From: Crocinitomicaceae bacterium
GTDB taxonomy: Bacteria > Bacteroidota > Bacteroidia > Flavobacteriales_D > Crocinitomicaceae
Direction of reading: 5' to 3'
Assembly (NCBI GenBank): GCA_018402525.1
Contig: JAGYIR010000011.1
Span: 558,001-622,000, forward strand
Length of the DNA stretch: 64,000 nt
This document shows, one piece after another, positions 1 through 64,000 of the stretch. The translations under genes and the position numbers were made by a program. The notes under the pieces were generated by a model. It was not told the origin of the DNA and made no database searches. It saw only the letters and a program-made list of their open reading frames with translations. The stretch's first letter is position 1; every line of letters starts with the position of its first letter.

Positions 1-204
1 GCTTTCTGGATGAAAATTCTGCACTCCTACTTCAATTTCACCTGATGCCCTTGCACCTATGGCATTCACAAACAACGCAGGTGGAAAAACAATTGTCCGA
101 ACGTTTTGATCTCTTTCGCACGCATCAATACCCTTTACTAAGTCCAAACCTTCTGTTAGACTTAAATTCATTTTCCAATTCCCTGCTACTATTTTTTGCG
201 GCAT
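1..204 (-). CDS. tpiA: Triosephosphate isomerase, N-terminal part (runs off window)
   Basis: Reading leftward from the ATG at 204, the translation begins MPQKIVAGNWKMNLSLTEG, the hallmark N-terminus of triosephosphate isomerase; the N-x-K pair of the GNWKMN motif supplies the substrate-binding Asn and catalytic Lys. The rest of the enzyme, which interconverts dihydroxyacetone phosphate and glyceraldehyde-3-phosphate in glycolysis, lies beyond the left edge. About 68 residues are visible. Its ATG shares one base with the TAA stop of the upstream DoxX-type gene (TAATG), so the two are probably translationally coupled in one operon with DUF1599. Confidence 0.95.
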   Translation of the reverse strand, partial: MPQKIVAGNWKMNLSLTEGLDLVKGIDACERDQNVRTIVFPPALFVNAIGARASGEIEVGVQNFHPES

Positions 205-2084
205 TAATCTATGTGTTTTGATTTAAATTTTGCTTTCGTTGGCGTTGATCTGAACGGGTATTTCGCCTTGATAATTCCTTTTTCTACAACCAAAAGTCCA
301 GGATTAGAGCGAGAAATTGCCTTTAATTCCGTTTCGTCATTCACAAAGAACGGCGCATAGAATTTGTGTTTCGCTCTAAATGCACTGATTTCATCTCTAC
401 TCGCACCGCACATCACGGCAAAAGGAATATTGTTCTTTTTACACTCCTCAAAAATACCTTTGAGCAACTCAATATTTGTCCACTCTCCTTTATTTAAGTT
501 TTGAGATGAAACCAGCACGATTTTATCCGCCTTGACAATGAAATCACGTAAACTGAACTCTGTAACCGATGGATCCTTCATCTCAATTGTATCCATGATT
601 TGGTAACTTTCAGCGTCATAATCATCCGTATTGTATTCACTGAATGGCACTTCCATGTCTGAATTATATCCTAAATCTCGGATTATTAATCCTTTTACGT
701 TTGAGTTTCGCACTGCCTCTTGAACTGGTTCTAACGCCATTTCATACTCACTGATTTCATCGATCTGAATGAATGGGTTAAATTGTTCAGTTATGGAAGG
801 AATCTTCGTTGGAATGATCACTTTTTGAACCATGCTTTCGTAGACCCAATCCGTATCCTCCCATATTTTTGAGGATGTATATTCTTCTGAAGTTGATGAA
901 TATTCCTTCGTTTCTCCCGTTTTCGTGTTTTTGTAGACAAGCATACTCTCGTAAACGCCATCAATACCATCGTTCATTTTTTCAACCATGTTGGAGCCAA
1001 CAGCATAAGCTCTGTAATCCTTGATAGGTGCATAGGAAAGTACATACATCACCAAAGCCAAAGTAATAAGCACTACAAACAGGGCTCCTCCCCAGAAATT
1101 ACCGAAGTATTTACCTCCAGCGCGGAGCATCCATATTGAACCTAAAATTGATACTAGCGCAAAGAAAATCGGGAAATACCAGCCGAACACCCATGAGAAA
1201 AACACGACGACCAGTGTCCCAGTGACCGTATAAACCAAATTCTGTTTGCGTGTATTGGGTTGAATAATCCACTGGGCCAAAAAGATCCAAATGATCAAGT
1301 AAACCAGGACGTAATCCTTCCATAATGTTTCATTTGGCGCCAACGAGCGACCCACAGAACCTTTCATCGCATCACCAAAACAACCACAATCTTCAACGCA
1401 TTGTGGCAACTTCATTTCGTCCACCACCAATTCCGTCTTGGTTTGCGAAACAATTTTCAATTCCTTGTCAGTTTTAGCCTGCTCAATTTTCATAGCAGCA
1501 ACAGGGTCTGTCATTGCGTATGTATCTCTATCCAAGAATTTCACTGTACCATCGCAATTTGCCGTGTGCCAAGTCAAAAAAGTAAAAAACAACATCATTA
1601 GCAAACTCAAGTAGGCTGCAAGTTTAATCTTTCCTCCTATCAGCAATAAAACACCGAGAACGATTTCGAAAATACAAATGATGACACTGAGCAACAGGGC
1701 GTAATCCATGAAAACCTCCAAAGAAAATCCAGGGGCTGAAAACCATTCCTTGATTCTAAACGCCAGTGCGCCATCCTCAAAATACTCTTCCAGTTTATAG
1801 GAGAATCCGATGGGGTCATTTGCTTTGATCAACCCGGACACGATGAACAATCCACCGACAATTACACGTGCGACACTTGACATCAAGTAGCGTCCTTTGA
1901 AAATAATCAATCCTATGATTGATAACAACAAGAGTACACCACCAATCGTTTTAAATGTCATGGCCTGTTCGCTGAAATTCTCATGATAGCCAATAACAAT
2001 AAGCGTAATTGCTGCAAGATTGATAACAACAAAAAGGGTGTTGAACACCAATGATCTTCCTTGAATTGTAATTTTTGATTTCAT
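204..2084 (-). CDS. DoxX/MauE-like membrane protein with thioredoxin-like C-terminal domain
   Basis: A 626-residue protein. Hydrophobic segments near residues 15-33, 46-62, 70-86, 125-150 and 155-172 form a DoxX-like four-helix region. A loop follows with C229, C233 and C235 in a CxxxCxCFGD motif, resembling MauE/DoxX redox proteins. More helices lie at about 255-350. The last 110 residues look like a thioredoxin-fold domain but show no CxxC, so it may be non-catalytic. Families of this architecture are conserved in Bacteroidetes beside tpiA and folP (established pattern), as here. A role in membrane redox or terminal oxidase biology is inference. It overlaps tpiA by one base and starts 10 bases after the DUF1599 stop. 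Confidence 0.8.
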   Translation of the reverse strand: MKSKITIQGRSLVFNTLFVVINLAAITLIVIGYHENFSEQAMTFKTIGGVLLLLSIIGLIIFKGRYLMSSVARVIVGGLFIVSGLIKANDPIGFSYKLEEYFEDGALAFRIKEWFSAPGFSLEVFMDYALLLSVIICIFEIVLGVLLLIGGKIKLAAYLSLLMMLFFTFLTWHTANCDGTVKFLDRDTYAMTDPVAAMKIEQAKTDKELKIVSQTKTELVVDEMKLPQCVEDCGCFGDAMKGSVGRSLAPNETLWKDYVLVYLIIWIFLAQWIIQPNTRKQNLVYTVTGTLVVVFFSWVFGWYFPIFFALVSILGSIWMLRAGGKYFGNFWGGALFVVLITLALVMYVLSYAPIKDYRAYAVGSNMVEKMNDGIDGVYESMLVYKNTKTGETKEYSSTSEEYTSSKIWEDTDWVYESMVQKVIIPTKIPSITEQFNPFIQIDEISEYEMALEPVQEAVRNSNVKGLIIRDLGYNSDMEVPFSEYNTDDYDAESYQIMDTIEMKDPSVTEFSLRDFIVKADKIVLVSSQNLNKGEWTNIELLKGIFEECKKNNIPFAVMCGASRDEISAFRAKHKFYAPFFVNDETELKAISRSNPGLLVVEKGIIKAKYPFRSTPTKAKFKSKHID

Positions 2085-2094
2085 ACGTTACGTG

Positions 2095-2631
2095 TTAGTT
2101 TTTCATTAAAATCAATGCAAAAACGGAGTAATTCAACATGTCAAAATAGTTGGCATCTATGCCTTCGCTGATGATTGTTGCTCCTTTATTATCTTCAATT
2201 TGTTTTACTCGAAATATTTTTTGGAGAATTAAATCGGTCAATGAACTCACCCGCATATCTCTCCACGCTTCTCCATAATCGTGATTTTTCCGCTCCATCA
2301 ACTCAAATGCTTCCTTGGCGTATTTGTCGTACAACTCTTCTGCTTTTTCAGGTGCAATTTCAAGTTCAGTCAACTCTGTTTCTCTCAATTGAATGATTGC
2401 CATGATGCAGTAATTCACAATTGCAATGAACTCATCCTCAATGTTCTCACCCACTTTGTTTTCACCCGTCTCTTGAATTGTTCTAATTCGTTGCGCTTTA
2501 ATGAACAATTGATCCGTCAAAGAGCTGGGACGTAAAATCCGCCAAGCTGTGCCATAATCTTTTGTTTTCTTCGAGAAAATATCTCGACAAACATTGATTA
2601 CATTTGTATACGCTGTATTTGTTTGATTCAT
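2095..2631 (-). CDS. DUF1599 domain protein (tandem repeat of the domain)
   Basis: I start this at the ATG at 2631 (MNQTNTAYTN), 178 residues; a TTG at 2646 would add five residues. The protein is two copies of one helical module, each with K-x-DYG-x-AWR, R-x-SSLTD and a downstream K-x-x-R segment (about residues 20-80 and 108-175). This is the DUF1599 family, classed as a nucleotide-modification-associated domain; its biochemical activity is not known to me. It is the first gene of the leftward DUF1599-DoxX-tpiA operon and lies head to head with folP, with only nine bases between the start codons. Confidence 0.8.
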   Translation of the reverse strand: MNQTNTAYTNVINVCRDIFSKKTKDYGTAWRILRPSSLTDQLFIKAQRIRTIQETGENKVGENIEDEFIAIVNYCIMAIIQLRETELTELEIAPEKAEELYDKYAKEAFELMERKNHDYGEAWRDMRVSSLTDLILQKIFRVKQIEDNKGATIISEGIDANYFDMLNYSVFALILMKN

Positions 2632-2640
2632 CAATTCTAT

Positions 2641-3489
2641 ATGCAAAATTCAAAAGTTGAAGGTACTAATTTTCCTAAGAATAGGCACATTCGCGTTGGC
2701 GATAAATTAATTGATTTATCCACACCAGTTGTGATGGGGATTGTCAACCTAACTCCTGATTCGTTCTACGTTGCAAGTCGCACCACTGATAACCAGCTGC
2801 TAAGTCGTGTTGAAAAAATGATTATCGACGGTGTGACAATTGTTGATATCGGCGGATATTCCTCTCGTCCAGGTGCAGAAAATATTGATTCAGCTGAGGA
2901 AATTGCGCGTATTTTGCCTGCATTGGATGAGTTAAAATCGCACTTTCCCGAGCTTGTCATTTCACTCGATACTTTTCGAGGTGATGTTGCTCAAGCGGGA
3001 ATTGATCACGGAGCAGATATTATCAACGATATCAGTGGATTTTCGATTGATCCGACACTCGTGAATATTGTCGCTAAGCATAAGATCCCCTATGTTCTTA
3101 TGCACATGAAAGGCACACCTCAAACGATGCAGCAGTTTACTAGCTACGAGAATATTTTCATGGAAATGATCTTATACTTTAGTGAGAAAATTGAACAGCT
3201 GCACAATGCAGGCGTGGTCGACATTATCATCGATCCTGGATTTGGTTTCAGTAAAACGATTGAACAAAACTATTTTCTATTAGAGCATTTGGAGGCATTC
3301 CATATTCTGGACAAACCAATTCTAGCGGGGTTGTCGCGAAAATCGATGATTTACAAACGATTAAACTGTCAACCCGAAGATCAAAAAACATTGGATGGAA
3401 CGATTGTCCTCAATAAAATAGCGTTACAAAAAGGAGCTTCTATTTTAAGGGTGCATGATGTGAAGGAGGCGGTAGGATTGATTTCTTAG
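2641..3489 (+). CDS. folP: Dihydropteroate synthase
   Basis: A 282-residue TIM-barrel enzyme that joins p-aminobenzoate to 6-hydroxymethyl-dihydropterin diphosphate in folate synthesis, and the target of sulfonamides. Visible motifs: VNLTPDSF near residue 36, GGYSSRPGAE (a variant of the usual GGESTRPGA loop), DTFRGDVA, INDISGF, MHMKGTPQ, DPGFGF and GLSRKSMI with the substrate-binding Ser-Arg-Lys. Length is normal. I chose the ATG at 2641 over an in-frame TTG at 2623. A TACATTTG box at 2599-2606, inside the divergent DUF1599 gene, is a plausible -7 promoter element, though I see no good -33 partner. Confidence 0.95.
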   Translation: MQNSKVEGTNFPKNRHIRVGDKLIDLSTPVVMGIVNLTPDSFYVASRTTDNQLLSRVEKMIIDGVTIVDIGGYSSRPGAENIDSAEEIARILPALDELKSHFPELVISLDTFRGDVAQAGIDHGADIINDISGFSIDPTLVNIVAKHKIPYVLMHMKGTPQTMQQFTSYENIFMEMILYFSEKIEQLHNAGVVDIIIDPGFGFSKTIEQNYFLLEHLEAFHILDKPILAGLSRKSMIYKRLNCQPEDQKTLDGTIVLNKIALQKGASILRVHDVKEAVGLIS

Positions 3490-3580
3490 GGTAGAATTCA
3501 ATGTAAGTTTGCTGACAAAATTTAAATAGATTTTGATTGATTTATACTTCTGCGTACCTGCGCAGCAAGACCGAAGGTGA

Positions 3581-3676
3581 TTTCGCAATATCGCGATACT
3601 AAAATACATAAAACATTGATTATAAATAGTTTAAATAGAGTCAGCAAAATGCAATATCGCAATATTTCGAAATTGC
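3581..3676. repeat. Two CGCAATATTGCG-type palindromic repeat units, 74 bp apart
   Basis: In the 217-bp spacer between convergent folP and the PLP-enzyme gene, TTTCGCAATATCGCGATAC (3581-3599) and TATCGCAATATTTCGAAAT (3655-3673) are two members of a 19-bp near-palindrome family also found at 23.4 kb and 57 kb. Their start-to-start distance is 74 bp, equal to the spacing in the 57-kb array. The second copy sits in a longer imperfect inverted repeat at 3651-3676. Another small hairpin (CTGCG/CGCAG) lies at about 3550-3566. No coding potential is seen in this spacer. Confidence 0.75.
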
Positions 3677-3706
3677 GTTCAACACACCCTCTCACGAAAA
3701 ATCGTC

Positions 3707-4639
3707 CTAATCAAACATTTTAAACCCACTCTTCTCTTCTACCGATTGAACACCTTGAATTCCTCCTGTGTGAATAAAAACAACTGACTTACCATTCCAT
3801 TTTTCGTCTTCCAATTCTTTCATCACTGCGAACATTGCCTTTCCCGTATAAATTGGATCCAGTTTGATTCCGTGCTTTAAATAAAACGATCGAATGAATT
3901 GCAATAATTCGTCATTATACTTTCCATAACCGCCAAAATGGAATTCATTTAGAATGTTTAATTTTCCAAAAGCATCTTCCAACCATTCCTTTTCGATTCC
4001 AGAATATTCAAAAATGGTGTGCATTTCTTTCACTGAATCAAATCCTTTCAAAACGGGAACGGCGAATAACTCTTGCTCTTCTTTCAATCCCATCAGCAGT
4101 CCGCAGCTTGTTGTCGTGGTGCCTTGTGCGACAAAAACCGCATCAAAATCAACTTCAATCTCCCGCAAAATTTCTTGGCAACCAATCATTCCGTAATAAT
4201 TAGCGCCACCTTCTGGAACGATGTGGAAATTTGGGAATTCATGCGCCAAATCGGCTAAAAAGGATTTATCGGGACTCATTCGGTATTCTTCTCTTGAAAT
4301 AAATTTCATCTCCATTCCAAGTTCACTGCATCTTTGCAAGGTATTATTTGATTGAGCATTCAGTTCATCTCCCCGCACAATTCCAACTGATTTCAATCCA
4401 ATCGCATGACAAGCAGAAGCTGTCGCCAATAAGTGATTTGAAAATGCACCACCAAAAGTAAGGATTCCCTCTTTCTTATTCGTCTGACACTGTTGCACAT
4501 TGTACTTTAACTTGCGCCATTTGTTGCCTGAAACCTCTGTGTGAATTAAATCGTCTCGTTTGACAAAAAGGTGAATGTCCCGAGACGACAAATTACCGTC
4601 TATTACTTCGTCAAGAACTGATTTACTTAGATCAAACAT
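3707..4639 (-). CDS. PLP-dependent ACC deaminase / D-cysteine desulfhydrase family protein
   Basis: A 310-residue fold-type II PLP enzyme. FVKRDDLIH followed by SGNKWRKLKYN places the Schiff-base lysine at about K40; GGAFSNH near residue 63 and a glycine-rich stretch near 290 (HTGGIQG) would bind the cofactor phosphate and ring. The family includes 1-aminocyclopropane-1-carboxylate deaminase and D-cysteine desulfhydrase, and the sequence alone does not tell me which substrate is used; desulfhydrase-like proteins are the commoner Bacteroidetes type. It is transcribed alone toward folP and ends next to the palindromic repeats. The DUF5522 gene is divergent, 44 bases away. Confidence 0.85.
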   Translation of the reverse strand: MFDLSKSVLDEVIDGNLSSRDIHLFVKRDDLIHTEVSGNKWRKLKYNVQQCQTNKKEGILTFGGAFSNHLLATASACHAIGLKSVGIVRGDELNAQSNNTLQRCSELGMEMKFISREEYRMSPDKSFLADLAHEFPNFHIVPEGGANYYGMIGCQEILREIEVDFDAVFVAQGTTTTSCGLLMGLKEEQELFAVPVLKGFDSVKEMHTIFEYSGIEKEWLEDAFGKLNILNEFHFGGYGKYNDELLQFIRSFYLKHGIKLDPIYTGKAMFAVMKELEDEKWNGKSVVFIHTGGIQGVQSVEEKSGFKMFD

Positions 4640-4671
4640 AAAATTAAGGTGTCAGAGTTACAAATATGCCT

Positions 4672-4679
4672 TATTTTTG
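4672..4679 (+). promoter_or_regulatory. TAnnTTTG -7 element, four bases before the DUF5522 start
   Basis: TATTTTTG matches the Bacteroidetes housekeeping -7 consensus exactly. The gap to the ATG at 4684 is four bases (CAAC), which would put the transcription start at or next to the start codon. I see no convincing TTG at -33. Confidence 0.55.
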
Positions 4680-4683
4680 CAAC

Positions 4684-4869
4684 ATGAGCGATGACATGTC
4701 AGGATTTTCAAAGAAACCAAAACTCGACCCGGAGGATTTTTATATGAGTCCCGAAGGTTATATTGTTTTCACTGAAAAACACCACTTAAAGAGAGGTTAT
4801 TGTTGTCAAAATGCCTGTAAACATTGTCCTTACGGATTCAAAAAAGGCAGAATAAACAACGTTGATTAA
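4684..4869 (+). CDS. DUF5522 small cysteine-rich protein
   Basis: A 61-residue protein with the family motif CCQNACKHCPYGF near the C-terminus, giving four cysteines that could bind metal. DUF5522 proteins are short, conserved and uncharacterised. I start at ATG 4684 (MSDDMSGF) because a perfect TATTTTTG -7 element lies four bases upstream; the in-frame ATG at 4666 would be upstream of that promoter, and the ATG at 4696 is the other option. Its last four bases overlap the convergent acyltransferase gene. Confidence 0.8.
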   Translation: MSDDMSGFSKKPKLDPEDFYMSPEGYIVFTEKHHLKRGYCCQNACKHCPYGFKKGRINNVD

Positions 4870-5408
4870 CGAATTCCATTTTCTGGAAAACGCCCTTTGT
4901 ATTGTTTCAAAATTCCTTTGATAGTCTCGATGTCCTTGTTCACATCACCCGTCGGTTCAAAAAGACTATGGAATCCTCCAATTTTATTAGCATAGTCTAT
5001 GTAGCCTAGGTAAATCGGGACATTTGCTTTTTGTGCAATGAAATAAAACCCTCTTTTCCAATTTGGATTATAACTCCGCGTACCTTCCGGTGTGAATATC
5101 ATATACATCGTTTCATTCTCTTCGAAATGTCGCACTGCCTGTTCAGTTAGATTGCTCCTTCCTTTTCTATCAACGGGAATTCCGCCCATTTTTTTTAGAA
5201 AAAACCCAAATGGAAAAAAGAAAAGTTCCTTTTTAATTAAAAAGGTTCCTTTGACACCGAAGGACATAAACGCCAACCTTCCGATAATAAAATCCCAATT
5301 AGAAGTGTGTGGACCAACAACAACGACGCATTTCTTTACTCCTTCTGGAGCGTACTTATCAATCTTCCAACCGAAAAGCTTTAAAAGAAATCGAACAATT
5401 TTTCGCAT
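4866..5408 (-). CDS. PlsC-like 1-acyl-glycerol-3-phosphate acyltransferase
   Basis: A 180-residue protein of the lysophospholipid acyltransferase family. The acyltransferase motif HTSNWD (HX4D, about residues 34-39) supplies the catalytic His and Asp, and FTPEGTRSYN (near 106-115) is the conserved acceptor-binding EGTR block. It is short relative to the 230-250 residues of classical PlsC and has few hydrophobic residues at the N-terminus, resembling the compact glycerol acyltransferases common in Bacteroidetes. Substrate is unproven. On the minus strand TAACTTTG sits exactly four bases before the ATG, divergent from the promoter of the gene at 5453. Confidence 0.8.
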   Translation of the reverse strand: MRKIVRFLLKLFGWKIDKYAPEGVKKCVVVVGPHTSNWDFIIGRLAFMSFGVKGTFLIKKELFFFPFGFFLKKMGGIPVDRKGRSNLTEQAVRHFEENETMYMIFTPEGTRSYNPNWKRGFYFIAQKANVPIYLGYIDYANKIGGFHSLFEPTGDVNKDIETIKGILKQYKGRFPENGIR

Positions 5409-5412
5409 ACGA

Positions 5413-5420
5413 CAAAGTTA
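5413..5420 (-). promoter_or_regulatory. TAACTTTG -7 element of the acyltransferase gene
   Basis: Read on the minus strand this is TAACTTTG followed by four bases and then the ATG at 5408. It is one of several promoters here with this exact four-base spacing, suggesting a leaderless mRNA. It is divergent from the -7 box at 5441-5448, so the two promoters share a 44-bp intergenic region. Confidence 0.55.
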
Positions 5421-5440
5421 GTCATTAAACAATAAAAATG

Positions 5441-5448
5441 TACTTTTG
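5441..5448 (+). promoter_or_regulatory. TACTTTTG -7 element before the GTG at 5453
   Basis: TACTTTTG is a perfect TAnnTTTG match and is followed by ATAA and the GTG start codon. The four-base gap predicts that transcription begins at the start codon. Confidence 0.55.
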
Positions 5449-5452
5449 ATAA

Positions 5453-6763
5453 GTGAAGAAATTAAATTTTGGCTTACGGCTTATTGCTGTTTTTATGGTA
5501 CTCGCCTTTTTATGGTGTGTGTTGTTCATTCTTCAATTCATTTACGGTGAACCGAGTAATGCAAATCGAAATTTCATTCCTTCCTCAGCACATGCAGTAG
5601 TTTGCATTGATGGACATCTCGCATTAAAAACGATTTTCAGTGATCTCATTACTTTTGATGATCAGGAGCTGATTGATGAACTATCAACTACACAAGTAGA
5701 CAACAAGCGAGCTGAACTGGGGATAAATTTTAACTCAGAGATTTACTTGTTTTCAATTGAAAAAGACAATTCGACATTTAACGGAGCGCTTTTTAACCTC
5801 ATCGATGAAGATGCGTTTCGATCGAGTTTTGAAAAATTCAATTCAACCAATGTAGAAATTAACGGATCGGTTGGACTGCTGCTGATGAACTCAACAGAGG
5901 GGATTCCAAAACAGGCACTGAATAATTTAGGAAAGTCCATCATGCAATCAGAAAACGGAGTGTATGAAATGAGCTTATCGAAGGACAAGTTAGCATCCTC
6001 TCTTGTTACAGTTTGGACGAAAGACAAAAATTCAAAACTTGCCAGTTGGAATGCAGTTGCAGTTTCCCTGAATAAATCTAATATTTTCGTCAAAGGAAAT
6101 TTCTATCGTGCGAGTCAAGATGCTGGTGAACAATTCCGACAATTGGTAGCTAATCCTGCGTCTTTTCATATCTCCTTGACTGACTTCCCCGAGATTCTAA
6201 CGAATAAAATGCTTAACGAATTGACGGAGACACCCAAATTGACGGGCATTTCGATGAACTACAATTCTGTAAAAATTGTCCAGGAACCCAGTTTTTCGCT
6301 TGTCCCCAATGCAGATTTCATTTTAAATTTTTCAGATGAAACACGAATTCAAACCTTCTTGAATGAGTTAAAAATAGACAGTGCCACCGTCGATAAAACG
6401 AATTCGACATTTGAGTACCTTGAAACGACCTTCCATTACCACCAATTCTCGCCAGTATCCCTTTACATTGGTCGGAATCCATACGATTCTAACACCGTAA
6501 TTGCTTCTAAGGATGCTATTGTCTTAAAGGGGAATCCTTCCATTTTTACAAAGATCGAGGGGAGTGATTTTATAATGCGTCTTATGAATATTTTCCCACT
6601 GTATCGTGCTGGAAAAGGGTTAGCGCACTCCATTAATGATGTTGAAGTGAAAGTTTCCAAAAACTCGTCGAACAACTACACAATTGACGGTAAAATTAAA
6701 TTCGAAGAAAAGCGCGTAGCCTCTATTGAATTGCTCTTATTTCTTTTACAAGGAGGCGATTAA
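5453..6763 (+). CDS. Membrane-anchored protein of unknown function
   Basis: A 436-residue protein starting with GTG, which fits the promoter box four bases upstream. One hydrophobic helix at about residues 8-31 follows a short basic N-terminus, so the protein is probably anchored in the inner membrane with a roughly 400-residue periplasmic part. The rest is rich in Asn, Ser and Phe and alternates polar and hydrophobic residues as in beta-rich folds. I recognise no catalytic motif or named domain. Its last 18 bases overlap the convergent BtuF-like gene. Confidence 0.7.
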   Translation: MKKLNFGLRLIAVFMVLAFLWCVLFILQFIYGEPSNANRNFIPSSAHAVVCIDGHLALKTIFSDLITFDDQELIDELSTTQVDNKRAELGINFNSEIYLFSIEKDNSTFNGALFNLIDEDAFRSSFEKFNSTNVEINGSVGLLLMNSTEGIPKQALNNLGKSIMQSENGVYEMSLSKDKLASSLVTVWTKDKNSKLASWNAVAVSLNKSNIFVKGNFYRASQDAGEQFRQLVANPASFHISLTDFPEILTNKMLNELTETPKLTGISMNYNSVKIVQEPSFSLVPNADFILNFSDETRIQTFLNELKIDSATVDKTNSTFEYLETTFHYHQFSPVSLYIGRNPYDSNTVIASKDAIVLKGNPSIFTKIEGSDFIMRLMNIFPLYRAGKGLAHSINDVEVKVSKNSSNNYTIDGKIKFEEKRVASIELLLFLLQGGD

Positions 6764-7522
6764 CGTATTGAAATAAGCTGGTGCATCTTTCAATTTAGAA
6801 CCGTACCACGAAAAATATTCCCCATCAACCAAGATAATTTCCGAATTCGGGTAAGTTGATCGAAAATACTCCATGTGTTTTTCACCAAAAGGAAATGGTT
6901 CAGAACTCAAAAAGATGTAATCTGGATTTTCATTTCCAGTCGCGGTCGGATAACGATTTCCTGTTGCACAATTTCTAAATCCACAAATTGATAGCAAATC
7001 ATCAATGAATGTATTTCGTCCTGCTACCATTGCTGGTTGGAACCAAATAAAATAGAGCACGGATTTTTTCTCAGAAAGGGAATTCAATCTGCTGAACCCA
7101 GTCTTAATTTCTTCAATCAGTGTTTGAGCTCGTTCTTGTTTCCCTGTGATTTCACCTAATTGCTCAATCATCTCCATCGCATCGAACATCGTAAAAATAT
7201 CACTCATCCAAACGGGTGCGATTTCCGTCAACTGATCAATATCACTTTGTTCGTTTTCTTCCTTATTGCCAATGATGAGATCTGGTTTCAGTGAACGAAC
7301 GAGTTCAATGTCCACTGTTTTCGTTCCTCCAATGCGCTGTTTTGAACGGTACCAATCATCTGGGTGAATGCAAAACTTGGTAATTCCAACGACCTCTTCC
7401 TCCAAACCAAAATAATGCAGCAACTCAGTTTGAGAAGGCACCAGCGAGACAATCCGCAACGGAAAAGCGGGAAGATGTACCTCCCGCTTCATTTGATCTA
7501 GTATGTTTAGTTCGCTTTTCAA
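6746..7522 (-). CDS. BtuF-like helical-backbone metal receptor, no signal peptide
   Basis: A 258-residue protein. IVSLVPSQTELLHYFGL near residues 23-39, followed by the VVGIT segment and LVRSLKPDLIIGNKEEN, are signatures of the class III periplasmic binding-protein fold (BtuF/FhuD type) that binds cobalamin or iron chelates. Unlike transported binding proteins it has no signal peptide or lipobox, so it is predicted cytoplasmic. It starts three bases after the cystathionine beta-synthase stop, so the two are surely cotranscribed; a cytoplasmic cofactor-binding role is inference. Its 3' end overlaps the gene at 5453-6763 by 18 bases. Confidence 0.75.
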   Translation of the reverse strand: MKSELNILDQMKREVHLPAFPLRIVSLVPSQTELLHYFGLEEEVVGITKFCIHPDDWYRSKQRIGGTKTVDIELVRSLKPDLIIGNKEENEQSDIDQLTEIAPVWMSDIFTMFDAMEMIEQLGEITGKQERAQTLIEEIKTGFSRLNSLSEKKSVLYFIWFQPAMVAGRNTFIDDLLSICGFRNCATGNRYPTATGNENPDYIFLSSEPFPFGEKHMEYFRSTYPNSEIILVDGEYFSWYGSKLKDAPAYFNTLIASL

Positions 7523-7525
7523 ATT

Positions 7526-8887
7526 TTAAGCAATTGCTCTAATGACATCTTGATACGTGATGATATGTTTTTTGTTGTCTCCATAATTGACAATTACCGC
7601 ACACGCACCACTTGTGAACAATTTTGATACCTCTTCAATCGAAGCAGTTCCATTCACTTCTGGCAATGGAGCTTCCATGACATGTTTGATTGGCATTTCT
7701 TTCAATTCAGGATTTGCTAACAATTTCGCAAACAGATGTGTGTCCGACAAAGAACCAACACATGTGTTTTCCGACACAACAGGAAGTTGAGAAATACCGT
7801 ATTGATTCATTAAAAGTAGTGCTTGAGAAACTGGGTTTTCAGCGGTCACTGTCACCAAATGTTTCCCTGCGTGATCTTTAATTAAGTCAAGTGCATTCGT
7901 TTTTACCTCATCCAAAAATCCTCTTTCTCTCATCCAATCGTCGTTGAACATTTTTCCAACGTAGCGACTTCCGTGATCGTGAAACAAAACAACGACAATA
8001 TCATCTTCTTTCAATTCATCTTTCAATTGCAAAACCCCTTTGATTGCTGATCCAGCTGAATTTCCAACAAAAATTCCTTCTTCTTTTGCCAAGCTTCGTT
8101 GATAAACAGCAGCGTCTTTATCCGTTACTTTTTCAAACTTATCAATGACAGAAAAATCAACGTTTTTAGGCAGAATATCCTCGCCAATTCCTTCTGTTAT
8201 GTACGGATAAATCTCATTATCATCAAAAATTCCTGTTTCGTGGTATTTTTTAAAGACAGAACCGTACGTATCAATTCCCCAGATTTTAATGTTTGGATTT
8301 TTCTCTTTCAAATACTTCCCAACTCCGGAAATTGTTCCTCCAGTTCCTACTCCAACCACAAAATGAGTGATTTTACCTTCAGTCTGTTCCCAAATTTCTG
8401 GTCCAGTAGTTAAATAATGTGCTTTTGTATTTGATGGATTGTCGTATTGGTTCACGTACCATGAATTCGGAATTTCTGTCGCCAATCGTTTAGAAACTGA
8501 ATAATAAGAACGTGGATCTTCCGGAGCAACGTTCGTTGGACAGACATGAACATCTGCACCAACAGCTCGTAGAATATCCATTTTCTCTTTACTTTGTTTA
8601 TCGCTCAACACACAAATCAACTTGTAGCCTTTGATGATACACGCCAATGCTAGTCCCATTCCTGTATTTCCTGAAGTCCCTTCAATAACAGTCCCTCCTG
8701 GTTTCAATCTCCCATCTGCTTCGGCATCTTCAATCATTTGAACTGCCATTCTATCTTTTACCGAGTTTCCTGGGTTCGTGGTCTCAATTTTTGCTAAAAC
8801 TGTTGCTTTAACGTCTTTTGTCAATCGATTTAATCTCACCAACGGCGTATTTCCAATGGTTTCAAGTATGTTGTTGTAATATTTCAT
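7526..8887 (-). CDS. Cystathionine beta-synthase (PLP domain plus CBS pair)
   Basis: A 453-residue protein. The N-terminal part is a fold-type II PLP enzyme: IGNTPLVRLN at 11-20, the Schiff-base lysine K44 in NPGNSVKDR, and the phosphate-binding loop GTSGNTG near 70. GVGTGGTISGVGKYLKEK is the second PLP loop. The last 120 residues are a pair of CBS (Bateman) domains that usually bind adenosyl ligands and tune activity. This architecture is that of cystathionine beta-synthase, which condenses serine (or acetylserine) with homocysteine; a cysteine synthase role cannot be excluded. A minus-strand TACTTTTG at 8905-8912 is a likely -7 element 17 bases before the ATG. The BtuF-like gene follows after three bases. 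Confidence 0.88.
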   Translation of the reverse strand: MKYYNNILETIGNTPLVRLNRLTKDVKATVLAKIETTNPGNSVKDRMAVQMIEDAEADGRLKPGGTVIEGTSGNTGMGLALACIIKGYKLICVLSDKQSKEKMDILRAVGADVHVCPTNVAPEDPRSYYSVSKRLATEIPNSWYVNQYDNPSNTKAHYLTTGPEIWEQTEGKITHFVVGVGTGGTISGVGKYLKEKNPNIKIWGIDTYGSVFKKYHETGIFDDNEIYPYITEGIGEDILPKNVDFSVIDKFEKVTDKDAAVYQRSLAKEEGIFVGNSAGSAIKGVLQLKDELKEDDIVVVLFHDHGSRYVGKMFNDDWMRERGFLDEVKTNALDLIKDHAGKHLVTVTAENPVSQALLLMNQYGISQLPVVSENTCVGSLSDTHLFAKLLANPELKEMPIKHVMEAPLPEVNGTASIEEVSKLFTSGACAVIVNYGDNKKHIITYQDVIRAIA

Positions 8888-8904
8888 CTAACTTATTTAA
8901 AGTG

Positions 8905-8912
8905 CAAAAGTA
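8905..8912 (-). promoter_or_regulatory. TACTTTTG -7 element of the cystathionine beta-synthase operon
   Basis: Minus-strand TACTTTTG matches the TAnnTTTG consensus and leaves a 17-base leader to the ATG at 8887. I see no clear -33 TTG at the usual distance. Confidence 0.45.
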
Positions 8913-8945
8913 ATGAATCCATGCTATTATAAAAACTTGATTCAA

Positions 8946-10061
<1,116 letters not shown>

Positions 10062-10099
10062 ACCACAAAAATTTAGTTATTGCAAATATACATGTTGAT

Positions 10100-10129
10100 T
10101 TGTACGCGCTTCTTTAATTTGTATTTTTG
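10100..10129 (+). promoter_or_regulatory. Promoter of uvrB
   Basis: TTG at 10100-10102, a 19-base spacer and TATTTTTG at 10122-10129 match the Bacteroidetes TTG-N19-TAnnTTTG consensus. The leader to the ATG at 10149 is about 15 bases. Confidence 0.7.
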
Positions 10130-10148
10130 TTTAAATTTTACCAATTCC

Positions 10149-12170
10149 ATGGATTTCCATCTTGTTTCTGATTTTGAGCCGACTGGTGATCAACCGAATG
10201 CCATTAAGGAATTGGTGTCTGGTATCAGAGATGAAGTGGCGCATCAAACACTCTTGGGAGTGACGGGAAGTGGAAAAACATTTACAGTTGCCAATGTCAT
10301 TCAAGAAATCAACAGGCCAACGCTTGTACTTTCACACAACAAGACCTTAGCCGCTCAGTTGTATGGTGAATTCAAACAGTTTTTTCCTGAGAATCGTGTG
10401 GAATATTTCGTGTCCTACTACGATTATTACCAGCCAGAAGCGTATTTACCAGTGACAGGGACGTACATAGAAAAGGATCTTGCCATCAACGATGAAATTG
10501 AAAAATTACGACTCTCTGCAACTTCTGCACTACTTTCAGGAAGAAAAGATGTGATTGTGGTCGCTTCGGTTTCGTGTATTTATGGAATCGGGAATCCAGA
10601 AGAATTTGAAAAAAGTATCATTCACCTCCAAAAGGGAATGACTATTTCACGAAATAAATTTCTCTTCAGTCTTGTTGAAAATCTCTACAGTAGAGCCAAC
10701 GAGGAATTTGAACGAGGAACTTTTCGGGTGAAAGGAGATACGGTCGATATTTATTTAGCTTATGCGGATTACGCAGTAAGAATCGAGTTTTGGGGTGATG
10801 ACATTGAAACGATTTCCACGATTGATCCAAAACATAATTCAACGATAGAAGTCCTGGAAGAAATAAGCATCTACCCAGCAAATATATTTGTCACAAGTTC
10901 CGAAACGACCAAACAAGCCGTTGATATGATCGGCGAAGACATGGTCATTCAAGTCGAAAACTTTAGACGCGAAGGGAAAATTGAAGAAAGTGAACGCTTA
11001 AAAGAACGTATCAATTATGATCTTGAAATGATTCGAGAATTGGGCTATTGTTCGGGAATTGAAAATTATTCACGCTACTTCGATAAACGTCAACCGGGAC
11101 AGCGACCATTCTGCTTGCTCGATTATTTCCCAGACGATTTCGTGATGATTATTGATGAAAGCCACGTGACATTGCCTCAAGTTAAAGCGATGTATGGTGG
11201 TGATCGTGCGCGTAAAATCAATTTGGTGGATTACGGTTTTCGACTTCAATCGGCCATGGACAATCGCCCGTTGAAGTTCGAGGAGTTCGAATCGTTACTA
11301 AATACGGTCATTTATGTCTCAGCGACTCCAGCCGATTATGAAATCGAGAAATCTGAAGGCGTGATTGTGGAGCAAGTCATTCGACCGACAGGATTGTTAG
11401 ATCCAGTCATCGAAGTGCGAAACAGTGTCAATCAAATCGACAATCTGATTGAAGAAATTCACCTGCGCATTGCAAAAAATGAGCGCGTTCTTGTCACCAC
11501 GTTAACCAAACGAATGGCGGAAGAATTACAGAAGTACTTGGATCGTCTTGGAATTTTGTGCCGCTACATTCACTCAGAAGTAGATACAATCGAACGTGTA
11601 GAGATTTTACGTCAATTGCGTTTGGGTGATTTCCATGTATTGATCGGCGTTAACTTGCTGCGAGAAGGGCTGGATTTACCTGAAGTTTCTCTTGTTGCGA
11701 TCATCGATGCCGACAAAGAAGGATTTTTACGAAACAAGCGCTCATTGATTCAAACTACGGGTCGTGCTGCGCGAAACGTGAATGGAAAAGTAATCATGTA
11801 TGCAGATAAAATGACCGATTCCATGGCACAGACCATTGAAGAAACTGAGCGACGAAGAGAACTTCAAATTGCCTACAACGAAGCGCATGGCTTGGTTCCT
11901 ACCGCGCTCAAAAAGTCAATGCAAAAAATATTGGATTCCACCAAAGTTGCCGATGGCGACGGAACACATGGAACGTATGTCATTCCAGAAGAGATGGCGC
12001 TTGCCGCTGATCCTGTTGTGCAATACATGACGGATGAGCAGCTCGACAAAACAATACTGAACACGCGCAAACAAATGGAAGCGGCGGCAAAAGAACTCGA
12101 CTTTATGGAGGCAGCACGTTTGCGTGATGAATTATACGCATTGGAAAAACGGAAAAAGGACAAAAAATGA
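10149..12170 (+). CDS. uvrB: Excinuclease ABC subunit B
   Basis: A 673-residue DNA helicase-like damage-verification subunit of nucleotide excision repair. Walker A GVTGSGKT is at 37-44, the damage-probing beta-hairpin includes YYDYYQPEAYLP near 92, the DEAD-type box reads IIDESH, and helicase motifs V/VI (GVNLLREGLDLPEVSLV and QTTGRAARN) are intact. A C-terminal UVR motif (LDFMEAARLRDELYALE) would contact UvrC. I start at ATG 10149 because a complete promoter ends at 10129. Its TGA overlaps the next ATG by four bases. Confidence 0.97.
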   Translation: MDFHLVSDFEPTGDQPNAIKELVSGIRDEVAHQTLLGVTGSGKTFTVANVIQEINRPTLVLSHNKTLAAQLYGEFKQFFPENRVEYFVSYYDYYQPEAYLPVTGTYIEKDLAINDEIEKLRLSATSALLSGRKDVIVVASVSCIYGIGNPEEFEKSIIHLQKGMTISRNKFLFSLVENLYSRANEEFERGTFRVKGDTVDIYLAYADYAVRIEFWGDDIETISTIDPKHNSTIEVLEEISIYPANIFVTSSETTKQAVDMIGEDMVIQVENFRREGKIEESERLKERINYDLEMIRELGYCSGIENYSRYFDKRQPGQRPFCLLDYFPDDFVMIIDESHVTLPQVKAMYGGDRARKINLVDYGFRLQSAMDNRPLKFEEFESLLNTVIYVSATPADYEIEKSEGVIVEQVIRPTGLLDPVIEVRNSVNQIDNLIEEIHLRIAKNERVLVTTLTKRMAEELQKYLDRLGILCRYIHSEVDTIERVEILRQLRLGDFHVLIGVNLLREGLDLPEVSLVAIIDADKEGFLRNKRSLIQTTGRAARNVNGKVIMYADKMTDSMAQTIEETERRRELQIAYNEAHGLVPTALKKSMQKILDSTKVADGDGTHGTYVIPEEMALAADPVVQYMTDEQLDKTILNTRKQMEAAAKELDFMEAARLRDELYALEKRKKDKK

Positions 12171-12463
12171 ATTTAAAAACGACCTTAGGTCAATTTCGAA
12201 TATTGGCAATCTTAGAAGGAATTTCATGGCCAATGCTACTGGTCACCATGTGGCTAAAATATGCGCATGAAATGTTGTTACCTAACAAAATTGTAGGAAT
12301 GATTCACGGTGTACTTTTCGTTTTGTTTTGTATTTGGTTAGTGCTTTATGCCCTAAAAGCGAAATGGGGAATCGGATTGGTTGCGCTGGGCTTTTTAGCA
12401 TCGTTCTTTCCATTTGGAACATTTATTTTTGATGCAAAAGTTTTGAAAAAAGAAAATCACTAA
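12167..12463 (+). CDS. DUF3817 small integral membrane protein
   Basis: A 98-residue protein with three hydrophobic segments (about 12-28, 42-62 and 68-86) and the LRILAILEG-like start of the DUF3817 family (here FRILAILEGISWP). Function is unknown. The ATG overlaps the uvrB stop (ATGA), so it is translated from the uvrB mRNA; this says nothing firm about a repair role because such coupling is common in this genome. Confidence 0.8.
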   Translation: MNLKTTLGQFRILAILEGISWPMLLVTMWLKYAHEMLLPNKIVGMIHGVLFVLFCIWLVLYALKAKWGIGLVALGFLASFFPFGTFIFDAKVLKKENH

Positions 12464-12490
12464 TCATTTTTATCGCTAATTTAGACCACC

Positions 12491-13210
12491 ATGGAGCATA
12501 GAAAACACGTTGAAGTTTGTTTTACACCTGGCGAATATGAATATTTCAAGGGGGAATATGACATTATAGTTGTCATTGATGTTTTACGCGCTACGTCTGC
12601 AATTTGTGCTGCGTTTGAACATGGTGTGAAGGCAATTATTCCCGTAGCCACAGTTGAAGAAGCAAGAGAATACCAACAAAAAGGATATTTGGTAGGAGCA
12701 GAACGAAAAGGACAAATCGTTGAAGGTTTCGATTTTGGGAATTCACCCTATTCATTTATGAAAGAGGAACTGAAAGGAAAAGAAGTCGTGCTTTCAACAA
12801 CCAACGGAACAAAAGCATTGAGTATTGCAAGTGACGCACCGACCGTTGTTGTTGGATCGTTACTCAACCTTGATGCACTATGCGAATGGCTGGAACAACA
12901 AGACCAAAACATTCTATGTCTGTGTTCTGGCTGGCAAGATAAATTCAACCTCGAAGACACCATTTGCGCGGGAGCTATTTCAGAATACTTGATTGGAACA
13001 GGAAAATTTACATCCGAAGAAGATTCTTCGATTGCCGCAAAATATTTGTATCTTTCTGCATGGGTAAATCCACTGGGTTATTTGAAATCGAGTTCGCACC
13101 GAAGACGATTAAAGAACCTAGACTTGAACGAAGACATCAAATATTGTTTAACACCAAATCAAACAAATGTAATTCCAATTTTGCGCGATGGGAAGCTGGT
13201 TAAATTATAA
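12491..13210 (+). CDS. comB: 2-phosphosulfolactate phosphatase family protein
   Basis: A 239-residue protein with VVIDVLRATSAICAAFEHG near residues 26-44, LVGAERKGQIVEGFDFGNSP near 65-85 and STTNGTKAL near 101, which are the signatures of ComB. ComB removes phosphate from 2-phospho-3-sulfolactate in coenzyme M synthesis, but Bacteroidetes do not make coenzyme M and no other pathway gene is visible here, so the true substrate (sulfolactate or another sulfonate) is open. Its last 23 bases overlap the next gene. The region upstream has no full promoter consensus. Confidence 0.85.
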   Translation: MEHRKHVEVCFTPGEYEYFKGEYDIIVVIDVLRATSAICAAFEHGVKAIIPVATVEEAREYQQKGYLVGAERKGQIVEGFDFGNSPYSFMKEELKGKEVVLSTTNGTKALSIASDAPTVVVGSLLNLDALCEWLEQQDQNILCLCSGWQDKFNLEDTICAGAISEYLIGTGKFTSEEDSSIAAKYLYLSAWVNPLGYLKSSSHRRRLKNLDLNEDIKYCLTPNQTNVIPILRDGKLVKL

Positions 13211-14192
13211 GGTTTTATTATTGCTCATCATCCCTTTTCTCTTTGGATTGGGAGAACGTGGAAATTCTCAAAAACGCTGGGGATTTTTCGGTCACAAACG
13301 CATCAATCGAATTGCTTCTTTTACCCTTCCCCCAGAAATGTTTGGGTTTTACAAAGATCACATTGAGTACATCACCGAACACGCTGTAGATCCTGACAAA
13401 CGCAGGTACGCAGTCGACGGTGAAGCTGAAAAACATTACATTGATATCGATCATTACGTTCATTCGGGCGAAGATCCTTTTGATGTCGTTCCGAGGAAGT
13501 GGAAAGATGCCGTTGACAAATTTGGAGAGGACACCTTGCACGCCTATGGCATCGTTCCCTGGAATATCGTCTGGATGAAATACAAGCTGCAACGAGCGTT
13601 TGAAGAGAAAAATGTCGACTTGATTCTTAAGTACTCTGCAGATATCGGGCATTACATTGGCGATGCACACGTGCCATTGCACACGACAGAAAATTACAAT
13701 GGACAGTTGACCAACCAAAAGGGAATTCACGGTTTGTGGGAAAGCCGCTTGGTGGAAATCAACTACGAAAACTACAATTACTTCGTCGGAAAAGCACGCT
13801 ACATTAAAGATTTAGAAAAAGAAATTTGGGAAACGATAGAAACATCGCATTATGCGGTAGATTCAGTGTTACGAATAGAAAAAGAGCTGACTGCTGAAAT
13901 GGATCCAGACAAAAAATACAGTTTTGAACAACGTGGTAATACGACAGTACCCGTATATTCCTATGAATTTTCACAGGAATACCATCGTCGTTTGAATAAC
14001 ATGGTCGAACGACGTCTTAGGGCGTCCATTTCCATGGTAGGAAATATTTGGTACACGGCGTGGGTCGATGCGGGACAACCTAATCTCATGTTATTGCAGC
14101 ACACGCCACCATCAGAAGAACTGGTACAAGAACTTAAAACCCTAGATGAACATTATTTGAACAGTGAGCATAAAGGGAGGATTTGCGAGTGA
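13188..14192 (+). CDS. Secreted zinc-dependent phospholipase C / S1-P1 nuclease-like protein
   Basis: A 334-residue protein. A hydrophobic segment at 6-22 acts as signal peptide; mature W31 and H36 in KRWGFFGHKRIN, DIDHYVH near 84-90, DIGHYIGDAHVPLHTTENY near 151-169 and the GIHGLWE segment give the Trp/His/Asp set that ligates three zinc ions in the P1 nuclease/phospholipase C fold. Substrate (nucleic acid or phospholipid) cannot be told from sequence. The ATG at 13188 lies inside comB, a 23-base overlap, and no later start would keep the signal peptide. Confidence 0.82.
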   Translation: MGSWLNYKVLLLLIIPFLFGLGERGNSQKRWGFFGHKRINRIASFTLPPEMFGFYKDHIEYITEHAVDPDKRRYAVDGEAEKHYIDIDHYVHSGEDPFDVVPRKWKDAVDKFGEDTLHAYGIVPWNIVWMKYKLQRAFEEKNVDLILKYSADIGHYIGDAHVPLHTTENYNGQLTNQKGIHGLWESRLVEINYENYNYFVGKARYIKDLEKEIWETIETSHYAVDSVLRIEKELTAEMDPDKKYSFEQRGNTTVPVYSYEFSQEYHRRLNNMVERRLRASISMVGNIWYTAWVDAGQPNLMLLQHTPPSEELVQELKTLDEHYLNSEHKGRICE

Positions 14193-14296
14193 TAAACACA
14201 CCTACATAGAGAGAAGTATTCGCTCATTACAAACGAATGTTAAAATAAACGTGCTTCCAACAGAATTTTCTACTTTAGGATCAAATATTAAAATCA

Positions 14297-15065
14297 ATGA
14301 TTGAAATTACTGATTTGCGCAAGGAGTTCACCCTCTCAAAACAGCAGCGTAAAGAACTAAATACCACAGATACGAAAGCAGTGGCCGTTGATGGAATTAG
14401 CCTAACGTGCACACCAGGTCGTGTTTTTTCACTTCTCGGACCAAATGGTGCAGGAAAGACTACAACGCTGCGGATGATGTCGACCGTATTTAAACCAACT
14501 TCAGGCTCCATTAAAATTGCCGGTATTGATGCGATTGCTAATCCCTCAGAAGCGAGAAGAAAAATTGGTTTTTTGACGGGTTCCACAGGATTATACGCAA
14601 GATTGACACCACATGAAGTCATTAAGTATTTTGCTGACCTCTATGGAATTTCCAACGAGGATTTTGAAGAACGAAGCGAACGATTATACACGCTGTTGGA
14701 CATGCACGATTTCAAAGGAAAACGTATTGGAAAATTGTCGACTGGTATGAAGCAAAAAGTTTCTATCTGTCGCACTATGATTCACGATCCAGAAGTCGTG
14801 ATATTTGATGAACCTACAAGTGGATTGGATGTCATCACCGCTGAAAATATCATTCAGTTAATTCGCGATTGCAAAACCCAGGGCAAAAACCGTCATTTTC
14901 TCGAGTCACATCATGAGTGAAGTCGATTTACTCTGTGATGACCTTGCAATCATACACCAAGGAAAAATGTTATTCAACAGCACCATGGATCAATTCAAAA
15001 AGGAAATGCAAGCTGAGAACATCACTGCCGAATTCATCCGAATCGTCAACTCTACTAAACAATAA
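14297..15065 (+). pseudogene. natA: NatA-like ABC transporter ATPase, broken by a one-base frameshift
   Basis: The uninterrupted part (14297-14920, 207 residues) holds Walker A GPNGAGKTT at 48-56, the signature LSTGM at 147-151 and Walker B VVIFDEPTSGLD at 167-178. It then runs into a wrong frame. If one A of the five-A run at 14885-14889 is removed, the frame continues as KTVIFSSHIMSEVDLLCDD and so restores the H-loop histidine and a normal end at 15065. NatB follows five bases later. NatAB exports Na+ in Bacillus; here the substrate is inferred only from family. Without the correction the ATPase lacks its switch histidine. An assembly error is the simplest cause. Confidence 0.85.
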
Positions 15066-15070
15066 GCGCT

Positions 15071-16261
15071 ATGATATTCACGATATTCAAAAAAGAACTT
15101 AAGGACACGTTGAGGGACCGAAGAACCCTGATGATGATGTTGGTTATCCCAATTTTAATTTTCCCTATCATCCTAAACCTATTCGTTGGTGTTTCTGCAA
15201 GTTTCAGTAAAGAAGCAGCCAGCAAAGAAATAAAAATTGGATTTGTAGGAACCGAAGATAATTATGTAGCAACACAACTTCAGTTACTTCCCGAGGAATT
15301 AGGAAAGAAGCAAGTGATTTTCTACAAAGATTCAGTTCAATTGAAAGCCGATATAAAAGTTGATTCCATTCAAATTGGAATGTTTGTACAAACCGATTTT
15401 GCTCAAAACCTTGAAATGCGCAAACCAGCCGAATTGACCGTTTTTTACAATGCAACTGAAGTCGGAATGAAAGAGCGTGCCGCTGCCTATATCAGCACCA
15501 TTGAAAATATAGCCGAACAAGAACGCTACATTGACATGGAATTGAATCCTGAGGAATTATCTCCCATTAAAACTTCGTACAGCAACATTGCTTCAAGCAA
15601 AGAAATGGTAGGAAAACTAGCAGGTGGAATTTTACCCTACATTTTCATTGCGTTTGGCTTCCTCGGTTGCATGTACCCTGCCATTGATTTATTCACCGGA
15701 GAAAAGGAACGCGGAACGATTGAAACCTTATTGACAACCCCTGTCGCACGATGGCAACTTTTGTTCGGAAAAATGGGAGTTGTGGTGCTTTCTGGCTTAC
15801 TCGCTTCAACAGCGGCTCTAGTAGGATTAGCATTGTCCATCAGTATACTTGATTTGGGCGAAAACGCTGAATTACTATCAGTTATCAATGGAATTTTGAG
15901 CGTTGAATTCATTCTTCTTTTGTACTCCTTACTCATACCGTTGACGATATTCTTCGCTGGCGTGATGATTCCAATCGCCGTTTATGCAAAAAGTTTTAAA
16001 GAAGCACAAAGTATCATCACACCGCTCAATATTGTGATGGTATTACCCGCAATGATTGGATTTTTCCCTGGTATTGAATTAAACGTTGCTACAGCGTCTA
16101 TCCCAGTAGTCAACATTGTTTTAGCGACCAAAGAACTGATAGCTGGGACGCTCGATTTTGGTCTTTTGGCTTTGAGTTTTGGAGTGATGTTTGTACTAGC
16201 TGTTTTTGCTGTTTTGATTTCCTACAAACAATTCGACAAGGAAACCAACATTCTAATTTAA
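15071..16261 (+). CDS. natB: NatB-like ABC transporter permease
   Basis: A 396-residue ABC-2 type permease: KKELKDTLRDRRTLMMMLVIP at the N-terminus is typical of the NatB group, followed by one membrane helix (about 19-42), a roughly 140-residue extracytoplasmic domain, and five or so helices from about 185 to 390. FTGEKERGTIETLLTTP near 213-229 is the conserved coupling segment. It is intact and lies five bases after the natA stop, so the pair form one exporter. The F-x6-W repeat protein follows after 12 bases and may belong to the same transcript. Confidence 0.88.
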   Translation: MIFTIFKKELKDTLRDRRTLMMMLVIPILIFPIILNLFVGVSASFSKEAASKEIKIGFVGTEDNYVATQLQLLPEELGKKQVIFYKDSVQLKADIKVDSIQIGMFVQTDFAQNLEMRKPAELTVFYNATEVGMKERAAAYISTIENIAEQERYIDMELNPEELSPIKTSYSNIASSKEMVGKLAGGILPYIFIAFGFLGCMYPAIDLFTGEKERGTIETLLTTPVARWQLLFGKMGVVVLSGLLASTAALVGLALSISILDLGENAELLSVINGILSVEFILLLYSLLIPLTIFFAGVMIPIAVYAKSFKEAQSIITPLNIVMVLPAMIGFFPGIELNVATASIPVVNIVLATKELIAGTLDFGLLALSFGVMFVLAVFAVLISYKQFDKETNILI

Positions 16262-16273
16262 ATTTTAAAATCG

Positions 16274-16765
16274 ATGCGTGCATTTATCGTTTTACTTTTA
16301 ATCGCAGTTAGCTTGAATGCCAGCGCTCAAGATTTACGCACGACGTTTTCCAAAGATTATGCGCGTTGGTCCTTTGAAAATTGGAACTTTAAAACCGCAT
16401 TTATTGAAAGTTATGACAACTGGAAATGTGATAACACCACCATTAAAACAGTATTTCTGAAGAGTTATGACAATTGGAAAGTGGGAGATAACGTCACATT
16501 GAAAACAGTGTTTCGCAATGATTTCAATAGTTGGGAGATTCGTGGTTACAGAAAAGTTATACGTCTTCGAGCCACTTTTTCCAATAGTTTGGATCAATGG
16601 TCAATTTCTGGCGATGCTTCTGGTAATTTCCGAACCACCTTTTCAAATGATTGGGAACGCTGGAGCTTTGATGTCGATTTTGATGAATTGGAGGAAGAAA
16701 TTCAACAAGCCATCGTTTTTATCGCCATTTACACAAGTCTTTCCATGCAGGTAAATTTAAAATAA
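16274..16765 (+). CDS. Secreted protein of six F-x6-W repeats, unknown function
   Basis: A 163-residue protein with a signal peptide (MRAFIVLLLIAVSLNASAQ). The mature part consists of six copies of a 18-22 residue unit built on T-x-F followed by exactly six residues and a Trp: F25-W32, F43-W50, F61-W68, F80-W87, F102-W109, F123-W130. Most units also carry S/N-x-[YDW] before the Trp. A negatively charged tail and a hydrophobic patch end the protein. I recognise no named family. It sits 12 bases after natB, so it may be an envelope partner of that exporter; this is inference. Confidence 0.75.
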   Translation: MRAFIVLLLIAVSLNASAQDLRTTFSKDYARWSFENWNFKTAFIESYDNWKCDNTTIKTVFLKSYDNWKVGDNVTLKTVFRNDFNSWEIRGYRKVIRLRATFSNSLDQWSISGDASGNFRTTFSNDWERWSFDVDFDELEEEIQQAIVFIAIYTSLSMQVNLK

Positions 16766-16825
16766 TAACCTGAGTTCTTTTTATTATTTCAAAAATTGGA
16801 AATATCTTTACAAAAAAACCTACGC

Positions 16826-18190
16826 ATGAAACACGCTATTTCTTTCCTTATCCTTTTACTTCCTGTTCAAGCAATTTTTGCTCAAATCGCGAATGGCAGT
16901 TTTGAAAACTGGTCGACACTCGATATTTATGACACACCAGCTGAATGGAACAGTTCCAACCAAGAGCAGTTCTACGATGCGAATACCGTATTTCAATCAT
17001 CCGATGCTTCTCACGGTAATTTTTCCGCACAACTAGGTGTGGCACTAAATTATGGAGATACAATTTCCGGGTTCGTTGCACATGGTGATTTAAATACAAA
17101 CACTGGAATTCCTTACACTGATAATTTTGAAGCAGTAGTCGTTGAATATAAAATTGATTTACAACCTAATGATTCTTTGTATCTCGTTCTAGTGCGTTAC
17201 AACGGAGGTACGCCAGTAGATTTTCAAGTGAAACCATTTGCCTTTGGAGCACCTATTGGAACATGGACACCGCAAATTATCCCTGTTGGCAATACTGTTC
17301 AAAACGAGCTACTTATTGGATTTGTCATTGGGAATCCACTAACAGGATACAAACCGTCCCCTGATTCATGGGCGATGGTTGACAACATTAAACTGCTTTC
17401 AGGAGGTCTTTTCATGACTGATTTACCCAACCATAGTTTTGAAAACTGGGAAACAAAAACAGTAGAAGTTCCAGACGATTGGTACACTTTGAACCCATTG
17501 TTGACAAGGCATGATATAGACAACGTGGTAAAGTCAACAGATGCGTTTAGCGGGAATTTTGCAATTGAAATGACGACTGTTGATTGGAATAGTGATATTA
17601 TGCCTGGAATTGTCTCCATGGGTGAAATTGATTTTATGAATGTAGCAAATCCGTTCAGCTACGTGCCATTCAACGATGAGCCAGCGACTGTGTCGGGAGT
17701 ATACAAATATGATCCTCAAGGCGCTGATATTGCTGAATTACAGGTGCTGTTCTACGGAAACGGAAACATCGTTGGATACCACGCTGAGGAGTTTACTGCC
17801 CAATCGAGTTACACGCCATTCGTTGCCAATATTAATTTAGCCTCTACTCCTGACTCGATGCTTTTTCTAGTAGCCTCAGGCGATAATATCGGTTCGAAAT
17901 TGACGTTGGACTTATTGGAATTTGACAGCAATTCGATTGGAGTCGATGAACTTAGTATTCCTGAGTTTAGTTTTTCACCTAATCCAGCTAGTGAAGAAAT
18001 TACGCTCTTTTTGACAGGAACTGAACACGTAAATGCGCGCATTATTTCATCGAATGGAGAAACGGTTTTAAATGCTATCGATGTGAAAAACGGGCACTTA
18101 ATTGATGTAAGAGCATTGCAATCTGGCAACTACTTTGTGGCTATTTCAAGTGGACAAAGCACATCAATAAAGAAACTTATTATTCAATAA
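16826..18190 (+). CDS. T9SS-sorted secreted protein with two beta-sandwich-like repeats
   Basis: I start at ATG 16826 (MKHAISFLILLLPVQAIFAQ, signal peptide); 454 residues. Two modules follow, starting ANGSFENW and LPNHSFENW, each with a D/E-W segment (PAEWNSS, PDDWYTL) some 15 residues on and each ending near a LL/LEF-type strand, so the protein has an internal duplication of about 190 residues. The last 75 residues form a type A sorting domain (FSPNPASEEITLFL ... GNYFVAISSGQSTSIKKLII) that directs T9SS export and surface attachment. A carbohydrate-binding or adhesin role is inference. Confidence 0.8.
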   Translation: MKHAISFLILLLPVQAIFAQIANGSFENWSTLDIYDTPAEWNSSNQEQFYDANTVFQSSDASHGNFSAQLGVALNYGDTISGFVAHGDLNTNTGIPYTDNFEAVVVEYKIDLQPNDSLYLVLVRYNGGTPVDFQVKPFAFGAPIGTWTPQIIPVGNTVQNELLIGFVIGNPLTGYKPSPDSWAMVDNIKLLSGGLFMTDLPNHSFENWETKTVEVPDDWYTLNPLLTRHDIDNVVKSTDAFSGNFAIEMTTVDWNSDIMPGIVSMGEIDFMNVANPFSYVPFNDEPATVSGVYKYDPQGADIAELQVLFYGNGNIVGYHAEEFTAQSSYTPFVANINLASTPDSMLFLVASGDNIGSKLTLDLLEFDSNSIGVDELSIPEFSFSPNPASEEITLFLTGTEHVNARIISSNGETVLNAIDVKNGHLIDVRALQSGNYFVAISSGQSTSIKKLIIQ

Positions 18191-18221
18191 CTATCTAACT
18201 AAAAAAGGTGCGCTTGAAGAA

Positions 18222-18830
18222 TTAATTCTGCACGAATCCCTTTTTAACCTTTGTTGTGCGACCATCTTTAGAAAACCTTACCACGTAGGCGCCATCCAAC
18301 AAGTGGTTATCTATGATTGTTTCCGTGTTCATCTGATCAAGAACATCTTCGATGATGAGTTGCCCATTTAGGTTATATAACTCATAGCGATCAGAATCCG
18401 TGTACTGCAATTTGTATGAGCCAGCTCCAAGAGCAAAGAAGTTAAAGCTACCTGAAGCATCAATTTCATTTATTTGAGCACTGGCATCAACTACAATAGT
18501 TCCTTTCATCCCCATGTCAGCATGGGGTTCACAAATGTAATAATACGTCCCCGGAGTATTAATCACAAACCACATATCAGTTGTGGCTGCACCAAATCCG
18601 ACATCAAAACCACCATTATGATTATCTACATTATTTACCCAATCAATGTAGTCGATTTCCGTCGCTGAGTGATACCCAAGGCTTGTAAACTGGACGGTGT
18701 CTCCTGGTGCCATGTACAATACATCAGGATCATAACCATGATCAAATCCTGTTAATTGATGTGTATTTTGAGCATTTAAGAATGTTGTAAATAAGATTGA
18801 AGCAGTGAATAAGATCTTTTTCATACGCAT
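18222..18830 (-). CDS. Plastocyanin/azurin-like copper protein with T9SS tail
   Basis: A 202-residue protein: signal peptide MRMKKILFTASILFTTFLNA, a cupredoxin domain, and a C-terminal sorting domain (about 125-202, ending TTKVKKGFVQN). The type 1 copper ligands are visible with plastocyanin spacing: H54 (GYHSATE), C100, H103 and M108 in YYYICEPHADMGMKG. It may carry electrons or sequester copper at the cell surface. It is convergent with the preceding T9SS gene; the 31-bp spacer and gene end contain the palindrome AGAATTAATTCT, possibly part of a weak bidirectional terminator. Confidence 0.85.
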   Translation of the reverse strand: MRMKKILFTASILFTTFLNAQNTHQLTGFDHGYDPDVLYMAPGDTVQFTSLGYHSATEIDYIDWVNNVDNHNGGFDVGFGAATTDMWFVINTPGTYYYICEPHADMGMKGTIVVDASAQINEIDASGSFNFFALGAGSYKLQYTDSDRYELYNLNGQLIIEDVLDQMNTETIIDNHLLDGAYVVRFSKDGRTTKVKKGFVQN

Positions 18831-19004
18831 AGTGTTTGGTTGTTTACCTCAAAACTAAAGCACAACTACCGACTATCCAATTCAGTATCAGTGACATTAT
18901 TGGAATCCTTTTTAAACAAATAAGACTGCAATATAGAGTTTCTCAAAACCATGATTCTCCAAAAATTTATCACTTATATTGGTTTTCCGAACGGCTAAAT
19001 CACT

Positions 19005-19012
19005 TATATTTG
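19005..19012 (+). promoter_or_regulatory. TATATTTG -7 element of tRNA-Leu
   Basis: TATATTTG ends nine bases before the tRNA. A TTG at 18979-18981 is 23 bases upstream, slightly long for the -33 box. The 12-mer ATCACTTATATT occurs twice here (about 18969 and 19000). Confidence 0.55.
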
Positions 19013-19020
19013 CACCCCAC

Positions 19021-19103
19021 GCCCTGGTGGTGAAATTGGTAGACATGCAATCTTGAGGGGGTTGTGCACTACGTGCGTGCTGGTTCGAATCCAGTCCAGG
19101 GCA
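19021..19103 (+). tRNA. tRNA-Leu (anticodon GAG)
   Basis: The acceptor stem GCCCTGG pairs perfectly with CCAGGGC at 19096-19102, with A103 as discriminator. The D-arm contains GAAATTGGTAGAC, the anticodon stem CAATC/GGTTG encloses loop TTGAGGG with anticodon GAG, a long class II variable arm follows (GCACTACGTGC), and the T-arm is CTGGTTCGAATCCAG. CCA is not encoded. It reads CUC and CUU leucine codons. Confidence 0.95.
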
Positions 19104-19104
19104 C

Positions 19105-19148
19105 AAAAAGAAAAAGTGGATTGCAGGAGCGATTCGCTTTTTCTTTTT
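19105..19148 (+). terminator. Hairpin terminator after tRNA-Leu
   Basis: AAAAAGAAAAAG at 19105-19116 pairs with CTTTTTCTTTTT at 19137-19148 around a 20-base loop, directly after the tRNA and ending in U-rich sequence. Confidence 0.6.
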
Positions 19149-19270
19149 CCCTCCAAGCTCTCCTTCAAACTCACACTCGTTTACTCCTGGATTTTTCCTT
19201 TTGGCAGTAGTTATTGTAATAATTATGCTCCAATAGGAATCAAACGATTCCTTTTTTTATTTGATTATTT

Positions 19271-19726
19271 TTAGGATAGTATAATTCGCGTTGAGTACTT
19301 AATTTCCTCCAAAACGATTTGACTGTCAATATCACCAATGTTTCGAATCGAAGCGACTTCATTGAGTAAAAAATCTCGGTATTCCTTAATCGTAGAAAAT
19401 CGAACTTTGACCAAAAAATCAAATGTCCCGGAAGTGTGATAGAATTCTCTCACGGCATCAAGATTTACCATTTTTTCAACGAACTCATTTCTCTTTTCCG
19501 ACTGATGATCCTTAATCGTAATATTCATAAAAACTACCAAGTTTTTACCTAATAAATCAGCATCGAGCAAAGCCACGTATTTCTTAATGACTCCAGAGTT
19601 TTGAAGTTTCTTTATTCTTTCGTATATTGGGGTCGCAGTCAAGGATAGTTCAGATGCCATTTCCTTGGCTGTTTTCATAGAGTCACCTTGGAGAATTTCA
19701 AGGATTTTTCTGTCAATATCGTCCAT
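19271..19726 (-). CDS. Lrp/AsnC family transcriptional regulator
   Basis: A 151-residue regulator. Residues 1-60 form the winged helix (MDDIDRKILEILQGDSMKTA, then TPIYERIKKLQNSGVIKKY), and 65-145 form the ligand-binding RAM domain with the dimer-forming beta strands. Lrp proteins sense amino acids. It is divergent from the polyamine operon with 115 bp between starts, so control of that operon by arginine or a related amino acid is a natural inference. A minus-strand TATATTTG at 19746-19753 is its likely -7 element, 19 bases before the ATG. Confidence 0.9.
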   Translation of the reverse strand: MDDIDRKILEILQGDSMKTAKEMASELSLTATPIYERIKKLQNSGVIKKYVALLDADLLGKNLVVFMNITIKDHQSEKRNEFVEKMVNLDAVREFYHTSGTFDFLVKVRFSTIKEYRDFLLNEVASIRNIGDIDSQIVLEEIKYSTRIILS

Positions 19727-19745
19727 ATTTAGTAATTTTCACTAG

Positions 19746-19753
19746 CAAATATA
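19746..19753 (-). promoter_or_regulatory. TATATTTG -7 element of the Lrp gene
   Basis: Minus-strand TATATTTG lies 19 bases before the Lrp start. The rest of the 115-bp divergent spacer is very AT-rich and is the likely place for Lrp binding. No clear TAnnTTTG is present for the rightward gene; AACATTTG near 19817 is one mismatch off. Confidence 0.45.
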
Positions 19754-19841
19754 TGATTTTAATTTTTTTTCACTTAATTTTAAAAAACATTTACAACAAA
19801 TCCCTTTTTTACACAACATTTGCAGAAAATTATTCAACACA

Positions 19842-20138
19842 ATGAACAGGGTTATTAAAGATTTCGCGAAGTTTGATGATTCCACTCAGGAAGACATTTA
19901 CGCTGCGTATTCAGAAGGAGAATTGGAACGCACGAGCTTTCCTTTTAAAGGTGAAATTTCAGAGGGTGTCATCTACAAAACTGATGAAATCCATTACCTA
20001 ATTCCACGTTCTAGCATTATTGCCGGAAAAGCAGGTTCTTCAAAGGACCTTGAAGATGATGATGACGATGACCACGATGATGATGATGAGACAATAGATG
20101 GAGACATCGATACGGAGGAGCTAATCGATGAAGAATAA
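19842..20138 (+). CDS. Small acidic protein at the head of the polyamine operon
   Basis: A 98-residue protein. Residues 1-65 look folded (FAKFDDSTQEDIYAAYSEGE, then a strand-like GVIYKTDEIHYLIP), while the last 33 are strongly acidic with runs of Asp and Glu. No named domain is recognised. It overlaps the arginine decarboxylase start by 11 bases, so the two are coupled in translation. By position it could be a regulator or partner of the decarboxylase, but nothing in the sequence proves this. The GAT/GAC-rich tail resembles, on a smaller scale, the poly-Asp loop of the antiporter at 9 kb. Confidence 0.75.
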   Translation: MNRVIKDFAKFDDSTQEDIYAAYSEGELERTSFPFKGEISEGVIYKTDEIHYLIPRSSIIAGKAGSSKDLEDDDDDDHDDDDETIDGDIDTEELIDEE

Positions 20139-21522
20139 GTACAGAGACCTAATTGAACAAACCTTCGACTTCCCGCAGGAGGAATTTAAAGTCGAGAAAG
20201 GGAACCTGTATTTTCGTGGCTTAGATATGATGTCGCTCATCGACACGTATAAAACGCCATTTCGCTTCACATACCTACCAGCTATTGGTGAACAGATTGA
20301 AAAGTGCAGAGTTTGGTTTAACACTGCCATCAAAGATTTAAATTACGACGGTCGCTACCGGTATTGTTACTGTACAAAAAGCTCGCATTTCAATTTTGTA
20401 TTGGAAGAATGTGCAAAACACAACACAAACATTGAAACATCTTCAGCGTTTGATATTGATATTGTCATCGCGCTTTTCAAAAAGAAATTACTGAAAGACG
20501 ATATTTACGTTATCTGTAACGGATACAAAACGGAATTATACATTCGCAAAATTGCCGAGTTAATTGACTTAGGATTTGATAGAATTATACCAATCATCGA
20601 CAATTTTAGGGAGTTTGAATTACTTGATGAAATCATTGATTCAAAACTAGAAATTGGTATTCGTATTGCATCGGAGGAAGACCCAAAGTTTGAGTTTTAT
20701 ACTTCGCGACTTGGAATCGGCTACAAAGACGTAGTTCCTTTTTACAAATGGAAAATCAAAGACCATAAAAAGTTCAAATTGTCGATGTTGCACTTTTTTG
20801 TGAACACGGGAATTAGAGACAATGCATATTACTGGAATGAGTTACGCAAATTTATCACGGTATATACTGACTTGATTAAAGCAGAGGCACACATCCCCTA
20901 CTTAAATATTGGCGGTGGATTTCCAGTCAAAAACTCATTGGCGTTTGATTTTGACTACGAATACATGGTGCGCGAAATTGTCGCACAAATAAAATCAGGA
21001 GCAGATAGTGTTGATGCAGATCATCCTGATGTATTCACAGAATTCGGTTCGTTTACCGTAGCCGAGTCGGGTGGAATGGTGTTTTCCATTCTCGATCAGA
21101 AAAAACAAAATGATCGTGAAAATTGGAACATGATCAATGGTTCGTTTATGACAACCTTACCAGATACGTGGGCAATTAATAAGCGATTCATCATGCTTCC
21201 AATCAATCGCTGGGAAGACCGATACGAACGTGTATTCTTGGGTGGACTGACATGTGACAGCGACGATTATTACAATTCAGAGCAACACATCAATGCGATT
21301 TACTTGCCAGAATTTAAAAAGAACAAAGAATTGTTCGTTGGTTTCTTCAATTGTGGTGCTTATCAAGAATCCATTTCCGGATACGGTGGAATTAAACACT
21401 GCTTGATTCCCTCGCCAAAACACATATTGATCAACAAAGATGAAAACGGTGAAATCGTTCATTTCGAATACCGAAAAGAACAGACGAATACCGATATGCT
21501 TAAAATTTTAGGATACGAATGA
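20128..21522 (+). CDS. Arginine decarboxylase-like PLP enzyme (alanine racemase fold)
   Basis: A 464-residue fold-type III decarboxylase. YCYCTKSSHFNFVLEEC near residues 72-88 holds the PLP lysine (K78), followed by NIETSSAFDID, a glycine-rich phosphate loop LNIGGGFPVKNS near 264-275, and a catalytic Cys within GGLTCDSDDYYN near 371-382. The Bacteroidetes enzymes of this group make agmatine from arginine; the agmatinase next door supports arginine over ornithine or diaminopimelate as substrate. It overlaps the acidic protein by 11 bases and speB by four. Confidence 0.85.
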   Translation: MKNKYRDLIEQTFDFPQEEFKVEKGNLYFRGLDMMSLIDTYKTPFRFTYLPAIGEQIEKCRVWFNTAIKDLNYDGRYRYCYCTKSSHFNFVLEECAKHNTNIETSSAFDIDIVIALFKKKLLKDDIYVICNGYKTELYIRKIAELIDLGFDRIIPIIDNFREFELLDEIIDSKLEIGIRIASEEDPKFEFYTSRLGIGYKDVVPFYKWKIKDHKKFKLSMLHFFVNTGIRDNAYYWNELRKFITVYTDLIKAEAHIPYLNIGGGFPVKNSLAFDFDYEYMVREIVAQIKSGADSVDADHPDVFTEFGSFTVAESGGMVFSILDQKKQNDRENWNMINGSFMTTLPDTWAINKRFIMLPINRWEDRYERVFLGGLTCDSDDYYNSEQHINAIYLPEFKKNKELFVGFFNCGAYQESISGYGGIKHCLIPSPKHILINKDENGEIVHFEYRKEQTNTDMLKILGYE

Positions 21523-22364
21523 GAACTTTTGCTGGAATCCCAAAAGAAAATGCCCAATACGAGTCGTCTAAGGTCGTTTTAGTCCCTGTGACTTACGATG
21601 GAACCAGTACGTATGGAAAAGGTGCTGACAAAGGTCCAGAAGCGATTCTTGCGGCTGCGGAGAACATGGAACTGTACGACATTGAGACAGATTCAGAACC
21701 ATATTTAAATGGTGTCTACCTTGCTCCTACTGTCACAGAAGACGCATCTCCTGAAGCAATGGTTCAAGCTGTTGAAAAAGCAATTGGCACTTATTTAAGG
21801 GATGGCAAATTTGTCACCATGTTAGGTGGAGAGCATTCTGTGAGTATTGGAGCAATGAAAGCTTTTCATACAAAATATCCAAACCTGAATGTACTTCAAA
21901 TCGATGCTCACTCAGATTTACGTCCAGAATACCAGGGCACACCAAACAATCACGCTTGTGCAATGCATGCAATTGCGAAAAAATGCAACGCTGTTCAAGT
22001 CGGAATTCGAAGCATGGATACTGTAGAATTACCTTTCGTTAAAAAGGAAAATTTCTTCACTTCCTATGCAATTCGTTCCAATCCAAACTGGATACAAGCG
22101 GTCGTTGATCGTTTAGAAGGAGATGTCTACATTACTATCGACTTAGATGCGTTTGATCCATCAATTATGCCGTCCACTGGAACTCCAGAACCTGGGGGAC
22201 TGTTTTGGAATGAGACATTGGATTTGCTTAAAATGGTCTTCAACAAATGCAATGTAGTTGGATTTGACATCGTGGAGCTCGCTCCAATTGATTCACTTTC
22301 AGGTCCCGACTTCATGGCAGCAAAATTATATTACAAATTAATCTCTTATAAATTTCACCTCTAA
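21519..22364 (+). CDS. speB: Agmatinase (ureohydrolase family)
   Basis: A 281-residue binuclear manganese hydrolase. Metal-binding motifs are complete: GGEHSVSIG (His), QIDAHSDLRPEY (Asp, His, Asp) and TIDLDAFDPSIMPSTGTPEPGG (Asp-x-Asp region). Agmatinase splits agmatine into putrescine and urea; arginase and other ureohydrolases share the motifs, but the position directly after arginine decarboxylase, with a four-base ATGA overlap, favours agmatinase. It ends in a TAATG overlap with the deoxyhypusine-synthase-like gene. Confidence 0.92.
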   Translation: MRTFAGIPKENAQYESSKVVLVPVTYDGTSTYGKGADKGPEAILAAAENMELYDIETDSEPYLNGVYLAPTVTEDASPEAMVQAVEKAIGTYLRDGKFVTMLGGEHSVSIGAMKAFHTKYPNLNVLQIDAHSDLRPEYQGTPNNHACAMHAIAKKCNAVQVGIRSMDTVELPFVKKENFFTSYAIRSNPNWIQAVVDRLEGDVYITIDLDAFDPSIMPSTGTPEPGGLFWNETLDLLKMVFNKCNVVGFDIVELAPIDSLSGPDFMAAKLYYKLISYKFHL

Positions 22365-23335
22365 TGGCAAACGAAATCAGATCCTTCATCGAAAAGAATT
22401 TTTTACACTTTAACGCAGCAGCACTTGTTGACGCAGCAAAAGGATATGAAGCACACCTTGCTTCAGGAAAAAAAATGCTGGTTTCTCTTGCAGGTGCAAT
22501 GAGTACAGCAGAATTGGGAATTTCTTTCGCCGAGATGATTCGTCAAAATAAAGTGCATTTGATTTCGTGCACGGGAGCAAATTTAGAGGAAGATTTGATG
22601 AATTTGGTTGCGCATAACAGTTATGAGCGTGTACCACATTACCGCGACTTAACGCCGCAAGATGAATGGGATTTATTGGAAAGGGGAATGAACCGTGTTA
22701 CAGATACATGTATTCCAGAAGAAGAAGCATTTCGTCGCTTGCAAAAACACGTTTTTCAAATCTGGAAAGACGCTGAAGATAAAGGGGAACGCTATTTCCC
22801 GCATGAATTCATGTACAAATTATTGCTTTCAGGTGTTCTTGAGCAATACTACGAAATCGATCCTAAGAATTCATGGATGCTAGCTGCAGCTCAAAAAAAC
22901 CTACCGATCATCGTTCCAGGATGGGAAGATTCAACCATGGGAAATATTTTTGCTTCGTACTGCCTAAAAGGTGAATTGAAAGCATCTACAATGAAATCAG
23001 GTATTGAGTACATGATGTGGTTGGCAGACTACTACACAGAAACGGCTGAAGACAAAGGAATTGGATTCTTCCAAATCGGTGGTGGAATTGCTGGCGATTT
23101 CCCCATTTGTGTCGTGCCGATGTTATACCAAGATATGGAACGCACTGACACCCCGTTTTGGAGTTATTTCTGTCAAATTTCAGATTCAACGACAAGTTAT
23201 GGATCGTATTCCGGTGCCGTACCAAATGAAAAGATCACTTGGGGAAAACTGGACATTACTACCCCAAAATTCATCATTGAATCAGACGCTACGATTGTCG
23301 CTCCGTTGATTTTTGCTTATATCTTGAATCAGTAA
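22364..23335 (+). CDS. Deoxyhypusine synthase-like protein (possible homospermidine synthase)
   Basis: A 323-residue member of the deoxyhypusine synthase fold. SLAGAMSTAELG near 41-52 and SCTGANLEEDL near 68-78 form the NAD site, GGGIAGDF near 239 is the second glycine-rich loop, and ITWGKLD carries K295, matching the lysine that forms the aminobutyl intermediate in eukaryotic enzymes. Bacteria have no eIF5A target, so the likely acceptor of the butylamine group is a free polyamine such as putrescine; this is inference from family and from the agmatinase one base upstream. It closes the operon. Confidence 0.85.
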   Translation: MANEIRSFIEKNFLHFNAAALVDAAKGYEAHLASGKKMLVSLAGAMSTAELGISFAEMIRQNKVHLISCTGANLEEDLMNLVAHNSYERVPHYRDLTPQDEWDLLERGMNRVTDTCIPEEEAFRRLQKHVFQIWKDAEDKGERYFPHEFMYKLLLSGVLEQYYEIDPKNSWMLAAAQKNLPIIVPGWEDSTMGNIFASYCLKGELKASTMKSGIEYMMWLADYYTETAEDKGIGFFQIGGGIAGDFPICVVPMLYQDMERTDTPFWSYFCQISDSTTSYGSYSGAVPNEKITWGKLDITTPKFIIESDATIVAPLIFAYILNQ

Positions 23336-23398
23336 AGTACTTCAGGTAATTGAAGGAGCAATATCAGTCTATCTAAATTCTCGAACGTAGTTTTTAAA

Positions 23399-23417
23399 AA
23401 TCGCAATATTGCGAAAT
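23399..23417. repeat. Single CGCAATATTGCG palindromic repeat unit
   Basis: AATCGCAATATTGCGAAAT contains the perfect palindrome TCGCAATATTGCGA (23401-23414). It is a member of the family at 3.6 kb and 57 kb and lies 64 bp after the polyamine operon. Confidence 0.75.
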
Positions 23418-23466
23418 TGACATATTAATTCCATCGTTGTTTTTACTATTCTTTTATTTTTAACGC

Positions 23467-23988
23467 ATGGAAATTCGTGACCACGTACTAGCTATAAAAA
23501 ATGGACGAAATTTTGATCCGTTGCGCAATTACTTCCGCGAATATCCTGAAAAGCTACCCTTGCTCATTGATTTAATCAACGATTCAGAGAAATACCCTTT
23601 TGCATCCTACGCTTCGTGGGCGTTGACGCACTTGTGTAAAACGCAAGCTGTCGACATTCAACCTCATTACAAAAAAATCATCGATACACTTTTTGCAATA
23701 GAAGATCAATCTGCACGTCGCAATCTCTTATGCACAATCGACCACCTTACGCTCACCTCGTACAAAGAAGGTAAACTGCTTGACAAACTGGTCGGCTTTA
23801 TTGAAAACCATGAGAATAAAGTCGCAGTGCACGTCTACTCGATGCGTTTACTCGCAAAATTGGTAAAAAAATATCCCGAGTTAAAACCTGAGATTTCGGA
23901 ACTACTTCAACTTTATACTGAAAATAAAACTCCAGCTTACGCTTCAGGGATGAAGAATTTCTTTCGAATGACGAAGAATATTGTCTAG
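23467..23988 (+). CDS. HEAT-like helical repeat protein, unknown function
   Basis: A 173-residue, nearly all-helical protein with regularly spaced Leu/Ala helix pairs (about every 35 residues: LLIDLINDSEKYPFASYASW, LFAIEDQSARRNLLCTI, LVGFIENHENKVAVHVYSMR), as in HEAT or armadillo-like repeats. It is a conserved Bacteroidetes hypothetical type; no motif indicates activity. TATTTTTA, one mismatch from the -7 consensus, lies exactly four bases before the ATG. It is transcribed alone between a palindromic repeat and the structured element at 24 kb. Confidence 0.75.
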   Translation: MEIRDHVLAIKNGRNFDPLRNYFREYPEKLPLLIDLINDSEKYPFASYASWALTHLCKTQAVDIQPHYKKIIDTLFAIEDQSARRNLLCTIDHLTLTSYKEGKLLDKLVGFIENHENKVAVHVYSMRLLAKLVKKYPELKPEISELLQLYTENKTPAYASGMKNFFRMTKNIV

Positions 23989-24001
23989 TTCGCACGGATA
24001 A

Positions 24002-24227
24002 GGTAAAAACCGCAAAGCGCACAAGGAAATTTTGAAAATAAAATTGGCAATTAAAGGTCACAAAGAGGTGGCAATAGTCATTGCCTTCGATCCTACGAAG
24101 AAATTCTAATGAATCATCCAAACATCAACGCAGTTACCTTCGGTGCTGCTGTCGCGGTGATGTCATTGCGCAACTTTTTCGTCTAATCCAAGTCCCTTTA
24201 CCTTTGTGCACTTAGCGATGAAAACCA
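24002..24227. repeat. Structured intergenic element with imperfect long inverted ends
   Basis: This lies in a 436-bp gene-free gap (23989-24424). The left end (24002-24026) contains CGCAAAGCGCACAAGG and the right end (24199-24227) contains CCTTTGTGCACTTAGCG, an imperfect inverted pair about 200 bp apart. Between them are two good hairpins: GGCAAT/ATTGCC at 24070-24085 and CTTCG/CGAAG at 24085-24100. There is no coding potential. It looks like a REP- or MITE-like dispersed element, though no second copy is in this window. The remainder of the gap (24228-24424) is AT-rich and ends in the PadR promoter. Confidence 0.55.
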
Positions 24228-24367
24228 CCCAATACCTTTTACGATTGAAAGGCTAAACTAAATATTTTCTATAAAAGAGCATTTTTCTTACACATTTTTT
24301 TATTTTCTATTTTATTGACAAACAATTAATTACAAACTTTTCTCACAAAATTTTAGAAAATAATAGT

Positions 24368-24384
24368 ACTATGTATTGCATAGT
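24368..24384. promoter_or_regulatory. Palindromic operator candidate for PadR
   Basis: ACTATG-TATTG-CATAGT is a perfect 6-bp inverted repeat with a 5-bp spacer. It covers the -33 TTG (24376-24378) of the padR promoter. PadR proteins commonly repress their own gene by binding such a palindrome over the promoter, so autorepression is a direct prediction. Confidence 0.65.
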
Positions 24385-24407
24385 TCAATTTAAAACATAT
24401 ATCTTTG
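24376..24407 (+). promoter_or_regulatory. Promoter of the PadR-PspC operon
   Basis: TTG at 24376-24378, a 21-base spacer and TATCTTTG at 24400-24407 match the Bacteroidetes consensus; the leader to the ATG at 24425 is about 13 bases. Confidence 0.7.
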
Positions 24408-24424
24408 TATAAAATAATAAGGAT

Positions 24425-24760
24425 ATGAAATTAGAAAATACACAAGCGCAAATGCGGAAAGGGATTTTAGAATTCTGTATTCTTTCCATATTAGATAAAA
24501 AGGAAGCTTATCCTTCCGAAATTATCGACACGTTGAAAGATGCCAAATTGATCGTTGTAGAAGGAACTCTTTATCCCCTGCTCACTCGTTTAAAAAATAC
24601 CGAACTTTTGACTTACCGCTGGGAAGAATCAACTTCAGGTCCGCCAAGGAAGTATTATTCACTCACAAAAATGGGAAAAGCTTTCCTGGATGAATTAACA
24701 GAAACATGGATGGAGCTAAATACGGCCGTAACCAAAATCACCAAAAACAATTCAAAATGA
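24425..24760 (+). CDS. PadR family transcriptional regulator
   Basis: A 111-residue winged-helix repressor: LEFCILSILDKKEAYPSEII forms the first helices, VVEGTLYPLLTRLKN is the recognition helix typical of PadR, and SGPPRKYYSLTKMGK is the beta wing. It lacks the long C-terminal dimer domain of PadR subfamily 1. A palindrome over its promoter suggests autoregulation. Its TGA overlaps the PspC gene by four bases (ATGA), so the regulator and membrane protein are made together, an arrangement often seen for PadR-PspC pairs. Confidence 0.92.
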   Translation: MKLENTQAQMRKGILEFCILSILDKKEAYPSEIIDTLKDAKLIVVEGTLYPLLTRLKNTELLTYRWEESTSGPPRKYYSLTKMGKAFLDELTETWMELNTAVTKITKNNSK

Positions 24761-26295
24761 AAAAGACAGTATCAGTAAACATAAAAGGAATCAACTTCTT
24801 AATCGAAGAAGATGCGTATGAGTTGTTGCAAGACTACTTGGATCGACTTAAAGAAAGCCTGAAAAATGAATCAGGAAGTCAAGAAATTATCGAAGATGTC
24901 GAACTAAGAATTGCCGAAATTTCCAGTTCAAAACTAAGTGACTCAAAAACGGTCATTGAATTAAATGACATCAAAGAAATTTTAGCTGCTTTGGGTGATC
25001 CAGAAGATTTTATCGATGAAGAAAATCAAGATGAAACCGGGGAAAACCAAACTAAAGCCCATGAACAAAATTCAGAAAAACGTCTATTCAGAGATGCAGA
25101 TAATGCTATTCTTGGTGGTGTTTGCGCCGGGATAGCGAACTATTTCAAAATTGATGTCGTTATCATTCGTGCCATATTCATCGTTATTTTCTTTGCCGCT
25201 GGATTTGGAATTCCAGTCTACATCATCCTCTGGTTCATTGTACCAAAAGCAAAAAGCACCATCGATCGCTTACGCATGAAAGGCAGGCCTATAACGGTCG
25301 AAACTGTGCGAGAAGAGGTTGAAAATGCCGCTGAAAACTTCAAGAAAGGATCGCAAAAATTTGCAAACAAGATGCGAAACAACGATCACTACGGACAACA
25401 AGTCTCACGCGCTGGTCGAATTCTAAGCATGCTCCTTGGATTAGGCATCGTGGGTATCGGACTCATTTGGCTGGTTGTATTCATCATTTTTGGAATAGGA
25501 AGCGCACAATTCATTCCTGTCCAAGGTGACTACGGATTTCTTTCTGCCGCTCAATTTGGTGAACTGGTTTTATCGCATAGTTCCGATTACAGTACATTCT
25601 GGTGGGGAGCATTAGTTGCTGGATCTTGCGCTATCATTTTTATGCTATTATTAGGCGCTATGCTTATTTTTAGATTGTACAACAAATGGTCGAAATTGAG
25701 CCTACTTGCTCTGTTTTTGGGAGGTCTAACAGGTTTCATTATGTGTGCAACAGTTGGTATGAGCACTGGAAGGGATTTTATTACCGACGGCGAAATAGAA
25801 CGTGAAATTGGAAGTGTTACCACTGAAAAGTTAATTGTCATACCGAACCTTGAAAAACTGGAAAACATCTCCGAATTTGAGGTAAAAAGCAACGGACAAC
25901 ATGGCTTTATCGAACTGGACGAAAAGTACATTAAAATGCACAGCATCGACTTCAAGTATACACGTTCAGTAGATTCTGCGTTCCATATTCGTCAAAATTT
26001 TCAAGCACGCAGCCACTCGCACAAGGCAGCACTTGCAAAAAGTAAGAATATTCAACATTCTATCGAATTAAGAGGTGATTCACTGATTTTAGATACTGAA
26101 TATAAATTTCCAAGGACCGACAAGTTGAGAAATCAAGAGGTTGAAATCATCATCGAAATACCAATTGGTGGCGAAGTTGTCATTGGAAACCAGATTATCT
26201 CATTTGACACCATCATGAAAGACGATGAAGATTACCATCATTACCGGGAAAAAGGATATCTGAAAGGCAACGGTAATTATCGCCATTATGATTAA
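24757..26295 (+). CDS. PspC domain membrane protein
   Basis: I start at ATG 24757, which overlaps the PadR stop; 512 residues. The cytoplasmic N-terminus (1-90) is acidic and helical (EEDAYELLQDYLDRLKESL), then a PspC domain at about 108-168 (RDADNAILGGVCAGIANYF plus a hydrophobic helix with YIILWFIVPKAKS). Further membrane helices lie near 225-250, 275-305 and 310-335, followed by a C-terminal periplasmic region of about 170 residues resembling beta-helical adhesin-like domains. PspC proteins respond to envelope stress. It ends shortly before a bidirectional terminator. Confidence 0.85.
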   Translation: MKKTVSVNIKGINFLIEEDAYELLQDYLDRLKESLKNESGSQEIIEDVELRIAEISSSKLSDSKTVIELNDIKEILAALGDPEDFIDEENQDETGENQTKAHEQNSEKRLFRDADNAILGGVCAGIANYFKIDVVIIRAIFIVIFFAAGFGIPVYIILWFIVPKAKSTIDRLRMKGRPITVETVREEVENAAENFKKGSQKFANKMRNNDHYGQQVSRAGRILSMLLGLGIVGIGLIWLVVFIIFGIGSAQFIPVQGDYGFLSAAQFGELVLSHSSDYSTFWWGALVAGSCAIIFMLLLGAMLIFRLYNKWSKLSLLALFLGGLTGFIMCATVGMSTGRDFITDGEIEREIGSVTTEKLIVIPNLEKLENISEFEVKSNGQHGFIELDEKYIKMHSIDFKYTRSVDSAFHIRQNFQARSHSHKAALAKSKNIQHSIELRGDSLILDTEYKFPRTDKLRNQEVEIIIEIPIGGEVVIGNQIISFDTIMKDDEDYHHYREKGYLKGNGNYRHYD

Positions 26296-26385
26296 AGTGT
26301 AACTTTTTTGGTGGTACGCAGTCTTACTGAAAATGTTAGGTAGGTTTCATAAAGTGCAGTTTTAGTTTTTTAGTGTGAGACCCTT

Positions 26386-26418
26386 AAAAACGCTCGATTT
26401 ATGTCGGGCGTTTTTTTT
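26386..26418. terminator. Bidirectional intrinsic terminator
   Basis: ACGCTCGA at 26390-26397 pairs with TCGGGCGT at 26404-26411 (one G-T pair) around TTTATG, followed by a run of Ts to 26418. On the minus strand a shorter T tract follows the same hairpin. It separates the convergent PspC and pseudouridine synthase genes. Confidence 0.85.
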
Positions 26419-26420
26419 GC

Positions 26421-27320
26421 TCAAAGTTTTTCACGTATAAGATAATTTACAAATTTAGAAGGTACAGGCAATGAAACTGCAATCAATTCATTTGAAACTG
26501 GATGATTGAATTCCAACGAAGTCGCTGCTAAGAACAAACCCTTATGTAACAACGTTCTACCCTTTACTCCATAAAGTACATCTCCAACGATCGGGTGACC
26601 TATTCCTGCACAATGCTTCCTCAACTGATGAGTGCGCCCAGTTTTCGGAAACAACCGCAGCAACGAAAGAGATTCGTTTCGCAACGATTTAATGTTTTCT
26701 AGAACTTCAAACTCTGTTTCCGCAGAATGATTGTCAACCAACTCAGTAATTATGCCTTTCTCCTTCTCAGGTGTTCCTACAACCACAGCATGATACGTTT
26801 TCTTGATTTCACGCTCTTCAAATAGTTTCGCTAAATCACGATGTGCTCGCATTGATTTTGCAAGAATCACCAACCCTCTTGTAGCTGCATCAAGACGATG
26901 CACCGCCTTCGCCCATTTCAATGCATCGGTTTGTTTGGAAATTTCTAGGCGATCAACCAAAGCATTTTCCAAGGTCTGAAATTGATTTCCATTGACGACC
27001 AATCCAGGAGGCTTGTTCACAATCACAAAGTAATCGTCCTGATAAACGACTTCAATCTCCAAATCAAAATACTTGGGTGACTTATGCTCCAAATCTACCA
27101 GTTCGATAACATCGTTTACACGCAAAAACGTTCCTGTATTTGCCACAACGCCATTATGAATGATTTCATTCCGCTTAATTGCCTTCTTCACTGAGCTGCG
27201 CGTCGCCAATTGAGGAAATAGTCCAACCGTATAATCCACCAACCGTATTGGCGAATCAAGTTTTTCAACACTATGTCTTTCGATTGTAATCACTCGAGTA
27301 AAGATAATAGCCTCTGACAA
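26421..27320 (-). CDS. RluA family pseudouridine synthase
   Basis: A 299-residue RNA-modifying enzyme. An S4-like RNA-binding segment occupies about 25-80 (TRSSVKKAIKRNEIIHNG), and the catalytic domain carries AVHRLDAATRGLVILAKS with the nucleophilic Asp of HRLD-x-x-T-x-G. KTGRTHQLRKHCAGIGHPIVGD is the second family block. Which uridine of rRNA or tRNA is modified is unknown. There is no ATG in the first 100 residues; TTG at 27320 is the best start, with GTG at 27293 as alternative. Confidence 0.88.
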   Translation of the reverse strand: MSEAIIFTRVITIERHSVEKLDSPIRLVDYTVGLFPQLATRSSVKKAIKRNEIIHNGVVANTGTFLRVNDVIELVDLEHKSPKYFDLEIEVVYQDDYFVIVNKPPGLVVNGNQFQTLENALVDRLEISKQTDALKWAKAVHRLDAATRGLVILAKSMRAHRDLAKLFEEREIKKTYHAVVVGTPEKEKGIITELVDNHSAETEFEVLENIKSLRNESLSLLRLFPKTGRTHQLRKHCAGIGHPIVGDVLYGVKGRTLLHKGLFLAATSLEFNHPVSNELIAVSLPVPSKFVNYLIREKL

Positions 27321-27449
27321 TAATCCTAGACAGAGTAAATATTAATTAGTATGACCATTTTGTTCATTTGACTATGTTAATTTTCACAACGGTTGATTCT
27401 ATTCGGTTAGATTTTCATTATGTTTAGGTCCATCAAACTAAATTCTTCT

Positions 27450-27920
27450 ATGAAAAAGAAAATCATTGCAGGGTTGTTCCTGACATTTTCTATTGTGAGT
27501 TACTCACAAGAAAACACAGTATCATCTGGTGGTGAAGCAATTGGCGCTGGTGGATCGGTTAGTTTTTCCGCTGGTCAAATTGATTACATTCATAGTGCAG
27601 GTGCGACTGGAAACGTTCATCAAGGTGTACAACAGCCCTTCGAGTTATTTATTGACAACGTCGGTCTGGAAGCACTTCAATCCGCTGGACTAAATGTTTA
27701 TCCTAATCCAACAACTGAATACTTAATTCTTTCGTTAACGGACCCTTCGAAAGAAATGCATTATCAACTTCATGATATGAATGGCCGAATTGTCATAGCT
27801 GGAAAAATTTCAAGTGAAGCAACGCAAATAGACATGCGACCAATGGCAGCTGGCGGATACATGCTTTCCATTAGCAAGAATAAAGTCGTACTAGAATCAG
27901 TAAAAATTACTAAACAATAA
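27450..27920 (+). CDS. Short T9SS type A sorted secreted protein
   Basis: I start at ATG 27450 (MKKKIIAGLFLTFSIVSYSQ, signal peptide), 156 residues; an ATG at 27420 would add ten. The mature N-terminal half (SSGGEAIGAGGSVSFSAGQI ... GNVHQGVQQPFEL) is a common Bacteroidetes leader to a sorting domain, and residues 75-156 form the type A sorting tail (LNVYPNPTTEYLILSL ... GGYMLSISKNKVVLESVKI). It precedes the tail-fibre-type protein by six bases and is surely cotranscribed with it. Function beyond being secreted is unknown. Confidence 0.8.
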   Translation: MKKKIIAGLFLTFSIVSYSQENTVSSGGEAIGAGGSVSFSAGQIDYIHSAGATGNVHQGVQQPFELFIDNVGLEALQSAGLNVYPNPTTEYLILSLTDPSKEMHYQLHDMNGRIVIAGKISSEATQIDMRPMAAGGYMLSISKNKVVLESVKITKQ

Positions 27921-27926
27921 AAGGAA

Positions 27927-29498
27927 ATGAACTTTAAACACATGAAAAATAGAATCGTAACTGCATTTGCGAGTATCATGATTACTTCGGTGTTATATGC
28001 CCAAGCACCACAAAAAATGTCGTATCAAGCTGTTGTAAGAGACGCTAGTGACCTACTAGTATCCAATACCACTGTGGGAATCCAAATAAGTATACTTCAG
28101 ACGAGTGCTGTCGGTACCGCAGTTTTTATTGAACGGCACACACCGATAACCAACGCGAATGGATTAGCAACAATAGAAATCGGAGCTGGAACACTTGTTT
28201 CTGGAAACTTTGGCACTATCGATTGGGCAGCGGGACCTTACTACATTAAAACTGAAACAGACCCAAACGGGGGAACAGTATATAGTATTAGTGGAACCGC
28301 GCAATTGTTAAGCGTACCCTATGCATTGTACGCAGAAAGCACAGCTGGTAGTTCATTCAGTGGAGACTACAATGATTTGACGAATACGCCGAGTAACGTC
28401 AGTGCATTTACGAACGACGCTGGTTACATTACCAGTCCAAATGACGCAGACAGCGATCCAACAAATGAAATTCAATCACTGTCTTTGGTTGGACAAAACC
28501 TCAGTATCTCAGGCGGTAATATGGTTACGCTGCCAGCAGGAAGTGGCGGAACATTGGATCAAGCGTATGATTTTGGAGGTGCTGGTTTAGGTCGCACCAT
28601 AGCTACAGATGCAGGAGCTGTACAAATCAATAATTCAGGTGCCAATGCCACGGGCTTAGAGGTGAATTCAGGAGTGACTAATTCTACTGGCGTACTTACC
28701 AATGTGTCAGGAATAGGTGTAGGTTTAAGAGCAGAAAGCACGAATCCAAGTAATACTTTTGCGGCAATTCAAGCTAATACAAATAGTTCCGGAACCAGTA
28801 ATTCTGCCATTCTAGGAAATAACGCAGGCGCAGGTTATGGCGTTGCTGGGCAAATCCCCTCAATTGCAACAGGTCAAGCTGGAGTTTATGGTTCTAACCT
28901 CCGAACTACTGGAGGTTACGGAGTACTAGGAGTTGGTTACAACGGTGTCGTTGGTGAGACAATTTATGGAGATGGTTTCGGTGTATACGGAAGTAACACT
29001 GGAGGCACAGGATTGGGTATTGGAAATTACGGTATTGGATTTAACGGGATTTATGGACAAACCACAAATGTCGCTTCAGGATGGTCAGGATATTTCACAG
29101 CAGACATTGGTGTAGAAGGTGCAGGATATGCTGTTGGTGGATGGATCAACGTATCTGACAAAAGATTAAAAAGTAATATCGTTCCAATCCAAAGTGCGTT
29201 ATCAAAACTAAGTCTACTGCAAGGAACTCACTATACGATTACTTCGAAAAGAAGAAACGCACAAGGAGAAGTTGTCGAATCTCAAAGAGAACAGTTCGGT
29301 GTAATTGCGCAAGACGTAGAACCAATTTTCCCTGAAATGGTAAAAGAAAAGGCCATTTTTATTAATGCTGGTGATGAAACATTGTACAAAACGGTTGACT
29401 ATATCCAACTTGTTCCAGTGATGATTGAAGCCATTAAGGAATTGAGTGCAGAAGTAGACGAATTGAAAAAGGAACTGGAGGAGTTGAAAAAACAATAG
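27927..29498 (+). CDS. Secreted tail-fiber-domain protein with S74-type C-terminal chaperone
   Basis: A 523-residue protein with signal peptide (MKNRIVTAFASIMITSVLYA, from M6). The N-terminal domain (APQKMSYQAVVRDASDLLVS ... LLSVPYALYAES, about 25-135) is the usual leader of Bacteroidetes collagen- or tail-fibre-like surface proteins. The middle is Gly/Asn-rich with repeated GVYGSN and GxGVxG units, and the end has SDKRLKSNIVPIQSALSKL ... QFGVIAQDVEPIFPEMV, the peptidase S74 intramolecular chaperone, then a coiled coil. It is not evidence of a prophage. It may trimerise and self-cleave: the S74 Ser sits in WINVSDKRLKSN. Confidence 0.85.
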   Translation: MNFKHMKNRIVTAFASIMITSVLYAQAPQKMSYQAVVRDASDLLVSNTTVGIQISILQTSAVGTAVFIERHTPITNANGLATIEIGAGTLVSGNFGTIDWAAGPYYIKTETDPNGGTVYSISGTAQLLSVPYALYAESTAGSSFSGDYNDLTNTPSNVSAFTNDAGYITSPNDADSDPTNEIQSLSLVGQNLSISGGNMVTLPAGSGGTLDQAYDFGGAGLGRTIATDAGAVQINNSGANATGLEVNSGVTNSTGVLTNVSGIGVGLRAESTNPSNTFAAIQANTNSSGTSNSAILGNNAGAGYGVAGQIPSIATGQAGVYGSNLRTTGGYGVLGVGYNGVVGETIYGDGFGVYGSNTGGTGLGIGNYGIGFNGIYGQTTNVASGWSGYFTADIGVEGAGYAVGGWINVSDKRLKSNIVPIQSALSKLSLLQGTHYTITSKRRNAQGEVVESQREQFGVIAQDVEPIFPEMVKEKAIFINAGDETLYKTVDYIQLVPVMIEAIKELSAEVDELKKELEELKKQ

Positions 29499-29553
29499 CC
29501 ATTCAATTCTGATGCGATTTTATAATCGCTGATGTAGCAAAATCATATTTATG

Positions 29554-29590
29554 GTCGCCTGAAGAATCTTTTTCTCAGGCGACTTTTTTG
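29554..29590 (+). terminator. Intrinsic terminator after the tail-fiber-domain gene
   Basis: A perfect 9-bp stem, GTCGCCTGA (29554-29562) with TCAGGCGAC (29575-29583), a 12-base loop and a following run of six Ts. Confidence 0.9.
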
Positions 29591-29662
29591 TTGAATTCAT
29601 CTGAAAGTTTTGCAGCACAGCAGTTTAATCATTACTTTGGTCTTCTCTTAAAACAGACTTAC

Positions 29663-30751
29663 ATGAAAACTACACCGCTATACGCTATATTGATTCTCAC
29701 CATTTTGCTCTCAGCATCGTGCAAAAAAGGTAAGACCGATGATACAACTCCACCAGACGATAATGGTACGTGTAATTTAGCAGCCATCAACAGTTCATCT
29801 TCCGTACATGGATTTGGAATTTTAGCGAAACTACCAGGAATTTGGAATGGAAGCGTTTATTCACCTACCCCACTTGGCAGTTATCCTGAATGGATTGTAG
29901 ATTTCCGTCCGATTTCTGCCTCACAAGTTTCAGCAAAGAACGAACTGGATTCCATCAACGACATTTTTATGAGCTTTTTCATCGTGAAATATGATTGCTC
30001 CTACAAAGTAGCTTTTCGCAATGGTGGTGGTTTTGCTGGTCAGACTCGAAATTCATACATGCTTATCGATAGTATCAATGAAGGGCCAACAGAATCCTAC
30101 TACCGCTTTTCAGACCCAATCGCTGGTAAAAATCGCGTGTATACTGAAGTGCTCTTTAAACCAGATAGTTTGATAATGCACACGTATACAAATCAGTACA
30201 ACACACTTTCTGAACCTGTTACTCACATGATTTGGCGTGCAAAAATTAAGGATGAAACCTCGGCACAAAATGCGATTAACCATTTCAATTATCCTCAAAA
30301 GCAATTAACCAGAGATTTTTCTACGACATTCAACGGTGCAATAGAAGCGGTTTTCTATTCAGCGGCAGCAGATCCATTTCCTGAGCAGGAACAACCGTAT
30401 CTGGGGAATTCGACGATTAACATCAATGTTACGAATCCGGGGACCGTTGACCCGACCAAGAAAATATTAATCAGCATTACAACGCAACCCCTTTTCCCCG
30501 GAAGTGTGTTTAGTTTAAACAATATGAAATTTCGTTCGCGTTACGTGTTTGTTGATGCGCTAGCGAATACAAGTTTTAATTTCAATTACATGCATCCTGG
30601 TACTTATTACGTGAACGCTATTTACGATAGTAATGGAGATTTCAACTTTTCTACTGGAGATTATATGAACTTTCCTTTTGATGTGCCACTGACCTTATCC
30701 GCAGAGGGAACAGCGAATGCCAACGTGAATATCAATTTTGTAATTCCATAG
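29663..30751 (+). CDS. Lipoprotein of unknown function
   Basis: I start at ATG 29663, after the terminator; 362 residues. MKTTPLYAILILTILLSASC is a lipoprotein signal with the lipid-bearing Cys at 20. A DDTTPPDDNG linker follows, then a globular part rich in aromatic residues, and the last 110 residues (from NSTININVTNPGTVDPTKKI) look like an Ig-type or pre-albumin-like beta domain ending GTYYVNAIYDSNGDFNFSTG. I cannot name the family. It stands alone between terminator and the next lipoprotein gene. Confidence 0.75.
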   Translation: MKTTPLYAILILTILLSASCKKGKTDDTTPPDDNGTCNLAAINSSSSVHGFGILAKLPGIWNGSVYSPTPLGSYPEWIVDFRPISASQVSAKNELDSINDIFMSFFIVKYDCSYKVAFRNGGGFAGQTRNSYMLIDSINEGPTESYYRFSDPIAGKNRVYTEVLFKPDSLIMHTYTNQYNTLSEPVTHMIWRAKIKDETSAQNAINHFNYPQKQLTRDFSTTFNGAIEAVFYSAAADPFPEQEQPYLGNSTININVTNPGTVDPTKKILISITTQPLFPGSVFSLNNMKFRSRYVFVDALANTSFNFNYMHPGTYYVNAIYDSNGDFNFSTGDYMNFPFDVPLTLSAEGTANANVNINFVIP

Positions 30752-30808
30752 TGCTTAATTGAACTTTGTTTCAAGGTTGATGTATATACATTCAAATTGA
30801 ATAAAGTC

Positions 30809-31354
30809 ATGGATAGATTTTTCTTGCTCCTTTTATTGTTCAGTTCTTGTGGAACGACCGAGCCTTTGACTCAGGGTGAATTACAAACTGAAGAAAGCAG
30901 TATAGAGGTCGTACAAGACAGCGTAATTGAAGAAGTCTTTAATGTTCAATTTACCGCACGCCAATACATTCCGTATTGCGGTGGGGCATATCCCAGAGAG
31001 GATCAAATGAATCAATATGCTCAGTTACACGGTGGATTTCTCTTGATCGACCTTCAAACAAATGAAAAATTAGCATTGAACGCTAATCATAAAGATGTCT
31101 TTCGACTTATGCTCTCACCAGGAAAATATGTCATAAAAGAAGAATTTAAAGATGTTCCCTTCAAACAGTTCATGCAACAACAAAGGAAAGGAGGGATGTA
31201 CATGATGCCAGGTACAGACGAATGTTATAAAAATTGGTGGACAACAAATCTAGCAGAATTTGAAATCGTCGAAGGAGGAGAACCACAGACGTTTAATTTC
31301 CAATTAAGCAATAGCTGTTTTACGGGAAACAATCCGTGCGCAATTTACACTTGA
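30809..31354 (+). CDS. Small lipoprotein of unknown function
   Basis: I start at ATG 30809 (MDRFFLLLLLFSSCGTTEPL, lipobox Cys at 14); 181 residues. The mature part has a conserved-looking FTARQYIPYCGGAYP block with Cys near the start, a central RLMLSPGKYVIKEEF strand region and a C-terminal CFTGNNPCAIYT with two Cys, so disulfides are possible. No named domain is recognised. It is convergent with selO, 22 bases away. Confidence 0.7.
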   Translation: MDRFFLLLLLFSSCGTTEPLTQGELQTEESSIEVVQDSVIEEVFNVQFTARQYIPYCGGAYPREDQMNQYAQLHGGFLLIDLQTNEKLALNANHKDVFRLMLSPGKYVIKEEFKDVPFKQFMQQQRKGGMYMMPGTDECYKNWWTTNLAEFEIVEGGEPQTFNFQLSNSCFTGNNPCAIYT

Positions 31355-31376
31355 CCATATCCTCCTTGATAAAGGT

Positions 31377-32945
31377 TTAGGAACTACACGACAGCATAGA
31401 ACTTCCAACCTTGTCCTTTGCCCAATCTGGTCGCTTAACAAACCACTTTTCCATCTCAGGTTGTTCATCGTAGGGATTCTTTAATAGCTTGTACAGTTCA
31501 TCAATCAGTTTATAATTTCCTTTGTCCGCATCGTCGATTGCCAATTGTGCCATGTAATTTCGAAGCACGTATTTGGGATTGATTCGATTCATTCGTCGGA
31601 TGCGCTCTTCTGTTGTTAACGTTTCAACCGACAATCGATTTGAGTACAACCTTAACCATTTTTCCCAGCGGTCTTGATATGGTTTAAACTCTTCCGCTGT
31701 CAAATAGGAAGTTGAAGTAATCGTTAGAATGAATTCTCCCGATTTCTCTAGATCAAAAGAATTCAATTGTCGAAAAAACAACGTCATGTCAATTTGAGAA
31801 ACCATCATCAACACCTGCAATTCTTTGATTAACGCCTGGTCGTTGTTGTTTGTTGTGAAAATTCCGAGTTTCGACAACATCATTTCGAGGTATTCAACTG
31901 GAAAGCCTGATCGGTATTCCTCTAACACAGCTTCCAGTGGCGCTGCTTCTTTGATTAACGGAAATAATGCATTTGCGAGTTGGGTTAAATTCCACAATCC
32001 AATCGACGGTTGATTTTCGTAACGATACCTCCTGTGCTCTGCATCGGTGATGTTCGGTGTCCAATCGGGCTCATAACTTTCCAACCAACCATATGGACCA
32101 TAATCGATCGTCAAACCAAGAATGGAGAGATTATCGGTATTCATCACACCGTGTACAAATCCCACCCGTTGCCAGTCCAGCAACATTTTCTTCGTCCTTA
32201 GCATCACTTCTCTAAAAAACGCAATATATGTTTCCTTCGATGGCGAACCGAGCTCAGAATAAAAATGGCGAATTGTGTAATCAACCAAGGTCTTTAAGGA
32301 TTCATGATCTCCTCGAGAAGTGAAAATTTCAAAATTCCCAAAGCGAATAAACGATGGCGCAACGCGACAAACGATCGCTCCTTTTTCTTCGGCAGGATTT
32401 CCATTGTACAGCACATCGCGCATGACTTGATCTCCAGATAACGCCAAAGACAGTGCTCTTGTGGTTGGAACACCCAAATGATGCATCGCCTCACTGCACA
32501 AGTATTCTCGAATGGACGAGCGCAACACCGCATTTCCATCTGCACCTCTTGAATACGGCGTTCTTCCCGATCCTTTGAGTTGCAACGCCCATCGGTTGGA
32601 ATTGAATTCAATCTCTCCAATATTGATTGCTCGACCATCACCTAATTGCCCTGCCCAATGTCCAAATTGATGTCCCCCGTAACACATCGCATACGGTCGA
32701 CTATTCGGTAAATTCAATTTTCCCGTGACAACATGTAAAAATTCGGGTGATTCAGTCTCCTCCAGTCCCAATTCAGTAGCCATTTCATGAGAAACATGGA
32801 TCAATGTAGGATTTGATGGAATTGCTGGTTGAACAAACGAATAACAGGCCTTTTCGACTTGGCGCGGCGTGTTGACCTCATTCAAATCCGCAGGCAATTC
32901 ATCGATGAACGTATTATTGACGTTGGATGTTAATATTGTGGGCAT
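31377..32945 (-). CDS. selO: SelO/YdiU family protein adenylyltransferase
   Basis: A 522-residue pseudokinase-fold enzyme that transfers AMP to protein side chains (established for SelO). GGHQFGHWAGQLGDGRAI near 90-107, LKGSGRTPYSRGADGNAV with K124, and MNTDNLSILGLTIDYGPYGW with the metal-binding Asn/Asp are the family blocks. The C-terminus ends SMLSCSS, where the Cys replaces the selenocysteine of animal SelO and may act in redox control. Length is normal. proC starts 24 bases upstream on the same strand, so the pair may be cotranscribed. Confidence 0.92.
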   Translation of the reverse strand: MPTILTSNVNNTFIDELPADLNEVNTPRQVEKACYSFVQPAIPSNPTLIHVSHEMATELGLEETESPEFLHVVTGKLNLPNSRPYAMCYGGHQFGHWAGQLGDGRAINIGEIEFNSNRWALQLKGSGRTPYSRGADGNAVLRSSIREYLCSEAMHHLGVPTTRALSLALSGDQVMRDVLYNGNPAEEKGAIVCRVAPSFIRFGNFEIFTSRGDHESLKTLVDYTIRHFYSELGSPSKETYIAFFREVMLRTKKMLLDWQRVGFVHGVMNTDNLSILGLTIDYGPYGWLESYEPDWTPNITDAEHRRYRYENQPSIGLWNLTQLANALFPLIKEAAPLEAVLEEYRSGFPVEYLEMMLSKLGIFTTNNNDQALIKELQVLMMVSQIDMTLFFRQLNSFDLEKSGEFILTITSTSYLTAEEFKPYQDRWEKWLRLYSNRLSVETLTTEERIRRMNRINPKYVLRNYMAQLAIDDADKGNYKLIDELYKLLKNPYDEQPEMEKWFVKRPDWAKDKVGSSMLSCSS

Positions 32946-32969
32946 ATTGATAGACTTATTTTAACTAAG

Positions 32970-33758
32970 TTACTCAATCTTCTCGTAAGAAGCAACCAAT
33001 CCTTTGATGAGCGAAGAACTAAATCCATTGTGCTCCATCTCATTTAATCCAACAATAGTGCATCCTTTTGGTGTTGTGACTTTATCGATTTCAAATTCTG
33101 GATGCTGTCCATTTTTAATCAATAATTCCGAAGCACCTTTTACTGTTTGATTGACAATCGCACTAGCTGTTTTTGCATCGAAACCAATTTGAATTCCCCC
33201 TTGTACCATCGCGCGAATAAAACGCAACACGTATGCAATACCACAAGCACCGAGCACGGTTGCAGCTTCCATCAAATTCTCTTCGATCTCAATTGTATTG
33301 CCAATCGCATCAAAAATTGCCGTCACCTCTTCCCTTTTCTGCTTCCCTATTTCATTTGAACAAATGCACGTGAGTGATTCTCCAACACCAGCTGCCGTAT
33401 TCGGCATGGCACGAAAAATTGGTAAATCGACTTGAATTGCCTCTTGAATTTGTTGCATTGAAATTCCCGTTGCTAACGAAACAATCGTATGCTTATTAGG
33501 TGAAAAATTAGTGCGGAATTGGGTAAGCGTTTCAATAATGTTAAAAGGTTTTAGCGCGACAATTATAATTTCTGATTCACGAATGGCGAGTGCGCTATCC
33601 GTAGTCACAATCAATCTATCGGAAGCCAAATGCTCAATGGACGAAATATTTCTTTTCGTCGCGTAGATGATTGAATCTTCAAAACTGGTGTCGTTTGATA
33701 AACCTTTTAGGATGGAAAGACCGAGATTTCCACAGCCAATGATTGCTATTTTTTTCAT
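32970..33758 (-). CDS. proC: Pyrroline-5-carboxylate reductase
   Basis: A 262-residue enzyme for the last step of proline synthesis (NAD(P)H-dependent reduction of pyrroline-5-carboxylate). The Rossmann motif IIGCGNLGLSILKGL is at 5-19; IFRAMPNTAAGVGESLTCIC near 136-155 and the C-terminal VTTPKGCTIVGLNEMEHNG segment (about 230-248) are the P5C reductase signature. It appears intact and full length. Upstream minus-strand sequence has only an imperfect CTTTG box. It lies between selO and the broken beta-propeller gene. Confidence 0.9.
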   Translation of the reverse strand: MKKIAIIGCGNLGLSILKGLSNDTSFEDSIIYATKRNISSIEHLASDRLIVTTDSALAIRESEIIIVALKPFNIIETLTQFRTNFSPNKHTIVSLATGISMQQIQEAIQVDLPIFRAMPNTAAGVGESLTCICSNEIGKQKREEVTAIFDAIGNTIEIEENLMEAATVLGACGIAYVLRFIRAMVQGGIQIGFDAKTASAIVNQTVKGASELLIKNGQHPEFEIDKVTTPKGCTIVGLNEMEHNGFSSSLIKGLVASYEKIE

Positions 33759-33826
33759 TTTCGAGTTTGTTCAGTTAACAGTACGACAAAGGTCACTATT
33801 ATTTTTGTCTTCGAAAAGGATAAGCG

Positions 33827-35193
33827 CTACTCTTTTGATATGTCGTGAATGAACTCTGCTCTCCCGAAATCATAAGGCAATCGTTCTTGGTACAAATACT
33901 TCTTTTGAGGTGATTCAAACGGTCGATAAATATAATAGACGTGATTGTTATGAATGGCAATCTTCTCAATAAATCGATATTCGAGCCTAACTTTTTCGGT
34001 AATTTCTCCAGTTTTCGTGTCGATCCAACCTAAATAGGAATACCCTGAGCGATCGTACAGCGCATAAATCTCACCTGTTTCACTATCTTGAATCAACTCA
34101 CTTTTCCAACCAGTCCTTTCGCTTGTCGTAATGGTGATCTATCACTATACTGTCCAGTGGATTACCAAGATCATCAAACGTCCGCAATTTGTCTTTGTAA
34201 TAATCGAATACAAACAACGTATCGTTTCTATGGAACAACGGAGCATACAAGCGATTTATAATAAAGTGATTGCGTAAAATAATTCGCTCCAACGTAAATT
34301 TCGGCATCCGTTCCAGTTTGTATCTCTAAATTCTTCGCCCAAAGTTTTGTGCGGACATCGACCCATTTGTATTCAGAACGATATAGTTCCATCATCAAAT
34401 CATCCTTAATTTCTAGAATCTTGCTGTAGGTTGAGTCCCACTGATCGTAGCTGAAATAATCGAACGCTGGGTAATCTTTGCTGAAGTTCGAAAAATACAG
34501 CTTGGTCTTGTTTGAATCGAGAATTGGTGCCAGATACTTGAAAAAATAAGGGCGATCGATAGTTGACAGCGTAATTTCGTTTGAGTTGACATGTACGCCA
34601 TAGACATTGTTCTGACAAACGATATGTGGATTCCCCCTAAAATCTCGCACCAATTCCTCCGCGACATCTGGGACTTCAAACGTCTTCTTTACATTTCGTC
34701 CATCGTAAATCAACAGTTCATTTCCCTTTTTAAGTTGCTTCGGATAAGTCAACAGCAACATATCACCTGAAGGTAGTAACTCAAAATCCGCCACCGACAA
34801 TCGTGAGGAACGGTAATAAACAACTGGAATACCTGGCGCTGAAACAACAACCTCGGTTTGGTTCTGAACACGTATAAACTCCATTTCGACACGGTACTCA
34901 ATGGTGTCTTTTGGCGATTTTGAAGGAATTTTTCGTGTCAGTTCAACGGGATTGTATTTGAAATGCGTGCAACTCAGCGTTAATTGACTTCCTCGTTGCG
35001 CTTTAAAGTAGATTGAACCATGTTCCGATGAATAATTACGGGCATCTGACTCAGATTTCACTTCCACCTGTACATTTTCTATTGGTTCGTTGTATTGGCT
35101 ATCTCGGAAACTCAATTTCACCACCACGGAATCCTGTCCCACAGCAAAAAGTGAGAAAAGCATAAATAGTAAAATGAGTCGATTCAATTGCAT
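33827..35193 (-). pseudogene. Secreted beta-propeller-like protein, two frameshifts
   Basis: Three reading frames together give one protein of about 454 residues. The first (35193 to about 34330) has a signal peptide (MQLNRLILLFMLFSLFAVGQ), a carboxypeptidase-regulatory-like beta domain (about 23-115) and propeller-like strands. One extra base near 34330 shifts the frame; the second piece continues as YKLERMPKFTLERIILRNHF to about 34110, where an extra A in a run of four shifts it again into SELIQDSETGEIYALYD and on to the stop at 33827. Each piece reads sensibly into the next after removing one base. Homopolymer or base-call errors, or true decay, are both possible. Function unknown. Confidence 0.75.
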
Positions 35194-35224
35194 ACTCCTT
35201 AGATGTCAAGAAACAAAAAATTCC

Positions 35225-35259
35225 ATAAAAAAACGCTCGAATAAAATTATCCGAGCGTT
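35225..35259 (-). terminator. Intrinsic terminator of mdh
   Basis: AACGCTCG (35232-35239) pairs with CGAGCGTT (35252-35259); on the minus strand the hairpin is followed by a run of Ts. It lies 21 bases after the mdh stop. Confidence 0.88.
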
Positions 35260-35280
35260 AAATTATTTAAAGTGAGTCGC

Positions 35281-36219
35281 TTATGCGTTCACATTCATAT
35301 TATCTAAAACGCTCATTACGTTACGAACAGCCTCAGCAGATTCGCTCAACAATGCTTTTTCATCAGCGTTTAATTCTAATTCTATGATACGCTCAATTCC
35401 GTTTTTACCAAGTACAACTGGAACACCTAAGAAGATATCTTTCATTCCGTACTCACCTTGCAACCATGCGCAAACTGGAAAAACACGTTTTTGATCGCGG
35501 ATAATTGCCTCAACCATTTGTGCAGCAGCAGCTCCTGGCGCGTACCATGCAGATGTTCCGAGCAATTTAACAATTTCTCCACCACCAAATTTTGTTCTTT
35601 CGATGATTTCGTTCAATTTCTCTTCACTGATCAATTCAGTTACAGGAATTCCACCAACAGTTGTGTATCGTGGAAGTGGAACCATTGTATCGCCGTGTCC
35701 ACCCATCAATACTGCTTGAATATCTTTTGGAGAAACGTTTAATTCTGTCGCCAAAAATGCTCTGTAACGCGCTGTATCAAGAACACCTGCCATACCGAAT
35801 ACTTTGCTTGAATCAACTTTCGCTGTCAAGTAAGCACAGTAAGTCATAACGTCCAAAGGATTTGAAACGATGATGATTTTTGCATTTGGTGAATACTTAA
35901 CAATGTTTTCTGTTACCATTTTCACAATCCCTGCATTCGTAGCGATTAAATCATCACGAGACATTCCAGGTTTTCTTGGAAGACCAGATGTAATAACAAC
36001 CACATCAGAATCTGCTGTTTTTGAATAATCATTTGTCGATCCAGTTGTTCTTGAATCGTACAAGTTGATTGGCGAAGTTTGCCAAATATCCAACGCTTTT
36101 CCTTCTGCAAATCCCTCTTTAATGTCTAACAAAACAATTTCGTTAGCAATTTCTTTGTGCGCTAATACATCGGCACAAGTTGCCCCAACATTTCCAGCGC
36201 CTACAACAGTTACTTTCAT
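35281..36219 (-). CDS. mdh: Malate dehydrogenase (LDH-like type)
   Basis: A 312-residue NAD-dependent enzyme of the TCA cycle that oxidises malate to oxaloacetate. The Rossmann motif VVGAGNVGATCADVL is at 4-18, the active-site loop includes TSGLPRKPGMSRDDL with substrate-binding arginines, ISNPLD-like IIVSNPLDVMTY binds NAD, and GGHGDTMVPLPRY holds the catalytic His. It belongs to the LDH-like malate dehydrogenase group (arginine in the GLPRKPGMSR loop fits malate, not lactate). It is transcribed alone with its own terminator, divergent from the sigma factor gene. Confidence 0.95.
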   Translation of the reverse strand: MKVTVVGAGNVGATCADVLAHKEIANEIVLLDIKEGFAEGKALDIWQTSPINLYDSRTTGSTNDYSKTADSDVVVITSGLPRKPGMSRDDLIATNAGIVKMVTENIVKYSPNAKIIIVSNPLDVMTYCAYLTAKVDSSKVFGMAGVLDTARYRAFLATELNVSPKDIQAVLMGGHGDTMVPLPRYTTVGGIPVTELISEEKLNEIIERTKFGGGEIVKLLGTSAWYAPGAAAAQMVEAIIRDQKRVFPVCAWLQGEYGMKDIFLGVPVVLGKNGIERIIELELNADEKALLSESAEAVRNVMSVLDNMNVNA

Positions 36220-36385
36220 TTTTTTATTGTTTGATCTAAATTAGTATAATTCCGTGTCGATGACGAAATTAATCAAATTGTAAGAAAAAAGACCTATTTT
36301 GGGTGTTTTTTTAAAGGAAGAAATTAAATTAAAAACCGGAAAGGCAACTTTTAATTTATCGAAGCGTCTAACGAACGAAACTAAT

Positions 36386-36955
36386 GTGGAAAACAAAGAA
36401 CATTTAGAGCAAATAATACGCGGGTGCCTCGACAACAATAGAAGGTCGCAGGAAACCCTATTTAAGCTTTATTATGGTAAAATGCTTTCTGTGTGTATGC
36501 GCTACTCAACGGATAGAGATTCGGCTGAAGAGGTTTTACAAGAAGGTTTCATAAAGATCTTTGATAAACTTGATGCGTTTGATTACAAAGGGTCCTTTGA
36601 AGGATGGATGCGACGAATTATGGCAAATACCGCCATTGATAGTATCCGAAAATCGAAGAAAGATCCTTTTCTCACAGACAACGATGAAGACTTTAAATTG
36701 GGTGCTGTTGATCCAATGGTCGATTCGGAAGAATTGGAACTGGTGGGACTCAAAGCTGAAATTGCCATGGAAGCGATCAATGAGCTTTCTCCTGCCTACA
36801 AATCTGTTTTCAGCTTGTATGTTTTCGAGGAGTACAAGCACAAAGAAATTGCAGAAATACTTGGCATCAGTGAGGGAACGTCAAAATCAAATTTAGCAAA
36901 GGCAAAATTGAATTTGCAAAAAATATTAAAAGAAAAATTCATGAACATTGATTGA
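36386..36955 (+). CDS. ECF-type RNA polymerase sigma factor
   Basis: With a GTG start at 36386 the protein is 189 residues; a TTG at 36299 would add 29 and cannot be excluded. Region 2 (QETLFKLYYGKMLSVCMRYS then AEEVLQEGFIKIFDKLDAFD and GSFEGWMRRIMANTAIDSIR) and region 4 (LSPAYKSVFSLYVFEEYKHK, then EIAEILGISEGTSKSNLAKA) are complete. It has no anti-sigma of the FecR type beside it; instead a membrane protein with a gliding-motility-type tail follows one base after its TGA. Target promoters are unknown. Confidence 0.9.
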   Translation: MENKEHLEQIIRGCLDNNRRSQETLFKLYYGKMLSVCMRYSTDRDSAEEVLQEGFIKIFDKLDAFDYKGSFEGWMRRIMANTAIDSIRKSKKDPFLTDNDEDFKLGAVDPMVDSEELELVGLKAEIAMEAINELSPAYKSVFSLYVFEEYKHKEIAEILGISEGTSKSNLAKAKLNLQKILKEKFMNID

Positions 36956-36956
36956 C

Positions 36957-38264
36957 ATGAAAGATACATTTGAAAAGAACATAAAACAAAGCTTAGAAAA
37001 CCATGAGATGCCCTACAATGCATCTGCGTGGAATGCTATGCAAGCAAAACTGGATGTAGTGAAACCTGTTTCATCACTGCCAGGATCTGGTTTGAAATGG
37101 TTCATTGGAGCTGCTTCTGTTGTGGTGATTGGTGTAGTGAGTTACTTCGCGGTAACATCAACCAATTCCAATCCTGAAAACACTGCTGTAAATGCAGTTG
37201 TAAGTGAAAACCAAACGGATGACGCTACAACGACTACTTCTGAAGTAAAAGAAAATCTTACTAAAAACACAACGCAAACAACAGTTGAAAATGATGCTGT
37301 TGAAACTGTTGAGGCGGTAAACACACCAAAACCAAGCAATCCAGCATCTAAAAATGAGATCAATCCATTCAGTTCAAATGGATCTATTGGAGGGAATGGT
37401 GAAGGGAATGGAACTTATTTTGGTGCCGGTAACGAAAACACTGGGACTGGTGAAGGAAAGTCAAACACAATAAGATCCTCCAATGAATCAAATACAACAA
37501 CTAAAAACGTTGTGCTTCCACAAATAAACGATTTATGCGAAGGTGAAGTCGTAACGGTGGAAAATACAAACGATGCACCATTACTTATTTCTGGACCTGA
37601 GTTGTACTTTACCATTCCTGCCAACGCAACGAGGAAAGTCCGTGTGAATGCTGAAGGCCTACACACTGTTGCATTGTTGAGCAATAAAGAAGCGCAAAGT
37701 ACTTTCTTCGTGAATAAAGCGCCTTTTGTTGATTTCACAATTGATTCGGATACAAAATTTGAGGCTGGACTTCCAACAACAAAATTAGAAACTATGGTTT
37801 CAGGAAGTGAATTTAATTGGATCATTGGAAGCAGACGTATCACTGACAGAAAAGTAAATGCGCACTTATTTAAAGCTGGAGATCACGATGTGACGTTAAC
37901 TGTAAAAGGATTGAATGGATGCTCAAACAGCTTGACGAAAACAATTCACATTGATGAAAAATACAACTTGATGGCGGTAAATTCATTTGTCCCACAAGAC
38001 AGTGATCCACGAAACAATACCTTCATGCCATTTGCGTTGACGCAGCGAGACGTGAAATTCACCATGATTATTATTGATCCAACCGATGGACACATTGTTT
38101 ACCAAACGAACAATGCCAGCAACGGATGGGATGGAACTGACAAAACCACAGGACAGCAGGTCAACTATGAGATTTCATACATTTGGAAGGTCGTAATTGA
38201 AAATGCGGAGCCAGGAGAAGATAACGAATATGCGGGTAACATTACCCCGATTCGCCGAAGGTAG
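36957..38264 (+). CDS. Membrane protein: cytoplasmic anti-sigma-like N-terminus, T9SS-type-B-like C-terminus
   Basis: I start at ATG 36957; 435 residues. Residues 1-45 (MKDTFEKNIKQSLENHEMPY, then SAWNAMQAKL) look like a cytoplasmic anti-sigma helix pair, a single helix at about 48-67 crosses the membrane, and a Thr/Asn/Glu-rich low-complexity linker (70-190) leads to PKD-like strands (235-335) and a C-terminal gliding-motility/CHU_C-like region (NNTFMPFALTQRDVKFTMII ... GWDGTDKTTGQQV ... SYIWKVVIE). It is cotranscribed with the sigma factor, one base apart. The fusion suggests a transmembrane sensor tied to the sigma factor; mechanism is inference. Confidence 0.78.
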   Translation: MKDTFEKNIKQSLENHEMPYNASAWNAMQAKLDVVKPVSSLPGSGLKWFIGAASVVVIGVVSYFAVTSTNSNPENTAVNAVVSENQTDDATTTTSEVKENLTKNTTQTTVENDAVETVEAVNTPKPSNPASKNEINPFSSNGSIGGNGEGNGTYFGAGNENTGTGEGKSNTIRSSNESNTTTKNVVLPQINDLCEGEVVTVENTNDAPLLISGPELYFTIPANATRKVRVNAEGLHTVALLSNKEAQSTFFVNKAPFVDFTIDSDTKFEAGLPTTKLETMVSGSEFNWIIGSRRITDRKVNAHLFKAGDHDVTLTVKGLNGCSNSLTKTIHIDEKYNLMAVNSFVPQDSDPRNNTFMPFALTQRDVKFTMIIIDPTDGHIVYQTNNASNGWDGTDKTTGQQVNYEISYIWKVVIENAEPGEDNEYAGNITPIRRR

Positions 38265-38290
38265 TAAAACTGCCACACTACTTATGAAGA

Positions 38291-38321
38291 AAACCGTCCG
38301 CCTTTGGTGAGACGGTTTTTT
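38291..38321 (+). terminator. Intrinsic terminator of the sigma operon
   Basis: AAACCGTC (38291-38298) pairs with GACGGTTT (38311-38318) around a 12-base loop, with Ts on to 38321; 26 bases after the stop. Confidence 0.88.
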
Positions 38322-38378
38322 GTTGGTGTATTCTTTATTTTCTCCTATAAAAAGTCTAAATTCGTACAAATCCATTTT

Positions 38379-39185
38379 ATGCGAAGTATAATTATATTCT
38401 CAACATTAATCCTTTCCTTAAACATTAATGCCCAGACGTTTAATGAATACTTGGATATGGGAGATAGAGAACTTGCATCTGAAAATTATCAAGGTGCTAT
38501 CCAAAATTACAACAAGGCAATTGAATTAAAACCTGAATACAGCAAGGCATATTATAATAGAGGTATATGTAAAGCGAATTTAAACGATAATCATGGTGCA
38601 ATACAAGATTTCAATATATTAATTGAATTAAATCCTGAAAATGCGCAAGCATACTTTTATAGAGGTCAATTTAAGGCTAATATGAACGATAAAACAGGTG
38701 CTATTAAAGATTACGATAAGGCAATTCTATTAAATCCTGAAAATGTAAATTCATATGTTAACAGAGGTATTTGCAAGAAAGAATTAGATGATCATAGTGG
38801 TGCATTTCAAGATTACAATAAGGCTATTCAATTAGATCCAAAAAATGCATATTCTTACCTTAACCGAGGTGTTTTAAAGAAAGATCTCGGAGACTATAGA
38901 GGCGCAATTGTTGATTTAGATATAGCAATTGAACTTATACCTGAATTTACTGATGCATACTTTAATAGAGGTGTTTCTAAAGGGCAGTTACTAGATTACT
39001 TAGGTGCCATACTGGATTATGATAAGGTTATTGAGCTTAATCCAAATGATGTCGATGCGTACTTTAATAGAGCTGGCTGTAAATATAATGTTTCGAATTT
39101 AGAGGGTGCTTGTTTAGATTGGTCGAAAGCAGGTGAATTGGGAGAAATGAGAGCCTACAATCTAATTAAAGAATATTGTAATTAA
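38379..39185 (+). CDS. Secreted TPR-repeat protein
   Basis: I start at ATG 38379 because the upstream in-frame TTG lies within the terminator; 268 residues. A signal peptide (MRSIIIFSTLILSLNINAQ) is followed by about seven 34-residue TPR units, each close to A-Y-x-NRG-x-x-K-x-x-L-x-D-x-x-GAI-x-DYNKAI-x-L-x-P. Units are unusually alike at protein level, suggesting recent expansion. The gene is markedly AT-rich compared with housekeeping genes here and opens the accessory stretch 38.3-41.6 kb. It probably acts as a periplasmic protein-binding scaffold; partner unknown. Confidence 0.85.
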   Translation: MRSIIIFSTLILSLNINAQTFNEYLDMGDRELASENYQGAIQNYNKAIELKPEYSKAYYNRGICKANLNDNHGAIQDFNILIELNPENAQAYFYRGQFKANMNDKTGAIKDYDKAILLNPENVNSYVNRGICKKELDDHSGAFQDYNKAIQLDPKNAYSYLNRGVLKKDLGDYRGAIVDLDIAIELIPEFTDAYFNRGVSKGQLLDYLGAILDYDKVIELNPNDVDAYFNRAGCKYNVSNLEGACLDWSKAGELGEMRAYNLIKEYCN

Positions 39186-39314
39186 TTTAACTAAAATAGT
39201 TCCCTCACAACACTTTTCTTTACAATTGAAATACATTATCCTTCGGCCTGTAGGACTTCTGGATAACCTGGATTTTTTTGTGTACTTTCTTGTGCGATAT
39301 CGAACACGTCCAAC

Positions 39315-39749
39315 TTAATTAGTGCGATTCCTCTTGGTTATCGATATTAGAATTGTATAATCTTCGTCTTTAAGCGAAGACACTACATAGAAATAGTCTT
39401 TGGATTTATATACTTTGCTACCTTTAGAAGACTTATAAGGTCTTGCCATTTTTCTTATGGTTGCCTTCATTAATTTTAAATTCGCCTTGTCAAACGGCTC
39501 TATATAACTTGAAACTGTGTAACCATCAGAATAATCTATCAAATAGAAGTTTTCGTCGTCACTTCTGGAGAAAGTTGTCATATCATCCATTTTCTCACAG
39601 TCGTAAATTTTGAGGTCGAATAAATCGGAAGCATTCTCTGCGTCGCACAGAGCTTTTAACCTAATTACTTCTTCATCATATTGAGAAATTGACCAGTTTG
39701 ATATAAGCACTGTCGCTATTAACACTATATTTTGCCAAGTTTTAGTCAT
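39315..39749 (-). CDS. Secreted hypothetical protein
   Basis: A 144-residue protein with a signal peptide (MTKTWQNIVLIATVLISNWS, cleaved near 22). The mature part has two Cys (CDAEN and DCEKM), a Tyr/Asp-rich middle and a Lys-rich stretch (RPYKSSKGSKVYKSKDYF), then a strand-like YTILISITK end. No known domain is recognised. It lies in the AT-rich accessory stretch between the TPR gene and the GSCFA-derived fragment; there is no operon partner. Confidence 0.55.
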   Translation of the reverse strand: MTKTWQNIVLIATVLISNWSISQYDEEVIRLKALCDAENASDLFDLKIYDCEKMDDMTTFSRSDDENFYLIDYSDGYTVSSYIEPFDKANLKLMKATIRKMARPYKSSKGSKVYKSKDYFYVVSSLKDEDYTILISITKRNRTN

Positions 39750-39820
39750 TGTTTAGTAGTTCTTGGTTCATCATGAATTAATTTAAAACTATTACAGTAT
39801 TCCAACCACAAGATAATTAT

Positions 39821-39916
39821 TTTAAATAAATACAACTCACTCTTTACCTGAGTCTTACCTTCTGCATCTGGTTTCGACTCTAGATGAGGTGAGGATTGAC
39901 GCAAACCTGTCATTAA
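39821..39916 (-). pseudogene. Decayed copy of the 3' end of the GSCFA gene
   Basis: In one minus frame this reads LMTGLRQSSPHLESKPDAEG followed by KTQVKSELYLFK. It aligns without gaps to the C-terminus of the intact GSCFA protein at 41616-42557 (LLAVLNHTSLHPGSKADIEG, then KTKAKKELELFK) with 17 of 32 residues identical by eye. It starts two bases after the stop of the gene at 39918 and has no start or function of its own. It marks an old partial duplication about 1.8 kb from its source, with two unrelated genes between. Confidence 0.7.
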
Positions 39917-39917
39917 A

Positions 39918-40397
39918 TCATAATTTTGCCAATGATGTAAAATGAACAATTAGAGGTTTAAAAGCATCGTTATATTTAAGATCAAATGATCCTGAAATTA
40001 GTTTTTCGTCAGAATTATGCCACTTCAAAAACTCGGATATTTGAGATTTTCTTGTCTGATTATAGAGAATCAATCTAAATTCTTCTTCAGACTTGTTATC
40101 AGTATTATCAAAATACCCCAAAATAGCCCCACCGTTAGTTCTTCCAATATCATATTGTGCAATAAACCACTGATCACTATTATCGTCACTCTCTCTAAAT
40201 TCAACTTTATAAAAACTGACACCGCTGAAAACTATGAATAGGAACTTACCCACAATACTGGCAATTATCACACTGATAACAATGACAAGCCATTTAGGGG
40301 CTATATCCATTAGATTGAAAAAATTGATTCCTAAGATAATTATTCCCAGTACAACCAACTTGTAAATCCAAATCTTTATTGTCGTTTTAATATTCAT
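39918..40397 (-). CDS. Hypothetical membrane protein
   Basis: A 159-residue protein with two hydrophobic helices (about 10-28 and 36-58, LVIVISVIIASIVGKFLFIV) and a roughly 100-residue soluble C-terminal domain (VEFRESDDNSDQWFIAQYDI ... FLKWHNSDEKLISGSF). No family is recognised. It is AT-rich and lies directly upstream of the GSCFA-derived fragment, within the accessory stretch. The 193-bp gap to the next gene contains a 6-bp hairpin (TCTGGC/GCCAGA at 40513-40530). Confidence 0.6.
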   Translation of the reverse strand: MNIKTTIKIWIYKLVVLGIIILGINFFNLMDIAPKWLVIVISVIIASIVGKFLFIVFSGVSFYKVEFRESDDNSDQWFIAQYDIGRTNGGAILGYFDNTDNKSEEEFRLILYNQTRKSQISEFLKWHNSDEKLISGSFDLKYNDAFKPLIVHFTSLAKL

Positions 40398-40590
40398 TTT
40401 TATATGTTGTTACTTACGTCCCCACGCCTGGCGAAGGAGTCAATTTTAAAATTAGTTTTATTTTGCGCTCCAAAATCTTTTTTTTCAATTGTTCGTTAAA
40501 CGATACCAAAATTCTGGCTCTTGCGCCAGACATGTGTTAGCAGTATTTTTTAAAATATTTGATTTTTCAGGGTCTCAGGTAAAATATCAA

Positions 40591-41226
40591 CTATTCTTCA
40601 AATTCGGCATTGATGAAATTACGTTTTGCATAATTCATTGCTTCTTCTTTAGTATAAAAACCATAAGTCAGATCATCAATAGGATGTTTGGCGCGGTAAC
40701 TACCCTTAGTTGTTTTACTCCAGTCCTTAAACCCATCATTAAAATGTAGATATAGAGCCCATTTTGGATCATCATTATATTTATCAATAATATCAACCTT
40801 AATTACACTTTCAAAAAAGTCATTTAAAGATTGTTGGATTTCTTTTTTAAAAGGTTTTTGTATTAACAACCATATCACAATGTTGCCCGCATAATAATAC
40901 CAGATAGTAGATTCGTCAATTGTTAAACCAAACACGTACTCAAATAATATTGTCAAAAGAAAGCCAAAGACATACCATTGAGAAGCTAAAATTCCCTTTA
41001 AAGGCGCTTGTGACATTACACCGTGCTGCCTAATATACTTGGCACTCATAAAAATATTGAATAGATTTCCTAAAAGTCCAGCTATACCGAGAATTATGAA
41101 ATTTGTTCCCAAATAAACACTCAAACATATATAAATAACTGTGAGTAAATTCCCTAATATTGCGGCTCCAGTTGTTGATATTGCTGCAAATCCAATCAAT
41201 ATTAAAAATCCATATAAATATTCCAC
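40591..41226 (-). CDS. Hypothetical multi-pass membrane protein
   Basis: A 211-residue protein starting with GTG at 41226. Four to five hydrophobic segments occupy residues 4-130 (FLILIGFAAISTTGAAILGN, YICLSVYLGTNFIILGIAGL, VFGFLLTILFEYVFGL, YYAGNIVIWLLI), followed by an 80-residue soluble tail (WALYLHFNDGFKDWSKTTKG). The membrane part resembles small YgjV-like or nicotinamide-transporter-like folds, but this is weak and I do not name it. No operon partner. Confidence 0.55.
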   Translation of the reverse strand: MEYLYGFLILIGFAAISTTGAAILGNLLTVIYICLSVYLGTNFIILGIAGLLGNLFNIFMSAKYIRQHGVMSQAPLKGILASQWYVFGFLLTILFEYVFGLTIDESTIWYYYAGNIVIWLLIQKPFKKEIQQSLNDFFESVIKVDIIDKYNDDPKWALYLHFNDGFKDWSKTTKGSYRAKHPIDDLTYGFYTKEEAMNYAKRNFINAEFEE

Positions 41227-41615
41227 TCTTTACTTGTATTGATTTATATTACTTCTAACTGTTGTAGAAACACCATGAATTTAATAAATTATTTAAACTT
41301 TGTACACAAAACTACATTTTCGAATCTTCTTCCTTTTGGCATCCGTTTTTTGAACTATATTATCTTTAATACAATCTTAAAACCCACCAAGAATAACAGT
41401 AAAATGGTATTCACAACGTTCAATGAAAGATGCTTCCACTGCGCTATTAAAAACCTTCATCTAGTATATCGTCCACCCAATTTCTAAGAGTACCGTAGAA
41501 AAAATGTCAGAAGATGAGTACGGTTCTACCTCATTATGCATGGATTGTCAACGGTTGCAATCGAATAAATGAATGACTTTTACTCTGAAAGATAAGATAA
41601 GTTAAATTCAAAAAC
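41227..41615. other. 389-bp AT-rich spacer without a gene
   Basis: I find no convincing coding frame, RNA gene or repeat. A short inverted pair GTAGAA/TTCTAC lies at 41495-41529 but is too weak to call a terminator. The spacer separates the accessory stretch from the GSCFA gene. Confidence 0.5.
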
Positions 41616-42557
41616 TCACTCCCACCCCACCTCAGGATACTTACCTTTAAACAATTCCAACTCCTTCTTCGCCTTGGTCTTACCTTCAATATCCGCTTTC
41701 GAACCTGGATGAAGTGACGTATGATTCAATACAGCGAGTAAGCGACTTCGTTGGTTCATACACTCCAAAGTGCTCGGATGCATACTAAATTCAGCAAAAG
41801 ATTTCCACACATAGTTCACAGCTTCATCGGAAGGATGTACCAAATCAGATTGGTAAAAGCGGTAATCGCGTAGCACGTCGATGAGAATTTCGTAGGATGG
41901 GAAATAATTCAGTTGGTGATCACCGACTAGCGCATGTGCTAATTCAATCAAGCGTGACTTACTTCTATTGTTTTCTACGATTCCATCTTTAATATGTCGA
42001 ACTGGGCTCACCGTAAAAACGATTTCTAGCGTCGGATTCAATGTTTTCAATTGAGCAATTAACGGCTGCCATTGCGCGTGCATTTCATCGACAGGCGTCA
42101 ACGCCTTTGAAAATAGGTTTTGAGGTGCTTTGTGGCAATTTCCTACCACTTGATTCGTTTCGCTGAGCGCGTATTGCCAAGCTGTACCAAAGGTAATCAC
42201 CAATAACCGTGATTTCAGCAATTGGGCTCGGAGTTTTTGGCGCGTTTCAAGGATTTTCTGAATCAACTCAGCTTCTGAAAACGCATAGATCTTTGATGCT
42301 GTATCCCAAGAGAAAAACAAATCATCGCGCTGGTAAACGCTGACATTTCTGCTTTCTTCAATAGACGCTTTCAACACGTTGGCAATGGCCTTTGGATGAA
42401 ACAATGTTCCAAATGGATTGATTTCTGCGTGGAATCCGTTTTTCAAAAAGTGCTGTCCAATTTCGTCTGAAAAACAACTTCCAATGAATATGGCGGAATA
42501 ATGATAGGTGAAGTCAATGTGGCTTTTGTCAACAGTAAAATCCAGTTTAAACTTCAT
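41616..42557 (-). CDS. GSCFA domain protein
   Basis: A 313-residue protein with the family-naming motif near the N-terminus (IFIGSCFSDEIGQHFLKNGF), followed by INPFGTLFHP. GSCFA proteins are an SGNH-hydrolase-like family: Ser in GSCFS and a distant DLVHPSDEAVNYVW (Asp-x-x-His) would complete the catalytic triad. They are thought to act on surface or polysaccharide esters, substrate unknown. It lies 13 bases after recN and ends the leftward operon from bamD. A decayed copy of its last 32 codons lies at 39821-39916. Confidence 0.88.
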   Translation of the reverse strand: MKFKLDFTVDKSHIDFTYHYSAIFIGSCFSDEIGQHFLKNGFHAEINPFGTLFHPKAIANVLKASIEESRNVSVYQRDDLFFSWDTASKIYAFSEAELIQKILETRQKLRAQLLKSRLLVITFGTAWQYALSETNQVVGNCHKAPQNLFSKALTPVDEMHAQWQPLIAQLKTLNPTLEIVFTVSPVRHIKDGIVENNRSKSRLIELAHALVGDHQLNYFPSYEILIDVLRDYRFYQSDLVHPSDEAVNYVWKSFAEFSMHPSTLECMNQRSRLLAVLNHTSLHPGSKADIEGKTKAKKELELFKGKYPEVGWE

Positions 42558-42570
42558 ACGACCAGGTGAA

Positions 42571-44220
42571 TTAATTCATCAAGGCTTTTGCGTTCTCTAG
42601 TGCTGCCAAGTTAATTTGATCTCCACTCATCAAGCGCGCTGTTTCTTCGATGCGCTGTTCCAATGAAAGTTCTTCGACAAAGGTGTGCGTTTTTCCTTCC
42701 ACAACGCGTTTTACAACTTTCAGATGCTGTCCACCCTTCGCTGCGACTTGCGGTAAATGGGTTATTGCGATCACTTGCATCTCCTCCCCCATTTTCTTGA
42801 GTGTTACACCCATTTTTTGAGCAACATCTCCCGAAACACCTGTGTCAATTTCATCAAAGAGCATCGATCTCAGTTGAATTTTGGAGGACATTAAACTTTG
42901 TAAAGCCAGCATTACACGGGAAAGCTCACCTCCACTGGCAGCTTGGTGCACAGGTACTGGTTCAATACCAACGTTTGGACTGAAGAGTAATTGCAACTTC
43001 GATCCCCCAGAAGCACTTAGGGTTTCTTCCTTCGTTAACTGGAAAATTAAAGCTGTATCAATCAATTTGAGTTCGCTCAAAGCCGATTTTATTTTCGTTT
43101 CAATAGCTGGAATTGCTTCTTTTCGTTTTAGATGCAACTGGTCAGAAAGCTTTGTCAATTCAGCTTCCTCGTGAAGGATCCTAGCTGCTAACTGGTCAAT
43201 TTCTGAGGCTAGATTATCGTGATTTTGATTGAACCCATCGAGTTCATCCATCAATGCAACCAGCGCTTCTTGGGTGTTAACGTTGTGCTTTTGGCAAATT
43301 CGATTGTAATTATCGAGCTGTTCCACAATTTCATTCATTTGAATTGCATCAAAACTGAATGACTCATTCGCATCACCAATTTCTTGGGCAAGATCTTTTG
43401 CTTCAATCACCAACGCATTGATACGCTCGTAATACGCTTTGATTTCAGGTGAAACATCTACTTTTTTTCCTGACAAATTTTTCAAATAGACCAATTGATC
43501 CACAATTCCATTCTCCGTTTCCAGGGCGGCACTTATCTCACCGTAAATTGATTTAATCTCATCGGCGTTTTGTCCTTTCAGAACTTCTTGGTTGAGCTGA
43601 TCATAGTTTTTTGTCGACAACGAAAGTTCTTGCAACTCATTCAACTGAAACGCATTGTAATCGGCTTGTGCGAGTGAATTCGACAATTCTTCCTTCTTGC
43701 TAGAAAGCAAAGATTTGCTCTTGCGAAGTTCTTCAAAACGCTTGCTAAAAATTTCCTTTTCATCGAGCACTCCCGCTAAAACATCCAAGACATACAATTG
43801 AAAATTCACGTCCTTTAATTCGAGTGTGTTGTACTGTGAATGAATGTGAATTAGTTGAGAAGAGAATTCCTTCAATACATTCAATTGAACTGGAACATCG
43901 TTGATAAATGCCCGAGAACGACCTTGTTTGTTAATTTCTCTTCGAACAATCGTCTTATCGAAATAATCCAATTCGTTTGATTCAAAAAAGACTTCTAATC
44001 CAAATCCAGTAATGTCGACATCTGCTTCTACAATGGATTTGTCGCTTGTAGCTCCGATTACCGAAAAGTTAGCACGTTCGCCCAAAATTAAATTGAGCGC
44101 ATTGAGTAAAATCGATTTCCCCGATCCTGTTTCGCCAGTAATAACCGTAAATCCGCTGTTGAAGTTAATCTCCGCAGCTTCAATCAACGCAAAATTCTCT
44201 ATTCTTAACGAAGTAATCAT
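42571..44220 (-). CDS. recN: DNA repair protein RecN
   Basis: A 549-residue SMC-like ATPase of recombinational repair. Walker A GETGSGKS is at 29-36, the middle (about 150-380) is coiled coil, and the C-terminal half has the ABC signature ASGGELSRVMLALQSL and Walker B MLFDEIDTGVSG with ITHLPQVAAKGGQHLKVVK after it. Length and motif order are normal. Its ATG shares one base with the DUF4835 stop (TAATG), so it is coupled to that gene. Confidence 0.95.
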   Translation of the reverse strand: MITSLRIENFALIEAAEINFNSGFTVITGETGSGKSILLNALNLILGERANFSVIGATSDKSIVEADVDITGFGLEVFFESNELDYFDKTIVRREINKQGRSRAFINDVPVQLNVLKEFSSQLIHIHSQYNTLELKDVNFQLYVLDVLAGVLDEKEIFSKRFEELRKSKSLLSSKKEELSNSLAQADYNAFQLNELQELSLSTKNYDQLNQEVLKGQNADEIKSIYGEISAALETENGIVDQLVYLKNLSGKKVDVSPEIKAYYERINALVIEAKDLAQEIGDANESFSFDAIQMNEIVEQLDNYNRICQKHNVNTQEALVALMDELDGFNQNHDNLASEIDQLAARILHEEAELTKLSDQLHLKRKEAIPAIETKIKSALSELKLIDTALIFQLTKEETLSASGGSKLQLLFSPNVGIEPVPVHQAASGGELSRVMLALQSLMSSKIQLRSMLFDEIDTGVSGDVAQKMGVTLKKMGEEMQVIAITHLPQVAAKGGQHLKVVKRVVEGKTHTFVEELSLEQRIEETARLMSGDQINLAALENAKALMN

Positions 44221-45125
44221 TAATTGATGATCTGTTGATACCTTTCTGAATTTACTGGATCAATTCGCTTCAAAAGATTCACAATTTCATTTTTTTCTTT
44301 CGCTTCTGCATCTTCATATAAGTTCTTCAACTCGGCAGATTTTGCTGAAAGAAAGTTCAATGCGTTGAGTGAGTTCGGTCTTGTGCTGGTTAATTTCACC
44401 AACTTGTTCAATGCATTAAAAATCTCTGAACGTGCTAACACTTTATCATCGTACAACACATCCAATCCCTTTCTATGGTAGTGATAATTGCATTCTCTCA
44501 ACGGTGTAAACAATTCATGTAAAATATTATCAATCAACCAATATCGGTTATTTTTTCCCTTTTCATTGGATCTCCACCCTGCGAAACCAGATGACTGAGC
44601 ATTGTTAACGATTTGCTGGGCTTCAGTAAAGTACTTCGTCCCACCCTTGTCAGAAAAGGAATCATAATCCATCCCAATAATAAAATAGGCGTAGAACGCG
44701 AGCATTGACGTAAGATTATCTCTAAATTGATTCGGGGCATAAACAAAAATTGCATTTCTATCAAAGGAAAACTGAACATCATTGTCCTGGTAGTTAAACA
44801 TGGTCGTGTTGTAACTTGAACTAAAAGCAGGTCGTGATGATTGCACTTGCATAAACCCTTTGAACTGACCAGCTGAAGGAATTTCATTGATTTGAATTTG
44901 AATATTGCAATTAATTCGTTCTTCCATGGTGAACTTATCCTTCGTCCATTGCGTATTGTTCATGAATTCATAGATGGTATTTTCGAGTTGATCGAGCACT
45001 TCGCGTTCGACGTTAGTTACTTCCAAACGTGCGTCGAGGATAATACTCACTTGACAATTCAGTTCTTGCGATTTTGCTGAGAAAAAGGCTCCCAAAAACA
45101 ACACGACTATGTAATAATTTCTCAT
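44220..45125 (-). CDS. DUF4835 secreted protein
   Basis: A 301-residue protein with signal peptide (MRNYYIVVLFLGAFFSAKSQ). ELNCQVSIILDARLEVTNVE, FMNNTQWTKDKFTMEERI and YAYFIIGMDYDSFSDKGGTKYF are hallmarks of DUF4835, a family found in Bacteroidetes between coaBC and recN. It has no known activity; being exported and encoded in the bamD operon, an envelope role is likely but inferred. It overlaps coaBC by four bases and recN by one. Confidence 0.85.
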   Translation of the reverse strand: MRNYYIVVLFLGAFFSAKSQELNCQVSIILDARLEVTNVEREVLDQLENTIYEFMNNTQWTKDKFTMEERINCNIQIQINEIPSAGQFKGFMQVQSSRPAFSSSYNTTMFNYQDNDVQFSFDRNAIFVYAPNQFRDNLTSMLAFYAYFIIGMDYDSFSDKGGTKYFTEAQQIVNNAQSSGFAGWRSNEKGKNNRYWLIDNILHELFTPLRECNYHYHRKGLDVLYDDKVLARSEIFNALNKLVKLTSTRPNSLNALNFLSAKSAELKNLYEDAEAKEKNEIVNLLKRIDPVNSERYQQIIN

Positions 45126-46324
45126 GAACTATACGTTTTCAAATAGGTTAAAATATCTATGGCAACTTCGCTTTTAGACTTTAACTCAAAAGCTTTAAAA
45201 TTATTGCGCTTATCTAAGATACTAATTTTGTTTGTGTCCACACCAAATCCTGCGCCATTATCTTTCAAGGTGTTCATAACAATGATGTCCATATGTTTTG
45301 CCTTTAACTTCTTCTCTGCATTTTCTCTCAGATTTTCAGTTTCCAGCGCAAAACCGATCAACACTTGAGCATCCAATTTATTTTCTCCTGCCCACTTAAG
45401 CACATCAGGATTTTTCACCAATTCAATCTCCATTACATCGGATGATTTTTTAATTTTTTCTTGCGCAACTTCTTTTGGACGGTAATCTGCAACAGCAGCA
45501 GAAAATACACCTATATCACTTTTTACCCACTCCAATTGAACCGCTTCCAACAGCTCAATAGCACGGGTGATTTTTATAAGTTTTAATTGGGGGTGAGCGA
45601 TCTCTAATTTTGTTGGACCTGAAATCAATGTAACGTTTGCTCCATGGTTTAGAAACGCCTCTGCAAGTGCAAACCCCATTTTTCCGCTCGAATGATTCCC
45701 GATAAATCGCACCGGATCGATAGCTTCGTAGGTTGGTCCAGCGGTTATAAGCACATTTTTTCCAACAAAATCATTTTCAGTATTTTCTGCAAGCACGTTT
45801 TCTATCCAACGCAATATTGTTTCAGGCTCAGCCATTCGTCCTTCTCCCTCCAATCCGCTTGCTAGCTCGCCTGATTCTGCTGGAATAATTTGAACCCCGT
45901 CCTTTTTGAGTTGCTCTAAATTTCTGTATGTGGTTGGATGAGCGTACATGTCTAGATCCATGGCTGGAGCGACGATGGTTTTCCCTTTCATCGATAAATA
46001 AGTTGCCAGCAATAAATTATCACAACTTCCTGTTGACATTTTACTCATGGTATTCGCTGTCAATGGCGCAATGACGAATATATCTGCCCACAAGCCGTAT
46101 TCGACATGATTGTTCCAAGTGCCATCGGATTTATTCCAAAACTCAATCCCAACAGGATTTCCAGATAAAGTTGCCACGACAAGTGGACTTATAAAATCAC
46201 AAGAGGCAGGAGTCATAATACATTTGACTTCTGCCCCATTCTTTTTTAATAAGCGTATCAGGAATGCGATTTTATACGCTGCAATTCCCCCGGTTATTCC
46301 AAGAAGGATGCATTTTCCTCGCAT
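45122..46324 (-). CDS. coaBC: Bifunctional phosphopantothenoylcysteine decarboxylase/phosphopantothenate-cysteine ligase
   Basis: A 400-residue two-domain enzyme of coenzyme A synthesis. The CoaC half (1-180) starts LGITGGIAAYK and has an FMN-dependent decarboxylase fold with LTANTMSKMSTGSCDNLL and the active-site region APAMDLDMY. The CoaB half (from about 190) carries VLITAGPTYEAIDPVRFIGN followed by HSSGKMGFALAEA and AAVADYRPKE. Both halves look intact. It starts five bases after the rpoZ stop and overlaps DUF4835 by four bases. Confidence 0.95.
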   Translation of the reverse strand: MRGKCILLGITGGIAAYKIAFLIRLLKKNGAEVKCIMTPASCDFISPLVVATLSGNPVGIEFWNKSDGTWNNHVEYGLWADIFVIAPLTANTMSKMSTGSCDNLLLATYLSMKGKTIVAPAMDLDMYAHPTTYRNLEQLKKDGVQIIPAESGELASGLEGEGRMAEPETILRWIENVLAENTENDFVGKNVLITAGPTYEAIDPVRFIGNHSSGKMGFALAEAFLNHGANVTLISGPTKLEIAHPQLKLIKITRAIELLEAVQLEWVKSDIGVFSAAVADYRPKEVAQEKIKKSSDVMEIELVKNPDVLKWAGENKLDAQVLIGFALETENLRENAEKKLKAKHMDIIVMNTLKDNGAGFGVDTNKISILDKRNNFKAFELKSKSEVAIDILTYLKTYSS

Positions 46325-46329
46325 ATATG

Positions 46330-46662
46330 TTATTTTTCCGCTTCTGGCTCCTCTGGAGTTCGCGCATATATTTTATCTTCTAAAAACTCTTGCATTGCCA
46401 TTGCTACAGGCTTTGGTAATCTTTCGTAGAAACGAGAAATTTCAATTTGCTCTCTATTTTCAAAAATCTCTTCTAAATTATCCGTTGAAGAAGCAAATTC
46501 TTGTAATTTTTGAGTCAGCTCTTCCTTCAAGTCAACACTCAATTGATTAGAACGTTTCGCCATTGTTACAATAGACTCATAAATGTTCCCTGTGTTCACT
46601 TCCATATCAACAGTATCACGAGTGATTGTTGTTTTCTCAGCGGTGCTATTCTTAAAATTCAT
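46330..46662 (-). CDS. rpoZ: RNA polymerase omega/Rpb6-like subunit
   Basis: A 110-residue protein. NIYESIVTMAKRSNQLSVDL at about 26-45 is the omega/Rpb6 core (the ARN-type helix here reads AKRSNQL), which clamps the beta-prime subunit. The Bacteroidetes form has a longer C-terminus (FYERLPKPVAMAMQEFLEDK then a Glu/Pro-rich end). It lies two bases after bamD and five before coaBC, the conserved gene order of this phylum. Confidence 0.88.
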   Translation of the reverse strand: MNFKNSTAEKTTITRDTVDMEVNTGNIYESIVTMAKRSNQLSVDLKEELTQKLQEFASSTDNLEEIFENREQIEISRFYERLPKPVAMAMQEFLEDKIYARTPEEPEAEK

Positions 46663-46664
46663 AA

Positions 46665-47474
46665 TTATTGATTACTTAATGTTAATTGCTCCTTCTCCTT
46701 TACTAACAAATCATAGTATCCAGCTAGGTCACTACGGTATTTAGATTCAGGGAATTGAACGACAAAATTACGATATCTTTCAAAAGTATCGTCAATTCTT
46801 TCCATTTTTTTAGACTCTATACTGTTTTTGGAAAGTAAATAGGAATTTTTCACTAAAATATAATAGAGTTCTTCTGTGAATTTAGACCGTGGATAATCGT
46901 CAAAAAATGTCAATGCAGCGCTTACAGCTGAGTGATAATTTTCCGTCTTAGCATACAGTTTAACCGAGTTATAGCTTTTAACCTCCAGTTTGAAACGCAA
47001 TTGATCAATGATCAAATTTGAAGTATCCAACAACGGTGTTTCTGGATATTTATCGATAAACTGTTGTAAATTGTTTATTGCAATTTCAGTTTCAGTTTGA
47101 TCCAACGAGGCTTCAGGAGAGCTTTCAACCGAGCACATTGCACTTAAGAACATAGCTTCCTCTGCTTTTGGACTAAACGGAAAACGTTGTGTAAATTGTG
47201 CTAGGTAGTAACCAGCCATGACGTAATCATTGTTCAAATAATACCCCTTACCAATTCTGAAATATGAAAGTTCTCCTTCACCAGTCTTCGGCATACGCTG
47301 ATATACCTGCTCATAAAGTGTCACAGCACGTAGTTCACTTCCGTCATCGTACAATTGATTGGCCATTTCAAACTTACGGTCATAATCGTCTGACTTAACG
47401 ACCTTATTATAGCCTGAACAAGCGGAGATGGCAAGAACTCCCGTCAACAGAATTAAATATGCACTTATTTTCAT
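46665..47474 (-). CDS. bamD: Outer membrane protein assembly factor BamD
   Basis: A 269-residue lipoprotein (signal MKISAYLILLTGVLAISAC, lipidated Cys about 19) with TPR units: KFEMANQLYDDGSELRAVTL, YFRIGKGYYLNNDYVMAGYY, then FPFSPKAEEAMFLSAMC and the usual DDYPRSKFTEELYY near 200. BamD anchors the Bam complex that folds outer membrane beta-barrels. It heads the leftward operon bamD-rpoZ-coaBC-DUF4835-recN-GSCFA, 55 bases after the M23 peptidase stop. Confidence 0.92.
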   Translation of the reverse strand: MKISAYLILLTGVLAISACSGYNKVVKSDDYDRKFEMANQLYDDGSELRAVTLYEQVYQRMPKTGEGELSYFRIGKGYYLNNDYVMAGYYLAQFTQRFPFSPKAEEAMFLSAMCSVESSPEASLDQTETEIAINNLQQFIDKYPETPLLDTSNLIIDQLRFKLEVKSYNSVKLYAKTENYHSAVSAALTFFDDYPRSKFTEELYYILVKNSYLLSKNSIESKKMERIDDTFERYRNFVVQFPESKYRSDLAGYYDLLVKEKEQLTLSNQ

Positions 47475-47529
47475 TGGATGTAAAGGTAAAACAAATAACT
47501 GTTAATCGATGTTAACGACTATTTTTTGA

Positions 47530-48447
47530 TTATCGTACTCTCAAGTTACGTCCTACTTGCAATATCGTCGTTGGTCTAATCCCATTAAGTTGACATAACT
47601 TTGAAACAGTGGTACGATTACGACTTGCGATTGCTCCAAGCGTATCCCCTGAACGAATACGGTAGTATTTACCTCCAGCACTGGAAGAAGTTACCGAACT
47701 TGATGAACTAACTCCAGGTCTAAACAGAGAACTTGTGACTAATAAGTTTTCATCGAACACACTTCTATTTGCAAAATCAATAACCTTTTCAGGATCCATC
47801 GGAATATCAAAAAAACGCACCTCAAAATGCAAATGAGAACCGTAGGAATGTCCGGTATTTCCTCCTAAACCAATTGGTTCCCCAGCGACAACTACTTGAT
47901 TCGGTACTACTAAATGTTCACTTAGATGGGCATAAAACGTCTCCAACCCGTTGTAATGTCGAATAATTACCAAATTACCGAAACCACTTTCATTGAATTT
48001 AGCATAGCGAATCTTGCCCCCCCACGCTGCTCTTACTGTATCTCCAGTATCCAGGTCAATATCGGTACCGTTATGATTTCTCCCTTTCCTCCAACCAAAG
48101 CTAGAAGTAATTCTTCCTTCACATGGCATGGCAAAATTATCTTGTCTATCTCCTTCTAGGCACAACCAAACTGTATCTTTTAAATTGCTTGGGTTGTTCT
48201 CCAAATTAGAGGTATAGCAAACCTCATGATCCCAAGACTGAAAGAATTTTATCATTGTATCTGCAACCACCTCATCGTACAGGCGTTCATTCAATACACC
48301 ATCAAAATTAATGTCTTCGATGTACTCCCACGTCCTGTCTGCGTAGACAACAGCAGGTCCTCTTCCGAGGTCTATCGTATCCACAATCTTCTGAGCAGAC
48401 ACCGGCAAACAAAATAGAAGTAAAACAAGAAGTAAGTGTATTCGCAT
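47530..48447 (-). CDS. M23 family metallopeptidase with LysM domain
   Basis: A 305-residue secreted protein: signal MRIHLLLVLLLFCLPVSA, an extra N-terminal region (20-105), a LytM/M23 endopeptidase domain (about 105-225) and a C-terminal LysM (258-304, YRIRSGDTLGAIASRNRTTV). Zinc ligands H125 and D129 (HNGTD) and H207 (HLHFE with H205) are in place, as is H174 (AHLS), so it should be an active peptidoglycan hydrolase, likely an elongation or separation enzyme. It lies upstream of bamD on the same strand. Confidence 0.9.
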   Translation of the reverse strand: MRIHLLLVLLLFCLPVSAQKIVDTIDLGRGPAVVYADRTWEYIEDINFDGVLNERLYDEVVADTMIKFFQSWDHEVCYTSNLENNPSNLKDTVWLCLEGDRQDNFAMPCEGRITSSFGWRKGRNHNGTDIDLDTGDTVRAAWGGKIRYAKFNESGFGNLVIIRHYNGLETFYAHLSEHLVVPNQVVVAGEPIGLGGNTGHSYGSHLHFEVRFFDIPMDPEKVIDFANRSVFDENLLVTSSLFRPGVSSSSSVTSSSAGGKYYRIRSGDTLGAIASRNRTTVSKLCQLNGIRPTTILQVGRNLRVR

Positions 48448-48505
48448 AATAATTGAAATTCCTAAAATTTTGACGTTTTAAGCCCGTAAAGATAACAAAA
48501 TGATG

Positions 48506-49357
48506 TTACTTTTTAAGTACATCGATGACGAGCACATTATAAAACAAATCTTCATCGGGTTTAACAATGTCGAGGTATCCTTTATCGCCATAGGCTTCTG
48601 ACGATGGAACAAGTACGAACATTCGATCCGATTTTTTAGCATTTATTAACGCCTTTTTTAACCCTGGTGTCGTCCCGCTGTCATCTAATTTCAATGAAAA
48701 GGGCGTGCCAGTTCGATAGGTATTGACGTAAAATTGGTTGGTCGGTGAGGAAACCATGCAGTGAAATTGAATTTCCATTCCCTCTTCAAATTTGAGTTTA
48801 TTCTTTTCATTTTCTTCGAAAATCCATACTTTATTTCCGTCGATTTCTCTCGATGGCTTTTTCTTCTCAAGGACTTTAATTTTCAAAATATTATCCGAAT
48901 TCGGTGGAATTAGTCCTTCAATGCCTTTTTCTCCTCTTGCCAACTCACTTGGAATGATAATTTCGGCAAAATCTCCAACTTTCAACTCATTTAGCGCAAT
49001 GTCCCAGCCTTCAGTTTGCATTTTAAATCCAACCATGAAAGGTAGACTCTTCTTATTTAATAGATGATTACCATCCACGACGGTTCGATCCTTCAAAAGC
49101 ACCTTGTAATCAATTTCTATACAATCCCCATTACCGATTTTTGCACCTTCGCCATGTTCAAACCAACGAATAATGATACCGTTATCGAGTTGTTTTTCGT
49201 CCTCGACAGGTCGATCATCATCTAAGTTACTTTGAACAGAATTCTTCGTTCCGTCTTCCACTGTATCTTGACCATCTGGGGGATTTTCAACGCCAGAAGT
49301 GTTACATGCTGAAATGCTAAATGATAGAATGCAAAATATGCCTATTAATCGTTTCAT
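48506..49357 (-). CDS. Lipoprotein with two FKBP-type peptidyl-prolyl isomerase domains
   Basis: I start at ATG 49357 (MKRLIGIFCILSFSISACNT, lipidated Cys about 18), 283 residues. An acidic linker (25-50) leads to a first FKBP domain (about 52-155: GDCIEIDYKVLLKDRTVVDG, then GWDIALNELKVGDFAEIIIP) and a second, more diverged one (170-283: GMEIQFHCMVSSPTNQFYVN, LVPSSEAYGDKGY). It probably assists folding of envelope proteins. It starts four bases after the stop of another FKBP lipoprotein gene, so the two arose by tandem duplication or work together. Confidence 0.85.
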   Translation of the reverse strand: MKRLIGIFCILSFSISACNTSGVENPPDGQDTVEDGTKNSVQSNLDDDRPVEDEKQLDNGIIIRWFEHGEGAKIGNGDCIEIDYKVLLKDRTVVDGNHLLNKKSLPFMVGFKMQTEGWDIALNELKVGDFAEIIIPSELARGEKGIEGLIPPNSDNILKIKVLEKKKPSREIDGNKVWIFEENEKNKLKFEEGMEIQFHCMVSSPTNQFYVNTYRTGTPFSLKLDDSGTTPGLKKALINAKKSDRMFVLVPSSEAYGDKGYLDIVKPDEDLFYNVLVIDVLKK

Positions 49358-49361
49358 AGTT

Positions 49362-49895
49362 CTAGAAGTGTTTTGATTTAATGCCCAACAAATGAATATC
49401 AATGACCAAGGTGGTTAACGGTGGAATTTTATCCATATCGCCGATTAAACCATGACCTAAGTGACTTGGAATGATAAGTTTAGCGCGATCACCAATCGTC
49501 ATTTGCTTTAATCCTTCTTGTACACCTGTTTCAATCTCGCTGTTGTCGACAACAATTTCTTCGTATTCGTCATCTTCAGTTTTGTAGCATTCGGTGCCAT
49601 CTAACAAAGAAATCGTGTACTCAATCAGCGCTTTATCTCCAGCTCTAGGCGTGTAAGTCGTATCAACAGTTCCATGCTCGTAAATCGCATATTGCAAACC
49701 GCTTCCTGTTTTCACTATCTTCCAATCCTTGTGCATTTCGAGAAACAGTTTAATATCAATTTCCTCCTGAATTACTAGGTTTTTGCTTAGATCTGTTGAA
49801 TTTTCTTTGGTCCAGTTAACGTCCACTGGCTGTTGTTCCTCTTCCGATGAACAAGCCATTAACACACAACCAAGAAAAATAATCCAATACTTCAT
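49362..49895 (-). CDS. FKBP-type peptidyl-prolyl isomerase lipoprotein
   Basis: A 177-residue lipoprotein (MKYWIIFLGCVLMACSSEEE, Cys at 15) with one FKBP domain at about 60-172: GDKALIEYTISLLDGTECYK, then GVQEGLKQMTIGDRAKLIIP and SHLGHGLIGDMDKIPPLTTL. In gliding Bacteroidetes FKBP lipoproteins include GldI, so a part in motility or T9SS is possible, but this copy sits with nrnA and dapA and I do not assign that symbol. It is one base after nrnA and four before the next FKBP gene. Confidence 0.88.
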   Translation of the reverse strand: MKYWIIFLGCVLMACSSEEEQQPVDVNWTKENSTDLSKNLVIQEEIDIKLFLEMHKDWKIVKTGSGLQYAIYEHGTVDTTYTPRAGDKALIEYTISLLDGTECYKTEDDEYEEIVVDNSEIETGVQEGLKQMTIGDRAKLIIPSHLGHGLIGDMDKIPPLTTLVIDIHLLGIKSKHF

Positions 49896-49896
49896 A

Positions 49897-50892
49897 TTAA
49901 AAATAAGTCGGAATTACCGATTTAAACGCCTCAATTGTTTCTTTCAATGATGCGCGAGAAACCCCACCTGCTGCGTATTTGTGTCCTCCTCCTTCAAAAT
50001 GATTGGCTGCCAATTCGTTCACGTAACAATCGCCTTTTGAACGAAAAGAAATCTTGATCACTTCCTCTCCCTCAGCGAAAAATGCCGCCGCTTTTATTCC
50101 TTCGATCGACAGCGCCACATTCACCAAACCTTCTGTATCACCTTTGATGTATTTGAAACGCTCCAGTTCCTCTCTCGTTACAGAAATAATGGCAACACCT
50201 ACTTCTTCAAGTACTTCCAAACGTTCCGCAATGATGTAGGAACGCAATCTCAACTTCTCTAAACGATTATCGTCAAATGTATTTTCATGAACCAACCAAT
50301 GTTGCACACCTGATTTCAATAAAAAAGCGACTAATTCATGAGTTCTAGACGAAACCGAAGGGTAACGAAACGATCCTGTGTCTGTCACCAAACCCAAATA
50401 TAGTGGCGCACCAATTGAATTGTTCATTTTATCGCTGTTCCCTGAAGCCACAATAAATTCCGTCACTAATTGAGCTGTAGAGCACACCTCAGGTTCTGAA
50501 ACCGCTACATCAACAAAATCATCTGGATCCATGTGGTGATCGATCATGACCTTTTTGGCAGTAGCCGCTTCGAGTAAATCTCCCATTTCAGCGCCTAAAC
50601 GTCCTGCTCCGTTGTAATCCAGACAGAAGATTAAATCTGCGTTCGCTAATAAACCTGTTACATGTTCCGTATGATTTTCAAAATCTAAAATCTCCTCTCC
50701 GTTTTTTACCCAGTTTAAAAATTCTGGACATGGATCAGGGTGACAGATAACCACCTCTTTTCCGAGTGATTGAATAAAGCGTGCTAGGCCCAAAGAACTA
50801 CCAACTGAATCCCCATCTGGTGACTTATGACTCGTAACCACGATGTTGGTTGATTCACTTATTAATTCGATTATTTTGGATGCTTCTCTCAT
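49897..50892 (-). CDS. DHH/DHHA1 phosphoesterase (NrnA-type oligoribonuclease)
   Basis: A 331-residue protein. VTSHKSPDGDSVGSSLGLAR near 19-38 (the HxxPDGD metal motif, here HKSPDGD), CLDYNGAGRLG and IDHHMDPDDF near 109-118 are the DHH metal-binding motifs, and FEGGGHKYAAGGV near the C-terminus is the DHHA1 substrate loop. NrnA degrades nanoRNA and pAp or c-di-AMP products. Its start overlaps dapA by four bases. Confidence 0.9.
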   Translation of the reverse strand: MREASKIIELISESTNIVVTSHKSPDGDSVGSSLGLARFIQSLGKEVVICHPDPCPEFLNWVKNGEEILDFENHTEHVTGLLANADLIFCLDYNGAGRLGAEMGDLLEAATAKKVMIDHHMDPDDFVDVAVSEPEVCSTAQLVTEFIVASGNSDKMNNSIGAPLYLGLVTDTGSFRYPSVSSRTHELVAFLLKSGVQHWLVHENTFDDNRLEKLRLRSYIIAERLEVLEEVGVAIISVTREELERFKYIKGDTEGLVNVALSIEGIKAAAFFAEGEEVIKISFRSKGDCYVNELAANHFEGGGHKYAAGGVSRASLKETIEAFKSVIPTYF

Positions 50893-51770
50893 TCAGCGAT
50901 AATTCTCTTTGTTTCTTGTTCGATACGCGCTTTCAATCCGTCTGAAACTGGATACAATGGCGGTCGCATGAACGATTTCATAATTCCTTGTTGGGCAAGC
51001 GCAACTTTTACGCCTCCTGGATTCCCTTCTTCAAATAACATTTTGGTAACAGCTAATAAATCAAAGTGATACTTGCGCGAACTAGCAAAATCACCTTGTA
51101 TTGCTGTATGTACCATTTGTGAAAACTTCTTTGGAAAAGCATTCGCAACGACAGATATTACTCCTTCTACACCTGTTGAAATCAAAGGCATCGTAATAGC
51201 ATCATCCCCTGACAACACTCCAAAACCAGCTGGTTTCTTCATCACGATTTCCATGATTTGCTCCATGTTTCCCGACGCTTCTTTCATCGCAACGATGTTG
51301 TCAATTTTTGCCAACTCCAAGGTTGTTTCTGGAAGTACGTTGGATCCAGTTCTGCCTGGTACATTGTATAAAATAATCGGTAACTTGGTACATGAAGCAA
51401 GGTACTTGTAATGTTCGATGATCCCGCGTTGTGTAGGTTTGTTGTAGTATGGTGAAACAGAAAGAATCCCATCAATCCCCTCTGGAAGCGACTGCAAAAA
51501 TTTGCCAACTTCAACTGTATTATTTCCACCCACACCAAATACGATTTTCAATGCTCCTGCATTCTCTTCTTGAACTACACGCAACACCTCTAACTTCTCA
51601 TCCTTGCTCAATGTTGGCGATTCACCTGTCGTTCCTTGCACCACTAAAAAATCAGTTCCATTGTCAATTTGGTAACGCACCAACTTGCGCAACGCTGCAT
51701 AATCTATCGTTAAATCATCATTGAATGGCGTTACCAACGCTACTCCTGAACCTGTAAATGGATTGTTCAT
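50889..51770 (-). CDS. dapA: 4-Hydroxy-tetrahydrodipicolinate synthase
   Basis: A 293-residue class I aldolase that joins pyruvate and aspartate semialdehyde, the first committed step to diaminopimelate and lysine. Substrate loop GTTGESPTLS is at 46-55, SVSPYYNKPTQRG at 104-116, Y135 in YNVPGRTG and Schiff-base K163 in MKEASG. It is intact. It starts three bases after DUF6913 and overlaps nrnA by four bases. Confidence 0.95.
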   Translation of the reverse strand: MNNPFTGSGVALVTPFNDDLTIDYAALRKLVRYQIDNGTDFLVVQGTTGESPTLSKDEKLEVLRVVQEENAGALKIVFGVGGNNTVEVGKFLQSLPEGIDGILSVSPYYNKPTQRGIIEHYKYLASCTKLPIILYNVPGRTGSNVLPETTLELAKIDNIVAMKEASGNMEQIMEIVMKKPAGFGVLSGDDAITMPLISTGVEGVISVVANAFPKKFSQMVHTAIQGDFASSRKYHFDLLAVTKMLFEEGNPGGVKVALAQQGIMKSFMRPPLYPVSDGLKARIEQETKRIIAE

Positions 51771-51773
51771 CTG

Positions 51774-55129
<3,356 letters not shown>

Positions 55130-55132
55130 GTA

Positions 55133-55776
55133 TTATGGATTCTTGCTTTTGAAATAGTACGTGTAGCCGAATCCAAAAACAAGAAATTGCGTCGGACTTT
55201 TAAACACGTTTGGATCATAGCCACCGTTGGAATTTATACCAATCGTTTGGGGGCTAAATTGATACCCTTGGATGCAATAGGTGATGTTCAATCGGTACGA
55301 ATTCTGCTCGTCTGCTGAGAGAATTAATCCGATGCTTGGCTCAATAAAACCTGAGCCGATTTGTCGCGGGTTAAATCCTTGTTCCTTGTTCAGGTTAGAT
55401 GTCGCGAAGTTTTCTGTGTAGCCAATTTTGACGGAAAATCAGTCGCAAAACGCTCGTAATGGAACTTGTCGAAACCAATCTTAATAAACCCACCGACAGC
55501 TTGCACAGAACCGTCTACCTGATCTGGTACTGAAAATTCGTTAATTGTAAACAACTGGTAGCGGGCTCCAAGTCCAACATTCAAATGAAACGGGAAGCTG
55601 TACTGACCATAAATATTGGCGCATACCAATCCCTGCATGTAATCTTTAAATGGCTCACTTCTCAATGCCACTGGAAGTCCAATATCCACGTTAAACGTAT
55701 ATTTTGGAACGATCTCTTGCGCATTTGCCATGGAGACAAATAAACTGACGATTGATATGGCTAAAATGTTTCTCAT
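55133..55776 (-). pseudogene. Outer membrane beta-barrel protein, one-base frameshift
   Basis: The first frame (55776-55430) begins with signal peptide MRNILAISIVSLFVSMANAQ and barrel strands (YTFNVDIGLPVALRS, LNVGLGARYQLFTINEF). Beyond FATDF the frame is lost; adding one T to the four-T run (plus-strand A run 55435-55438) gives SVKIGYTENFATSNLNKEQG and on through LVFGFGYTYYFKSKNP to a stop at 55133, a plausible 214-residue barrel with an aromatic C-terminus. It heads the leftward operon that continues with prmC three bases on. Confidence 0.78.
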
Positions 55777-56002
55777 TGTTGATTCTAACGCTAAACTACC
55801 AATTTAATTTTATATGTGGAAACGAATGTGATGTGATATGATCCATGAACCCAAAGCCGATGGCATTGGGCAAATAATGTGATAAAGCAGTTTGGTGTAA
55901 CTCATTTCAATAGTGATTCGATTAATTTACTATTGAAAATACGAAAAAATAAGTTTTGAAAAACATAATCTCATCTAAAAAAAATACTGCCAGTACTTTC
56001 TA

Positions 56003-56031
56003 TTGCCAATCCCCTTTACTTCTTATTTTTG
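56003..56031 (+). promoter_or_regulatory. Promoter of the EamA transporter gene
   Basis: TTG (56003-56005), 18-base spacer, TATTTTTG (56024-56031): a complete consensus promoter, four bases before the ATG at 56036. This is the best supported of the four-base-spacing cases and predicts a leaderless mRNA. Confidence 0.7.
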
Positions 56032-56035
56032 CAGG

Positions 56036-56938
56036 ATGAATAAGGGGATTCTCTACATGATTTTGTCTGGCATGTGCTTCATCGTGGTGAATTTCTTTGT
56101 GAAACTGATGGGTGCAGGTGCACAGCTCGAAATCCTTCCAGAAATTCAATCATTCCCAGCGCATGAATTGGTACTGGCACGATCCATTGTCTCATTCGTG
56201 ATCAGCTTTGCAGTCATCAAACACCGTAAACTTCCACTGTTCGGTGTGAATAAAAAATGGTTGATTATTCGCGGTGTCGCCGGAACGATTGCCCTAACGA
56301 TCTTCTTTTACACTATTCATTACCTGCCTTTGGCCATTGCAACCACCGTGCAGTACCTCGCTCCGATTTTCACGGTCATTTTTGCCATTGTTTTGCTCAA
56401 AGAAAAAGTAAAGACGCTACAATGGTTTTTTATTGCACTTTCATTTTTAGGGGTAAGTTTAATTGGTCTGGATAAACTGGTCGAAACAACAAAAGCAACG
56501 GAAAGCATTTCGTATTTGTGGCTGGGACTAGGCATACTCTCCGCAGTATTTTCAGGAATTGCATACGTCGCCATATTGAAGTTGAAAGCGACCGATGCGC
56601 CGATTGTCATTGTTTCCTACTTTCCAATGATTGCCATTCCAGTAATGATCGTTTTCTGTCTCTTCGAGTTTACCATGCCCCAGGGAATTGAATGGTTATT
56701 ACTTCTGATCATTGGCATTTTTACGCAGTTTGCACAAATATTATTGACAAAAGCATTCCATGAAGGAACAGCTTCTACCATCACCCCCTTTCAATACCTC
56801 GGTGCCATTTACGCGTTCCTGATTGGGTATTTTGTTTTCGATGAAACACTCAGTATGATTGTGAATATTGGTATTGTGATGGTTGTGGGGGGTGTCTTTA
56901 TCAATGCCTTGATTAAGAAGAAAAAAAGTTTAATTTGA
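56036..56938 (+). CDS. EamA/DMT family transporter
   Basis: I start at ATG 56036 because the promoter occupies the sequence before it; 300 residues. Ten hydrophobic helices in two EamA repeats (about 1-135 and 160-295), with LPLAIATTVQYLAPIFTVIF in the first and FHEGTASTITPFQYLGAIYA in the second, the usual DMT signature at helix 4 and 9. Substrate is unknown (metabolite efflux or uptake). It is followed by the palindromic repeat array, not by another gene on a common transcript. Confidence 0.88.
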   Translation: MNKGILYMILSGMCFIVVNFFVKLMGAGAQLEILPEIQSFPAHELVLARSIVSFVISFAVIKHRKLPLFGVNKKWLIIRGVAGTIALTIFFYTIHYLPLAIATTVQYLAPIFTVIFAIVLLKEKVKTLQWFFIALSFLGVSLIGLDKLVETTKATESISYLWLGLGILSAVFSGIAYVAILKLKATDAPIVIVSYFPMIAIPVMIVFCLFEFTMPQGIEWLLLLIIGIFTQFAQILLTKAFHEGTASTITPFQYLGAIYAFLIGYFVFDETLSMIVNIGIVMVVGGVFINALIKKKKSLI

Positions 56939-56961
56939 GAACAGTGATGGCAAGACATTTG

Positions 56962-57236
56962 TATTGCAATATTTCGATATTTGAATATTTGAATATTTAG
57001 CTATTTCGAAATATTGCGATTTTGAAATTATCGATAGTGACTCAAAGTGCAGTAAATCAATATTTTATATTTAGCCATTTCGCAATATTTCGATATTGAA
57101 ACTTTAGATATTAGTTCAAAGCACAGCAAATCAATGTTCTAAATTTCGCAATATTGCGATATATGAATATTCAATAATAATACAATGCATTATAAATCAA
57201 AAATTTAAATTGTTAAATATCGCAATATTTCGATAT
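56962..57236. repeat. Tandem array of CGCAATATTGCG-type palindromic units
   Basis: This fills most of a 345-bp gene-free gap (56939-57283). Five 19-bp near-palindromes occur: 56962-56980 (imperfect), TTTCGAAATATTGCGATTT at 57004, TTTCGCAATATTTCGATAT at 57078, TTTCGCAATATTGCGATAT at 57144 and TATCGCAATATTTCGATAT at 57218. The last four are 74, 66 and 74 bp apart start to start, and the spacers also match (CTCAAAGTGCAGTAAATCAA against TTCAAAGCACAGCAAATCAA). It is a roughly 74-bp tandem repeat with a palindrome in each unit. It is not a CRISPR: the spacers are conserved and there are no cas genes. No coding potential. Confidence 0.85.
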
Positions 57237-57283
57237 AACCATGTCATCTCACCACCAAACATAATTTTTAGTAATTTTAAACA

Positions 57284-58204
57284 ATGAATCAACAAATCAA
57301 GAGAGAGCAGTTATCCAGTTTTGGAAATCTTGAATTACTTGCAAAACAAGTGGTAGAGGGATTTATTACAGGTATGCACAAAAGCCCCTTTCACGGGTTT
57401 TCTGTTGAATTTGCTGAGCATCGATTGTACAACCAGGGTGAATCTACACGACACATCGATTGGAAATTGTACGGAAGAACGGATAAGCTATTCACCAAGA
57501 AATACGAGGAAGAGACGAATCTCCGTTGTCAAATTGTGATCGATTGCTCGAGTTCTATGCTTTTTCCAGTAGGAGAAGAACAAACAAAGTTGAGTTTTTC
57601 GGTCTACGCAGCGGCTTCGTTGATTGAACTATTGAAAAAACAACGTGACGCGGTTGGGCTTTCGCTTTTCACTAACAAATTGGATTTGCACACCGTAGCA
57701 AAATCGTCTATTCGACACCATAATTATTTGTACAGTGAACTGGAAAAACACTTGATACACTATTCCAATAGCAATTTGAAAACGACTTCAACGGTAGACG
57801 TCCTGCATGACATTGCAGAATTAAGTCACCGAAGAAGTATGGTTATCATTTTTTCTGATTTACTGGACGATCCCTCAAAACAAGACGAGTTTTTTCAAGC
57901 GTTGCAACACCTCAAGCACAACAAGCACGAGGTCATTGTGTTTCACACCGTGGACAAGAAAAATGAACTAGATTTTGAATTGGAAAATCGACCGTACAAC
58001 TTGGTGGACATGGAAACGGGTGAGGCGATTAAGATTCAACCGAATCAGTTCAAAGAAGAATATAAATCGTCGATTGAAAGCTATTTCAAGTCGATTGCGT
58101 TAAAGTGTGCAGATTATAAAATTGACTTTATGCCAGCCGATATTCGCGGTGGATACAACGATGTGCTGTTGAATTATCTGCTCAAACGCCAGAAAATGCG
58201 CTAA
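57284..58204 (+). CDS. DUF58 domain protein (vWA-like)
   Basis: A 306-residue protein. GFSVEFAEHRLYNQGESTRH followed by IDWKLYGRTDKLFTKKYEEE is the DUF58 signature, and VIDCSSSMLFP near 88-98 is a von Willebrand A-like MIDAS variant (D-x-S-x-S). In Bacteroidetes DUF58 usually works with a MoxR ATPase and BatA/BatB-like proteins, but no such partner is nearby. TAATTTTA, one mismatch from the -7 consensus, is four bases before the ATG. Its end overlaps the convergent DUF4301 gene by four bases. Confidence 0.9.
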   Translation: MNQQIKREQLSSFGNLELLAKQVVEGFITGMHKSPFHGFSVEFAEHRLYNQGESTRHIDWKLYGRTDKLFTKKYEEETNLRCQIVIDCSSSMLFPVGEEQTKLSFSVYAAASLIELLKKQRDAVGLSLFTNKLDLHTVAKSSIRHHNYLYSELEKHLIHYSNSNLKTTSTVDVLHDIAELSHRRSMVIIFSDLLDDPSKQDEFFQALQHLKHNKHEVIVFHTVDKKNELDFELENRPYNLVDMETGEAIKIQPNQFKEEYKSSIESYFKSIALKCADYKIDFMPADIRGGYNDVLLNYLLKRQKMR

Positions 58205-59565
58205 GCCTTGTGCGCTGGTTTTGTTAAATCCAACACCGTTTTTACCGGACTAAACGTTTCTGATGGAATCTCTACGAAAAGGGTGTTCCAGTTACTCATC
58301 GAACCGTTCCATAACCCTGGTAATTCTCTGTACTTTATTGTTTTCCCTTTGTGCGATTTTTCGACAATAAAATAGGCGTCATTGTCCCGAAATGGTAATA
58401 AATCTAAACGTTTTCCGTAACAATCTGTTTTGGAAACGGCCATAAACACAGGATTAAAATGACTACTCGAAGCGACTATTTCTTGTTGATCTGCATTTGC
58501 TGAAATCTGCACTTTTTCAATGATTTGCTTGAATACATCGCCTTCCTTGTTCTTCACCCAAAACGGTCCGCCTCCTGGCTCTCCTTCATTTTTAACCATT
58601 CCACACACGCGTGTTGGTCGACTCAACATGATTTCAAGTTGATCAACATCGAAATTCTTCAATTCATCTTCGGAAAGCAACTCGTACTTTTCGTTAAACT
58701 CTTGTAATCGTTCGGTTGAATAATTCTCATCCAATGCGCACAAATCATTTTGCAATTGCTTCAAAAGTCCTGTGATGATTTTCCAGGTGCGTTTTGTTAC
58801 GTGCGATTTCGACGAATGCTGCACATTGTCAATATTCTTAACCAACACCACTTCTGCATCAATTTTGTTCAAATTAGTGAGTAATGCACCATGTCCCGCT
58901 GGTCTTCTCAATGCTTCTCCGTCCTCCTCAACTAAATTCCCGTTCTCATCAAAGCAAAATGCATCAGTTCCAGGCTCTTGGTAAGAGAAACTGCATTCAA
59001 CCGGCAATTTTAGCAAATCAATGTTCTCACTTATTTGATTCTCAAACGTTTTCTGGATGGTAAAATGAACATGTGCTTTTTCTTCAATAATTGTTGCCGC
59101 TTGCCGGACTTGCTCCTGAAACGAGGAAAATATGCGATCTCCTTCTTGATGAAATGGAATCAACCCTTTTGGTAATTCTCCAAAATTCAGTTGATCTCGG
59201 TCCAATAATCGTTTTACGAAATTCACTCGGTCATCAATTGGTTGATTTTTCAGCGCTTCAAGTTGCCTTAAAGCAAGATCGCCCACTTTTGCAAAAAACT
59301 CTTCAACGAGCGGAGATGATTCACCCGATTCTAACCATTCGAACAAAAACTGAAACATGCGCGAACCAGAACCCGACGAAGGAATAAAAAATACTGGTGG
59401 ATTTTTCAACGTTGAGTAAGCCTCCAGTGCATCAAACTCCTCCAACTGTTTTAAGCGCTTAATACCTTGACCGATGGTGCAGGCAGCAACCAATTCAACC
59501 GTACAATTGCTGTTTAGGACTTGCTTTCGTTGAATTTCAATTTCTTCTTGGTTTACTTTCTGCAT
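58201..59565 (-). CDS. DUF4301 family protein
   Basis: A 454-residue protein with FFIPSSGSGSRMFQFLFEW near 55-73 (nucleotidyltransferase-like G-S-G-S-R-M loop), PFHQEGDRIFSSFQEQV and the long conserved AGHGALLTNLNKIDAEVVLV block near 230-249. These match DUF4301, a Bacteroidetes family resembling sugar nucleotidyltransferases; catalytic activity is unproven. It has no operon partner and overlaps the DUF58 gene end by four bases. The neighbouring methyltransferase gene is divergent. Confidence 0.85.
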   Translation of the reverse strand: MQKVNQEEIEIQRKQVLNSNCTVELVAACTIGQGIKRLKQLEEFDALEAYSTLKNPPVFFIPSSGSGSRMFQFLFEWLESGESSPLVEEFFAKVGDLALRQLEALKNQPIDDRVNFVKRLLDRDQLNFGELPKGLIPFHQEGDRIFSSFQEQVRQAATIIEEKAHVHFTIQKTFENQISENIDLLKLPVECSFSYQEPGTDAFCFDENGNLVEEDGEALRRPAGHGALLTNLNKIDAEVVLVKNIDNVQHSSKSHVTKRTWKIITGLLKQLQNDLCALDENYSTERLQEFNEKYELLSEDELKNFDVDQLEIMLSRPTRVCGMVKNEGEPGGGPFWVKNKEGDVFKQIIEKVQISANADQQEIVASSSHFNPVFMAVSKTDCYGKRLDLLPFRDNDAYFIVEKSHKGKTIKYRELPGLWNGSMSNWNTLFVEIPSETFSPVKTVLDLTKPAHKA

Positions 59566-59595
59566 TATTCAGTGAAGATTGTTTAATTTGCACAG

Positions 59596-60369
59596 GTGAA
59601 TATCGGAGTCGAATATATAAAATATAGATGGAACGCAAAAGGGCGACATGGAATCCACTCACCTTTTGTTTACGACTTGGTCGATAAATGTTTGAAAATC
59701 AAACTAGCGGAGAGCGATAAAAAAAGCCTAGATTCGCTGTTTTCAAAACTCGAAAACGATAAAAATACCATTGAAATTGCCGATTTTGGAGCGGGATCAA
59801 AAAAATTGACGCACACCCGTTCGATTGAATCCATTTTTAAAACAAGCTCATCGAAAGGAAAATATGGTCGACTATTGTACCAGTTGGCTCGATTTTATTC
59901 ACCGAAAACCATTCTTGAATTTGGAACGTCACTTGGAGTTGGCACCACCTATATGCAATTGGGGAATCCAGCCGCGTCAATCACAACGATCGAAGCCTGC
60001 GAAAACACACGCAAGAAAGCATTGGAGAATTTCGAAATCCTTGGACTGAATGATGTTGATAGTCAGCACATGACTTTTGATACTTACTTGAAGACCATTC
60101 CGACTTCTGCATCGTTTGATTTGATTTTTGTCGACGGTCACCACGATGGTGAAGCACTATTAAGCTACATGAAGCAACTACGTTCATTCGCACATGATGA
60201 AACGCTATTTGTTCTAGACGATATTCGTTGGAGTGCATCCATGCTTGACGCTTGGAATAAAATTGTGGCAGATGAAAACTACCACGTCACATTAGATTTC
60301 TTTCGATTTGGAATTGTTGCTCCACGCAAACATCAGGTGAAAGAGCATTTTGTCCTCAAAAACGCCTAA
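59596..60369 (+). CDS. Class I SAM-dependent methyltransferase
   Basis: A 257-residue protein starting with GTG at 59596. RWNAKGRHGIHSPFVYDLVD is a Bacteroidetes-specific N-terminal block, and the SAM-binding core follows: ILEFGTSLGVGTTYMQLGN near 97-115, ITTIEAC near 122 and FDLIFVDGHHDGEALLSYM near 173-191, resembling O-methyltransferase family 3. Substrate unknown. A near-consensus -7 box lies five bases before the start. It overlaps the convergent anti-sigma gene by four bases. Confidence 0.85.
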   Translation: MNIGVEYIKYRWNAKGRHGIHSPFVYDLVDKCLKIKLAESDKKSLDSLFSKLENDKNTIEIADFGAGSKKLTHTRSIESIFKTSSSKGKYGRLLYQLARFYSPKTILEFGTSLGVGTTYMQLGNPAASITTIEACENTRKKALENFEILGLNDVDSQHMTFDTYLKTIPTSASFDLIFVDGHHDGEALLSYMKQLRSFAHDETLFVLDDIRWSASMLDAWNKIVADENYHVTLDFFRFGIVAPRKHQVKEHFVLKNA

Positions 60370-61091
60370 AACGTAGCAGTCAGCAAATCCAGTAAATCCG
60401 CTGTTTCATCGGCGGGTTGTGCATAGGAAATGGTACTCTCTGCACTTCCAGTAAAAACACCATCTGGGTGTGACCAAAATTCATCGCTCGAAACATCGTC
60501 CATCATGGCTGGCGATGTCGCATCTACAACTAAGGAACTCGAAGCAGGTGCTAAAGGCATGTTTCGTTCAGCTAAATAATCTGGACCTTGGCTACTTCCC
60601 GTTAATGGAGCAGCAACATTCAAAGGTTCTTCGGTTGGTAACTCAACCTCATTACTTTTAACCTCATCATTTGTTTCAGCTTGCTTTTCGACTTCTGTTT
60701 TTTCAACCTGCGCCAATTGTGTCGTATTGTTAGCAAGATCAGTTGAGAAGAACGGATAAACCATCCAAAATATAAGAAAAGCCGCTGCTAACTGCATAAT
60801 CGGCTGGCGATAAATGGGTTTGTCCTTTGGAATCACCACCGCCAACACAGAATTATACCAAAGCGGTGCTACCTTCGGGTGCGTTTGAACAAATAATTGA
60901 TCCAATGATTCTTTTGTTTCTTTTCTTGGTTCAATTGTTTCGACCGCCATTCCATCGATTTGAAATAGCATTGCTTTCATCGCATTGAATTCATCTTCGC
61001 TCGTACATAGCTCGCTGATTTCCGAACGTTCATCGGTTGTCAATTCGATAAATTCTTTGTCTTTAATAATATCTAAATAGTCCCTTTCCAT
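60366..61091 (-). CDS. Putative membrane anti-sigma factor
   Basis: A 241-residue protein. The N-terminus (about 1-110) is helical and soluble (IIKDKEFIELTTDERSEISE ... EFNAMKAMLFQIDGM), one membrane helix lies at about 118-137 (IMQLAAAFLIFWMVYPFF), and the rest is a Glu/Asn/Ser-rich periplasmic part. With a sigma factor three bases upstream this is the classic anti-sigma layout, although no zinc-binding HxxxCxxC motif is present, so the sensing mode is unknown. Confidence 0.75.
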   Translation of the reverse strand: MERDYLDIIKDKEFIELTTDERSEISELCTSEDEFNAMKAMLFQIDGMAVETIEPRKETKESLDQLFVQTHPKVAPLWYNSVLAVVIPKDKPIYRQPIMQLAAAFLIFWMVYPFFSTDLANNTTQLAQVEKTEVEKQAETNDEVKSNEVELPTEEPLNVAAPLTGSSQGPDYLAERNMPLAPASSSLVVDATSPAMMDDVSSDEFWSHPDGVFTGSAESTISYAQPADETADLLDLLTATF

Positions 61092-61093
61092 CT

Positions 61094-61684
61094 TTACTGA
61101 TTTAAAATTGGGTTAAAATCTTTCAAACTCGTTGCTAAGTATTTGGTTGCATAAAACAAACGGGACTTCACCGTTCCTTCATTCAATTCCAATACTTCAG
61201 CGATTTCTTTAATCGATAATCCATCGATGTGTCGCAACTTAAATGCTTCACTGTGTTTATCGTCCAGCAGCTCCATACTCTCTTCAAACTTGCTTCTAAA
61301 CTGAACATCCTGTACTTCATGGAGGACATTTGCATTTACATCACTCACTGCAAACGAACTGTCCAACCCATTTGATGTGTTTTTTCGCACTTCCTGCTTC
61401 TTGTATTCATTCTTACACATGTTGTTTGCCACTGAATACATCCACGTTTTAAACTTTCTAGTTGGATCGAAGAAATCTGGTTTTCGAACAATCTTTGCAA
61501 ATAAATCGTGCATAAAGTCCTCTGCCTTCTCGCGATCTTTCCAAAGCATTCTGAAAAAATAACTCACCAGTGGACCTGAATACCGTTGATAGAGTTCATC
61601 AAATGCGCGCTTTTCACCATTGATGATTGCGATCATTAATTCCTCATCGGACAGTTTACTATATGGCGTTTTGATCAATCGCAT
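61094..61684 (-). CDS. ECF-type RNA polymerase sigma factor
   Basis: A 196-residue sigma factor: region 2 (ELMIAIINGEKRAFDELYQR, YFFRMLWKDREKAEDFMHDL, TWMYSVANNMCKNEYKKQE) and region 4 (LDDKHSEAFKLRHIDGLSIK then EIAEVLELNEGTVKSRLFYA) are complete. It shares one base (TAATG) with the upstream secreted-protein gene and lies two bases before the membrane anti-sigma candidate, so all three are in one operon. Confidence 0.92.
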   Translation of the reverse strand: MRLIKTPYSKLSDEELMIAIINGEKRAFDELYQRYSGPLVSYFFRMLWKDREKAEDFMHDLFAKIVRKPDFFDPTRKFKTWMYSVANNMCKNEYKKQEVRKNTSNGLDSSFAVSDVNANVLHEVQDVQFRSKFEESMELLDDKHSEAFKLRHIDGLSIKEIAEVLELNEGTVKSRLFYATKYLATSLKDFNPILNQ

Positions 61685-62862
61685 TAATAAGCGCTCTTCA
61701 TTTTTTGAACTTGTTCGTATTTTTTACTTTGAGCACCAATGGCATCAATGTAACTATCGATCTCGCTTACTTTCTCCTGCATTCCCTTCTGGTTGTATAC
61801 TTTTCGCATTTGCATGAGCATCGGTAAGTAGTTTGCTGACAATTCACGACCTTTCGCATCCATGGTGTTTTGAACCAATTTCTTGTCAAGTTCTGAATTC
61901 CACAAGGTGTTGTTGCGCCAAAAATTGTCATATTTTGTTGTCTTGTACTCAAAAACCAAACCAGTTAGGTAAATGTCGGACAAAACCGGTTGAAAGTATT
62001 CTTTCGGAGTGGTCAAGGAAATCGCCAAATTCTTCTTCTCGTTTAATTGACAGAACTGCTCCAGAAATTTCACATCAACCACGGTAGCTGAAGGAACGGT
62101 GAATCCTTCTTTCTTCAATTTCGCTCTGTACTCAGTGCTTTGCAATAAATCCAACGAAATAATTTTCACATCGCCACGGATTCCCTTTTTTGTTTGTGCA
62201 TACCATGCTCCGTAAGTATCGTCAAAACCGTGCGTGATCAGAACACCATTTTGTGGAACAGATCTCAAGACGTCCTCGGCATAAGTGACAACACTTTTCG
62301 CAAGTCGTCCATTACTGACTAATTTCTCCAGGTAGTTACTGACGTCCGTTACAGAATTTTGAATCATGTAATACGCGGCCAGTTGAACGTGAACATCGGT
62401 ATTATTTGGTCTGATTTTCTCAGCTTCCTTAAGATGATTGACCAATGAAACGTTATGATTTCCTGCGATGTATTTGTAATAATGGTATTCAAACGACTCA
62501 GGAGCATGCGTTTCAAAATAAGAAACAGCACCATTCATTTGCGATTGCTGCGCTGGTGTAGGTGAACGCTGCTCACGTTGCATTTTTGATTGCGAATTGT
62601 AATAATTAAATGTTGATGATTCCTTTTGAGTGTCTTGCTCAGCTTTTCCAGGTGCCATTCCAGTCCCCTCTTGTTCAGTCTTCTTTATTGAAACCTTCTT
62701 AGATTCACCGCGAGACTCCACCTCTTCCATCACAGGTGCAATTTCACTCTCAGGCTTGCTTGATGTTTTTTCTTGTTTGTTTTTAACCTCCATCTCGTCC
62801 TTCTGTTGACCAAAAGAAAAGCTAGTAATGAAGAAAAAACATATAAAAATCAGATTACGCAT
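61684..62862 (-). CDS. Secreted TPR protein related to the soluble end of DUF2723 proteins
   Basis: A 392-residue protein with signal MRNLIFICFFFITSFSFGQQ and a charged, low-complexity segment (22-95). Helical repeats follow (about 130-200), and the central NGVLITHGFDDTYGAWYAQT followed by KKGIRGDVKIISLDLL strongly resembles the soluble tail of DUF2723 membrane glycosyltransferase-like proteins (GDNDTFPLWY-type motif). The membrane half of that family is absent. It heads the operon with a sigma factor and an anti-sigma candidate; a role as the periplasmic sensor or target is inference. Confidence 0.75.
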   Translation of the reverse strand: MRNLIFICFFFITSFSFGQQKDEMEVKNKQEKTSSKPESEIAPVMEEVESRGESKKVSIKKTEQEGTGMAPGKAEQDTQKESSTFNYYNSQSKMQREQRSPTPAQQSQMNGAVSYFETHAPESFEYHYYKYIAGNHNVSLVNHLKEAEKIRPNNTDVHVQLAAYYMIQNSVTDVSNYLEKLVSNGRLAKSVVTYAEDVLRSVPQNGVLITHGFDDTYGAWYAQTKKGIRGDVKIISLDLLQSTEYRAKLKKEGFTVPSATVVDVKFLEQFCQLNEKKNLAISLTTPKEYFQPVLSDIYLTGLVFEYKTTKYDNFWRNNTLWNSELDKKLVQNTMDAKGRELSANYLPMLMQMRKVYNQKGMQEKVSEIDSYIDAIGAQSKKYEQVQKMKSAY

Positions 62863-62934
62863 ACATCATTTTTTGACACAGTACATTATTCGCAATAAAA
62901 CGTTCAAAAGGTACAAAAAAATAAATTGGAACAA

Positions 62935-63609
62935 TTAACTATTGTCGGCGGTAAACAGGAATTTATTGGGTGATGTTAGGTTTGTTTTGATCGCATACAT
63001 CACGATTCCAGCTGTATTTTTAACGCCCAACTTCGCCATGATGTTCTTACGATGCGTATTTACGGTATGACTACTAATAAATAGTTTATCTGCAATTTGC
63101 TGATTGGTAAACCCTTCAGCAATCAAGGTGATAATCTCACATTCTCGCTTTGAAATAAGCACTGCTTCGCATGAAAAAACATCGTCAAAATCATCTACAT
63201 CTAGATTCGCCTCCTTAATGGTATCCAAAATCTGACCACAAAAGAATTTGTTTCCTTTCAATGTTTCCGTCACCGCTTCTATGATCTCTGGAATCGAGCA
63301 ATCCTTTTTAACGTAGCTTGTAATTCCCGCTCGTAATGCGTCGACCAGGACTTGGGCAGATTGTTCTGGAGTAATTGCCAAAAGGTTTATTTTTGGATAC
63401 ATCCCCTTAATTAAAAGCAAGACATCAATATCAAATCCAGGTGATGTGTAGTCGATAACGACAAGCTCTGTTGGAAACGAGGTTAACATATCAATCAATT
63501 CTTTGCTTGACTGAGCTTCACCGACGATTTCCACATCCAGCTTCGTGTTTAAAATCGTGCGGATACCCACGCGCATTAAATCGTTACTATCTGCTAAAAT
63601 CAACCGCAT
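62935..63609 (-). CDS. NarL/LuxR-type response regulator
   Basis: A 224-residue two-domain regulator. The receiver domain (1-120) has acidic D8 and D11 region residues, phospho-acceptor D53 in VVIDYTSPG and a C-terminal Lys (SYVKKDCS). The DNA-binding LuxR helix-turn-helix is at about 150-210 (SKRECEIITLIAEGFTNQQI, then SSHTVNTHRKNIMAKLGVKN). No histidine kinase is next to it. A full promoter on the minus strand (TTG, 21-base spacer, TATTTTTG at 63632-63639) precedes it with a 22-base leader. Confidence 0.9.
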   Translation of the reverse strand: MRLILADSNDLMRVGIRTILNTKLDVEIVGEAQSSKELIDMLTSFPTELVVIDYTSPGFDIDVLLLIKGMYPKINLLAITPEQSAQVLVDALRAGITSYVKKDCSIPEIIEAVTETLKGNKFFCGQILDTIKEANLDVDDFDDVFSCEAVLISKRECEIITLIAEGFTNQQIADKLFISSHTVNTHRKNIMAKLGVKNTAGIVMYAIKTNLTSPNKFLFTADNS

Positions 63610-63631
63610 TATTTAGAATAAGTTTAAATAA

Positions 63632-63663
63632 CAAAAATACAATTCTAATTCACATGAAAACAA
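63632..63663 (-). promoter_or_regulatory. Promoter of the response regulator gene
   Basis: On the minus strand TTG (63663-63661), 21 bases, TATTTTTG (63639-63632) matches the TTG-N19-21-TAnnTTTG consensus. Confidence 0.65.
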
Positions 63664-63692
63664 AAAAGCCCCACATAAATTATGAAGGGCTC
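63661..63692 (-). terminator. Intrinsic terminator after ilvE
   Basis: AGCCC (63667-63671) pairs with GGGCT (63687-63691), extended by an inner CATAA/TTATG pairing; on the minus strand a run of six Ts follows. It overlaps the -33 box of the next leftward promoter. Confidence 0.8.
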
Positions 63693-63711
63693 TCGGTTTA
63701 AAAATATCTAG

Positions 63712-64000
63712 TTACACTTTAAGACACCATTTCAATTCGTCCGTTTCGCGTCCCAATTTCAGATCTGTCATGTAATTCTTTATTCTATTCGATAACTCTC
63801 TCGTTTCAACTGCTGGAAGCTCAAGGACTTCTCCTCTATAACCAATCTTTGCGATCGGAGCTATAGTTGCAGCCGTTCCAGCACCAAAAGCTTCTTGAAG
63901 ACTTCCGTCCTTAATCGCAGTGATCACTTCTTCTACAGTTACCTTTCTCTCCTCTACTTCAACACCCCATTTCTGAGCGATTTCAACAACAGACCGTTTG
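63712..64000 (-). CDS. ilvE: Branched-chain amino acid aminotransferase, C-terminal part (runs off window)
   Basis: The visible 95 residues read KRSVVEIAQKWGVEVEERKV, then EEVITAIKDGSLQEAFGAGT and AATIAPIAKIGYRGEVLELP, ending DELKWCLKV. FGAGTAA-x-x-AP is the hallmark substrate/PLP loop of class IV branched-chain aminotransferases (group II, about 355 residues). The rest lies beyond the right edge. It interconverts Val, Leu and Ile with their keto acids. A terminator follows its stop. Confidence 0.93.
   Translation of the reverse strand, partial: KRSVVEIAQKWGVEVEERKVTVEEVITAIKDGSLQEAFGAGTAATIAPIAKIGYRGEVLELPAVETRELSNRIKNYMTDLKLGRETDELKWCLKV

Follow-up and report, generated by a model that had tools for sequence, protein, structure and literature searches.

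To our knowledge, it is an open question how Bacteroidota adjust the synthesis of large surface proteins to what the type IX secretion system (T9SS) can export. The locus described here lies in a window of 64,000 nucleotides (the whole stretch of DNA analysed) from a Crocinitomicaceae bacterium, and it encodes, next to an ECF sigma factor, a membrane-anchored protein that ends like a T9SS cargo protein. The first-pass annotation of the window had proposed that this protein senses the state of the secretion machinery and releases the sigma factor, an interpretation that our analysis partly supports.

Organization of the locus

The features of the locus are listed below in window coordinates.

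36343-36368, + strand: predicted autoregulatory ECF promoter, GGCAAC-N16-CGTC, ending 17 bases ahead of the GTG start (conserved element)
36386-36955, + strand: ECF sigma gene, GTG start at 36386, TGA stop at 36955, 189 aa (Pfam regions 2 and 4, TIGR02937)
36957-38264, + strand: partner gene, anti-sigma-like membrane protein with a T9SS type-B tail, ATG start at 36957, TAG stop at 38264, 435 aa (profile searches and model)
36957-37055, + strand: partner residues 1-33, two helices (4-14 and 22-33), proposed sigma-binding domain (model and alignment; binding inferred)
37098-37157, + strand: residues 48-67, single membrane helix (model, family hydropathy)
37161-37496, + strand: residues 69-180, disordered tether (model, family tether length)
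37497-37952, + strand: residues 181-332, two PKD/Ig-like domains (model, family profile against solved PKD domains)
37959-38261, + strand: residues 335-435, diverged T9SS type-B (CHU_C) tail (TIGR04131, 14.6 bits; cargo HMM, 35.1 bits)

The product of the first gene has sigma-70 regions 2 and 4 without other regions, which characterizes an ECF sigma factor (PF04542, 57.2 bits, E = 1.4e-15; PF08281, 58.5 bits, E = 5.1e-16, both above the cut-off; TIGR02937, E = 8.3e-29). A single base separates its stop codon from the ATG of the partner gene, in agreement with the gene arrangement given by the first-pass annotation.

The structure of the partner was predicted with AlphaFold2 from a 46-row alignment (mean pLDDT 78.3, pTM 0.60). 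As had been anticipated, the model consists of short cytoplasmic helices, one membrane helix and a long outer part. Residues 69-102 and 110-177 have a pLDDT below 50. Beta structure begins at about residue 181, with block means of pLDDT from 88 to 98, and the model ends with a less ordered stretch followed by four strands (368-373, 380-384, 408-414 and 424-431). Within the family, the distance from the membrane helix to the conserved Cys194 ranges from 107 to 145 residues (32 sequences) or from 83 to 126 residues (46 sequences). The family also has a conserved cytoplasmic part of 45 residues, duplicated in some members, and Trp25 is invariant across 39 aligned N-termini. The 12 residues ahead of the membrane helix carry a positive net charge (median +2 in both family alignments), which fits an N-terminus-in topology.

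The hydrophobic helix starts at residue 48 and is therefore not a normal signal peptide, confirming the internal anchor noted at first reading. Type-B cargo such as SprB, with its PorP/SprF shuttles, has PKD-like domains and a homologous C-terminal tail in common with the partner (PMC12618676; PMC9143113). T9SS cargo, however, has an N-terminal Sec signal peptide, whereas the anchor of the partner (residues 48-67) follows a cytoplasmic domain that is predicted to be folded. The family profile matches solved PKD domains, the best being that of collagenase ColH (E = 8.1e-25). A fold search of the PDB returned the GhpA neck of Aureispira as its best hit (TM 0.26), plus PKD domains, and no match identifying the tail.

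The C-terminal tail

The tail of this copy scores 14.8 bits against Pfam CHU_C (PF13585; E = 0.031), below the gathering cut-off of 27, and 14.6 bits against TIGR04131, for which the cut-off is 35. It is the lowest of 34 TIGR04131 matches in the genome, 31 of which exceed the cut-off. An HMM built from 29 cargo tails of the same genome matches it with 35.1 bits, and the profile of the anti-sigma tails aligns with that of the cargo tails at E = 6.4e-29 (99.8% probability), or at E = 3.9e-16 when the comparison is restricted to the first 17 rows (nearer relatives). Both the HMM match and the profile alignment indicate that the tail is a real type-B homologue despite its low scores. On this evidence we regard it as homologous to T9SS type-B cargo tails, as the first-pass annotation had supposed. 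That annotation had made its proposal depend on a T9SS-sorting fold in the C-terminal region, and the proposal withstood this test, run here as the profile comparison. According to PMC12618676, there is no solved structure of a type-B tail for comparison.

In other lineages, the orthologous tails of G002 (40.3 bits) and L248 (49.4 bits) lie above the TIGR04131 cut-off, and that of L268 (27 bits) lies under it. In alignment A1, several distant members retain the canonical N-F-x-P-N-G-D start of the tail, from which the genus of this bacterium has drifted away. The tail of the present copy, having drifted below the model cut-off, may thus no longer be a working export signal. One could also suppose that the tail is merely a borrowed beta-sandwich sensing another envelope cue, with surface-protein genes belonging to an envelope regulon and the T9SS never handling the tail. 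The drift in the genus would suit this explanation, as would the commonness of PKD domains among extracellular proteins. The orthologous tails that stay above the curated cut-off argue against it.

Conservation of the pair and exchange of the outer modules

The sigma gene lies directly upstream of the partner gene in 29 of the 30 best loci of the order; the remaining one is truncated at a contig end. Of 20 loci selected in other lineages, 19 have the same arrangement. The pairing is therefore more than chance. Of 299 genomes of the order, 236 have the N-terminal domain of the partner and 279 have GldM; both are too common for a test of co-occurrence or co-loss with the T9SS to be informative. 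A search of the phylum, in which the best four candidates per genome were scored, matched at least 232 of 395 genomes, and among the matches listed, those aligning from the N-terminus were limited to members of the order. Given this sampling, the absence of the N-terminal domain outside the order is weak evidence.

When named genomes were searched with the alignment of the sigma, at least 591 relatives were detected. Among the best 80 of these, 78 had a downstream frame: a type-B tail of at least 10 bits is encoded in 52 of these frames (in 48 the score is 20 bits or higher), 24 lack one and 2 are truncated at a contig end. Pairs of an ECF sigma with an anchored, CHU_C-tailed protein, for which the first-pass annotation had advised a search, are thus common.

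A Pfam scan covered 8 of the 24 partners without a type-B tail. A beta-barrel was found above the cut-off in three (L266, L283 and L284) and below it in two (L271 and L276), L264 has PKD domains only, and L252 has no match above a cut-off. In L251, a PorP/SprF domain (PF11751, 77.6 bits, E = 1.5e-21; TIGR03519, 83.6 bits, just under the cut-off of 90.55) follows four N-terminal motif repeats, counted by eye. No outer domain is present in the anti-sigmas of L252 and L256, which are followed by a PorP/SprF gene at distances of 336 and 492 bases, respectively. PorP/SprF is the T9SS shuttle family that binds type-B tails (PMC9143113; PMC12618676). The two members of a single T9SS recognition pair are therefore both present, either on these anti-sigmas or next to them.

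These exchanges bear on two of the explanations. The generic barrels of L266, L283 and L284 would be expected if the outer part were a sensor of some other envelope cue, and the PorP/SprF domain or neighbour in L251, L252 and L256 would not. The partner could, on the other hand, be no anti-sigma at all and simply a T9SS cargo whose signal anchor is not cleaved and whose co-transcription with the sigma is fortuitous. Its outer part is indeed of cargo type, and searches of Pfam and NCBIfam gave no anti-sigma match above a cut-off. The recurrent position of the sigma gene argues against this idea, as do the conserved and sometimes duplicated cytoplasmic part of 45 residues and its retention in relatives with quite different outer domains. 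We judge it the least probable of the explanations considered.

Some of the loci call for separate remarks. Downstream of the pair of L268 are a small exported protein and then a larger one, an arrangement resembling the predicted target operons found elsewhere. Records titled Kuenenia, Polynucleobacter, Chryseobacterium, Glaciecola or Chitinophaga (L220, L224, L227, L231 and L235) contain pairs near those of Crocinitomicaceae, and these titles may be wrong.

Predicted promoter of the pair

Of 29 upstream regions from the order, 28 contain the element GGCAAC-N16-CGTC with its spacing unchanged; the 29th revealed it once the region was widened. It is also present at 18 of the 20 loci from other lineages. 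Among the named loci (best 80 of at least 591 relatives), it precedes 39 of the 52 pairs with a type-B tail vs. 5 of the 24 others. The latter five are the PorP/SprF-linked L251, L252 and L256, plus L224, which appears to end inside the tail, and L275, which has only a 95-residue frame. This predicted promoter of the sigma, maintained across the order, is newly described here, as are the similar sites ahead of type-B cargo genes reported below.

Predicted targets in this genome

Scanning for the exact motif, or for the motif with one mismatch, was rejected as a way to find targets by itself: 2 sites were obtained vs. 14 with the reversed control, and 56 vs. 95. One of the 2 sites falls in eukaryote-like DNA, and 30 of the 56 were inspected. 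Since such scans reveal no targets by themselves, we used a matrix scan over gene starts. The matrix, built from 28 sites of other genomes, was applied to positions -160 to +60 of 697 genes (frames of at least 80 aa) in 40 stretches and the 64-kb window. The proportion of CHU_C genes in this set (32 of 697) reflects the choice of 28 stretches round such genes.

The site of the sigma gene itself ranked first (24.6 bits). Excluding the two genes of the pair, 13 genes reached at least 10 bits, and 6 of them are CHU_C genes (hypergeometric P = 6.6e-6); in the N-terminally hydrophobic subset, the proportion is 4 of 7 (P = 8.5e-4). Three more of the 13 genes lead into a CHU_C frame, directly (C6:387612-388086) or via frames with an apparent break (C1:43150-45124 and C5:31062-31461), and the remaining 4 have no such link. 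The enrichment depends on the spacing: N16 gives 6 CHU_C genes in the top 13 where 0.58 are expected, and twelve other spacings give 0 to 4 (4 with N17 and N22). None of 200 column-shuffled matrices reached 6, the largest count being 4. The shift over all CHU_C genes is modest (Mann-Whitney P = 0.003), and in the stretches scanned, 25 of 32 CHU_C genes stay below 4 bits. Most cargo genes therefore lack a site and only some would be controlled.

Three regions of this genome deserve comment. The reading frame appears broken in two large type-B cargo genes (G000:C1:41174-45124 and C5:23980-31052); the breaks are either real or assembly errors. The same 997-residue type-B cargo gene was found with equal scores at G000:C6:141605-144596 and G000:C15:57916-60907, either because the assembly is duplicated or because the gene is. 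The eukaryote-like DNA of L039 (G000:C6 near 101049) includes a frame for a flap endonuclease (XPG_I, 100 bits) with intron-like interruptions, and it is a contaminant or part of a chimeric contig.

Predicted targets in four other genomes

In genomes G266, G106, G002 and G044, we found 117 sites of the form GCAAC-N16-CGTY, of which the 3 at sigma genes were dropped. The 114 remaining sites were compared with 149 CHU_C frames among the matches listed, leaving out the anti-sigma of G002. Ten sites lie within -400 to +150 of the start of one of these frames (5 in G106, 3 in G002, 2 in G266 and none of the 51 sites of G044). Against the same listed frames, 0.31 sites are expected from random placement (largest count 4 in 2001 trials), the strand-flip control gives none, and a narrower interval contains 7 sites vs. 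0.19 expected. Total site numbers do not exceed those of the reversed-pattern control (11, 25, 29 and 52 vs. 11, 46, 39 and 111 in the four genomes). The sequence was inspected at 23 of 30 loci, namely those outside G044. These include 7 of the 10 CHU_C sites, each ending 10-32 bases ahead of an ATG.

At 3 of these 7 sites, the large protein is preceded by a small exported one of 95-120 aa. L203 and L212 display the same succession of a small and a large exported protein without a CHU_C frame among the matches listed. Under predicted promoters, we observed a small exported protein ahead of a large one at C5:31062-31461, C6:387612-388086, L186, L195, L210, L203 and L212; these small proteins span 95-158 aa, and those of L195, L210 and L212 look alike by eye.

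The presence of type-B cargo among the predicted targets is a further argument against an outer part that senses some unrelated envelope cue, and overall we hold that explanation to be unlikely.

T9SS machinery genes

SigP is an ECF sigma that governs T9SS genes in Porphyromonas gingivalis (PMC7712824), and in Flavobacterium psychrophilum, promoters with a CGT box are found ahead of gldN, porU and a pair of ECF sigma and anti-sigma genes (PMC9723704). By analogy, the present sigma could act like SigP on the T9SS machinery itself, under a control of the PorXY-SigP kind. The upstream regions of gldN and porU, the two machinery genes considered, do not agree with this: they score -5.7 and -5.8 bits with the sigma matrix in this genome, and only two loose matches to the element (L060 and L081) were found among 23 gldN and 15 porU frames of the genus. 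On the basis of these two genes, a regulon of machinery genes was rejected, and such a role for the sigma appears highly improbable. The link between the T9SS and gene expression suggested by the first-pass annotation is thus supported for a subset of cargo genes, the predicted targets, and not for these two machinery genes.

The porU upstream regions of the genus (L070, L074, L076 and others) share a conserved CGTTTTTT box, and L060, a second gldN copy, has GGTAAC-N15-CGTT. Both elements resemble promoters of another ECF sigma.

Proposed mechanism and relation to known systems

The reading that we prefer, with a probability of roughly 0.6, is that the partner is a variant of the Dma-type anti-sigmas and couples the transcription of some type-B cargo to T9SS export. 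The architecture, the conservation of the pair, its promoter and the bias of its sites towards cargo genes are read from sequence; from them we infer that the partner binds the sigma and releases it, that T9SS parts recognise the tail and that the protein acts as a sensor, as well as the direction of the response. An autoregulated ECF sigma would be held at the inner membrane by the anti-sigma, whose periplasmic part would present, on a flexible tether, a PKD-PKD-CHU_C structure built like a type-B cargo tail. The sigma would transcribe its own operon and some type-B cargo operons, coding for large exported proteins, sometimes with a small exported protein first. T9SS parts, either the translocon or a PorP/SprF shuttle, would engage the tail as cargo, and since the anti-sigma is anchored in the membrane, this cargo could not leave. 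The engagement would alter or cleave the anti-sigma and free the sigma, so that cargo would be made when export capacity is free. We favour this sign because the predicted targets are cargo genes while gldN and porU have no site; the response may instead have the opposite sign. That the predicted targets encode tagged proteins suggests that cells match cargo production to export.

In flagella, FlgM is the anti-sigma of FliA (sigma-28); it bears an export signal, controls late export substrates, is soluble and leaves the cell. The partner likewise would be an anti-sigma with the export signal of a secretion machine. It differs from FlgM in being anchored and in its unrelated machine, so release of the sigma would need pulling or proteolysis. 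A T9SS checkpoint of this type, with the anti-sigma as a tethered decoy cargo, is a more tentative proposal, to which we give somewhat less than even odds. The type-B tail, or the PorP/SprF receptor in another lineage, would then read free export capacity or free cargo and set the transcription of type-B surface proteins.

Among T9SS systems, the closest precedent is PorA, which acts upstream of PorXY-SigP in P. gingivalis (PMC7712824). PorA likewise has a T9SS C-terminal domain and influences an ECF sigma and the expression of T9SS genes; it does so from the cell surface, via a two-component system and with machinery genes as targets. The tail studied here, unlike PorA, sits on the sigma's own membrane-anchored partner, and the predicted targets are cargo genes.

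Dma anti-sigmas (PMC13088901) have an N-terminal anti-sigma part, one membrane helix, a long disordered tether, a large outer part and an adjacent ECF sigma, a plan that the partner follows with a putative anti-sigma part. The model of the partner predicts the single helix and the tether, and in the place of the N-terminal sigma-binding domain is a conserved, predicted helical N-terminus with the invariant Trp25. The sigma of Dma systems is of the ECF21 class; the partner adjoins an ECF sigma, and close relatives pair with barrel-tailed partners. The C-terminal outer-membrane beta-barrel of Dma is absent from the partner, which has PKD/Ig-like domains and the CHU_C-like tail instead, and the predicted targets, type-B cargo genes, also differ from those of Dma. 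The partner may work like Dma, though it lacks the barrel. No description of a type-B-tailed anti-sigma was recognised in the literature searched, outside of which are most subscription papers and all bioRxiv preprints.

If the preferred reading is true, export status would be directly coupled to cargo transcription by a system widespread in one order, the T9SS counterpart of what FlgM gives flagella. The presence of a cargo tail on an anchored regulator would be explained, and the Dma class would be widened to anti-sigmas whose envelope modules are interchangeable, be it a barrel, a type-B tail or PorP/SprF.

Finally, the N-terminal Trp motif is repeated two to four times in the anti-sigmas of L012, L016, L028, L102 and L251. 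Such repeats might let one anti-sigma hold several sigma molecules.
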